A stretch of DNA of 37,478 bases, taken from a virus. The DNA lies in IMG/VR virus record IMGVR_UViG_3300048018_000465, positions 1 through 37,478 of that record. One strand, given 5' to 3'. Numbering within the stretch: position 1 is the first letter of the stretch; each line of letters opens with the position of its first letter. Shown one piece after another: positions 1-37,478 of this stretch. The notes under the pieces were generated by a model, which saw only the letters and a program-made list of their open reading frames with translations, had not been told where the DNA came from and ran no database searches. The position numbers and the translations under genes are program-made.

Positions 1-1
1 C

Positions 2-289
2 AATATTAATAAGTCTTATAACTACAATGTAATGCACTCTCACGGTCGTGCAGATCTGATTGGAATTTACTATATTCAACTTCCTCCAGATTCTGGTAAT
101 CTGGTAGTTATGAGGAATGATGGATCTCAATACTGTGATTTGTACGAAAATCGTGCTGATATGCTAGAATATATCATCGAACCAGATACTGGAAGACTGT
201 ATATACTTCCAGGACACTTGTGGCACTATGTCACTGGAAGCAATAGTGAAAAGGATCGAATTTCAATTTCATTCAATATCTACACATGA
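2..289 (+). CDS. 2OG-Fe(II) oxygenase-like protein, C-terminal part
   Basis: The reading frame is open from the window edge, so the 5' end is missing; an internal ATG at 32 is probably not the start. The visible part has an MHSHGRADL segment, then a Y-I-Q-L-P-P turn, and near the end PGHLWHYV followed by DRISISFNI. That ending matches the family of phage 2-oxoglutarate/Fe(II) oxygenases in which the last His is an iron ligand and the Arg of RISISFN binds 2-oxoglutarate. Substrate unknown. The stop overlaps the next gene by 4 bp (ATGA). The family call is by motif recall, moderately sure. Confidence 0.6.
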   Translation, partial: NINKSYNYNVMHSHGRADLIGIYYIQLPPDSGNLVVMRNDGSQYCDLYENRADMLEYIIEPDTGRLYILPGHLWHYVTGSNSEKDRISISFNIYT

Positions 290-699
290 TTAAACGTTTT
301 ACTGAACTTCTTACTCAAACTGTAGAGACACAATTGTCTATACTTCAAAAAAAAGCAGGAATTTATAAAGAAGAATTTACTACTGATAAAGAATCTAAAA
401 AATTAAATAAAGATACTACTCCACATACTGGGATTCCTGCACCTGTATATCTTAAAGATGATCCTTGGTTTGGACCCGCACCGATACCAACCGAGAATCA
501 GAAAGATTATATGGAAAGGGAAACTAAGATTAAACAGGAAGAGCAAAAATCGAAATCTGAAGAAACTTGCGAATCTGAAGATATCCATGCTAAGATGTAT
601 GAGATTGCAACTCAGAACTGGACCACCGTAATAGAACCTCAAGGCGGTTCTGAAAATTTCCAAGAAGGTCCTAGTGGTTGGAAATCTGGAATACGTTGA
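286..699 (+). CDS. hypothetical protein, charged
   Basis: Not recognised. It encodes 137 residues that are hydrophilic and rich in Lys and Glu, with no signal peptide or membrane segment. The start ATG overlaps the stop of the oxygenase-like gene by 4 bp, suggesting translational coupling. The TGA stop lies inside the TTGACA -35 box of the promoter for the next gene. No function can be inferred beyond its position among small accessory genes. Confidence 0.65.
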   Translation: MIKRFTELLTQTVETQLSILQKKAGIYKEEFTTDKESKKLNKDTTPHTGIPAPVYLKDDPWFGPAPIPTENQKDYMERETKIKQEEQKSKSEETCESEDIHAKMYEIATQNWTTVIEPQGGSENFQEGPSGWKSGIR

Positions 700-724
700 C
701 AATTCCTCCACTGTACTGTAAAAT
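696..724 (+). promoter_or_regulatory. sigma70-type early promoter
   Basis: TTGACA at 696-701, a 17-nt spacer, and TAAAAT at 719-724 (five of six to consensus). The -35 box contains the TGA stop of the upstream gene. The expected start of transcription is near 731, the ATG of the cell-wall hydrolase, so that mRNA would have almost no leader. Confidence 0.65.
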
Positions 725-730
725 ACTACT

Positions 731-1120
731 ATGATTTTAGAAACCATCCTGGCACTGAGTGCCGTTGATTACGATCATCTTGCCCGTGCCGTTCAGGTAG
801 AGGCAGTACCCAATACTCGTGATGAGTTTTGTGTTGCTGTTTCAATTTTGAATCGTGTTCGTTCTCCCTACTTTCCCAATACAGTAGCAGACGTTGTTTA
901 TGCTCCTGGTCAATATGAAGGATTTCTATATTGGAATCCCTCTGCAAAACAGAGTGTTGTCAACCGATTAAAAGATAATCAAAATCTTCTTGATGCATAT
1001 TCTGTGATTGGTGATCGAACAAGTTTTAAAGGTCAAAGAATGCTACCATATCGTGTGGTAGCAGAAGATCCAATGTGCGATTCTAGAGGAAACTTCTTCC
1101 ATTATCATTGGCAGGGGTGA
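731..1120 (+). CDS. cell wall hydrolase, SleB/CwlJ family
   Basis: A 129-residue protein of the SleB/CwlJ peptidoglycan hydrolase fold. The pattern ARAVQVEA, then AVSILNRVRSPYFPNTVADVVY and a downstream QYEGF, matches the family core; the Glu of VQVEA (residue 24) is the likely catalytic acid. It would cut murein (glycosidic cleavage in the family) and may serve in lysis or in remodelling during infection. There is no signal peptide, so export would need a holin or another route. It sits directly behind a promoter and just upstream of the tRNA cluster. Length is typical of cyanophage single-domain versions. Confidence 0.8.
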   Translation: MILETILALSAVDYDHLARAVQVEAVPNTRDEFCVAVSILNRVRSPYFPNTVADVVYAPGQYEGFLYWNPSAKQSVVNRLKDNQNLLDAYSVIGDRTSFKGQRMLPYRVVAEDPMCDSRGNFFHYHWQG

Positions 1121-1128
1121 TCCCTTCT

Positions 1129-1202
1129 GACTCGTTAGCTCAGCTGGATAGAGCAACTGCCTTCTAAGCAGTCGGTCGTAGGTTCAAATCCTACACGAGT
1201 CG
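1129..1202 (+). tRNA. tRNA-Arg (UCU)
   Basis: A full cloverleaf can be read: acceptor GACTCGT pairs with ACGAGTC; the anticodon stem ACTGC/GCAGT encloses loop CTTCTAA with anticodon TCT; the T arm is GTAGG/CCTAC around TTCAAAT. Length is 74 nt with discriminator G at 1202; CCA is not encoded. It reads AGA codons, common in this AT-rich genome. Confidence 0.95.
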
Positions 1203-1221
1203 TTGTCCTTTTTTATTCCTT

Positions 1222-1422
1222 ATGGGCAAATATGATTTTGGTGGACAACCACCAGTAGCAGTCAACATCCTTAGACTCATTAGTGAGTTGGAAGGTTCTT
1301 CTCAAATGCTCAAATATATGGGTTTTGAAGAAGATATGAATGCTATTAATGAAATGAAGAAGAGATACTATAAACTCTACTTCAAAACTAATAAGGAAGA
1401 AAAGGCAAACAATCCTCTATAG
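1222..1422 (+). CDS. hypothetical protein ending inside tRNA-Asn
   Basis: Not recognised. It has 66 residues, starts MGKYDFGGQPP, and has a Lys/Glu-rich C-terminal half likely to be helical. It lies 19 nt after tRNA-Arg. Its last ten bases overlap tRNA-Asn: the TAG stop at 1420-1422 is bases 8-10 (T8-A9-G10) of that tRNA. The overlap and lack of an independent promoter suggest it is read from a transcript that also carries the tRNAs, so translation and tRNA processing may compete. A real gene is likely but not certain. Confidence 0.6.
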   Translation: MGKYDFGGQPPVAVNILRLISELEGSSQMLKYMGFEEDMNAINEMKKRYYKLYFKTNKEEKANNPL

Positions 1423-1485
1423 CTCAGTTGGTAGAGCAGGTGACTGTTAATCACCCTGTCCCTGGTTCGAGTCCAGGTGGAGGAG
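1413..1485 (+). tRNA. tRNA-Asn (GUU)
   Basis: Acceptor TCCTCTA pairs with TGGAGGA; anticodon stem GGTGA/TCACC with loop CTGTTAA, anticodon GTT; T arm CCTGG/CCAGG around TTCGAGT. Length is 73 nt with discriminator G at 1485. Bases 8-10 supply the stop codon of the upstream ORF. tRNA-Thr follows after two bases. Confidence 0.95.
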
Positions 1486-1487
1486 TT

Positions 1488-1559
1488 GCCTCCGTAGCTC
1501 AGTGGTAGAGCAGGGCTTTTGTAAAGCTCAGGTCGCAAGTTCAAATCTTGTCAGAGGCT
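1488..1559 (+). tRNA. tRNA-Thr (UGU)
   Basis: Acceptor GCCTCCG pairs with CAGAGGC with one C-A mismatch at the sixth pair. The anticodon stem GGGCT/AGCTC has one G-U pair and a TTTGTAA loop, anticodon TGT. The T arm is GCAAG/CTTGT around TTCAAAT. Its final T is also the first base of a TTGACA promoter box. The acceptor mismatch is unusual but the rest of the cloverleaf is sound. Confidence 0.9.
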
Positions 1560-1587
1560 TGACAATCTACAACGGTTGTCATATACT
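1559..1587 (+). promoter_or_regulatory. sigma70-type promoter inside the tRNA cluster
   Basis: TTGACA at 1559-1564, a 17-nt spacer and TATACT at 1582-1587. The -35 box starts on the discriminator base of tRNA-Thr. Transcription would begin near 1594 and run through tRNA-Gly and perhaps into the secreted-protein gene. Two small hairpins (about 1593-1609, loop GTGTGAA, and GGGAA/TTCCC about 1615-1628) lie in the early transcript before tRNA-Gly. Confidence 0.7.
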
Positions 1588-1636
1588 ACTCTCATCCGTG
1601 TGAAGGATGTGTAAGGGAAGTAATTCCCTACCACTT

Positions 1637-1707
1637 GCGGAATTAGTTTAGAGGCAAAACTAAAGGTTTCCAACCTTTCGTCACCAGTTCGATTCTGGTA
1701 TTCCGCT
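1637..1707 (+). tRNA. tRNA-Gly (UCC)
   Basis: Acceptor GCGGAAT pairs with ATTCCGC; anticodon stem AAAGG/CCTTT with loop TTTCCAA, anticodon TCC; T arm CCAGT/TCTGG region around TTCGATT. Length is 71 nt with discriminator T. It reads GGA codons, frequent in the glycine-rich fibre genes of this phage. Confidence 0.93.
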
Positions 1708-1710
1708 CTT

Positions 1711-1861
1711 GGTGTAAAGATCGTAAGAGTATTTACACCTAAATAATAAACCTTTTGTCTTTCAGACAATTAAAGTAACAAAAGGTAATACTTAACACGG
1801 GACAGTCGAGTCCCTATTCATCTGCGGGTATCCATTCCGCAAGTAACTAAAGGTAACAAAA
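1711..1861 (+). promoter_or_regulatory. structured leader of the secreted-protein gene
   Basis: Between tRNA-Gly and the ATG at 1862 four hairpins can be read: GGTGTAAA 1711-1718 with TTTACACC 1732-1739; CCTTTTGT 1751-1758 with ACAAAAGG 1778-1785; GGGAC 1799-1803 with GTCCC 1810-1814; TGCGG 1823-1827 with CCGCA 1837-1841. No T-run follows any of them, so they are not ordinary terminators. They could stabilise the mRNA or control translation. No clear promoter box was found within this stretch. Confidence 0.5.
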
Positions 1862-2233
1862 ATGTTTAAATCTGTATTCGCAGCCTCTGCTGCTCTGTTC
1901 GCATCCGCTGGCGCTGCCCTTGCAGGTCCCTACGTCAACGTAGAAACCAATGCTGGTTGGACTGGATCGGAGTACAATGGCGCCGGAACGGACGTTCACG
2001 TAGGGTACGAAGGCGCATTCAGTGAAGCTGGTTCATTCTACGTGCAGGGCGGTGCTACTGTACTGACTCCCGATGGTGGCGACAGCGACACCGTTCCTTC
2101 TGGTAAGGCAGGTCTTGGTCTTGCACTGACGGACGCACTTGGTGCATATGGTGAAGTCTCATTCGTTGGATCTGGTGACGAAGATCTTGACCGTGGTTAT
2201 GCAGGTAAGTTGGGCGTCAAGTACAACTTCTGA
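1862..2233 (+). CDS. secreted beta-strand-rich (outer-membrane-like) protein
   Basis: A 123-residue protein with a clear Sec signal peptide (MFKSVFAASAALFASAGAAL then AGP, cleavage likely near residue 21). The rest alternates short strands rich in Gly, Tyr, Val and Asp, and ends in KLGVKYNF, a C-terminal aromatic typical of outer-membrane beta-barrel strands. It may be a small barrel or periplasmic protein. Codons are more GC-rich than in neighbouring genes and the mRNA leader is long and structured, both suggesting high expression or host origin. It is followed by a strong terminator. Exact function unknown. Confidence 0.7.
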   Translation: MFKSVFAASAALFASAGAALAGPYVNVETNAGWTGSEYNGAGTDVHVGYEGAFSEAGSFYVQGGATVLTPDGGDSDTVPSGKAGLGLALTDALGAYGEVSFVGSGDEDLDRGYAGKLGVKYNF

Positions 2234-2242
2234 TCGTTCATA

Positions 2243-2271
2243 TAGACACATAAACATCTAGATGTTATACT
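2243..2271 (+). promoter_or_regulatory. sigma70-type promoter merged with a terminator
   Basis: TAGACA at 2243-2248 (five of six), a 17-nt spacer and TATACT at 2266-2271. The -10 box abuts the terminator hairpin at 2272, so a transcript starting near 2278 would contain only the 3' half of the hairpin and would not be terminated by it. The next ATG is at 2299, about 21 nt downstream. Confidence 0.6.
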
Positions 2272-2298
2272 GGGGGTGCGACGGCATCCCCTTTTTTT
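2272..2298 (+). terminator. rho-independent terminator
   Basis: GGGGGTGC (2272-2279), loop GACG, GCATCCCC (2284-2291; one G-U pair), then seven T. It ends the secreted-protein transcript. The next gene's ATG starts immediately after the T-run. Confidence 0.85.
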
Positions 2299-2508
2299 AT
2301 GAGAAATTATTTTGTAAAGATCGTCACTCATCCTGCTACGCATTTTAATTTGATCTCTCTTGGAGTATTGATTCTGATTGGAATGCTTCATAATCATGCA
2401 CACTTTTCAATGACTAAGGATGCAGATTCTTATGTGAGGCAGTGGTGTAGGTCATCAGCAGAAAACAAAAAGACCTGTATTCGTTATGGTGGTAACATGG
2501 ACTATTGA
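2299..2508 (+). CDS. hypothetical small membrane protein
   Basis: Not recognised. It has 69 residues with one hydrophobic segment at about 17-30 (FNLISLGVLILIGML) and a polar C-terminal part with two Cys (residues 50 and 60). It is probably a single-pass inner-membrane protein. The start directly follows the terminator T-run. The stop TGA is inside the next TTGACA box. Confidence 0.6.
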   Translation: MRNYFVKIVTHPATHFNLISLGVLILIGMLHNHAHFSMTKDADSYVRQWCRSSAENKKTCIRYGGNMDY

Positions 2509-2533
2509 CACTATTAACTGATTATTGTATACT
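2505..2533 (+). promoter_or_regulatory. sigma70-type early promoter
   Basis: TTGACA at 2505-2510, a 17-nt spacer and TATACT at 2528-2533. The -35 box contains the upstream stop codon. Predicted leader to the ATG at 2561 is about 21 nt and holds a run of seven T. Confidence 0.75.
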
Positions 2534-2560
2534 GAGGAATCTTCAAATCCCTTTTTTTCT

Positions 2561-2776
2561 ATGAAGAAACGAACAAAAAAACTTTTAGATTGGTTTTTTG
2601 AAACTGATTTGGGTGAAGAGAATGTAGCAAATTGTGTTAATCTCTATGAACTGGTAGAAAAACTTCAATATCGATTAGAAAATATGGAAAATGAACATAT
2701 GCATCTTGTTTGTGAAATTGGGAAGTTGCAGGGTAAACTAGATATGTTAGAATCTGAGTTATCTAATGAAGATTAA
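2561..2776 (+). CDS. hypothetical coiled-coil protein
   Basis: Not recognised. From ATG 2561 it encodes 71 residues (MKKRTKKLLDW...). I chose this start because an upstream in-frame ATG at 2525 overlaps the -10 box. Residues about 28-68 form a heptad-like helix rich in Leu, Glu and Met (coiled-coil likely). It may oligomerise. Overlaps the next gene by 11 bp. Confidence 0.6.
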   Translation: MKKRTKKLLDWFFETDLGEENVANCVNLYELVEKLQYRLENMENEHMHLVCEIGKLQGKLDMLESELSNED

Positions 2777-2951
2777 TCTTTGGTATTCCAAAAGTATGGG
2801 ACAGTGGCGATGGACTTTATGTGAAGAGTTTAAGAATGGTGTCACAAAAATAGAACAATACTCTGGAGAGCAGAAAGAACTTCGTATTGCAATGGATGAT
2901 GTTGCAAATACTGTAGAGTATATGTTAGAATATAATGAGAAGGGCGAATAG
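2766..2951 (+). CDS. hypothetical protein ending inside tRNA-Val
   Basis: Not recognised. It has 61 residues, with a Trp-rich N-terminal half (two Trp in GQWRW) and an acidic helical C-terminal half. It starts within the end of the previous gene (11-bp overlap). Its TAG stop at 2949-2951 is bases 8-10 of tRNA-Val, the same arrangement as the ORF ending in tRNA-Asn. Confidence 0.6.
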   Translation: MKINLWYSKSMGQWRWTLCEEFKNGVTKIEQYSGEQKELRIAMDDVANTVEYMLEYNEKGE

Positions 2952-3013
2952 CTCAGAGGTAGAGCACCTCCTTTACACGGAGATTGTCGGGGGTTCGATC
3001 CCCTCTTCGCCCA
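2942..3013 (+). tRNA. tRNA-Val (UAC)
   Basis: Acceptor GGGCGAA pairs with TTCGCCC. The anticodon arm has four pairs CTCC/GGAG (outer C-A mismatch) around TTTACAC, anticodon TAC. The T arm is GGGGG/CCCTC with one G-U around TTCGATC. Length is 72 nt with discriminator A. It stands about 1.2 kb from the other four tRNAs. A late promoter box starts on the base after its 3' end. Confidence 0.92.
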
Positions 3014-3021
3014 TATAAATA
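3014..3021 (+). promoter_or_regulatory. T4-type late promoter box
   Basis: A perfect TATAAATA directly after tRNA-Val. In T4-like phages this is the whole core late promoter, read with the gp55-type sigma and the sliding clamp. It would drive the small gene starting at 3066. Confidence 0.65.
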
Positions 3022-3065
3022 GATCTGGAAAGACTTCTTTGAAGGAAGGATCACATTATAAAAAA

Positions 3066-3320
3066 ATGGATAATGTAAAAGTTAGGTGCCGCTCCTGTGG
3101 TAAGGAGTTGATTGGGCATCCAATAAAAACTGTCTGCTGTGGTTGTCCAAATATGACAACAGTTCGTGGAGATAAAATTTCGGCAGTTGATTTAGGACAA
3201 GTTGTTATGCTAAGTTCTTATTCAAGTAAGAAAGAAAGTGTTCTTACTCAAGAAGATCTTGCTTTTCAGGAACAAAGAAAGCAACGTAAAATACGTAAAT
3301 TGGATTTTGATATCAGATAA
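3066..3320 (+). CDS. hypothetical zinc-ribbon-like protein
   Basis: From ATG 3066 it encodes 84 residues beginning MDNVKVRCRSCGKEL. A TTG at 3039 would add nine residues but is less likely. CRSC near the start and CCGC about 17 residues later could bind one zinc. The rest is polar with a basic C-terminal tail (KQRKIRK). I recall similar small proteins in other T4-like cyanophages without known function. It probably comes under the late box at 3014. Confidence 0.65.
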   Translation: MDNVKVRCRSCGKELIGHPIKTVCCGCPNMTTVRGDKISAVDLGQVVMLSSYSSKKESVLTQEDLAFQEQRKQRKIRKLDFDIR

Positions 3321-3402
3321 AAATTGTGAGAATATACGCATATTTTTATTGAGTGTAGCAATTTGATACAGTAAATAGTATTGTAGACATTTTCTTTCTA
3401 CC

Positions 3403-3558
3403 ATGCATCCCGACGAATTTCAAAACTGGGCAACAATTAAAAAAGTTTTTGAGGAAAACGGCACAACAAACAACTACTTTTACGTGCGTGCCTGTGCTAT
3501 AGTTGGAGGACAACCAGACCCACTTGATATGAAAAAGAATGTCTCATCGGATGCCTGA
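3403..3558 (+). CDS. small hypothetical protein (51 aa)
   Basis: Not recognised by function. ATG 3403 opens 51 codons (MHPDEFQNWATIKKVFEENG...) with a soluble, mixed composition and no membrane segment. It ends within the next ORF (20-bp overlap, different frame), a common spacing in this genome. The conserved look of the N-terminus and the overlap argue for a real gene. No convincing promoter is seen in the 80 nt upstream. Confidence 0.55.
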   Translation: MHPDEFQNWATIKKVFEENGTTNNYFYVRACAIVGGQPDPLDMKKNVSSDA

Positions 3559-3754
3559 GATAATACCAGATCATTTTACAACTAAAAAAGAAGTTCAGGA
3601 GATGATTGATGATGCAATACGAAAGCACAATCGTAATGCTGGAATTATCTCTATGTGTGTTGGTTGGGTTGTTCTCGCACTTTTTGCTGAGGGTTTACTT
3701 CGACTCGTCGGAGTAATTCCACCGTTATTGCCTTGGTTGAAAATTAATTTATAG
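3539..3754 (+). CDS. hypothetical single-pass membrane protein
   Basis: 71 residues; a polar, charged N-terminal half (with possible start also at ATG 3551) and one strong hydrophobic segment at about 37-58 (IISMCVGWVVLALFAEGLLRLV), then a short Pro-Leu tail. The soluble part would face the cytoplasm if the positive-inside rule holds. Function unknown. It is followed after 7 nt by the Gnd-like gene. Confidence 0.6.
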   Translation: MSHRMPEIIPDHFTTKKEVQEMIDDAIRKHNRNAGIISMCVGWVVLALFAEGLLRLVGVIPPLLPWLKINL

Positions 3755-3761
3755 GAAAATT

Positions 3762-4232
3762 ATGAAAGTTGGATTGATTGGTCTAGGTCGTACTGGTGAA
3801 GGTATGGCTCGTCGTATGCTTGCAAAGGGTATTGAAGTCTGGGGTTACAGTAGCACTAACTATGAGAATGCCTGTGGACAATATGAAGCAGGGCACCTTA
3901 GTGGATGTGTAACTTCACTAGAGTATCTTGTCCAAGCAGTTAAATCTGATGGTAAGAAGTTCACTAGTGCAGGAAGAATTCCTGGCATCTTCCAAATCAC
4001 ACTGCCAGAGAAAAAAGCAGAAGACACACTTGATGAATTGCTACCTTTACTTGAGGAGGGTGATATTATCATTGATCACAGTACCACAGACATAAGAAAA
4101 TGTCAGGAACTGGAACTATACTGTTCTAAGTTAGGTGTCTTATATATTTTCTCAGGGGTATATGGAGCACATGTTGCTATTGATGCTTGCTCTAAAATTT
4201 TCCAATCACTATCACCAGGTAATGTTGAATGA
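3762..4232 (+). CDS. 6-phosphogluconate dehydrogenase-like, NAD-binding domain only
   Basis: 156 residues starting MKVGLIGLGRTGEGMARRML, the dinucleotide-binding GLGxxG fold of the 6PGDH/beta-hydroxyacid dehydrogenase group. EEGDIIIDHST matches the family's conserved strand (usually IIDGGNS). Full enzymes of this family run to about 300-470 residues; here the helical catalytic and dimerisation domain, with the catalytic Lys, is absent and the protein stops at residue 156. Either it is a broken remnant of a phage gnd, or a stand-alone binding domain. It is clean, without internal stops, and its stop overlaps the next start by 4 bp (ATGA), which suggests it is still translated. Confidence 0.65.
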   Translation: MKVGLIGLGRTGEGMARRMLAKGIEVWGYSSTNYENACGQYEAGHLSGCVTSLEYLVQAVKSDGKKFTSAGRIPGIFQITLPEKKAEDTLDELLPLLEEGDIIIDHSTTDIRKCQELELYCSKLGVLYIFSGVYGAHVAIDACSKIFQSLSPGNVE

Positions 4233-4360
4233 CTCTATCGAATGTCTTACTCTGGGTATCAATTCCATTTGTGCTTCTTACTATAACCTTTGGACTTTAT
4301 AGGGGTGAGAATTTCTACTACGAAAGTAATGACTATGATGGAAATGGAACGGCACATTAA
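4229..4360 (+). CDS. small membrane protein (43 aa)
   Basis: ATG 4229 overlaps the stop of the Gnd-like gene. It encodes 43 residues: one hydrophobic helix at about 5-23 (NVLLWVSIPFVLLTITFGLY) followed by an acidic, Tyr/Asn/Asp-rich tail. It overlaps the next ORF by about 32 bp in another frame. The strong helix and coupled start support it. Function unknown. Confidence 0.55.
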   Translation: MTLSNVLLWVSIPFVLLTITFGLYRGENFYYESNDYDGNGTAH

Positions 4361-4553
4361 AGGACGTTATGATTTTGCCATGAGTGCATTCTCTAGAATG
4401 TATGGTGTAAATTATGTAATGAGTTCACCTGATCTTTCTAGATTTTGTAAGAAGTGGTCTGAAACTGAGGGGCAAGAAGCACCTCACGGAACTATAAGTG
4501 AGATTAACTTTTACTTTTTAGATCTTTGGAAAATCTGGGGAGGATACGTATGA
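4329..4553 (+). CDS. hypothetical protein
   Basis: Not recognised. I place the start at ATG 4329 (several Met follow at 4335, 4338 and 4344, so the true start could be slightly later); a TTG at 4290 would overlap the upstream gene far more. It gives about 74 residues, soluble, with an aromatic-rich C-terminal end (FYFLDLWKIWGGYV). The stop overlaps the next ATG by 4 bp. Confidence 0.5.
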   Translation: MTMMEMERHIKGRYDFAMSAFSRMYGVNYVMSSPDLSRFCKKWSETEGQEAPHGTISEINFYFLDLWKIWGGYV

Positions 4554-4720
4554 CCCACATCGCACTCAAGGCAGCACACTTTGCCGCTGCCACACTCAAT
4601 AATCCTTTTGGAATTGGAACACTCAGTCTTGCATTGGTTGTTGTTCCAATTTTTGGTATGCACATGGTTCACAAATATGGTTGGCAACATTGGGCACCAT
4701 TTGACAGTCATCATAAGTAG
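4550..4720 (+). CDS. small membrane protein (56 aa)
   Basis: ATG 4550 is preceded by a good ribosome-binding site (GGGGAGGAT, 4537-4545). 56 residues: an Ala/His-rich start, a hydrophobic segment at about 27-43 (FGIGTLSLALVVVPIFGM) and a His-rich tail (HKYGWQHW..., HH). Single-pass membrane protein of unknown role; the clustered His might bind metal or pigment, which is only a guess. Confidence 0.6.
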   Translation: MTHIALKAAHFAAATLNNPFGIGTLSLALVVVPIFGMHMVHKYGWQHWAPFDSHHK

Positions 4721-4734
4721 TGTTATAGTACCTA

Positions 4735-4830
4735 TGTTGTTCTCGTAACAACTGCGGTGCTTTCCTTTGGTAGGTTTAGAAGTAGCGGCGATAGGAACCT
4801 ACCATTCAACTGCCAGTATAACCACTGGCA
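4735..4830 (+). other. non-coding stretch with three hairpins
   Basis: No ORF. Hairpins: GTTGTT 4736-4741 with AACAAC 4747-4752; GGTAGGTT 4769-4776 with AACCTACC 4796-4803 (19-nt loop); TGCCAGT 4811-4817 with ACTGGCA 4824-4830. None ends in a T-run. It lies directly upstream of the promoter at 4833. It could be the 3' end structure of the upstream transcript or a small RNA. Confidence 0.45.
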
Positions 4831-4832
4831 CC

Positions 4833-4861
4833 TTGACTACATATAGATAAAACCTTATAAT
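4833..4861 (+). promoter_or_regulatory. sigma70-type early promoter
   Basis: TTGACT at 4833-4838, a 17-nt spacer and a consensus TATAAT at 4856-4861. The leader to ATG 4885 would be about 17 nt. Confidence 0.75.
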
Positions 4862-4884
4862 GTAAGGGTAAACCAAACACAACA

Positions 4885-5100
4885 ATGGCACTGACTGAAA
4901 AATTCAAAAAGGACATCAGCACTCTCCGTGCTGCTGCCGATGGCGAAATTTTCCTTGATGTAAAGAATCCGAAACTTTTCAAAAAGGTACGCCGCTTCTA
5001 CGAAAGAGATGGAGTGGTGTTTTCAGGAGAAGCATTAGATGATTATGAAATGTTGATGGAACTCATCTACAAAGATCTTGAAACTGTTGAGGTTGGTTGA
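4885..5100 (+). CDS. hypothetical protein
   Basis: 71 residues, soluble and charged (MALTEKFKKDISTLRAAADG...). It looks like a compact alpha/beta protein. Small proteins like it recur in T4-like cyanophages as far as I recall, without known function. It is first behind a strong early promoter, so expected early in infection. The stop overlaps the next ATG (TGATG). Confidence 0.65.
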   Translation: MALTEKFKKDISTLRAAADGEIFLDVKNPKLFKKVRRFYERDGVVFSGEALDDYEMLMELIYKDLETVEVG

Positions 5101-5375
5101 TGAACGATCTAGATTCTAAGTCTGTTGCTTCAACAAAAACCATTGTTATTCACGAACGATTGCCTTTTAGGTTTGTTCAAAAGGGTTATATTCAATCGAA
5201 TGGTAAACCTGATTTTCGATTACAAGAACAGGATTATTACAATCGTAGGTGGTTTGATGTTTATCTGTTCGACAATGGAGATCAAATGCTTCTAGCCATT
5301 GAAGATGCAGAGTATCCTAAGTGGTTGACAGGTAAACCCTGCTATATCAAAGACTCGGTAAGTCGTGTAAACTAG
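5100..5375 (+). CDS. hypothetical protein
   Basis: 91 residues from ATG 5100 (a TTG three bases earlier is less likely). Soluble, with many aromatic and basic residues (for example YYNRRWFDVYLFDNG); no recognised domain. It is coupled to the gene before and is the last gene before the structured leader at 5376. Confidence 0.6.
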   Translation: MNDLDSKSVASTKTIVIHERLPFRFVQKGYIQSNGKPDFRLQEQDYYNRRWFDVYLFDNGDQMLLAIEDAEYPKWLTGKPCYIKDSVSRVN

Positions 5376-5578
5376 CCCTGGTCGGGATGATCCCAAAGTC
5401 ACGGATGGACTCTAACAGAACTGGTGGAGTCATTAGACCCTATTAAGAGTTTACGACATCTCTCAAATGGCGTTGGTGCGGATGGGTTACTCCCGCTCAG
5501 TTTCTTACTTCTGGTTAAAAAGTAAGTGGCGTGCATGACAAGACCTGATAGGGGTGGTTGCATAAACCACTCTTTTTT
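5376..5578 (+). ncRNA. structured RNA upstream of the glycan cluster, with terminator (wcaG-like candidate)
   Basis: No ORF. A long-range helix closes the element: CCCT 5376-5379 with AGGG 5550-5553, and GGTC 5380-5383 with GACC 5542-5545, with a 4-nt bulge. Inside are GGGA/TCCC (about 5384-5394), GACTC/GAGTC (about 5408-5431), GCGG/CCGC (about 5479-5496) and CTTACTT/AAGTAAG (about 5504-5526). A terminator hairpin shares two bases with the closing helix and has six T. Such a layout (receptor-like fold, then terminator, then gene) is that of a leader riboregulator. The wcaG RNA motif was described in cyanophages upstream of polysaccharide and high-light genes; the position fits, but I cannot check the consensus. 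Confidence 0.5.
5552..5578 (+). terminator. rho-independent terminator
   Basis: GGGTGGTT (5552-5559), loop GCATA, AACCACTC (5565-5572, one G-U pair), then six T. It could end transcripts from the early genes or act as the switch of the structured RNA upstream. Confidence 0.8.
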
Positions 5579-5586
5579 AGTATAAT
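5558..5586 (+). promoter_or_regulatory. possible promoter of the glycan cluster
   Basis: A consensus TATAAT at 5581-5586 follows the terminator T-run. The matching -35, TTGCAT at 5558-5563 with 17-nt spacing, is weak and lies in the terminator hairpin. The leader to ATG 5618 would be about 25 nt. Confidence 0.45.
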
Positions 5587-5617
5587 AGATACTATGCACA
5601 ATAACCAAAATTTTTTA

Positions 5618-6718
5618 ATGAGCGACTATAAGAAAACTGCACTGGTGCTTGGAGCAGGTGGTTTTATTGGAAGTCACATGGTTAAACGACTACGATCCGA
5701 GGGGTATTGGGTGCGTGGTGTTGATCTTAAGTATCCAGAGTTCTCTGAGACTGAAGCAAATGAATTTGTTCAGGGAGATTTACGTGACGTAAGTTTTGTT
5801 TCCAGAGTCATTCAGTATAAGGGTGAACAGGGTAACTTCTATAACTCTGTTCCCTATCGTTGTATCCGTCCCTTCGATGAGATCTATCAGTTTGCTGCTG
5901 ATATGGGCGGTGCTGGTTTTGTCTTCACTGGCGAGAATGATGCAGACATTATGCATAATTCTGTCACTATCAACTTGAATGTCCTTGAAGAAGTTCGTAA
6001 ACTCAATGAGACTTTTGATGGTGAAGAAAATGGCACTGAATGTGTCCGACCTGATCTAGACCAACCCACCAAGATCTTCTACTCTGGATCTGCTTGCATG
6101 TATCCAGAACACAATCAACTCGATCCTGATAACCCTGATTGCCGTGAAGAATCTGCATACCCTGCTAACCCCGATTCAGAGTATGGTTGGGAAAAACTCT
6201 TTAGTGAGCGTCTCTACCTTGCTTACAATCGCAACCACGGCATCCCTGTTAGGATTGCTAGGTATCACAACATATTTGGTCCTGAAGGAACCTGGGACGG
6301 TGGAAGAGAGAAGGCACCAGCTGCAATCTGCCGTAAAGTCGCTTACCTCCCGGAGTCGGGTGGAGCAATCGAGGTGTGGGGAGATGGGTTACAAACTCGT
6401 TCCTTCTTGTTCGTTGACGAATGCGTTGAAGCAACTTACCGAATGATGCAATCAGACTTTATGGGACCAGTCAACATTGGTTCTGAAGAGATGGTTACTA
6501 TCAATCAACTGGTAGAAACTGCTGCTAGAGTTGCAGATAAAGAAGTTGCTAGGATTCATATTGATGGACCTCTTGGTGTACGTGGACGCAACTCTAATAA
6601 TGATTTGATTCGTGAAGAACTTGGTTGGGATTATTCACAAACTCTAGAAGAGGGTATTCGTAAAACCTATAATTGGATTAATGAACAAATTAAATCTAAT
6701 ACACTTGTTGAAGTATGA
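5618..6718 (+). CDS. GDP-mannose 3,5-epimerase homologue
   Basis: 366 residues of the extended short-chain dehydrogenase family. The NAD-binding GAGGFIG is at residues 12-18. Signature stretches of GDP-mannose 3,5-epimerase are intact: SACMYPE, SEYGWEK, GGREKAPAA, WGDGLQTRSF, VNIGSEEMV and GVRGRNSNN. The catalytic set known in the plant enzyme (Cys, Tyr, Lys, Lys) is present as C160, Y189, K193 and K232. It would turn GDP-D-mannose into GDP-L-galactose or GDP-L-gulose. I chose ATG 5618 because the earlier ATG 5594 lies at the predicted transcription start. It is first in the glycan cluster and overlaps the GT11 gene by 4 bp, so their products may work in sequence. Confidence 0.85.
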   Translation: MSDYKKTALVLGAGGFIGSHMVKRLRSEGYWVRGVDLKYPEFSETEANEFVQGDLRDVSFVSRVIQYKGEQGNFYNSVPYRCIRPFDEIYQFAADMGGAGFVFTGENDADIMHNSVTINLNVLEEVRKLNETFDGEENGTECVRPDLDQPTKIFYSGSACMYPEHNQLDPDNPDCREESAYPANPDSEYGWEKLFSERLYLAYNRNHGIPVRIARYHNIFGPEGTWDGGREKAPAAICRKVAYLPESGGAIEVWGDGLQTRSFLFVDECVEATYRMMQSDFMGPVNIGSEEMVTINQLVETAARVADKEVARIHIDGPLGVRGRNSNNDLIREELGWDYSQTLEEGIRKTYNWINEQIKSNTLVEV

Positions 6719-7482
6719 TTTTATATGTGTATCTCCAGGGTGGTCTGGGGAACCAAATGTTTCAGTATGCTGCAGGTCTTTCTGCTCTTAAAGAATATCC
6801 ACAGTTTACTGATCTGAGATTAGATGATTCTTTTTATACCAATCAAGAAAGAAAAGTAATTGTAAATGGAATGACTGGTCGTGGTTTTGACCTTGATCTT
6901 TTTAATATCAAATACAAGACTATTGAGGAAGCACCGGAGGGTGCAACAATGCTCCAGGGATGGTTTCAAAATCTTGAAGAGTTTGTTAATGTAGAGGATG
7001 AAGTGCGAAAGCAATTCACTTTTGCTAAACCATTTGATGGTAAAATTAAACATCTACACGATAATATTAATAACCATTCAGTATCCATCCACGTTCGTAG
7101 GGGAGATTTTATAAACAATCCTACAGCGTATGCTCATAATGAACATATGGGTCCTGAGTATTATCGAAAAGCGATGGATGTGATGGAGGATATATATGAT
7201 GATATCACATATTTTGTTTTCTCTGAGGACATTGAGTGGTGTAGAGAAAATATCAAAAACGATAAGCATCCTGTTGTTTTAGTTGATGATGATTACTCTG
7301 GAGATAGAGATTCAGGACATTTGTATTTGATGCAGGAGTGTGAAAATCACATTATCGCTAATAGCACTTACAGTTGGTGGGCAGCATTTCTTGGTCAATC
7401 TAAGGTAACTGTTGGACCTAAAAAGTGGTTTGCAAATGAAAGTGGATCTGAAATAATGTTAGAAAATTGGATCAAATTATGA
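6715..7482 (+). CDS. GT11 family glycosyltransferase (alpha-1,2-fucosyl/galactosyl type)
   Basis: 255 residues with the GT11 marks: GGLGNQMFQYA at 9-19, HVRRGD at 126-131 (nucleotide-sugar contact) and IIANSTYSWWAAF near 213-225. The family usually transfers L-fucose from GDP-fucose in alpha-1,2 linkage; some members accept GDP-L-galactose. Being translationally coupled to the GDP-mannose 3,5-epimerase homologue, L-galactose is a plausible donor here (inference). Soluble, cytoplasmic side. Overlaps the next gene by 4 bp. Confidence 0.85.
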   Translation: MILYVYLQGGLGNQMFQYAAGLSALKEYPQFTDLRLDDSFYTNQERKVIVNGMTGRGFDLDLFNIKYKTIEEAPEGATMLQGWFQNLEEFVNVEDEVRKQFTFAKPFDGKIKHLHDNINNHSVSIHVRRGDFINNPTAYAHNEHMGPEYYRKAMDVMEDIYDDITYFVFSEDIEWCRENIKNDKHPVVLVDDDYSGDRDSGHLYLMQECENHIIANSTYSWWAAFLGQSKVTVGPKKWFANESGSEIMLENWIKL

Positions 7483-8336
7483 ACATTGCAATTTTAGGAT
7501 CTGCTGGGCAGATTGGTGCGTACTTGGAAGAGTACCTGAAAGAAAAAGGACATGATGTAATTGGTGTTGATATTGTTGAAGGTCCACAGAATGATCTTCG
7601 AGTAACACCAAATACTTATATTGAATCTATTATAAAGAATGCTGATTTTGTATTCTTTCTTGCTTTTGATGTTGGCGGTTCACGATACCTAAAGAAGTAT
7701 CAGCATACGTTTGACTTTATTAATAATAACACTCGTATGATGGCAAACACATTCCGTCTTCTCAAACAATTTAATAAGAGATTTATCTTTGCCTCATCTC
7801 AGATGAGTAATATGACACACTCTCCCTACGGTGTGATGAAGCGTGTTGGTGAACTTCATACCACAGCATTAAAAGGACTAATTGTTAAGTTCTGGAATGT
7901 ATATGGTATTGAGAAGGACCATGAAAAAGCACACGTCATTACTGATTTCATCCGTAAGGGATTTGAAGAGGGTCAATTTGAGATGATGACTGATGGCACT
8001 GAAGAACGCCAGTTTCTTTATGCTGAGGATTGCTGTGAAGCATTAGAGACAGTTATGGAAAACTATACTGACTTTAAATCCGAAGATCCACTACACATTA
8101 CATCATTCAGATCGGAAACAATTAAAGAGGTTGCTTCCATTATCAAAGGGTGTTTTGCTGTTGATGGTAACTATGATATTGAAATCAAACCTGGTCTAGC
8201 AAAGGACAGTGTTCAGATGGACAAGAGAAATGAAGCAGATAATTATATTTTAAATTGGTGGGTTCCAAAAACCACAATTGATATTGGCATCAGGAAAGTA
8301 TATAATGAAATGAAAAAGGAGTATCGTAATGACTAG
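7479..8336 (+). CDS. NAD-dependent epimerase/dehydratase (extended SDR)
   Basis: 285 residues from ATG 7479 (a TTG at 7467 is less likely). GSAGQIG (7-13) binds NAD; SPYGVMK gives the catalytic Tyr117 and Lys121. RQFLYAEDCCEAL is the usual substrate-side motif. It is shorter than most sugar-nucleotide epimerases and its substrate cannot be named. Overlaps neighbours by 4 and 8 bp. Confidence 0.8.
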   Translation: MNIAILGSAGQIGAYLEEYLKEKGHDVIGVDIVEGPQNDLRVTPNTYIESIIKNADFVFFLAFDVGGSRYLKKYQHTFDFINNNTRMMANTFRLLKQFNKRFIFASSQMSNMTHSPYGVMKRVGELHTTALKGLIVKFWNVYGIEKDHEKAHVITDFIRKGFEEGQFEMMTDGTEERQFLYAEDCCEALETVMENYTDFKSEDPLHITSFRSETIKEVASIIKGCFAVDGNYDIEIKPGLAKDSVQMDKRNEADNYILNWWVPKTTIDIGIRKVYNEMKKEYRND

Positions 8337-9111
8337 AGTAAGTACAATCACTCCTTGTTTTAATATGGCAAGGTATATGAAAGGTTTTTTAGAAAATCTT
8401 TCAGAACAAACTCATAAAGATCTTGAGATTGTTTTGGATCATAACAACCCTACTAATGAAGAAGTTGTTATGGTTGAATCATATAATAATGATCATAATA
8501 ATATTTTTCATATTCAAGTTGATGGAGTAGATCCCATTGGTATTTCAATGAATCGTTGTATTGAAAATGCATCTGGTGACTATCTCTGTATCTGGAATGT
8601 TGATGATCTCCGAACTCCAGATTCAATTGAAGTGATGGCAAAGGCGCTGGATGAAAATCCAGATGTTGATTTTGTTTATGGTAACTACCACGTTGTTCCA
8701 TCATTTGGATCTAAGGAAGGGCACATTGTTGATGAAGCAGGTAAAGAAGAATGGTTAAAGATTGGAATGATTCTTGGACCATTCTTTATGTTTAGAAAAT
8801 CTGCTATTGAAAAGGCAGGTGTTTTTGATGAGCAATTAGTTTCTGGTGCTGATTATGATTTAGCACTTCGTCTTGCTTTCAATGGTAAAGGTATGCATAT
8901 TCCAAATATTCTTGGATATTATTTGAATGAAGGTATGGGTGCCAGCACTCGTCCTGATAGTAAGCAACCTCTAGAGAGAACTGTAATTGAACTTAGATAT
9001 GGTATCCGTATTTTGGAACCACGTCTTGTTCCACAAACTAAAACCTATGATGTAGATCATATTATTGTGGATGGAAAGAAAACACCAGCAGCGAGTTACA
9101 TGAATGAATAA
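8329..9111 (+). CDS. GT2 family glycosyltransferase
   Basis: 260 residues of the GT-A fold: STITPCFNMARYMKGFLENL opens the family-2 domain, WNVDDLRTPDSIE holds the metal-binding acidic motif, and SGADYDLALRL resembles the catalytic-base region (usual ED in the family). A good ribosome-binding site (AAAGGAG) precedes the ATG. No membrane segment, so probably acts at the cytoplasmic face. Acceptor and donor unknown. Confidence 0.82.
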   Translation: MTRVSTITPCFNMARYMKGFLENLSEQTHKDLEIVLDHNNPTNEEVVMVESYNNDHNNIFHIQVDGVDPIGISMNRCIENASGDYLCIWNVDDLRTPDSIEVMAKALDENPDVDFVYGNYHVVPSFGSKEGHIVDEAGKEEWLKIGMILGPFFMFRKSAIEKAGVFDEQLVSGADYDLALRLAFNGKGMHIPNILGYYLNEGMGASTRPDSKQPLERTVIELRYGIRILEPRLVPQTKTYDVDHIIVDGKKTPAASYMNE

Positions 9112-9742
9112 TACTAAACTTAAAAAAATAATTTCTGAAACACAGAATAATCCACATATTGAATGGAACGATAAATCATTACTTGATATTATAAATTCTG
9201 ATTCAGTTTTTTCTGGATATATCCATAACAACTTTTCAGACGGATTTGCAGGATACTTTGCATTATTACATAGTCTGACATCTAATCTTGATGATGATTC
9301 TACTATTGTTGAGTTGGGAAATAGAGAAGGTCTTGGGATTCTATCAATCTATGATTCACTCAAGGAGAATCAAACACTTTATACATTAGACATTATTGAT
9401 GATGTTAGATTTGTTGGTGATAAAGTAAAAAATGATTCTAGAGTACACATCCTGAATGATTTTAATTCACTAGACTCTAATAGAATTGAAAAAACTTTTG
9501 AGAAGAAAAGTATCTCTATGATATTTTTAGATACAATTCATACCTATGAACAAGCTTCTAAAGAGTTTGATTTGTGGGAACCTTATATGAAAGATGATTG
9601 TGTAATGTTAGTTGATGACATTAGAGATTATATGCCAGGTAGAACTAAGTGGAGATTTCATACAGAATTAAATTATAGTCATAAGTATGATGTAACTGAA
9701 TGGGCACATAGTGACACAGGTTTTGGAGTTTATTTAAAATGA
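9104..9742 (+). CDS. SAM-dependent methyltransferase (class I)
   Basis: 212 residues. TIVELGNREGLG (about 67-78) is the SAM-binding loop; FLDTIHTYEQASKEFDLW followed by VMLVDDI matches methyltransferases of the Methyltransf_24 type. It probably adds a methyl group to a sugar hydroxyl or an intermediate. First of four methyltransferases in the cluster. Overlaps neighbours by 8 and 4 bp. Confidence 0.75.
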   Translation: MNNTKLKKIISETQNNPHIEWNDKSLLDIINSDSVFSGYIHNNFSDGFAGYFALLHSLTSNLDDDSTIVELGNREGLGILSIYDSLKENQTLYTLDIIDDVRFVGDKVKNDSRVHILNDFNSLDSNRIEKTFEKKSISMIFLDTIHTYEQASKEFDLWEPYMKDDCVMLVDDIRDYMPGRTKWRFHTELNYSHKYDVTEWAHSDTGFGVYLK

Positions 9743-10638
9743 AAGTAATTGGTATTCTACCTTTTAAGAACGAAGAGAGATTTCTTCCAACGTATCTTTC
9801 AAATGTCCAACCAATCTGTGATGAGATTATTGCTGTTGATGATCACTCAACGGATAACTCTCGGCAAATTATGGAAGATGCTGGTGTTATTGTAAAAGGT
9901 TATGATGATACTGAAAAACTAAAAGGTGGTTGGACTTGTGGATTAATCCGCCAGCATTTGTTTAATTATGCAAGAGAAGCAGGTGGTACTCATTTTGTCT
10001 GCTTAGATGCTGATGAAACATTCACATCAAATTTTGTTCCTATTGCAAGAGATATTATGTCTCAACTGCAACCAGGTGAAAAGGTTCATATGCAGTGGTT
10101 AGCACTCTGGAAGAGTTACACTGCATATCGTGATGATCATACTGTTTGGAGTCGTAACTTTAAAGACTTTATTGTTGCAGATCATCCTGACCTTGATTAT
10201 TCATACAACTATATGTGTGAAGGTAGAACAATTGGACCTAATAATAATGATACTCTGAGAACATTGGAGGTTGAGCACGGTGCAGTTCTTCACTATCAAT
10301 TTTCTTGTTTCAATAATTTTCTTCTGAAGCAAGCGTGGTGTCAAGTTGGTGAATTAGTTCAACAGGGTCCTGGTGCTTTAGGTTCTATCAACAGTAAGTA
10401 TAGTATTTGCTATCAAGATCAGAATGTAGGTATGAGGGAAATGCCTGCTGATTGGATTAAAGGAATTCCAGAACCTCCAGTCCCAAACTTTGATCCAGAA
10501 TGGAAAGATGAAAATTTCTTAAGAGAAAATCTTTTGCCTGATATCTATAGACATTTTGATGAATATGGAGTAGAATACTTTGAAGGTCTGAATATATGGC
10601 AGATTCCACAATTATCAGAAAGGAGAAAGGGTGCATAA
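9739..10638 (+). CDS. GT2 family glycosyltransferase
   Basis: 299 residues: MKVIGILPFKNEERFLPTYL, then IIAVDDHSTDNSRQI, then FVCLDADETF with the DxD metal-binding motif. This is the SunS/WaaE-like branch of GT2, whose members often act on lipopolysaccharide core. The C-terminal third, rich in aromatic residues and ending near an IPEPPVPNFDPEW stretch, is unassigned. Coupled to both neighbours by overlap. Confidence 0.8.
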   Translation: MKVIGILPFKNEERFLPTYLSNVQPICDEIIAVDDHSTDNSRQIMEDAGVIVKGYDDTEKLKGGWTCGLIRQHLFNYAREAGGTHFVCLDADETFTSNFVPIARDIMSQLQPGEKVHMQWLALWKSYTAYRDDHTVWSRNFKDFIVADHPDLDYSYNYMCEGRTIGPNNNDTLRTLEVEHGAVLHYQFSCFNNFLLKQAWCQVGELVQQGPGALGSINSKYSICYQDQNVGMREMPADWIKGIPEPPVPNFDPEWKDENFLRENLLPDIYRHFDEYGVEYFEGLNIWQIPQLSERRKGA

Positions 10639-11347
10639 GTTTTCTTACAATTATGAACAGTACCATAAAGATGAACTAAATCGTTTTCTTTCTGAAAAAA
10701 GAAAAGATGGTAACTTTAAAGTATTGGATGTTGGTGGATCAGTAGGACCTTGGTTTTGGGATAACACTGATGTGATCTTTGATTTTATTCCTCCTACTGG
10801 AAACTTTAGTGGTGACTATATTTCTGGAGATGCTAATCTGCCAGAGGGTTGGAAAAATTTAGATGATTATATTTCAAAAAATGGAAAGTTTGATTTTGTA
10901 ATCTGTCGCCAAACTCTGGAAGATCTGAATCATCCAGAACTGGTTACAAATAAACTACAGACAATTGCTGATGCTGGTTGGATAGGTGTACCCAGTAAGC
11001 ACTTTGAATTGATGAAAGGTATCTATCCAGAGATGCCTACTTCAAGAGGTCTTCATCATCATCGGTGGATATATGTCACTAAGAATGGTAAGTGGTATGG
11101 ACTTCCTAAGATGGGGTGGACTGATTCATTATCAGATCAGACTCTAGAAGGTGTAGTTTTGGATGGTAGTCCTTGGGCACACGAGTTGAGTTTTTATTGG
11201 GAAAAAGAAATTAATGTCTTTTGGCTTCTCCCATTTATTGATGGCAATTTACCTGAAAATTATGGAGATGATTTTTTAAGAGAATGTATGCAGGGATGCA
11301 AACATCCTTGGGATCTATGGATTAACCTATTACAAAGTTCTGACTAA
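10631..11347 (+). CDS. methyltransferase-like protein
   Basis: 238 residues from a GTG start that overlaps the GT2 gene by 8 bp. FKVLDVGGSVGPWFW matches the SAM-binding loop of class I methyltransferases; DFVICRQTLEDLNHPE is the usual post-motif strand and helix. The middle has a HHHRW stretch. Substrate unknown. Could also be a methyltransferase fold without activity, as acidic loop residues beyond the first motif are not obvious. Confidence 0.65.
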   Translation: MHKFSYNYEQYHKDELNRFLSEKRKDGNFKVLDVGGSVGPWFWDNTDVIFDFIPPTGNFSGDYISGDANLPEGWKNLDDYISKNGKFDFVICRQTLEDLNHPELVTNKLQTIADAGWIGVPSKHFELMKGIYPEMPTSRGLHHHRWIYVTKNGKWYGLPKMGWTDSLSDQTLEGVVLDGSPWAHELSFYWEKEINVFWLLPFIDGNLPENYGDDFLRECMQGCKHPWDLWINLLQSSD

Positions 11348-11349
11348 TT

Positions 11350-12447
11350 ATGATTAAAATTGCATTTATTAAATTTGGTGGAATGGCAATTGGTGGAACT
11401 GAAAAAGTTCTACAAACTATTGCTGCTGAATTACCTAAAGACCAATTCCAAGTAGATTATTTTTATTGTGATGCAGCACCTTATATTGGTTCAGACTATA
11501 AGCATATAGACACTGATCCTTCTCGTGTTGAATATTGTAAGGAGAATGGAATAAATCTAATTAAATTCAATGTTGGATTTAAAGATGTAACTAAATCTAC
11601 TCACGACTGGATTGATACTAATTTTTGGGAAGTATTTAATGAGGATGATTATGACGTAATTCAAACTGGTAGATCTGGTCATCCAGAATATCCTTTCTGT
11701 ATGATTCATAAGACACCTATTGTTGATAGCATTCATCTGTCTGGTATGGCAGAGAATAAACCAAACTCTGTAAAAACTGTTTTGATATCTGGCGAACAAC
11801 GGGATAGGTGGATTTCCTCTGGAGGTCCTGCTGATAGAGCTGTCACTATTCCTAATCCTCTCAAGATACCTGATATTGGTGATGTTAATTATAGGGAAGA
11901 ACTGGGGTGGCAAGATAAATTTATTTTTGGATTGCATCAAAGAAGAGATAATAATATATTCTCTCCCATACCTTTAGAAGCATATGATGAAATTGAAACT
12001 GATAATACTGCATTTCTACTTCTAGGTGGTAGTGATAACTATCGAAAACAAGCAAAGGATTTGGGTTTAAAAAACTTTATTGCTCTACCAACAACTGGAG
12101 AAGTAGAAACAATTCATAAATTTTTGAATACCTTAGATGTATATGCTCACGGACGTTCAGATGGTGAGCAATGTTCCTGCGCTATAATTGAAGCAATGTC
12201 GCATAGTTTACCTGTTATTAGTCATACTGCCCCAAGTATGGGTCAGGCAGAGCAAATAGATAATGCTGGAAGGGTTGTAGGTAACTATGAAGAGTATTCT
12301 GAGGTGATGGGAGATATGTTATCAGATGAAGAATATTACAACCAATGTAGTTCTAATTCAAAAAAACGCTATGATGGGGTGTATAAGTTAGAAACAGTTA
12401 TGCAAAAATACATTCAAATTTATAAGGAAGTAAGTGGTAATGTTTAA
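11350..12447 (+). CDS. GT4-like glycosyltransferase
   Basis: 365 residues with the two-domain GT-B layout. GGMAIGGTEKVLQTIA (10-25) is the N-terminal phosphate loop; GEQCSCAIIEAMSHSLPVI carries the C-terminal E-x7-E pattern for the nucleotide sugar. It is a retaining-type family. It has no membrane segment. It begins 2 nt after the preceding stop, one of the few non-overlapping junctions. Confidence 0.82.
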   Translation: MIKIAFIKFGGMAIGGTEKVLQTIAAELPKDQFQVDYFYCDAAPYIGSDYKHIDTDPSRVEYCKENGINLIKFNVGFKDVTKSTHDWIDTNFWEVFNEDDYDVIQTGRSGHPEYPFCMIHKTPIVDSIHLSGMAENKPNSVKTVLISGEQRDRWISSGGPADRAVTIPNPLKIPDIGDVNYREELGWQDKFIFGLHQRRDNNIFSPIPLEAYDEIETDNTAFLLLGGSDNYRKQAKDLGLKNFIALPTTGEVETIHKFLNTLDVYAHGRSDGEQCSCAIIEAMSHSLPVISHTAPSMGQAEQIDNAGRVVGNYEEYSEVMGDMLSDEEYYNQCSSNSKKRYDGVYKLETVMQKYIQIYKEVSGNV

Positions 12448-13069
12448 TTTAGATTCTTATACAAATCACAATTCAGAGTACTGTCAAAACGAAGCTTTTG
12501 AAAGAGAGAGGTTGGCACACGAACAACGTGACTCTGAAAGTTTTCTCTATCAGAAAGATATCCCACACGGAGATAATTTAGATAAGCATAAGTTTACAAC
12601 TGCTGTAGATATTGGTGCAGGTACTGGATGGTTGACTAATTATTTGATTGATAAGCGTAAGTATACTAAGGTATATGCTATTGAACCATCTCAAGCAGCT
12701 GTAGATATAGCACAAAAGATTTATCCAGATCAGAAAAAAGTTAAGTACATTGTTGGTTTTGCTGAGGAAGAAATCAATAAACTTAAACTGAAGAAACCAA
12801 CATTCTTTTCTACGATGTGTGTACTGGCACATTTGTGTGATGAGGATGTTACTTCTATATTAACTGCTATTGATATGGTTGCACCAGTTGGTTCTATTTG
12901 GTCTGCATCTGAACCTTGGGGTGATAGTTATCATCGAGAGTGTTGGCATATTCGTACACCTGAATGGTGGTCAGATGTAATGCCAAAATGGCAATTTGAA
13001 TTTTATTCTGATTATGAATTGAACGATCCTACGGGACGATATAAGGGATTTACTGCTATTAGACTATGA
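12440..13069 (+). CDS. SAM-dependent methyltransferase (class I)
   Basis: 209 residues from ATG 12440 (a GTG six bases upstream is possible). AVDIGAGTGWLTNYL is a textbook SAM-binding motif I; VYAIEPSQAAVDIA is motif II with the ribose-binding acidic residue. Possibly acts on a sugar. It overlaps the GT4-like gene by 8 bp and the next epimerase by 4 bp. Confidence 0.82.
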   Translation: MFNLDSYTNHNSEYCQNEAFERERLAHEQRDSESFLYQKDIPHGDNLDKHKFTTAVDIGAGTGWLTNYLIDKRKYTKVYAIEPSQAAVDIAQKIYPDQKKVKYIVGFAEEEINKLKLKKPTFFSTMCVLAHLCDEDVTSILTAIDMVAPVGSIWSASEPWGDSYHRECWHIRTPEWWSDVMPKWQFEFYSDYELNDPTGRYKGFTAIRL

Positions 13070-14184
13070 AAATTCTTATTACTGGTGGTGCTGGATTCAT
13101 TGGATCTCACACTGCAGATCGCCTTCTAGAGATGGGACACGAAGTTCGTGTTCTTGATTTTCTCACTAAACCAGTTCATCCTGAGACTAAGAAACCAGAG
13201 TATCTTGATTCTAGGATTGAATTCATTCAGGGAGATGTTACTTCCAAAAGTGTTTTATACATGGCACTTGATGGTGTTGATGTTGTTTATCACTTTGCAG
13301 CATTTCAAGATTACTTACCACAGTTCTCTAAGTTTGTTGATGTAAATATAAAATCAACTACATTAATCTATGAATTAATTTGTGAATGGAAGTTTCCGAT
13401 TAAAAAAGTTATTGTTGCCAGTAGTCAAGCAGCACTTGGTGAAGGTCTTTACAATGATTATGATGGTGAGAAAGTTCTTCCTGATATGCGATTGGAAGAA
13501 GATTTAAAGGAAGGTATTTGGGAACCTAGAACACCTGAAGGATTTGTCGGTCCAATGATGTGGACTTTGACTCCAGAGACTGTATCTAATCCACAGAATC
13601 CTTATGGAATGAGTAAGATATCTCAGGAGATGTTTGCTCTTGCTCTTGGTAAAAGATATGATATTCCTACAGTTGCAATGAGATACTCTATTGTGCAAGG
13701 ATCTCGTCAAAGTTTCTATAATGCTTATAGTGGTGCCTGTCGAATATTTTCACTTGCATTTCACCAGGGAAAGGAACCACCAATTTATGAAGATGGGATG
13801 CAGATACGAGATTTTGTGAATGTTCACGATGTTGTTGATGCAAATATTCTTGTTCTTGAAGATGATAGGGCAAACTATGAAATGTTTAATGTTGGTGGGG
13901 GAAGACCTGTAACAGTTAATGAGTTTGCTAAAGTTGTTGCCAATGTTTATGGATATAATGACTACAATCCAAGAGGATGTGGGAAGTATCGTTTTGGTGA
14001 TACGCGACACATTTGTTCTGATATTTCAAAACTTAAACTGCTTGGATGGGAACCAAAGAGAACTATTGAAGATAGTGTGCTAGAATACAAGGAGTGGTTG
14101 GATACTGCTGATTGTATTGAAGATATTGTTGAGTACTGTTCAAAGAAAATGCAAGAACTCAATGTTGTTAGGAGTGTTGAATGA
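13066..14184 (+). CDS. NAD-dependent sugar-nucleotide epimerase
   Basis: 372 residues, extended SDR. GGAGFIG (7-13) binds NAD; NPYGMSK gives Tyr180 and Lys184. There is an unusual insertion of about 50 residues between the SSQAALGEG strand and the catalytic Tyr (EDLKEGIWEPRTPEG...). A similar insertion is, as I recall, found in dTDP-L-rhamnose 4-epimerases; that would be my first guess for the reaction. A UDP-sugar C4 epimerase is the alternative. Coupled to neighbours by 4-bp overlaps. Confidence 0.75.
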   Translation: MKILITGGAGFIGSHTADRLLEMGHEVRVLDFLTKPVHPETKKPEYLDSRIEFIQGDVTSKSVLYMALDGVDVVYHFAAFQDYLPQFSKFVDVNIKSTTLIYELICEWKFPIKKVIVASSQAALGEGLYNDYDGEKVLPDMRLEEDLKEGIWEPRTPEGFVGPMMWTLTPETVSNPQNPYGMSKISQEMFALALGKRYDIPTVAMRYSIVQGSRQSFYNAYSGACRIFSLAFHQGKEPPIYEDGMQIRDFVNVHDVVDANILVLEDDRANYEMFNVGGGRPVTVNEFAKVVANVYGYNDYNPRGCGKYRFGDTRHICSDISKLKLLGWEPKRTIEDSVLEYKEWLDTADCIEDIVEYCSKKMQELNVVRSVE

Positions 14185-15041
14185 TTAATTTATTCTACGA
14201 AGAAGCATACTGGGGTCATACTAATAATATGAATGGACCAAAGAAGGTTGTGAATAACCTCCTTGCTTCTTTGGATCAGGAAGGTATTCCTTACGCTGCT
14301 AACGTTGAACAGTATAAAAACAATCTACTACTTCAATATGATTGGGCAGGTCATGTTAAACACTCAGAACTCACTTTAGAGAACTGTGTAATTGGACCAC
14401 AAATTTGGTTATTTGATCAACATACAAATGAACTGAAGAAAAACCCACATTACTACAAGTCTATTATTGCACCATCTCAATGGGTAAAAGATCTATTCGT
14501 AAGTAAGTTTGATTATCCAGAAGATAAGATTGTTACTTGGCCTGTTGGTATAGAGATGAAGGAGTATAAGAAAGATTTAAAATATGATTGCCTTGTTTAC
14601 TTTAAGCGTAGAAGTGAGGAGGAACTTGAGCAAGTAACAACATTTCTTGAAAAGAATGAGATGAGTTATAATGTTGTTAAGTATGGTAATTACGACCAAG
14701 AAAAATTAGAAGAACTATGTGACAATTCGGCATTCTGTTTCTTACTCAATGGGACAGAGAGTCAAGGTATCGCAGTTCAAGAGATGATGGCAAGAGATTT
14801 GCCAATGATTGTGTGGGACGTTAGAGAATGGGAAGATCAAGGTAGACAGTGGGCAGTGCCTGCTACATCTGTACCATATTGGTCTGATCAATGTGGTGTG
14901 AGATTTTTTGATGCACTTGACATTGACTATGCTTTTGATAAATTTTGTAGTAAAATATATACACCATACAAATTTGTAGAGGAAACTCTTTCCTACAAAC
15001 AGTCAGTAAAAACACTAATGGAGATTTTTGATGTTACTTAG
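14181..15041 (+). CDS. GT4-like glycosyltransferase
   Basis: 286 residues resembling the C-terminal half of GT-B enzymes: IIAPSQWVKDLFVSKF, VTWPVGIEMKEY, and ESQGIAVQEMMARDLPMIVW with the E-x7-E spacing. The N-terminal domain seems short. It could be an active short family member. Donor unknown. Overlaps FkbM gene by 11 bp. Confidence 0.7.
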   Translation: MINLFYEEAYWGHTNNMNGPKKVVNNLLASLDQEGIPYAANVEQYKNNLLLQYDWAGHVKHSELTLENCVIGPQIWLFDQHTNELKKNPHYYKSIIAPSQWVKDLFVSKFDYPEDKIVTWPVGIEMKEYKKDLKYDCLVYFKRRSEEELEQVTTFLEKNEMSYNVVKYGNYDQEKLEELCDNSAFCFLLNGTESQGIAVQEMMARDLPMIVWDVREWEDQGRQWAVPATSVPYWSDQCGVRFFDALDIDYAFDKFCSKIYTPYKFVEETLSYKQSVKTLMEIFDVT

Positions 15042-15651
15042 TTTTCGTGGATTAGTAGACAAATATAAAATGAATATCAAAGGTATCATTCACATTGGTG
15101 CCCATATTGGTCAGGAGATCCCCGATTATATTGATACGGGTATTCAGAATATTATCCTGTTTGAACCTTTGGAAGAAAACTTTAAAATTCTTTCTGAGAA
15201 AGCGCAGAAGATGAATGCAAATATTATTGGACACCAAGTTGCTCTTGGATCCAAACCTGGAAAAACTACGATGTATGTGAGTGATCATAATCGTATTAGT
15301 AGTTCTATCCTTAAACCAAAAGTTCATCTTACACATCATCCTAATGTATCTTTTCCAGATAAAGAAGATGTTGAAGTTGATTGCCTAGATAATTTTGATT
15401 CTTTTGGTTACAACTTTATTAATATGGATGTTCAGGGATATGAACTTGAAGTATTGAAGGGTTCTAAGAAAACTCTTGAAGGTGTTGATTATGTTTACTG
15501 CGAAGTTAATCGTGATGAGGTATATGAAAATAATGCATATGTTGAAGAACTTGATGAATTTCTAAAAGAATATAATATGATAAGGGTGATGACCAGTTGG
15601 GAAGGTCAAATTTGGGGTGATGCACTTTATGTACGGGAGAATCTACTGTGA
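15031..15651 (+). CDS. FkbM family methyltransferase
   Basis: 206 residues from ATG 15031 (a TTG three bases before is less likely). GIIHIGAHIGQEIPDY and IILFEPLEENF, then FINMDVQGYELEVLKGS and YVYCEVNRDE match FkbM methyltransferases, which often O-methylate sugars on surface glycans. Overlaps the GT6 gene start by 4 bp. Confidence 0.88.
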   Translation: MLLSFRGLVDKYKMNIKGIIHIGAHIGQEIPDYIDTGIQNIILFEPLEENFKILSEKAQKMNANIIGHQVALGSKPGKTTMYVSDHNRISSSILKPKVHLTHHPNVSFPDKEDVEVDCLDNFDSFGYNFINMDVQGYELEVLKGSKKTLEGVDYVYCEVNRDEVYENNAYVEELDEFLKEYNMIRVMTSWEGQIWGDALYVRENLL

Positions 15652-16349
15652 AAATTTGTATTTTAACTATTGCAACTAATAAGTATCTGCAGTTTGTAGA
15701 AAAACTGTATGAGGATATTTCAGAGAAGTTTTGTCCTGGAGCAGAAATAAGTTGTCTTCTATTCACCGATCACGAAATTGAAGAATCTGGTGATAATGTT
15801 AGGGTTCATTACATTGATCATGAACCTTGGCCAATGCCTACTCTGAAGCGTTATAATTATTTTGTTAAAGAGAAGGACTTTATTCTTGAACACGACTATT
15901 GCTTCTACTTTGATGCTGATATGCGTATTGATGAAGTAGTGGAGATGGATGAAGTTTGTGGAGATCTTGTTGCTACTCGACACGGATATCAATCATTGAT
16001 GGATCCTTCATCACAATCCTTTGATAGGAATCCAAAATCACTTGCTTGTGTTCCTCCTGATGAAAAAACAGTTACTTATTATGCTGGTGGTTTCAATGGA
16101 GGTAAGACTGAAGTCTTTATGGAAATGGCAGATACCATCGCTAATAGAGTAAACAAAGATCTTAAGAAGAATGTTGTTGCTCTCTGGCACGATGAGAGTC
16201 ATATGAATAGGTACCTTATTAACAATCCACCTACTTTAGATCTTGATCCTACTTATTGTTATGCTGAGGAGTTTATAGGTACGGAGTATCCCTACCAACC
16301 TGGAAAAATTATTGCTTTGAAAAAAAATCATGCTGCGCTTAGATCTTAG
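15648..16349 (+). CDS. GT6 family glycosyltransferase (ABO/alpha-1,3-galactosyl type)
   Basis: 233 residues from a GTG start. The sequence follows the vertebrate ABO enzymes closely in motif order: EPWPMPTLKRYNYF, CFYFDADMR (DAD at 89-91), YYAGGFNGG, LWHDESHMNRYL (likely nucleophile E183), ALKKNHAALR at the C-terminus. The family adds Gal or GalNAc in alpha-1,3 linkage with retention. Bacterial members often have NxN instead of DxD; this one keeps DxD, suggesting metal dependence. The vertebrate stem and membrane anchor are absent. It works next to GT11 products, and in vertebrates ABO acts on alpha-1,2-fucosylated acceptors, so the order GT11 then GT6 is worth noting. Confidence 0.9.
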   Translation: MKICILTIATNKYLQFVEKLYEDISEKFCPGAEISCLLFTDHEIEESGDNVRVHYIDHEPWPMPTLKRYNYFVKEKDFILEHDYCFYFDADMRIDEVVEMDEVCGDLVATRHGYQSLMDPSSQSFDRNPKSLACVPPDEKTVTYYAGGFNGGKTEVFMEMADTIANRVNKDLKKNVVALWHDESHMNRYLINNPPTLDLDPTYCYAEEFIGTEYPYQPGKIIALKKNHAALRS

Positions 16350-16989
16350 AGAAGTACCTTTTTACTATATTAATCTTGATGATGCAGTAGAAAGAAAAGA
16401 GAAAACAGAGACTCAATTAAAAGAACTTGGAATTAAAAGTGTTACACGAATAGATGCCATTCGTCATTCTTTCGGTGCTGCAGGAACTCCAAGATCTATG
16501 TTTAAGGCATTAGAACTTGCACATAATGGAGAACCATTTGTGTTGATGGAAGATGATGTAGCAGTTAAAAGATGGGATCCTATTGTTGAAATCCCAGAAG
16601 ATGCTGATGCTTTTTATCTGGGCATCTCTGGTTGGGGAAGAATGAATTCACATTCTGGTCCTTTTGTCCAATGGGAAAGAATTGATGATAATACTCTACG
16701 AGTTTATAATATGTTAAGCGGACACGCTATCATATACATCTCTGATCGATATATTGATCTAGCAAAACGAATTTCACATCACGCAGGATATGTTATTGAA
16801 AATCATGTAGACATTGGATTTGCTGAAGTTCAACGTTGGCATAATGTATATGCTCTTGATGATCCTTACTTTTATCAGACAAGTTCTGATGGCAATCAGA
16901 AAGTAACCTATCTTCCTTTATCTGAGCAAGATTCATTAGAATGTGTTAGTTTTATGAGACCTTATTATCTACCACAAAGAGTTATCTAA
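16330..16989 (+). CDS. GT25-like glycosyltransferase
   Basis: 219 residues. FYYINLDDAVERKEKTE opens the GT25 domain of LPS glycosyltransferases; PFVLMEDDVAVK holds the acidic metal-binding region (EDDV). It starts inside the GT6 gene (20-bp overlap), so the exact start is a little uncertain. GT25 enzymes extend lipo-oligosaccharide, often with beta-galactose. One of two in the cluster. Confidence 0.8.
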   Translation: MLRLDLREVPFYYINLDDAVERKEKTETQLKELGIKSVTRIDAIRHSFGAAGTPRSMFKALELAHNGEPFVLMEDDVAVKRWDPIVEIPEDADAFYLGISGWGRMNSHSGPFVQWERIDDNTLRVYNMLSGHAIIYISDRYIDLAKRISHHAGYVIENHVDIGFAEVQRWHNVYALDDPYFYQTSSDGNQKVTYLPLSEQDSLECVSFMRPYYLPQRVI

Positions 16990-17936
16990 TGTATATTGCA
17001 CATTGTCCTTTAAGGATATCTCTCTTTGGGGGATCTACTGATAGTCCATACTTTGTTGAAAAATATGGATATGGATCTGTAATTAGTTTTGCATCGAATC
17101 TTAAAACTTATGTAACTGTTGGTAGAGATCTGTTTGGTGTCAATAATCTGGATCACAAGTATCGTTTAAACTATTCAAAACGTGAAGATGTTTATACTAT
17201 TCCAGAAATCAATAATGAAGTAATTAGAGTTGTTTTAGAACACTTTAATATTGATCCAGTTCAAATTAATTTATTTGGTGATGCCTATTCGCAGGGTAGT
17301 GGATTGGCATCATCTTCGTCTTATATTGTTAGTCTTATCAAAGCAGCATCTATGTTGTGCGGTAAAAAGATGTCTGAAGTTGAGATATGTGCTCTGGCAT
17401 ATAATCTAGAACGAAAGTTTAATCCATATTGTGGATATCAAGATCCCTATGGGTGTGGTGTTGGTGGATTTAAAAGAATTGAATTCTATCCTAAAGATAG
17501 AGTTACTTATGATTATCTGCCATCATCTTTCTTCGATCCTTATGATATTCATCTCATCTTTACTGGAGTCACAAGAAATTCTAAAGGAGTTCTTAAGGAT
17601 GTGAGTTGTAATCTTGATAAAGTTAAAGATTTACTTCCTATAGTTAATGAAGCATATGATGCAATTATTGATGGAAATCATTGCCGAGTATTTGAATTGA
17701 TGAATCAATCTTGGGAGCAAAAGAAAAAAACAAGTTCTACTATTACTGAGAGCGAAATAATTCAGGAGATGGATTCTAATCTATGTCTCAACAAAACAGT
17801 ACTATCACATAAATTATGTGGTGCTGGCAATGGTGGATTCTTTCTGACATTTTCTGAAAAGGGAAAGTTGAATATTCCATATCATTCTGTTAAAATAGAA
17901 GTATCCTCACAAGGTGTATCTGGGCAAGAAGTATGA
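16989..17936 (+). CDS. GHMP family sugar kinase (heptose-7-phosphate kinase-like)
   Basis: 315 residues. APLRIS-like start (AHCPLRISLFGGSTD), the ATP-binding GSGLASSSS at 103-111, and KLCGAGNGGFFL at 275-286, all as in HddA, the D-glycero-D-manno-heptose-7-phosphate kinase. It would phosphorylate C1 of the heptose phosphate. The next two genes are a phosphoheptose isomerase and a phosphatase-nucleotidyltransferase, so the three form a pathway. The start overlaps the GT25 stop (TAATG). Confidence 0.82.
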   Translation: MYIAHCPLRISLFGGSTDSPYFVEKYGYGSVISFASNLKTYVTVGRDLFGVNNLDHKYRLNYSKREDVYTIPEINNEVIRVVLEHFNIDPVQINLFGDAYSQGSGLASSSSYIVSLIKAASMLCGKKMSEVEICALAYNLERKFNPYCGYQDPYGCGVGGFKRIEFYPKDRVTYDYLPSSFFDPYDIHLIFTGVTRNSKGVLKDVSCNLDKVKDLLPIVNEAYDAIIDGNHCRVFELMNQSWEQKKKTSSTITESEIIQEMDSNLCLNKTVLSHKLCGAGNGGFFLTFSEKGKLNIPYHSVKIEVSSQGVSGQEV

Positions 17937-18436
17937 ACCCATTTAAAGAATATGTTGAAACTCTTCAATGCGCCCATATGGGTGATCAGTTTGAGAAGTT
18001 TCAAGAAGCATTCCAAAATCATAGTAGAATTATTATCTTAGGAAATGGGGGCAGCAGTTCAGTTGCATCTCATATCTCTCAGGATTATATGAAATTTAAA
18101 GGTAAGAAAGTTTCTATTCTTTCTGATCCTTCAATGCTCACGATGCTTACAAATGATTTTGGGTATGAGAATGCATATCAAAAGTTCTTAGAGTATTATG
18201 TTGAGGATGAAACTCTTGTTGTTCTGATGAGTTCTGGTGGAGAATCAAAAAACATTTTGAACTGCGTTTATTGGTGCGAAGATAATAACGTTAATTATGG
18301 AGTTCTAACTGGATTTGAATCCAATAATAAAATCCGAACCGTGTCAATCAATTCTCTATGGAACTATCATATTGCTAGTAAGTCTTATGGTGTGGTAGAA
18401 TGTGTTCATCAAATTTTTCTTCACGGAGTGGTATGA
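17933..18436 (+). CDS. gmhA: phosphoheptose isomerase, SIS domain
   Basis: 167 residues of the GmhA type: IIILGNGGSSSVASHI (33-48) is the sugar-phosphate loop and MSSGGESKNIL (99-109) the second SIS signature. Near the end VVECVHQIFLH supplies E156, H159 and H164, in the position of the family's catalytic Glu/His. It would convert sedoheptulose-7-phosphate to D-glycero-D-manno-heptose-7-phosphate. It is slightly shorter than the usual 190 or so. Overlaps both neighbours by 4 bp. Confidence 0.85.
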   Translation: MNPFKEYVETLQCAHMGDQFEKFQEAFQNHSRIIILGNGGSSSVASHISQDYMKFKGKKVSILSDPSMLTMLTNDFGYENAYQKFLEYYVEDETLVVLMSSGGESKNILNCVYWCEDNNVNYGVLTGFESNNKIRTVSINSLWNYHIASKSYGVVECVHQIFLHGVV

Positions 18437-19185
18437 AGTATTGTTTTGATTTAGATGGAACTATCTGTAATACTCCTTGCAATCCTGATGGTCATGGGCA
18501 AAGATACTGGGACTCTACTCCTATTGTCTTTATGGTAGAGACGGTTAATCGTCTATTTGATGAAGGTAATCATATTATTATTATGACTGCTAGAGGTAGG
18601 GGATCTGGTAAAGATTGGACCAAACTTACTACAGATATGCTTGCTGAATGGGGAGTTAAGTATAATGAATTGGAACCAATGTTCCATAAACCCACAGCAG
18701 ATATCTTCATTGACGACAAAGGAGTCAATGTAGAAGACTGGATCAAAACCCAACCATTGAAGAAAGGTATTATTGCTGGTGCATTTGATATTATGCATCC
18801 TGGATATATTAGAATGTTTTCTGAAGCAAAGCAACATTGTAATCATCTTACAATTGCTCTTCACGAAGATCCTTCAATGTCCAGACCACATAAACTTAAA
18901 CCAGTACAAACTCTTGAGGAAAGAAAAGAGATTCTTCGTGCTATTAGGTATGTTGATGATATTGTAGTCTATCAAGCAGAGGAAACATTTTTATCTTATC
19001 TTGATGATTATGATATTAGATTCATTGGTACTGATTATAAAAACGGTGGGTATAGTGGTTCTGATATAGATATAGATATTGTTTGGTTGGATCGAGAGGG
19101 GCATACCTATTCCTCAACCAAACTCAAAACAGAAATTTATGATTCTATAAGAGAAAAATTGAGTCTTTGTGAGGAGTATGATTAA
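18433..19185 (+). CDS. HAD phosphatase fused to a cytidylyltransferase-like domain
   Basis: 250 residues from ATG 18433 with ribosome-binding site CGGAG at 18424-18428. N-terminal HAD domain: DLDGT at 6-10, TAR at 52-54, IDDKG at 93-97, similar to EcbF/BcbF capsule phosphatases. C-terminal GCT-type domain from about 112: AFDIMHPGYIRMF (HPGY at 122-125) and YSSTKLK at 226-232. The family motif is HxGH; here the second His is Tyr. In order, the enzyme could remove the C7 phosphate of heptose-1,7-bisphosphate and then attach a nucleotide. That is inference from context; a phosphate ester of another alcohol could be the substrate. Confidence 0.7.
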   Translation: MKYCFDLDGTICNTPCNPDGHGQRYWDSTPIVFMVETVNRLFDEGNHIIIMTARGRGSGKDWTKLTTDMLAEWGVKYNELEPMFHKPTADIFIDDKGVNVEDWIKTQPLKKGIIAGAFDIMHPGYIRMFSEAKQHCNHLTIALHEDPSMSRPHKLKPVQTLEERKEILRAIRYVDDIVVYQAEETFLSYLDDYDIRFIGTDYKNGGYSGSDIDIDIVWLDREGHTYSSTKLKTEIYDSIREKLSLCEEYD

Positions 19186-20078
19186 TGAGTAAGTGTTTAG
19201 TTACAGGCGGGTGTGGATTTATTGGATCTAATATAGTTGATCGATTAATCAGTGATGGGCATGAAGTTATTGTTCTTGACAATAAGAGTTCTGATAGTGC
19301 CAAGTTCTATGTGAATGAGAAAGCACAGTATGCTCAACAGGATATTAGTAACTATCAACTTACTAATACCTTTTATGCTGATGTAGATTATGTGTTTCAT
19401 CTTGCTGCTGAATCTAGGATTGGTCCTTCAATCGATAATCCCATTGAGACAGTACAAAAAAATTGTTTGGGAACGGCTTCAGTTCTTCAGTGTGCCCGAA
19501 AATGGGGAGTTAAAAAAGTTATCTACTCTTCCACTTCTTCTGGATATGGAAACAATCCACATCCTAACGTTGAAACACAACCTGATGATTGTTTGAATCC
19601 ATATTCAGTAACTAAGATTGCTGGTGAGAAACTGTGTAAAATGTATACAGATCTATTTGGATTGAAGACAGTAACATTCAGATACTTTAATGTGTATGGT
19701 GATCGTGCCCCTAAGACAGGGCAGTATTCGCCTGTAATCGGTATCTTCTTCAGACAGCGTGATGCTGCCGAAGATCTTACAATCGTTGGTGACGGCGAAC
19801 AGAGAAGGGACTTTGTACACGTTTCTGATGTAGTCTCAGCAAATATTACTGCTGCGATGACAGATGTTGATGATCAATATTATGGTCAGGTTTACAATGT
19901 TGGTTCTGGAAAGAACTATTCAGTAAATGAGATTGCAAGTTGGATTTCTGATAATAAAACTTATCTTCCAGAACGTGCTGGTGAGGTTCGTATAAGTCTT
20001 GCTCATATTGAGAAGATTAAAAATGTATTTGGGTGGAAACCCCAGGTTGATCTTGAAGAGTGGGTTCGTAGTCGATGA
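19185..20078 (+). CDS. UDP-sugar C4-epimerase-like (GalE type)
   Basis: 297 residues, extended SDR: GGCGFIG (8-14) for NAD, YSSTSSGYG, and NPYSVTK with Tyr140 and Lys144. RDFVHVSDVV and NVGSGKNYSVNEIA are typical of UDP-glucose/GlcNAc 4-epimerases. It could supply UDP-galactose or UDP-GalNAc for the GT6 and GT25 enzymes (inference). Starts on the previous stop (TAATG), overlaps GT11 by 4 bp. Confidence 0.82.
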   Translation: MSKCLVTGGCGFIGSNIVDRLISDGHEVIVLDNKSSDSAKFYVNEKAQYAQQDISNYQLTNTFYADVDYVFHLAAESRIGPSIDNPIETVQKNCLGTASVLQCARKWGVKKVIYSSTSSGYGNNPHPNVETQPDDCLNPYSVTKIAGEKLCKMYTDLFGLKTVTFRYFNVYGDRAPKTGQYSPVIGIFFRQRDAAEDLTIVGDGEQRRDFVHVSDVVSANITAAMTDVDDQYYGQVYNVGSGKNYSVNEIASWISDNKTYLPERAGEVRISLAHIEKIKNVFGWKPQVDLEEWVRSR

Positions 20079-20869
20079 TTGGATTTAATCACTTAGGTAG
20101 GTTGGGACAACTTGGTAATCAGATGTTCCAATATGCTTCATTAAAAGGTATTGCTTTGAATCGCGGATTTGATTTCATGATTCCTAGATATGATGATGCA
20201 GTTGTTGATGCTCTCGGAAACAAGTTAAAGACTGAACTTTTCAATCCTTTTGATCTTGATGTTACAGTTGGGTCTTTGAAAACTGAAAAGTACATTCAAG
20301 AACCTGGATTTGGTTTTAGTAAAGCATTATATGATGAATGTCCTGATCAAGTTTCTCTTGTAGGATTTTTTCAAACAGAAAAGTATTTTAAAGAATATGC
20401 TTCAACCATTCGTGATGATTTTAAATTTAAAAATAAAATTGTTAATGAGTGTAATGATATTATAGAAGATTGTTTTGAAAATCCAATCGCTCTTCATATT
20501 CGCAGAGGAGACTTTTTAATTAATTCTGATAATCATTACAATCAAAGTATTGATTATTATGAAAAGGCATTAAGTAAATTTGATTCAAAACAACAGGTAA
20601 TCATTTTTAGTGATGATCCTGACTGGTGCGTATCTCAAGAGATATTTGCAAGTGATAGATTTAATGTTTCTTCTGGAAATGGTCCCTATCATGATTTGTA
20701 TATGATGACACAATGTGAAGATTTTATTATTGCAAACTCTACTTTTTCTTGGTGGGGTGCCTGGTTAGCGAATAGGGGAAGAGTTATAGCACCTTCTAAG
20801 TGGTTTGGACCTAGCAATGCCCACTTAGGAACTGAAGATCTTTATCCCTCCTTCTGGGAGGTTATCTGA
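20075..20869 (+). CDS. GT11 family glycosyltransferase (second copy)
   Basis: 264 residues with GQLGNQMFQYA (11-21), HIRRGD (141-146) and IIANSTFSWWGAWLA. It is clearly a paralogue of the GT11 at 6715 but diverged, so it is not a recent duplication. Substrate as for GT11, GDP-L-fucose or GDP-L-galactose. Overlaps neighbours. Confidence 0.85.
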   Translation: MIGFNHLGRLGQLGNQMFQYASLKGIALNRGFDFMIPRYDDAVVDALGNKLKTELFNPFDLDVTVGSLKTEKYIQEPGFGFSKALYDECPDQVSLVGFFQTEKYFKEYASTIRDDFKFKNKIVNECNDIIEDCFENPIALHIRRGDFLINSDNHYNQSIDYYEKALSKFDSKQQVIIFSDDPDWCVSQEIFASDRFNVSSGNGPYHDLYMMTQCEDFIIANSTFSWWGAWLANRGRVIAPSKWFGPSNAHLGTEDLYPSFWEVI

Positions 20870-21657
20870 TGGACAAAAATAAAGCAGTACATAAACTAAA
20901 AGGACTTCCTCCAATCTATGTTATTAATCTTGATGATAAGGTTAATCGTTGGAAGTATATGGAAGATCAATTTAAATATTGGCAAGTAGAAAATTACCAA
21001 CGTGTTTCTGCTTATGATGGAAGAGGTGATAATGATCTGGGTGAGATCCTTAAAGGTAAATATCCAGATCAAATGACTTCAGGTGAAGTTGGATGTGTTA
21101 CGTCTCATCTTAAATCAATTAAGATGTTCTTAGAAACTGATGCACCTTGTGCTCTAATAATGGAAGATGACTGTGATTTGTCTACAGCATCTCACTGGGG
21201 ATTTACTTGGAAAGATTTCTACGCCAAGGTTCCTTATGATTATGATGTTATTCAACTTGCAATTATTAATCCTGCTTCAATTACAGTGCAGTTACATAAA
21301 AGATATGTGAATGATTTTTCTACTGCCTGTTATATGATCACCAGACATCACGCAGAGAAACTTGTAAGATTGCATTGTCGGGGTGATAAGTATAAACTAG
21401 ATCAAGGTGTCAAACCTCGTGCGGTTGCTGATGATTTGATTTATAATTCAGGTAATACTTTTGCTATGCCTTTATTCTTATATAAGATTGCTTTAGGATC
21501 TGATATCCACGATATTCATATTGATGTATTTCATAAGAGCAGTCATGATGGATTGTGGCAATTCTGGCAAAACCAATCAACAGATGTTAACTGGAATGAT
21601 ATGTTTCAATATAATCCTTATGCAGGACAACTGCCACCTGGATATGAAGGAAAATGA
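20869..21657 (+). CDS. GT25-like glycosyltransferase (second copy)
   Basis: 262 residues: PPIYVINLDDKVNRWKYM starts the domain, SGEVGCVTSHLKSIKMF is the family signature, and ALIMEDDCDLS the metal-binding EDD. LPS beta-galactosyl-type enzyme by family. It is the last gene of the cluster; no terminator is seen behind it, only a 38-nt gap to the promoter of hli. Confidence 0.82.
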   Translation: MDKNKAVHKLKGLPPIYVINLDDKVNRWKYMEDQFKYWQVENYQRVSAYDGRGDNDLGEILKGKYPDQMTSGEVGCVTSHLKSIKMFLETDAPCALIMEDDCDLSTASHWGFTWKDFYAKVPYDYDVIQLAIINPASITVQLHKRYVNDFSTACYMITRHHAEKLVRLHCRGDKYKLDQGVKPRAVADDLIYNSGNTFAMPLFLYKIALGSDIHDIHIDVFHKSSHDGLWQFWQNQSTDVNWNDMFQYNPYAGQLPPGYEGK

Positions 21658-21695
21658 TCATTCAAGATTCTGATCAAATATGAAGAAAATAAGTA

Positions 21696-21724
21696 TTGAC
21701 AAAACTTTACGTTTCCTATATAAT
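21696..21724 (+). promoter_or_regulatory. sigma70-type early promoter of hli operon
   Basis: Consensus TTGACA at 21696-21701, 17-nt spacer, TATAAT at 21719-21724. The predicted leader to the GTG start at 21752 is about 21 nt and includes the site ACGGAG. Confidence 0.85.
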
Positions 21725-21751
21725 ATGTAAAGAAACATTACGGAGTGTATC

Positions 21752-21970
21752 GTGACTGTAACAACTAATGATCGTGGACAACAGAATCTGTTCGCTAAAG
21801 AGCCCCAGATGTACGTCTCTGAGACTGACGCACAACGTTATGGATATGAGACATATGCCGAAAGGGCGGAGAAATTGAATGGACGCACTGCTATGCTTGG
21901 ATTTGTTGCTGCTGTCGTCTCTTATGCCACTAGTGGCAGTGTATTTTTCTTTGGTGCGTTCGGATTCTGA
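21752..21970 (+). CDS. hli: high-light-inducible protein
   Basis: 72 residues from a GTG start with ribosome-binding site ACGGAG seven bases upstream. AERAEKLNGRTAMLGFVAAV is the chlorophyll-binding helix of the HLIP family (E-x-x-N-G-R). It binds chlorophyll and carotenoid at photosystems in the thylakoid and quenches excess light. First gene of a five-gene operon of tiny membrane proteins. The stop overlaps the next ATG by 1 base. Confidence 0.95.
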   Translation: MTVTTNDRGQQNLFAKEPQMYVSETDAQRYGYETYAERAEKLNGRTAMLGFVAAVVSYATSGSVFFFGAFGF

Positions 21971-22056
21971 TGACTGAGATTATTTTTACCGTCACGACAG
22001 TTGCTTTCTTCTGTCTTCTTGGTTACACTGTAGAACAACTTTCCGAAACTTACTAA
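21970..22056 (+). CDS. 28-aa single-helix membrane mini-protein
   Basis: ATG 21970 overlaps the hli stop (TGATG). It encodes 28 residues: MTEIIFTVTTVAFFCLLGYT then VEQLSETY. One helix covers about 4-20. It has the size of photosystem small subunits, but I cannot match it to a named one. The tight coupling to hli and clean helix argue for a real gene. Confidence 0.55.
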   Translation: MTEIIFTVTTVAFFCLLGYTVEQLSETY

Positions 22057-22066
22057 GGACAAAACA

Positions 22067-22174
22067 ATGAACGAAAACGCAGAACGCATCAATGGTTGGG
22101 CAGCAATGATCGGAGTCATTGCCGCAATGGGTAGTTATGCAGTCACAGGACAAATCATTCCAGGTATCTGGTAA
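22067..22174 (+). CDS. short high-light-inducible protein
   Basis: 35 residues: MNENAERINGWAAMIGVIAA then MGSYAVTGQIIPGIW. The ERINGWAAMIG part is the HLIP chlorophyll-binding helix (Glu and Asn ligands); the N-terminal region of longer HLIPs is missing. A second pigment-binding protein in the operon. RBS AAGGACA 10 nt before the ATG. The stop overlaps the next ATG (TAATG). Confidence 0.85.
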   Translation: MNENAERINGWAAMIGVIAAMGSYAVTGQIIPGIW

Positions 22175-22239
22175 TGGGATTTGTAGTAGCAGCACTGCTG
22201 TTTCTTATTCCAATTGGCGCAGCAGTTAGAAACTCATGA
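22174..22239 (+). CDS. 21-aa single-helix mini-protein
   Basis: ATG 22174 on the stop of the short HLIP. 21 residues: MGFVVAALLFLIPIGAAVRN then S. Nearly all hydrophobic with a short basic end. It may be a helper or photosystem subunit, or simply an overlapping coupled reading frame. The stop overlaps the next ATG by 4 bp (ATGA), the same coupling as real genes here. Confidence 0.4.
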   Translation: MGFVVAALLFLIPIGAAVRNS

Positions 22240-22376
22240 GTATAGAATGGGCACAAACAACTATTTTTTTATTGGCACCATTCTTTTTTATGTTACTATT
22301 AGTTGAGACTACAGATGACGATGACGACCACTTTGATGGTGGTATGATGATCCCTGCTACATCACCTAATACTTGA
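22236..22376 (+). CDS. 46-aa single-helix membrane protein
   Basis: ATG 22236 overlaps the previous stop. 46 residues: one helix at about 9-23 (TIFLLAPFFFMLLLVE), then a run of five Asp and a Gly/Met-rich end. The acidic cluster would sit on one face of the membrane. The TGA stop lies inside the TTGACA box of the ferredoxin promoter. Unknown function. Confidence 0.55.
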   Translation: MSIEWAQTTIFLLAPFFFMLLLVETTDDDDDHFDGGMMIPATSPNT

Positions 22377-22401
22377 CAAAGTAGCAAATCATCTATATAA
22401 T
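22373..22401 (+). promoter_or_regulatory. sigma70-type consensus promoter of petF
   Basis: TTGACA at 22373-22378, 17-nt spacer, TATAAT at 22396-22401: perfect consensus at all twelve positions. The -35 overlaps the upstream stop codon. Predicted leader to ATG 22424 is about 16 nt. Confidence 0.85.
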
Positions 22402-22423
22402 TTTAATTCACATACAAAAATTA

Positions 22424-22714
22424 ATGGATTATAAGATTACACTTCAAACTTCTGATGGTGATGAAACTATTACTTGTCAAGATGATCAGTACATCTTAGA
22501 CGCAGCAGAAGAAGCAGGAGTTGATATCAACTATTCCTGTCGTGCTGGTGCCTGTTCTTCTTGTGCTGGTAAAATTGTCTCTGGTACTGTAGATCAGTCC
22601 GATCAATCGTTCTTGGATGATGATCAGATTGAAACTGGATTTGTACTAACATGTGTTGCATATCCTACTAGCGATTGTGTAATCCAAACGGATCAAGAAG
22701 AGAATCTTTATTAA
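22424..22714 (+). CDS. petF: plant-type 2Fe-2S ferredoxin
   Basis: 96 residues. CRAGACSSC gives C39, C44 and C47, and C77 in VLTCVAY completes the cluster ligands, with family spacing. It carries electrons from photosystem I to reductases such as those used for bilin or nucleotide synthesis. It matches host ferredoxins in length and is soluble. It is directly behind a perfect promoter. A small AATACT/AGTATT hairpin follows the stop. Confidence 0.93.
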
Positions 22715-22736
22715 TACTATAAAGTATTCAATAAGT

Positions 22737-22916
22737 ATGACTAATCATAATCAACTGTATGAAGACATGCAGAAACTTGATGATATGTACGAAGAACTTC
22801 TATGGCATCCAGATGATGAACTACAGTTTACTCACGATGGTGAGAAAATTATTATAATTAATAAAACTGTAGAAAGTAAAAAAAAAGATAGTGATGATTT
22901 CATCACACATAAATAG
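22737..22916 (+). CDS. small hypothetical protein (59 aa)
   Basis: 59 residues (MTNHNQLYEDMQKLDDMYEE...), acidic helix, then a Lys-rich stretch KKKDSDD. Recalled as a recurrent small gene of T4-like cyanophages; function unknown. Its end overlaps a CATAAATA late-type box and the next promoter lies immediately behind. Confidence 0.65.
   Translation: MTNHNQLYEDMQKLDDMYEELLWHPDDELQFTHDGEKIIIINKTVESKKKDSDDFITHK
22908..22915 (+). promoter_or_regulatory. T4-type late promoter-like box
   Basis: CATAAATA, seven of eight to TATAAATA, at the end of the preceding ORF. It would start transcription near 22925, inside the terminator hairpin region. Weak on its own. Confidence 0.35.
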
Positions 22917-22944
22917 TTGACTTTTCAACTCTACTCTATATACT
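22917..22944 (+). promoter_or_regulatory. sigma70-type promoter with -10 inside terminator loop
   Basis: TTGACT at 22917-22922, 16-nt spacer, TATACT at 22939-22944, which is in the loop of the hairpin 22928-22953. Transcripts would start near 22951, leaving only the 3' edge of the hairpin and the T-run as leader to ATG 22965. Confidence 0.55.
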
Positions 22945-22959
22945 GAGTAGAGTTTTTTT
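22927..22959 (+). terminator. rho-independent terminator
   Basis: ACTCTACTC at 22928-22936 pairs with GAGTAGAGT at 22945-22953 around an 8-nt loop, followed by seven T. It ends the petF transcript. Confidence 0.85.
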
Positions 22960-22964
22960 ATTAT

Positions 22965-23126
22965 ATGCCAAAAAATCAATTGAACAAAGATGAATTGATA
23001 TGTCACGTTCTCAAACTCAAGCATGAGGTTGATGGAGAACCAAAGACTGTTTGGCAAGGGGAAAAGGATATGGCTCACAAGTATCTCAATCGAGTCTTGA
23101 GCAGAATTGAGGAATATCGGTATTAG
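22965..23126 (+). CDS. small hypothetical protein (53 aa)
   Basis: 53 residues (MPKNQLNKDELICHVLKLKH...), ending LNRVLSRIEEYRY. Helical, soluble, charged. I recall close relatives just upstream of psbA in other T4-like cyanophages. Function unknown. The psbA promoter starts 3 nt after its stop. Confidence 0.7.
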   Translation: MPKNQLNKDELICHVLKLKHEVDGEPKTVWQGEKDMAHKYLNRVLSRIEEYRY

Positions 23127-23129
23127 GGG

Positions 23130-23158
23130 TTGACAGGTTGGGAAAACCGTAGTATTAT
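23130..23158 (+). promoter_or_regulatory. psbA early promoter
   Basis: TTGACA at 23130-23135, 17-nt spacer, TATTAT at 23153-23158. The -10 box overlaps the late box that begins at 23156. Confidence 0.75.
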
Positions 23159-23163
23159 AAATA
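23156..23163 (+). promoter_or_regulatory. psbA T4-type late promoter box
   Basis: A perfect TATAAATA sharing three bases with the early -10 box. psbA would thus be read both early and late from nearly the same start. Confidence 0.7.
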
Positions 23164-23164
23164 A

Positions 23165-23324
23165 GTCGAGAGGTTAAGAAACCAACACATTTCTTAACTG
23201 TTCGTTACACCCCGCAAACCAAGACCTATAGGGTGTATAAAAACGTCTTTAATACCTGTATCTAAGGGTGATACAGGAATAGTAAAACCATCATTTCCCT
23301 GATGATCTTACTTTTTTCAATTCA
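23165..23324 (+). promoter_or_regulatory. structured psbA leader
   Basis: About 150 nt between promoter and ATG with no ORF. Hairpins: GTTAAGAAA 23173-23181 with TTTCTTAAC 23190-23198; ACACCC 23207-23212 with GGGTGT 23231-23236; CCTGTATC 23255-23262 with GATACAGG 23270-23277; a CATCA/TGATG hairpin near 23289-23304. Leader structure could protect the mRNA or set translation rate. Confidence 0.55.
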
Positions 23325-24407
23325 ATGGCTAACGCTACATTACAACAACAACAAACAACCTCATCGTGGGAATCTTTCTGCGAGTGGGTAACTTCTACCA
23401 ATAACCGCCTCTATGTCGGTTGGTTCGGCGTACTGATGATTCCAACTCTGTTGGCAGCAACTATCTGCTTCATCGTCGCCTTCGTCGCTGCTCCCCCCGT
23501 GGACATCGACGGCATCCGTGAACCCGTCGCTGGTTCACTCATGTATGGTAACAACATCATCTCTGGTGCAGTTGTTCCATCTTCCAACGCAATTGGTCTT
23601 CACTTCTACCCAATCTGGGAAGCCGCATCGCTCGACGAGTGGCTGTATAATGGTGGTCCTTTCCAACTCGTAATCTTTCACTTCCTCATCGGCATCTTTG
23701 CCTACATGGGTCGTGAGTGGGAACTTTCATACCGTTTAGGTATGCGCCCCTGGATCTGTGTAGCATATTCTGCACCAGTCGCTGCAGCATCTGCTGTATT
23801 CCTCGTCTATCCTTTCGGTCAAGGTTCTTTCTCCGATGCTATGCCTCTTGGTATCTCTGGTACTTTTAACTATATGCTCGTCTTCCAGGCAGAGCACAAT
23901 ATTCTTATGCATCCGTTCCACATGCTCGGCGTTGCTGGGGTATTCGGTGGATCTTTGTTCTCTGCTATGCACGGAAGTCTTGTTACTTCCTCACTTGTTC
24001 GTGAAACAACTGAAACAGAGTCACAGAACTATGGTTATAAGTTCGGTCAAGAAGAAGAGACGTACAACATCGTTGCTGCACACGGTTACTTCGGTCGCCT
24101 GATCTTCCAATATGCTTCATTCAACAACTCCCGTTCCTTGCACTTCTTCCTTGCTGCATGGCCTGTTGTCGGCATCTGGTTCACCGCACTTGGTGTTTCC
24201 ACGATGGCATTCAACTTGAACGGTTTCAACTTCAACCAGTCCATCCTTGATGGTCAGGGTCGTGTGTTGAACACCTGGGCAGACGTTCTGAACCGCGCTG
24301 GTCTTGGTATGGAAGTTATGCACGAGCGTAACGCTCATAACTTCCCACTGGATCTTGCTGCTGCTGAGTCAACTCCTGTTGCTCTTACAGCACCCACAGT
24401 TGGTTGA
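23325..24407 (+). CDS. psbA: photosystem II D1 protein
   Basis: 360 residues, full length, five-helix D1 with the C-terminal extension after NFPLDLA that the host CtpA protease removes. The position equivalent to residue 130 of the standard D1 (E131 here, GREWELSYR) is Glu, the form found in high-light D1 isoforms. Core ligand regions ([26 protein letters not shown]) are intact, so it should be functional. The phage copy replaces damaged host D1 and keeps photosynthesis going during infection. Dual early/late promoter, structured leader, and own terminator. No intron is visible. Confidence 0.98.
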
Positions 24408-24429
24408 TTAACCTGCTACAATTAGTAAG

Positions 24430-24459
24430 AAGCGGGGGTCTTCGGACCCCTTCTTTTTT
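24430..24459 (+). terminator. rho-independent terminator of psbA
   Basis: GGGGTC (within 24435-24440), tetraloop TTCG, GACCCC 24445-24450, then TTCTTTTTT. The UUCG loop makes a very stable hairpin. Confidence 0.9.
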
Positions 24460-24482
24460 ACCTTCAAATATTAAGTTTTATT

Positions 24483-24695
24483 ATGACTGAACTTCTTACG
24501 TATTATGTGATTGTTGCCGTTGCATTCATCGGCGCACCAGGAGTTTTCTTATTCATTGTCTTTATGCCTGCCCTTCAAAATACGAAAGGTCGTATGGTTG
24601 GTTATAATGATCACAAAGGATATGGAGACTCTTCTACCTATGAAAATACACCAGGTGATCAAACAAAATTTGCCTTAACAGGTATTGTTAACTAA
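24483..24695 (+). CDS. small membrane protein, possibly PsbM-like
   Basis: 70 residues between psbA and psbD. The first 35 hold one helix (about 6-30) reading VAFIGAPGVFLFIVFMPALQ, which resembles PsbM of photosystem II in having F-I-x-x-P-x-x-F-L then a polar QN end. PsbM is about 35 residues; here another 35 residues follow (GRMVGYNDHKGYGDSSTYEN...), which PsbM lacks. So it may be PsbM fused to a tail or an unrelated helix. It starts after the psbA terminator with no clear promoter, and is 17 nt before psbD. Confidence 0.5.
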   Translation: MTELLTYYVIVAVAFIGAPGVFLFIVFMPALQNTKGRMVGYNDHKGYGDSSTYENTPGDQTKFALTGIVN

Positions 24696-24712
24696 AATCA
24701 AGGAAAAAATAA

Positions 24713-25768
24713 ATGACTACAAGTACACTACAAGTACCAACAAGGGGGTGGTTCGATGTACTCGACGACTGGCTTAAACGGGATCGTTTCGTTTTTATTG
24801 GTTGGTCTGGACTTCTTCTTCTACCCACTGCTTATCTTGCTATTGGGGGCTGGCTTACTGGCACGACTTTCGCAACGAGCTGGTATACCCACGGTCTCGC
24901 TACTTCCTATCTTGAGGGTGCAAATTTTCTTACAGCGGCAGTTAGCACTCCAGCTGACGCTATGGGTCATTCTCTTCTTCTTCTCTGGGGTCCTGAGGCT
25001 CAGGGGGATTTCGTCCGCTGGATCCAACTTGGGGGACTCTGGAATTTTGTGGCACTCCACGGAGCATTTGCCCTCATTGGTTTCATGCTTCGTCAATTCG
25101 AGTTGGCTAGGTTAATTGGAATTCGTCCGTACAACGCTATTGCGTTCTCTGGGCCTATCGCTGTTTTTGTCAGTGTGTTTCTCATCTATCCTCTCGGACA
25201 GTCCAGTTGGTTCTTTGCGCCGTCGTTTGGTGTTGCAGCGATCTTTAGGTTCCTGTTGTTCCTTCAGGGTTTCCACAACTGGACACTCAACCCCTTCCAT
25301 ATGATGGGAGTTGCTGGTATACTGGGTGGAGCATTGCTGTCAGCAATCCACGGTGTAACAGTAGAGAATACTCTGTATGAAGATGGAGAACAAGCAAACA
25401 CCTTTAAGGCGTTTGATTCAACACAAGAGGAGGAAACTTACTCTATGGTCACTGCAAACCGCTTCTGGTCGCAGATCTTCGGCATTGCGTTTTCTAACAA
25501 GCGGTGGCTTCATTTCTTTATGTTGTTTGTGCCTGTTATGGGTCTATGGACATCCAGTATTGGCATTATTGGTCTTGCTCTCAATCTTCGTGCTTACGAT
25601 TTCGTGAGTCAAGAGATCAGAGCAGCAGAAGATCCAGAATTTGAGACCTTCTACACCAAGAACATCCTATTGAATGAAGGACTACGTGCATGGTTGGCAC
25701 CAGTTGATCAACCACATGAGTCATTCGTATTCCCAGAAGAAGTTCTTCCTAGAGGTAACGCATTGTGA
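24713..25768 (+). CDS. psbD: photosystem II D2 protein
   Basis: 351 residues, full-length D2 with five helices; ligand regions such as [19 protein letters not shown] and [13 protein letters not shown] are intact, with the family's C-terminal end RGNAL. Pairs with D1 in the photosystem II reaction centre. Ribosome-binding site AAGGA 8 nt before the ATG. Its stop overlaps the GTG of the DoxX-like gene (GTGA), so the two are translated together. Confidence 0.98.
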
Positions 25769-26175
25769 TTCAGTCTCTAGGATTCTTATTACTTCGTATA
25801 GCGTTAGGCACTATGCTTATCCATCATGGATATGAGAAACTAGAGAACATTGAAAACTTTGCGGATGCATTTGTAAGACCATTACATCTTCCATTCCCAA
25901 TCGTCTCCTCATACTTTGCAGCATTTGCTGAGATTGTGGGGAGTTGGATGGTTATCTGTGGACTTGGCACTCGTTTGGGTGCCTTAGCAATCTTAGGTAC
26001 AATATCATTCGCAATTTATCATGCTCTGTTTACATCTGGATTTAACATCTACTTGTTAGAACTTTTAGTTCTTTACTGGGGAGGTGCAGCATGTATAGTT
26101 CTCAGTGGTCCTGGCAATTTCTCACTAGATCATCTCATAAAACTGAGACTCTTTAATAATGATTCTTCTAATTAA
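25765..26175 (+). CDS. DoxX-like membrane protein
   Basis: 136 residues from a GTG start overlapping the psbD stop. Four hydrophobic segments (roughly 5-20, 45-65, 72-92, 97-115); [20 protein letters not shown] and [20 protein letters not shown] are typical of the DoxX/SURF4 superfamily. Roles proposed for the family include quinol oxidase partners and redox or sulfur stress; none is proven here. Coupling to psbD suggests a link to photosynthetic electron flow (inference). Confidence 0.75.
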
Positions 26176-26203
26176 AACTTCACTCCATAACCTTTAATAA
26201 GAC

Positions 26204-26449
26204 ATGATCAAATCACTATTCAGTATTATGTTTGCTGCTCTAATGTGGGTACAAGTCCCACAGTGGAGTGACGATTGGTCCAAGTGTGCAGTAGATGTAC
26301 CAGATACAGCATGTCATTGGTATATCACAGCACCCGATAGCACGATGGGTGAAGGATTTAGTTGGGCGAATTCCCCTTGGTTTAGTGTTGAGGGTCTCCG
26401 TGATATCGGAGAACTTCACAACACAGTTCAATCTCTCCAGGAAACATGA
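26204..26449 (+). CDS. secreted or lumenal protein of unknown function
   Basis: 81 residues. The first 18 or so (MIKSLFSIMFAALMWVQVPQ) look like a signal peptide. The mature part has two Cys (28 and 38, a possible disulfide), is rich in Trp and Asp, and has no further helix. Its placement among photosynthesis genes suggests the thylakoid lumen or periplasm. The stop overlaps the next ATG by 4 bp. Confidence 0.6.
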   Translation: MIKSLFSIMFAALMWVQVPQWSDDWSKCAVDVPDTACHWYITAPDSTMGEGFSWANSPWFSVEGLRDIGELHNTVQSLQET

Positions 26450-26655
26450 ATAACTTTGAAGTCTTTCTTTACTTTGTATGCTTTGCTGCCATTGGTGGTG
26501 CTGCGTTTGCAATGATGTGGAGTAACATTCAATCTATTAATATAGAGATGAGTAAACCTCCCAAACCAAAGCATCCTGAAGCACCTGAACCTGGCGAAGA
26601 GTTGATGTATGTAGATTTAACTAGAGAAAAACTAGAAGATTTATATAAAGATTAA
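26446..26655 (+). CDS. conserved single-helix membrane protein
   Basis: 69 residues. One helix (about 5-25, FLYFVCFAAIGGAAFAMMWS), then a polar, Pro-rich stretch (KPPKPKHPEAPEPGEEL) and an acidic C-terminal helix. I recall similar proteins in cyanobacteria and their phages, of unknown function. Followed by a terminator. Confidence 0.65.
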   Translation: MNNFEVFLYFVCFAAIGGAAFAMMWSNIQSINIEMSKPPKPKHPEAPEPGEELMYVDLTREKLEDLYKD

Positions 26656-26667
26656 GTCATAATACTG

Positions 26668-26689
26668 GGAGGGGTAACCCTCCTTTTTT
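26668..26689 (+). terminator. rho-independent terminator
   Basis: GGAGGG (26668-26673), loop GTAA, CCCTCC (26678-26683), then six T. Ends the psbD-DoxX transcript. Confidence 0.88.
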
Positions 26690-26722
26690 ATGTCACAATT
26701 AAGTTATGAACTCAAAACAACT

Positions 26723-26765
26723 CTAGTTGTAAAAATATGATATAATAATAGATATACTAGTTGTA
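26723..26765 (+). promoter_or_regulatory. petE promoter region: extended -10 between direct repeats
   Basis: TGATATAAT at 26738-26746 is an extended -10 (TGn plus TATAAT); no matching -35 exists. It is flanked by two copies of CTAGTTGTA (26723-26731 and 26757-26765), 34 bp apart. They may be binding sites for an activator that makes up for the missing -35. Confidence 0.5.
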
Positions 26766-26771
26766 TAAACA

Positions 26772-27116
26772 ATGATGAAGTTTATTCGCGTATTAATACT
26801 TGCTACGATTGCAGCAATGGTTATCTTTTTACCTAAGAGTGCATATGCATTAGATATCACAATGGGATCAAATGGCAACTTGATTTTTGATCCTTCTGAT
26901 GTTACAATTAGTGCAGGAGATACTATTCATTTTGTGAATAGTATGCTTCCACCTCACAATATTATTGTTGAGGGTCGTGCTGATCTTTCCAGAGAATCAT
27001 TAATGTTCACTCCTGGTGAGTCACAAGATATTCTTTTCGCTGATGCCGGTGATTATGATTTCTTCTGTGGTCCACATCAAGGAGCAGGGATGGCAGGGGT
27101 TATCCACGTTCAGTAA
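26772..27116 (+). CDS. petE: plastocyanin
   Basis: 114 residues with a signal peptide to about residue 26 (cut after SAYA) that leads to the thylakoid lumen. The copper ligands are H62 (PPHN), C99, H102 and M107 (FFCGPHQGAGM). It carries electrons from cytochrome b6f to photosystem I. Two Met at the start leave the exact first codon open. The gene stands alone between a terminator and talC. Confidence 0.93.
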   Translation: MMKFIRVLILATIAAMVIFLPKSAYALDITMGSNGNLIFDPSDVTISAGDTIHFVNSMLPPHNIIVEGRADLSRESLMFTPGESQDILFADAGDYDFFCGPHQGAGMAGVIHVQ

Positions 27117-27136
27117 TAAAATACATACACAATCAC

Positions 27137-27796
27137 ATGAAAATTTTTCTTGATACTGCAGATACGGATTTAATTGAAAAATATTATAATACTGGTTTAA
27201 TTGATGGAATCACCACTAATCCAACTCTTATTATGAAGAGTGGTAGACATCCAGAAGATGTTTACCAAGAAATTAAGGATATGGGTATTAGAGATATTAG
27301 TATGGAAGTGATGGGTGACTCTGATGAAATGGCAGCAGAGGGATTCAGACTTTATGAGAAGTTTGGATTTTGTTCAACAATCAAAGTTCCTTGTACACGG
27401 GAGGGATTACAGACTTGTAAACTTCTTTCGGATCAAAGTATTAGAGTTAATGTAACTCTTATCTTCTCTGCTGCTCAAGCAATCCTTGCAGCGCGAGCAG
27501 GTGCATATTATGTTTCGCCTTTTGTTGGAAGACTTGATGACCAATCAGTAGCAGGTCTGGAAGTTGTACGTTCTATTTCTGAACTGTATCGTATTCAGGG
27601 TGCTCCTACTCAAGTTCTTTCTGCTTCTATTCGCAGTGTACAGCGTGCAGTTCGTTCTTGGTATAATGGTGCTAGTGTTGTAACTATGCCACCTAATATT
27701 TTTGAACAGATGTATGATCACATTCTGACTGATAAGGGTATGGAGATCTTTGAAAAGGATTGGGCAGAAGTTCCTAAAAATTATTTCCCCGCATGA
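27137..27796 (+). CDS. talC: transaldolase
   Basis: 219 residues of the short (TalC/fructose-6-phosphate aldolase-like) type. ITTNPTLIMK and STIKVPCT, with Schiff-base Lys83, are the family marks. It interconverts sedoheptulose-7-phosphate plus glyceraldehyde-3-phosphate with erythrose-4-phosphate plus fructose-6-phosphate. In cyanophages it is thought to favour the pentose phosphate path for nucleotide supply. Sedoheptulose-7-phosphate is also the precursor of the heptose cassette in this window. Confidence 0.95.
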   Translation: MKIFLDTADTDLIEKYYNTGLIDGITTNPTLIMKSGRHPEDVYQEIKDMGIRDISMEVMGDSDEMAAEGFRLYEKFGFCSTIKVPCTREGLQTCKLLSDQSIRVNVTLIFSAAQAILAARAGAYYVSPFVGRLDDQSVAGLEVVRSISELYRIQGAPTQVLSASIRSVQRAVRSWYNGASVVTMPPNIFEQMYDHILTDKGMEIFEKDWAEVPKNYFPA

Positions 27797-27797
27797 C

Positions 27798-27826
27798 TTT
27801 ACATACCTCCACTTTGGGGGTATAAT
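27798..27826 (+). promoter_or_regulatory. sigma70-type promoter
   Basis: TTTACA at 27798-27803, 17-nt spacer, TATAAT at 27821-27826. The spacer contains a hairpin TACCTCC/GGGGGTA. The -35 follows the talC stop. Start of transcription near 27833. Confidence 0.7.
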
Positions 27827-27839
27827 TATATTAAGTTGA

Positions 27840-28217
27840 ATGAATTCAATGCTTGGTAAACTTGACCCAGAAGAACGTATTTTGGAGTTACCTACTAGAA
27901 AAGAAATGAAAGGTTATTATTCAGTATTCAATCCTAGAGGTGAAAAGATTGCCGATTGTGGTAGTCAAAAAGATGCTGTCAATCTCCTCAATATGAGAAA
28001 CAATAGATGGGAAGGACATTACTATACGTTTAATCCTCTTCCTGGTGATATAATTGATGTCAGTTCCGGTAAACAACTTCCTACCCGAGACATCGTAGTT
28101 AATATGGATGGTGGAGTTGGTGGTTCTTGGAAAGAAGTTTCTGACGAAGAATTTGATGTTATGTTTCCATTTCCCAAACTAAATCAAAGTGATGAAGAAG
28201 CTTTCACACCCGAATGA
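27840..28217 (+). CDS. hypothetical protein
   Basis: 125 residues from ATG 27840, or 122 from ATG 27849, which fits the leader length seen elsewhere (about 16 nt). Soluble; reads as a small alpha/beta protein with GYYSVFNPRGEKIADCGSQK and HYYTFNPLPGDIIDV near the middle. No known domain. Overlaps the next small gene by 26 bp. Confidence 0.65.
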   Translation: MNSMLGKLDPEERILELPTRKEMKGYYSVFNPRGEKIADCGSQKDAVNLLNMRNNRWEGHYYTFNPLPGDIIDVSSGKQLPTRDIVVNMDGGVGGSWKEVSDEEFDVMFPFPKLNQSDEEAFTPE

Positions 28218-28332
28218 TCCACCCGATGCTAAGTGTCCATATTGTGGTGAAAAGAATAAACCTTGCAGCAATGTTGATAGTTTAGCAAGAGCGTATTGTA
28301 GAGCAGCGTGTAGAAAGAAGCATCAGGAATAA
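28192..28332 (+). CDS. small zinc-finger-like protein (46 aa)
   Basis: 46 residues: MKKLSHPNDPPDAKCPYCGE then KNKPCSNVDSLARAYCRAACRKKHQE. CPYC with CRAAC (plus other Cys) could hold one zinc. Basic C-terminus. I recall similar small proteins in cyanophages. Overlaps the upstream gene in another frame; its stop runs into a late promoter box. Confidence 0.6.
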   Translation: MKKLSHPNDPPDAKCPYCGEKNKPCSNVDSLARAYCRAACRKKHQE

Positions 28333-28335
28333 ATA
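28328..28335 (+). promoter_or_regulatory. T4-type late promoter box
   Basis: AATAAATA overlapping the stop of the zinc-finger-like gene; leads to the HNH gene starting at 28356. Confidence 0.5.
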
Positions 28336-28355
28336 ATTGTAAGACGCAAGATCTT

Positions 28356-28727
28356 ATGCCTCTGTACAATTCCCCGCAAGCCTATGTCTTCAATCTCGAA
28401 ACTACAAGTTCTGCTGAAGCAAAAAGGTTATGGAGGAAAAAGATAAAGGAAGAATGGGATTTAAAATGTGCATACTGTGGATCAGAGCACGAACTTACAA
28501 TTGATCATATTGTTGCTAAGGCAAAGGGCGGCACAGATTTTACTAAAAATGTTCTCTGTGCTTGCCATTCGTGTAATCAAGATAAAGCATATTCTCCTAT
28601 GGAAGATTGGTATCTTTCTCAGGAGTTTTTTAGTATCCAGCGTTATGAAAAAATTAAAGACTGGATGAAACCTGAAAAACCTGCCAACTTATTTGCATAT
28701 CGCCCAAGAAGGAATAATGCGAGTTGA
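28356..28727 (+). CDS. HNH endonuclease domain protein
   Basis: 123 residues. CAYC (C38, C41) and CHSC (C70, C73) form a structural zinc site; LTIDHIVAKAKGGTDFTKNV and NQDK give the HNH centre (D50, H51, N65, N74). Free-standing HNH proteins in T4-like phages are often homing nucleases; some belong to packaging machinery. It stands before the fibre genes, so homing is more likely (inference). Confidence 0.85.
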   Translation: MPLYNSPQAYVFNLETTSSAEAKRLWRKKIKEEWDLKCAYCGSEHELTIDHIVAKAKGGTDFTKNVLCACHSCNQDKAYSPMEDWYLSQEFFSIQRYEKIKDWMKPEKPANLFAYRPRRNNAS

Positions 28728-28734
28728 ATAAATA
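28727..28734 (+). promoter_or_regulatory. T4-type late promoter box
   Basis: AATAAATA starting at the HNH stop codon; would drive the virion gene that starts at 28785. Confidence 0.55.
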
Positions 28735-28741
28735 AACTATA

Positions 28742-28762
28742 GCAGTAAATACTGCAATTTTT
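28742..28762 (+). terminator. weak terminator-like hairpin
   Basis: GCAGT 28742-28746, loop AAAT, ACTGC 28751-28755, then AATTTTT. The stem is only five pairs, and it lies downstream of the late box. Confidence 0.35.
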
Positions 28763-28784
28763 GGTAAATACCGAATGCGAATAA

Positions 28785-30962
28785 ATGGCGACACCGTTTA
28801 GGATTAAACGATCTGCCGTACCCAATAAGGTACCACAGGTAGCAGATCTACAGTTAGGAGAATTAGCTCTTAACACAAATGATGCAGAACTGTATACTCT
28901 CAGAGCGAGGGCAGGTCTGGCAACGGACGTTGTTAGAGTCGGTTCGGGCGCAAGTATTACGAATGTTTTATATGTCACAAAAGACGGAAAAGATACCAAC
29001 ACGGGTAAAAAACCAGGCGATGCTAAAGCAACAGTCAAAGCAGCAGTCTCCATCGCCTCAACAATCGCAGGATCTATTGTTAAAATTAGTGCTGGAACTT
29101 ATGTAGAGGATAACCCAATCAAGGTTGGTCCTCAAGTAAGTATTGTTGGAGATAGTCTTAGAGAAGTTACTATTGTTCCTCAGAACGCAGATCAAGATTT
29201 ATTTCACGTAGCACCTGGAGATTTAATTAGTGATATGTCGTTCACTGGTACAGTGAACAATGGTAAAGCTATTGCAGCATATGATCCAGATACAATTAGA
29301 TATGCATCACAATCACCATATCTTTTAAACTGTACAAACTTTGTTACCAATAGTATTGGTATGAAGATTGATGGTAAACACGCCATCGGACCATTTAAGA
29401 GTTTTGTTACTGATTCATTTACCCAGTACAATCAAAACGGTGTAGGGTGTTCGATTACGAACGAAGGATATGCCCAAATCGTTTCGATGTTTACTATTAA
29501 TAGTGCAGAAGGAATATTTTGTGGGTCTGGTGGACAGTGTGATGTAACTAACTCAAACTCTTCATTTGGTAATTTTGGATTAGTTGCTGATGGTGTTGGT
29601 CCTCAACAGTTTACTGGGATCATAAGTACAACAGCGTCAGAAAATGCAGATGTCTTTACAGTATATGTTGAAGATGATATAGCAAAAAATATTACTAATG
29701 CAGTTTATGATGGTGTTACAGGTCTTACAACAATAACGACCAGTGGCAATCATGGATATAATGTTGGTGCAGCACTCACTATTTCTGGAATGAATTTCAC
29801 TTGCGACTCGGCAAATGGAACAACCAGTTATAATGTGAGTGATGCAGATTACGATAGACTTAGTGGTATTTTAACTGTAACAACATCTGCCAATCATGAT
29901 TTTAGTGTTGGAATTGCTGCAACAATAAGCAATCTTGTTTTCCAATGTGATTCTGGTGGTGGTGCATCGAATGGAACTTTCCCACCAGCACCAGGTGCAG
30001 GGAATGGCGCAGCAATTCATGTTTTTGATGTTCTTACTGTTCCTAGTGGAAATCAGTTTTCAGTAAATGTTGGTCCTTCAACAATTTCCCACACATATCA
30101 ATCTGGAGGAACCGTAGGAATCAGTACGGTATCTAGTTTCCCAAGTGGTGAAAATGGATATGTATTCTCAATTAAGTCAATACCATCATCAAATCAATTC
30201 ACTGTCAATGTTGGTATCAGTACCAGAGTTCACACATATAGAGATGGTGGAACATCCGAAAGAAATATTGTAAGACCATATGATGGACAGGTTGTATACT
30301 TTGATGAGTTGTATTATAGTGTAGGAAAATTAGTAATTACTAACGCTGGTAGTGGATATAACTCCACTCCAACAGTTACTATTGGATCTCCATCTGAAAC
30401 GTGGGCAATTACTGCTACCGCTATTCCTACGATTTCAAATGGGTCTGTTACTGAACTTGAGATACTATCAAGTGGTCGTGGATATGAGACTGTACCTACC
30501 ATCACATTTTCTACTCCTGATGTTGGGATAAATACAGCAACAGCTTCTGTAGAATTAACCCCATCATATTATTCTGTTAAGAGTTCAACTTCAATATCTT
30601 CTGGAATTTGCACCATTACATTTAATGAGAATCTTCCTTATGTTGTTGGTGTTGGTACTACAGTTCCTTTCTTTAAACAAAGTAGAATCTTAGCATCATC
30701 ACACTCCTTTGAATATATTGGTTCTGGAACTGACCCTATATCATCACTTCCCTCCCGTGGTGGTGTTTCTATTCAAGATAATGAAGTTGATAATCGCAAC
30801 GGTGGACTGGTTATTTACACTAGCACAGATCAGGGAGGAAACTTTAGAATAGGTGAGGGTGTTGTGATTGACCAGGTTACTGGGACTATATCCGGTAATT
30901 TCTATTCCAAGAGTTTATTTGCAAATGTTACACCATTAATTCTAGCATTAGGAGGAAACTAA
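28785..30962 (+). CDS. virion structural protein, tail-fibre type
   Basis: 725 residues. The first 40 (RIKRSAVPNKVPQVADLQLG...) are an N-terminal module common to phage tail fibre proteins. About 75-200 reads as a right-handed beta-helix (KISAGTYVEDNPIKVGP..., GDSLREVTIV). Later are two paired repeats (TTITTSGNHGYNVG and LTVTTSANHDFSVG; NQFSVNVGPST and NQFTVNVGIST) and two GSGYNSTPTVTIGSP-type units at about 520-580. A late box precedes it. Probably a fibre or baseplate appendage. Confidence 0.8.
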   Translation: MATPFRIKRSAVPNKVPQVADLQLGELALNTNDAELYTLRARAGLATDVVRVGSGASITNVLYVTKDGKDTNTGKKPGDAKATVKAAVSIASTIAGSIVKISAGTYVEDNPIKVGPQVSIVGDSLREVTIVPQNADQDLFHVAPGDLISDMSFTGTVNNGKAIAAYDPDTIRYASQSPYLLNCTNFVTNSIGMKIDGKHAIGPFKSFVTDSFTQYNQNGVGCSITNEGYAQIVSMFTINSAEGIFCGSGGQCDVTNSNSSFGNFGLVADGVGPQQFTGIISTTASENADVFTVYVEDDIAKNITNAVYDGVTGLTTITTSGNHGYNVGAALTISGMNFTCDSANGTTSYNVSDADYDRLSGILTVTTSANHDFSVGIAATISNLVFQCDSGGGASNGTFPPAPGAGNGAAIHVFDVLTVPSGNQFSVNVGPSTISHTYQSGGTVGISTVSSFPSGENGYVFSIKSIPSSNQFTVNVGISTRVHTYRDGGTSERNIVRPYDGQVVYFDELYYSVGKLVITNAGSGYNSTPTVTIGSPSETWAITATAIPTISNGSVTELEILSSGRGYETVPTITFSTPDVGINTATASVELTPSYYSVKSSTSISSGICTITFNENLPYVVGVGTTVPFFKQSRILASSHSFEYIGSGTDPISSLPSRGGVSIQDNEVDNRNGGLVIYTSTDQGGNFRIGEGVVIDQVTGTISGNFYSKSLFANVTPLILALGGN

Positions 30963-30966
30963 TAAA

Positions 30967-31296
30967 GTGGCTTTACCATTAAACGTATTTAAAACTGTCA
31001 ATGTAGTTGCTAATACTAGCGCAACCGAAATTTATACTGCACCTACTGGATACACTGGTGTTGTTTTGATGGCTCAGGCAGCAAATATAGATACAACATC
31101 ACACGATGTTACTCTTTCTCATAAGAGAAGTAGTACTGTAACAGAACTTACAAAGTCTACACCTATTCCTGGTAATGATGCTTTAGCAATGGTGACTGGT
31201 AGACTAGTTCTTGAACCTTCTGATAAACTTGTTTTATCAGCAAGCGATAGTAGCAATATTAAAGTTACTATCAGTATTTTAGAAACATTAAACTAA
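30967..31296 (+). CDS. small virion structural protein
   Basis: 109 residues from GTG 30967, with a strong ribosome-binding site AGGAGG at about 30950-30955. A beta-rich protein (TSATEIYTAPTGYTGVVLMA..., then LVLEPSDKLVLSASDSS). Similar small proteins lie between fibre genes in cyanophages. A fibre connector or cap is possible. Confidence 0.65.
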   Translation: MALPLNVFKTVNVVANTSATEIYTAPTGYTGVVLMAQAANIDTTSHDVTLSHKRSSTVTELTKSTPIPGNDALAMVTGRLVLEPSDKLVLSASDSSNIKVTISILETLN

Positions 31297-31310
31297 TATA
31301 ACTCACAGCA

Positions 31311-34300
31311 ATGTCCAAGTTCCTTAGCGGCAGACAATCCAATCTAAAACTTGGTATATCAGGGTATACTGAGAGTAAAACAGTTCTTCAAACAACTGGA
31401 AAAGTTGGCATTGGAACAACGGACGCACAGAATTTCTCTCTGTTTGTTGTTGGACCAACTAACATTACAGATACGCTGACTGTTGCTGGTCAGAATGTTA
31501 CTGGTGTTGCTACATTTAGTGGTAGTGTTAACTATCCTGATAACGTAATAGTCTCTTGGGGAGATAGTCAGGATCTAAAGGTATATCACGATAGTAGTGG
31601 ACAGAGTTATATTAAGGACACTGGGACCGGTGACTTAAATCTGACTAGTGATGGAACTGGTATTCATTTCCAAAGTAGTGGTGGAAGCACATTAGCAAGA
31701 TTTTATACTGCTGGTCCATCAGAAATTCATCACGTTGGATCACGCAAACTTCATACTACAACTGGTGGTGTTGAAGTAACAGGACTTACTGATACAGATT
31801 CTTTAAATGTATCTGGTCAATCTACATTTAATACTGTAAATGTAACTGGTGTCTCCACATTTGCTAATAATGTAGAAATTACTGGCGATCTTACTGTTAG
31901 TGGTACTAGGACTTTTCTGAATACCACAGAATTAGAAGTACAAGATATTAATATTGGCATTGCTTCTGCTGATCCAAAACTTAGCAATGCTGCTCTGGAT
32001 GGTGCAGGAATTATCATCTACGGTAATGCTGGAGATAAAACTCTTACCTGGAATAATGCGAACTCCCGTATGGAGTTCAATACAAATTTATATTCTCCCA
32101 ACTTCTTTGTTGGAGGTATCACTGCTTCTGGTGATGTTGAAATTGATGGTCATACAGAATTAGATAACATAAATGTTTCTGGTGTCTCTACTTTTACGGG
32201 TGCCATTGATGCAAATGGTGATCTGGATGTAGATGGACATACTGAACTTGATCAATTAAATGTATCTGGCGTATCTACATTTGTTGGTCTTATTGATGCA
32301 AACGGTGGCATTAATGCTACCACCGCAAAGGTAGAAGATCTAACAAACAATCGTATTGTTGTTGTTGGTGTTGGAGGAGAACTTGAAGATGATGCCAATC
32401 TAACATTTAATGGTTCTGAATTTAATGTTGGATCAGCAATCACCGCATATGCTGCAACTGGTATTGTTAGTGCAACTTCATTCTATGGTGATGGTAGTAA
32501 CCTTCTGAATACTGGTGCTACTCTGAGTGGAACCAGTGGTGTTGAGAGGTTAGTTACTACTCAACTCACTAGCGGCACAATGGTTGATGCTGCTACTGAT
32601 GCAGATCTGACCTTTGATGCTAGCAATAATACTTTAAACACTGAAAATCTTAAGGTATCTGGTGGTATCAGTACAAATGGATCTTCTTATGGTCAAGATG
32701 GACAACTCTTAAGATCTACTGGAACTGGGTGGGAATGGAGAACTGTTCCTGGTATTTACTCTGTTAATAATATTCTGAATGGTTTCAATGTTCTGGAGGA
32801 AGGAGGAACAGTTGGAACTGCTGGAAGTATTCATACTTTGGACTTCCGTGGAATTAATGTTTTTGCAAGTGGTGATCCACAACCAAACGGTATTGCAACA
32901 GTTACTTTTTCTTCTTCGCCATCATTCACTGGTGTAAATCTTACAGGTGTTTCTACAATAACTGGCACCATCACTGCTGGTAGTTCTGAAGGTGTTGTTG
33001 GACAGTATCTCAGACACGTAGGAACTGGTGTTACCTGGGCATCGTTCCCAACACTTAGAACAACACAAACAAATACTGCAACTGCTGGACAGACTGCATT
33101 TAATTTTTCATATAATATTGATTTTCTTGATGTATTTGTTAATGGAGTTAAACTGAGCTCTTCTGAGTATACTGCTACTAATGGTAATCAGATTGTTCTG
33201 AACACACCTGCTTTTGTTGGTGAGATTGTTGAGTTTCATTCTTATAACGTTACTAGCACCTATGGTGGCGGTGGCGGTGGCGGCGGTGGTGCTTCTAATT
33301 TAGATGGTCTTACTGATGTTACTATCGGTACTCTTGCTGATAATCAACTACTTCAATATAATTCTTCCTCTGGTGAGTGGGAAAATATTTCTGCCGCTAC
33401 TGTAGTTGGTGCTGCTAGTAGTTTTGCTACAAAGAGTGCTACTGCAACAACTGCTACTAATAATCAAACAACATTTAATGGAACTTATACTGTTGGATTT
33501 GTTGATGTATTTTTAAATGGCGTAAAGCAGAGTGAAGATGAGTATACTGCAACTTCAGGAACTAACATTGTATTGAGTACTGGAGCATCTGAGGGTGATC
33601 TGATTGAAGTAGTTGGTCTTACTGCTAACGTTCCTGGTTCTGGTGGTGGCGGAGGTTCCTATGCAAACTCTGATGTTGATACACATCTGAATACTTCAAC
33701 TGCTTCTACTGGTGAAGTATTAAGTTGGAATGGAAGTGATTATGATTGGGTTGCTCAATCTGGTGGTGGCGGTGGCGGCATCAGTCTCACTGATCTTTCA
33801 GTTACTACAAATTCTGTAGGAACAGCAGCACTAGCATACAATAATTCAAATGGTGTCTTCTCATATACGCCACCAGATCTTTCTTCTTTTGCTACAACTA
33901 ATGCACTAAATGCTGCAGTTTACAACTCATCCAACTGGGACACAGCATATGGATGGGGTAATCACGCTTCTGCTGGGTATCTAACAGCAGAAACGGACAC
34001 ACTTGCTAGTGTAACTGGAAGGGGATCTAGCACTAATGTTGATCTTACTTTTAGTGGAAATTTAAGTGCATCTGGTATTTCCACACTTTCTAATGTAACT
34101 GTTGGTGGTGCATCCACTGAAATGGTTGTTGATGGTGATCTGAGAGTTACAGGCATTATCACCACAGGAACAGGATCTGTTACCATTGATGGCACTACAA
34201 ATGAGATAATCGTTGGTACTGGTGTTACTATCTACGGTAACACTGGAATCATCAGTGCTACCAAAGTTGCTTCTCACAGTCTTCAGTTCACTGATAACAA

Positions 34301-35546
34301 CGTAACGATTGCTGGAACATCAGGAACTGCAGGTCAATTCAAGCAGATTGGTGGTGCTCCTTTCTATTATGATGGTACTGCTTGGAGAGAAATAGTTCTT
34401 TCTGATGGAACTCCAGTTACAACATCGGCAGATACTGATTGGGATAATGTACTAATTCGATTGGATTTTGAACAGGCAAGTACTGATATCACTCTGATTG
34501 AGAATAAGAAAGTTCTTGGAACTGGGCAGGATCAGAATCCTGATAGTCCGCGTGCGAATACTATTGATCTAACTGGTTCCCCAGTTAAGTTTGGTAGTAA
34601 GGCATTAAGATTTGATGGTAGTGCTGCTGGACTTATGCCGTTTGCATGGATCAATAGAATTGATGGTACTAATGATCGTTTGATGTCCTTTGAAGGTGCT
34701 TTCACAATTGAACTTTGGATTTATTTGAGTGAACTTCCTGGTACGGGGGAATGCTTCCCAATTTTAAGTCAAACTGAAATTGCTTCCAGCCCTGATGATG
34801 ATTGGTCATTTAATATTACAAGGGCTGGATCATCAACATATTACGATATAAACTGGTATAATAAAAATCATAGTGATGGAACCGTTAATAGTGGATATGG
34901 AAAACGGATTGGTTACTTTGCTAACACCAGTCTGCTGAACCAATGGAATCATTTTGCTCTCGTTAGAGAGGCTGGTGATAGTTCAATACATTTATATTGG
35001 AATGGAACTGAATCAGGTTACACAAGCGGAAGCAATGATTCTTTAATAGACACTACAGTAAATGATGCTGATGTAAGTGATTACATATCTTTTGGATATC
35101 ACTACAATTTGAATACTACTCAGAGATGGTTTACTGGAGTGATGGATGATGTCAGGATCTCCAAGTCCGCTAGATATACATCTGACTTTACAGCACCAAC
35201 ATCTGCACTTCCAATTAGTGGATCTTCTACTACAACTTATACCCCACCAGGCAGTAAGCAAGGTGAAATTACACTTGGCAATACACCAACCTGGACTGGA
35301 ACAACTGGTGTAACAGCATCTAGACAATCTTCTGGACATTATCGTCTTACATTTGCTAGTGCATTTGCTTCAAATACTGCGTATACTGTGAATGCAAATG
35401 CAATGAATTATGATCCTGCAACATCAATAGTTGGAGTTGGTGTTAGTAGGGTATCATCATCTGCTTGTGATTTCTTTGTCTCTAGAATGAGTGATAGTGC
35501 TTTGGTTGATACTGGTAGTTTAGCTATCAGCGTATATAAAAAATAA
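31311..35546 (+). CDS. large tail fibre-like protein with LamG-like domain
   Basis: 1411 residues. N-terminal part repeats units of the type LNVSGVSTF and VTGVSTFSG; two copies of a 29-residue unit (around DGHTELD-NVSGVSTF) occur at 32144 and 32231. A run of nine Gly at about 33268-33290 is a likely hinge. Residues about 1040-1300 read as a concanavalin/laminin-G-like fold (EGAFTIELWIYLSELPG..., WFTGVMDDVRISKSARYTSD), which may bind sugar. The last 90 residues form a separate beta domain. No late box of its own is clear. Confidence 0.82.
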   Translation: MSKFLSGRQSNLKLGISGYTESKTVLQTTGKVGIGTTDAQNFSLFVVGPTNITDTLTVAGQNVTGVATFSGSVNYPDNVIVSWGDSQDLKVYHDSSGQSYIKDTGTGDLNLTSDGTGIHFQSSGGSTLARFYTAGPSEIHHVGSRKLHTTTGGVEVTGLTDTDSLNVSGQSTFNTVNVTGVSTFANNVEITGDLTVSGTRTFLNTTELEVQDINIGIASADPKLSNAALDGAGIIIYGNAGDKTLTWNNANSRMEFNTNLYSPNFFVGGITASGDVEIDGHTELDNINVSGVSTFTGAIDANGDLDVDGHTELDQLNVSGVSTFVGLIDANGGINATTAKVEDLTNNRIVVVGVGGELEDDANLTFNGSEFNVGSAITAYAATGIVSATSFYGDGSNLLNTGATLSGTSGVERLVTTQLTSGTMVDAATDADLTFDASNNTLNTENLKVSGGISTNGSSYGQDGQLLRSTGTGWEWRTVPGIYSVNNILNGFNVLEEGGTVGTAGSIHTLDFRGINVFASGDPQPNGIATVTFSSSPSFTGVNLTGVSTITGTITAGSSEGVVGQYLRHVGTGVTWASFPTLRTTQTNTATAGQTAFNFSYNIDFLDVFVNGVKLSSSEYTATNGNQIVLNTPAFVGEIVEFHSYNVTSTYGGGGGGGGGASNLDGLTDVTIGTLADNQLLQYNSSSGEWENISAATVVGAASSFATKSATATTATNNQTTFNGTYTVGFVDVFLNGVKQSEDEYTATSGTNIVLSTGASEGDLIEVVGLTANVPGSGGGGGSYANSDVDTHLNTSTASTGEVLSWNGSDYDWVAQSGGGGGGISLTDLSVTTNSVGTAALAYNNSNGVFSYTPPDLSSFATTNALNAAVYNSSNWDTAYGWGNHASAGYLTAETDTLASVTGRGSSTNVDLTFSGNLSASGISTLSNVTVGGASTEMVVDGDLRVTGIITTGTGSVTIDGTTNEIIVGTGVTIYGNTGIISATKVASHSLQFTDNNVTIAGTSGTAGQFKQIGGAPFYYDGTAWREIVLSDGTPVTTSADTDWDNVLIRLDFEQASTDITLIENKKVLGTGQDQNPDSPRANTIDLTGSPVKFGSKALRFDGSAAGLMPFAWINRIDGTNDRLMSFEGAFTIELWIYLSELPGTGECFPILSQTEIASSPDDDWSFNITRAGSSTYYDINWYNKNHSDGTVNSGYGKRIGYFANTSLLNQWNHFALVREAGDSSIHLYWNGTESGYTSGSNDSLIDTTVNDADVSDYISFGYHYNLNTTQRWFTGVMDDVRISKSARYTSDFTAPTSALPISGSSTTTYTPPGSKQGEITLGNTPTWTGTTGVTASRQSSGHYRLTFASAFASNTAYTVNANAMNYDPATSIVGVGVSRVSSSACDFFVSRMSDSALVDTGSLAISVYKK

Positions 35547-35554
35547 TCTCGTTC

Positions 35555-35562
35555 AATAAATA
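35555..35562 (+). promoter_or_regulatory. T4-type late promoter box
   Basis: AATAAATA, 16 nt upstream of the next fibre gene (ATG 35578). Confidence 0.6.
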
Positions 35563-35577
35563 CATAAAAACAGTCTA

Positions 35578-37449
35578 ATGGGAAATAAGACCAGACATAC
35601 CGCTAATCTTGTTTCGGATAATAACTTATTCGTTGACATTGCCAATGATCGTGTTGGCATTGGATCGACCCAACCGACTGCAAAATTAAATGTTGTAGGT
35701 GTTGTATCTGCAACTTCTTTCAGGGGAGATGGATCTCAACTCTCTGGAATTAGTGTTGATTCAACTTCTCTTGTCGATTCCAATAGTGTAACAAGAGTTC
35801 AGGCAACCACAACTGGTGCTATAGTAACTGGGATATTAACTGCTACTTCATTTGATGGTGTAAATTTTGCTGGCAAGGCAAACGTAACTATCGGTGATAA
35901 TCCTCCTGGTATCGGAACTGCTTCTGGTGACCTGTGGTGGGAAAGTAATACTGCGAAAGGACACATCTATTATAATGATGGATCCAGTGCTCAATGGGTT
36001 GAGTTTAATCCCTCCAGTGGTGGAGGAGGAGGTGGAGGAGGTGGTTCCTATGGGAACTCTGACGTAGACTCTCATTTAAATCAAGGAACTGCTTCTTCAG
36101 GTCAAATCTTAAGTTGGAATGGTTCTGATTATGCTTGGGTAGCAGATCAGACTGGTGGTGGAGGTATTGCTCTCACAGATCTATCTGTAACACAAAATTC
36201 TGTAGGAACAGCAGCATTATCATATAATAATTCTACTGGAGTTTTTTCATATACTCCACCTGATCTAAGTTCTTATCAACAGAAGACTGCTGATGGTTCA
36301 GCACTCACTGGTATTGTTACTTCAATCGTTGCTGGTACAAACGTAACTCTATCAAACACTGGTGGAATTTATACTATTAATTCTACTAGTAGTGGTGGAA
36401 TTTCTAATGTTGTAGAAGACACTACTCCACAACTTGGTGGTAACTTAGATCTTAACAGTAACAACATTACTGGAAACGGTAATATTAGTATTAATGGTAC
36501 TGCTTCTATAACTGGTAGTAGTTTACAACTGATTGATAATAATAATAACGATCCTTATATTAAGATGACCTCTGGTATTACCAGCATCAGTCATCCTGCT
36601 CAAAGTTTTTATCCTCAGAGAATTGCTACTACCAACCAGGGTATTGATATCTATAAGGATGTAAGTATTAAAGATACTAACAATACGGAGAAGTTTAACT
36701 TTAATACTGGTAGTGGAACATTAACTGCAAGTTTCTTCTCTGGTGATGGTAGTAATCTTACTAATGTAAGTGCTGGTTCTACTGATTTAGTTTCAACTTA
36801 TAATCTTTTAAGTACTTCACATAATAGTGCATATTTTATATCTGGTCCTGGTATTACTGATACCACTGAGGTAAATCCAACCCTTTATCTGACTAGAGGA
36901 CAAACTTATAAGGTTTATAATGGTGCAGGAACTCACCCATTCAGAATCCAATACCAACATAAACTTATTTCTAATGCGACTGTTTATGGTGATGGAATAA
37001 CTGGCAATCAGGCAGGATCTGGTGCTACTCTGTATTGGGAAGTTCCATTTGATGCTCCAGATGTTCTCTACTACCAATGCTCTTCCCACATTAATATGTC
37101 GGGTAAGATCATCATTATGGGTGACGTAGTAAATGAAGGTTCTTGGACTGCATCTGCTGGAGCTGCTCAAACGATTGATACAATCACTGGAGTTGCTAAC
37201 AACGCTATCAAGACTGCTGAGTACACGATTCATATTGAGAACGGTAGTAATATGCAAGCACAGAAAGTTCTTGTAATGCAAGATGGAACAACAGCATTCT
37301 CTCAGGAGTATGCGATTATGCACAAGAGTGGATTGCTTGTTTCAATGAGTACTACAATCAGTGGAGGCAATCTCCTCTTACAGGCAACACCAGAGACTGG
37401 TGTAAGTGGAACGACAACGTATAAAGTTACTAGACAGACAATGCGATGA
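35578..37449 (+). CDS. tail fibre-like protein with cupredoxin-like domain
   Basis: 623 residues. It opens with a stretch (NDRVGIGSTQPTAKLNVVGV) typical of chaperone-type fibre repeats, then a Gly-rich hinge near 36015-36045 and a module shared with the preceding fibre gene. Residues about 430-515 look like a cupredoxin: LTRGQTYKVYN, THPFRI (H453), then YYQCSSHINM with C501, H504 and M507 (C-x2-H-x2-M). The C-terminal 100 residues form another beta domain. It ends overlapping the start of the next gene by 4 bp. Confidence 0.8.
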   Translation: MGNKTRHTANLVSDNNLFVDIANDRVGIGSTQPTAKLNVVGVVSATSFRGDGSQLSGISVDSTSLVDSNSVTRVQATTTGAIVTGILTATSFDGVNFAGKANVTIGDNPPGIGTASGDLWWESNTAKGHIYYNDGSSAQWVEFNPSSGGGGGGGGGSYGNSDVDSHLNQGTASSGQILSWNGSDYAWVADQTGGGGIALTDLSVTQNSVGTAALSYNNSTGVFSYTPPDLSSYQQKTADGSALTGIVTSIVAGTNVTLSNTGGIYTINSTSSGGISNVVEDTTPQLGGNLDLNSNNITGNGNISINGTASITGSSLQLIDNNNNDPYIKMTSGITSISHPAQSFYPQRIATTNQGIDIYKDVSIKDTNNTEKFNFNTGSGTLTASFFSGDGSNLTNVSAGSTDLVSTYNLLSTSHNSAYFISGPGITDTTEVNPTLYLTRGQTYKVYNGAGTHPFRIQYQHKLISNATVYGDGITGNQAGSGATLYWEVPFDAPDVLYYQCSSHINMSGKIIIMGDVVNEGSWTASAGAAQTIDTITGVANNAIKTAEYTIHIENGSNMQAQKVLVMQDGTTAFSQEYAIMHKSGLLVSMSTTISGGNLLLQATPETGVSGTTTYKVTRQTMR

Positions 37450-37478
37450 AGAAATACACATTAGCGGTTACAGGTCCT
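37446..37478 (+). CDS. start of next gene (partial)
   Basis: ATG 37446 overlaps the fibre stop; eleven residues MKKYTLAVTGP are visible. The beginning would suit a P-loop kinase (deoxynucleotide monophosphate kinase is common in these phages), but nothing diagnostic is in view. Confidence 0.4.
   Translation, partial: MKKYTLAVTGP

Follow-up and report, generated by a model that had tools for sequence, protein, structure and literature searches.

The cyanophage wcaG RNA as the 3' half of a tandem pseudoknot array with a possible role at a transcript boundary

Which RNA lies in the gap before a nucleotide-sugar epimerase gene of an uncultivated virus, and to which of its two neighbouring genes it belongs, are the questions raised by this locus. 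The window (the whole stretch of DNA analysed, 37,478 nucleotides of IMG/VR record IMGVR_UViG_3300048018_000465) was initially annotated with a structured RNA in this gap, with the layout of a riboswitch or of a leader that carries an expression platform and possibly representing the wcaG motif or a relative of it, and the presence of a structured RNA at this place was borne out. Weinberg et al. put the wcaG RNA of marine cyanophages forward in 2010 as a candidate riboswitch, and it is listed as such under the entry 'wcaG Y y y' (PMC2864571). Our main reading, to which a rough probability of 0.55 was assigned, is that wcaG is no 5'-UTR riboswitch but part of an undescribed cyanophage array of four interchangeable H-type pseudoknot modules in fixed order, which overlaps the upstream stop codon, tolerates ORFs between its modules and would mark the 3' limit of a transcription unit at a terminator-promoter before variable cargo (glycan clusters, tRNAs or hli). 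The family core is known, the four-module architecture is new and the role is reinterpreted.

The identity of the core was settled by an Rfam scan of the window, in which RF01761 was matched over its full length (model positions 1-98 of 98, E = 2.1e-15) at more than twice the gathering score. All three consensus helices of the family were found, with one non-standard mismatch each in helices 1 and 2, and the stretch is thus a wcaG RNA, as had been suspected, in front of an exopolysaccharide-type gene. PhotoRC-II RNA (RF01717, 76.4 bits) was found at 23195-23290 of the window, upstream of psbA at 23325. The family is annotated by the depositors in S-SCSM1, S-SCSM2R and S-CREM1, and all of the 88 phage records with wcaG belonged to Synechococcus phages, Prochlorococcus phages or cyanophages. 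Bacterial occurrence was rejected: 15 of the 16 pattern matches in GTDB look coding or unrelated, and the remaining one, the only real match, lies on a phage-like contig of a MAG. This locus (L434, NZVE01000057, labelled Rhodobacteraceae) was identical to the phage contig L100 over the stretch read, and its contig is probably of phage origin and was assigned to the MAG in binning.

For the comparison of relatives, a pattern scan of IMG/VR was used, by which at least 120 stretches were collected, with 111 distinct ones after duplicate removal. The first set comprised 111 loci among the listed IMG/VR matches, with the window included and one chance pattern match (L068) dropped; as it was picked by the module-3 linker, the conservation of that linker is not counted as evidence. 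A second, independent set of 73 loci was anchored on the module-4 tail, and two more scans were anchored on the upstream (type A) modules. The loci are related to each other, so that counts are not independent events, and gene calls in the metagenome contigs are simple ORFs. It was by sequence comparison of these loci that the module anatomy and its covariation, the order of the modules, the stop-codon overlap, the nested promoter and the combination of a conserved upstream gene pair with varied downstream genes were established.

The features of the locus are collected in Table 1. The wcaG match covers only modules 3 and 4 of an array of four tandem modules of about 52 nt, each composed of an H-type pseudoknot and a GC hairpin.

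Table 1. Coordinates of the genes, RNA modules and expression signals around the wcaG locus (positions of the window)
Feature	Position	Strand	Details
Small conserved gene, PHROG 552, function unassigned	4885-5100	+	PHROG match 4e-26
Small conserved gene, PHROG 481, function unassigned	5100-5375	+	PHROG match 9.3e-31
Module 1 (type A)	5352-5394	+	S1 GACT 5352-5355 / AGTC 5361-5364; stop codon in loop 3; CUGGUC linker 5378-5383; hairpin GGGA/UCCC 5384-5394
Module 2 (type A)	5397-5440	+	S1 AGTC 5397-5400 / GACT 5408-5411; loop ACGGATG; CUGGUGGAGUC linker; hairpin GUC/GAC 5429-5438
wcaG match (RF01761)	5445-5540	+	Rfam, 87.9 bits (gathering score 42)
Module 3 (first wcaG half)	5447-5496	+	Pseudoknot S1 GAG 5447-5449 / CUC 5460-5462, L1 UUU; S2 5453-5459 / 5467-5473 with one purine mismatch; UGGUGCGGAUGGG linker; hairpin GGG/CCC 5484-5494
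Module 4 (second wcaG half)	5497-5531	+	H-type pseudoknot S1 UCAG 5497-5500 / CUGG 5511-5514, L1 UUU; S2 CUUACU 5504-5509 / AGUAAG 5521-5526; L3 UUAAAA; then UGGCG
Intrinsic terminator	5550-5578	+	AGGGGTGGTT-GCATA-AACCACTCTT and U-tract; from sequence, conserved in relatives
Sigma-70-like promoter within terminator	5558-5586	+	TTGCAT 5558-5563, 17-nt spacer, TATAAT 5581-5586
NAD-dependent nucleotide-sugar epimerase (GDP-mannose 3,5-epimerase-like)	5618-6718	+	Pfam Epimerase 1.6e-36, PHROG 540

Module 4 has the plan S1 of 4 bp, L1 = UUU, S2 of 6 bp, an A-rich L3, then UGG, and the letters of its S1 differ among the loci (CUGG/CCAG, CAGG/CCUG, CCUG/CAGG, CCAG/CUGG, CUAG/CUAG and others). Over 37 distinct sequences, 99.7% of the cells of this pseudoknot were paired, compared with 76.7% after shuffling, and double (compensatory) changes were present in 9 of the 10 pairs; the covariation reached 0.714, against 0.241 for shuffled sequences and at most 0.169 for slid registers. 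The same pseudoknot was recovered in 71 of 72 loci of the independent set. The module-3 pseudoknot was present in 96 of 111 loci among the listed matches and in 21 of 555 shuffled sequences. In the structure line of the RF01761 covariance model, the S1 strands of the pseudoknots are left unpaired.

In type A modules, S1 is followed by a GG-containing loop and then by A-rich sequence, CUGGU(C/G)G and a GC hairpin. Their S1 is likewise variable in letters (AGUC/GACU, AGAC/GUCU, CGUC/GACG, CGUG/CACG and CGAC/GUCG), and in module 1 it covaries across the loci. A second helix is indicated by the pairing of loop base 2 with tail base -4 (92%, null 73%, 0 of 2000) and of loop base 5 with tail base -5 (52%, null 34%, 0 of 2000); beyond these two pairs it is uncertain, with no covariation and an odd GG bulge. 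The 7-nt loops of type A nearly all contain GGA (ACGGAUG, AUGGAGA or UCGGAAU), as at 5397-5411 of the window, and GGA in loops resembles the sites of CsrA/RsmA. A type A pseudoknot occupies the position of module 3 in a few loci, so the modules look interchangeable from their sequences.

This anatomy differs from the one first proposed, in which a long-range helix of 8 bp closed the whole element from 5376 onwards. The letters concerned, CCCTGGTC at 5376-5383 and GACC-TGAT-AGGG at 5542-5553, are as given in the initial annotation, and the complementarity exists in the window, which scored highest of the 60 loci compared. The full 8-bp form was present in only 4 of 83 relatives and showed no co-variation; over the 60 loci each side matched its own partner no better than a swapped one (11.33 and 11.53, respectively, p = 0.31). 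The nested minimum free energy fold of 5376-5578 gave z = -0.76 against shuffles, 43 of 200 of which were equally stable. Because of these three results the closing helix was treated as chance, and a closed 180-nt element held together by it, which was ruled out by the comparison of relatives, is extremely improbable. The expected covariation in homologous leaders was thus absent from the closing helix and strong in the other helices of the RNA. Several stem-loops do lie between, in keeping with the 'at least four hairpins' described; these are really H-type pseudoknots, which a nested fold cannot display. Nor does the element start at 5376, since module 1 begins near 5352, in the final part of the upstream coding sequence.

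The modules of the array stand in a fixed order. Its commonest layout, L1-L2-L3-L4-terminator, was found in 20 loci, and the same layout with an ORF-sized gap after L1 in 19 more (both among the listed matches). In many loci ORFs of about 70 amino acids stand between the modules with the module order unbroken, as if the intermodule junction were an insertion site for small ORFs; in L005, L020, L030, L031 and L061, unrelated ORFs of about 68-75 amino acids were seen at about -290 to -25 from module 3. Within 1.01 Mb scanned, 126 type A modules were counted on the array strand and none on the opposite one, and all but one lay within 1 kb upstream of wcaG. When the scans were anchored on type A modules, a linker of wcaG type followed downstream in 104 of 106 and in 37 of 45 loci, respectively, and in the 8 exceptions of the latter set a tRNA-like gene follows at once. 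Five loci (L251, L263, L309, L325 and L326) carry a single type A module and one hairpin directly before a tRNA gene and are without wcaG. In two others (L213 and L234) modules 3-4, the wcaG core, are lost, whereas a type A module is kept together with the start of the gene that follows; L213 retains the terminator and L234 only TATAAT.

One full wcaG per record was found in the 11 records or genomes searched. Repeats spread over the genome in the manner of REP elements were rejected: a single array was present in the window and a single one in the whole genome of S-SM2, with the other type A matches at shuffle level. A tmRNA-like RNA (four pseudoknots plus an ORF) was likewise rejected, with none detected by ARAGORN. 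The single copy, the fixed module order and the terminator that closes the array would agree with a stand-alone noncoding RNA that is released from the locus and acts in trans. Such an RNA would need a promoter in front of it, but TATAAT was found in 5.8% of the stretches directly upstream of the array and in 10.8% of the control stretches, that is, without enrichment; in addition, module 1 overlaps coding sequence and small ORFs are inserted between the modules. A stand-alone RNA could be cut out of the mRNA; as a whole, this explanation was considered quite unlikely.

The most constant neighbour of the array is the gene before it. The TAG stop codon of this gene (5373-5375) lies inside module 1, and among the listed matches its homologue (PHROG 481) preceded the array in 77 of 98 loci, with the homologue of the gene before that (PHROG 552) upstream in 76 of 98 and either of them in 88 of 98; in the independent set either was present in 61 of 64. 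The two are probably T4-GC 250 and T4-GC 249, respectively, as their counterparts are labelled in S-SM2. The upstream stop codon was no more than 12 nt from the UGGU of module 1 in 36 of 77 loci and 13-60 nt from it in 18 more (among the listed matches). Where the stop codon falls inside module 1, the pseudoknot encodes the last residues of the protein (DTDGL*, DMESL* or DSVSSQN*), and the peptides differ while the RNA fold is kept. The constancy of these upstream genes may be due to genome synteny and need not mean a common transcript.

A stop codon in loop 3 of module 1, as in about half of the loci, might also be expected if the pseudoknots held or reloaded the ribosomes that end there, for reinitiation at the next gene, and an inserted ORF often begins a few nucleotides after a module hairpin. 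Translational coupling of this kind was nevertheless judged improbable: a terminator and a new promoter precede the next gene in most arrays, and where the array is followed by a tRNA gene there is nothing to be translated.

Behind the array, both signals read from the sequence in the initial annotation, a terminator-like hairpin (5550-5574) followed by TATAAT, were found again, and the -10 element belongs to a promoter nested in the terminator. Of the 105 loci whose sequence extended far enough (among the listed matches, a count that includes the terminator-less L068), 84 had a terminator after module 4, and a perfect TATAAT stood just behind it in 57 loci of these matches; in the independent set the numbers were 69 and 48 of 70, respectively. 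In the window and many other loci TTGCAT or TTGACA lies in the terminator loop, 17 nt from the -10 element. In stretches of 120 nt, TATAAT was found in 54% of those after module 4 compared with 10.8% of the controls, and pairs of this kind are rare elsewhere, being seen at 3 of the 13 plus-strand terminators of S-SM2. Cyanomyovirus early promoters are believed to resemble sigma-70 promoters and to be used by the unmodified host polymerase (PMC2984593). The distance from the -10 element to the ATG had a median of 21 nt in loci of the terminator class. An in-frame ATG at 5594-5596 of the window, 24 nt before 5618, could be the true start of the epimerase and would leave only 7 nt after the -10 element.

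The genes downstream are diverse, falling into 29 clusters or families among the listed matches. Where a terminator precedes them, most are glycan genes, like the epimerase of the window, the first gene of its glycan cluster. In S-SM2 and Bellamy the next gene is also an epimerase. Loci without a terminator lead into tRNAs, 2OG-oxygenases and tail-fibre-like genes. The next gene is a tRNA in S-CAM1, S-RSM4 and S-CREM1, an oxygenase in S-SCSM2R and hli in Syn9, with a consensus promoter (TTGACA-17-TATAAT) between array and hli. In L100, L015 and L030 there is neither terminator nor promoter, and the array adjoins the next start codon.

With these neighbours in view, the original proposal can be weighed, in which tandem pseudoknot aptamers would sense a sugar nucleotide or another metabolite and set the read-through of the terminator into the glycan genes, with the nested promoter supplying a basal level. 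A riboswitch in a 5' UTR is co-transcribed with the gene that it controls and needs an expression platform; tandem aptamers are known, and compact pseudoknots with a U-rich L1 and an A-rich L3 resemble known pseudoknot aptamers. The prevalence of nucleotide-sugar and glycan genes as the next gene in terminator loci agrees with the proposal, as does the filing of wcaG as a riboswitch candidate (PMC2864571). Against it, the next gene has its own promoter at the short distance given above, and the terminator arms paired with their own array no better than with the arrays of other loci (p = 0.83 and 0.40), so that an anti-terminator, or an expression platform covarying with the terminator arms, was not detected. 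The array also stands before tRNAs, hli, an oxygenase and tail-fibre genes, and the two loci that have lost modules 3-4 keep the start of the following gene, one of them with the terminator. The layout of a leader with an expression platform, as first described, was consequently not upheld, since the promoter overlaps the terminator, no covarying anti-terminator accompanies it and the conserved neighbour is the upstream gene; metabolite-controlled read-through was considered unlikely.

The position of the promoter, nested in the terminator and after the array, speaks against a placement in the 5' UTR. Together with the absence of an anti-terminator signal and of promoter enrichment before the array, it led us to favour a 3'-end transcript-boundary element of the upstream unit over a 5'-UTR riboswitch, a role for which the chances were put at about even from the sequences compared. 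RNA polymerase would read the upstream genes (small genes after a tRNA cluster) and then the array, and would halt at the terminator, and the glycan cluster would start afresh from the nested promoter. The mature 3' end would then carry the compact pseudoknots, in which loop 1 is U-rich and loop 3 A-rich. By analogy with REP/BIME elements and with roadblocks made of pseudoknots in other viruses, the array would most likely protect or define this end, by blocking 3'-to-5' exonucleases or fixing the RNA boundary; a stable RNA derived from the 3' UTR would possibly be left over. In loci where a tRNA takes the place of the terminator, cleavage by RNase P could give the same 3' end. Several points run counter to a boundary element: the next gene in terminator loci is mostly a glycan gene, as a glycan-sensing riboswitch would also predict; some loci have neither terminator nor promoter; the conserved upstream genes may be due to synteny; and the conservation of linker and loop sequences is stronger than a simple roadblock needs.

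If the RNA does belong to the 3' end of the upstream transcript, a riboswitch candidate may have been hunted for its ligand in the wrong frame. For bacteria and phages, the array would then provide a clear example of pseudoknots repeated in tandem at 3' ends. Its logic, though not its descent, would be comparable with that of the exonuclease-resistant RNAs of eukaryotic viruses, and the insulation of variable cargo clusters in cyanophage genomes would find an explanation.

Among the systems known, wcaG itself (RF01761) is the closest, with modules 3-4 well over the gathering score, a marine cyanophage as the source and a position upstream of an exopolysaccharide gene; it differs in being filed as a cis-regulatory 5'-UTR riboswitch candidate, for exopolysaccharide or high-light genes, whereas here it forms the 3' half of an array attached to the upstream gene. 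The manA RNA (RF01745) is a cyanophage candidate riboswitch described together with wcaG, and neither the window nor any of the 12 sources scanned contained a match to it. It is found in S-CREM1 in the same tRNA region, 373 nt downstream of wcaG; there (OP535465, 10215-10429; L449, 2442-2656) it fits exactly between tRNA-Leu (ends at 10213) and tRNA-Asn (starts at 10429), and because of this fit manA, too, may be processed from the transcript of the tRNA operon instead of acting in a 5' UTR. STAXI (RF01728) is a pseudoknot in two or three tandem copies in intergenic regions (PMC2864571). It had no match in the Rfam scan of the window and resembles the array (four copies here) in kind only, by its tandem repeated pseudoknots, but it occurs in enterobacteria, near DNA-handling genes and with UUCG tetraloops. 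In the REP/BIME elements of enterobacteria, structured units are arrayed directly behind stop codons, at the 3' ends of transcripts. The array of the window shares with them the array form, the position at a stop codon and the presumed placement at a 3' end; REP/BIME units are simple palindromic hairpins in hundreds of copies, whereas the cyanophage array is present once per genome and consists of pseudoknots in fixed order.
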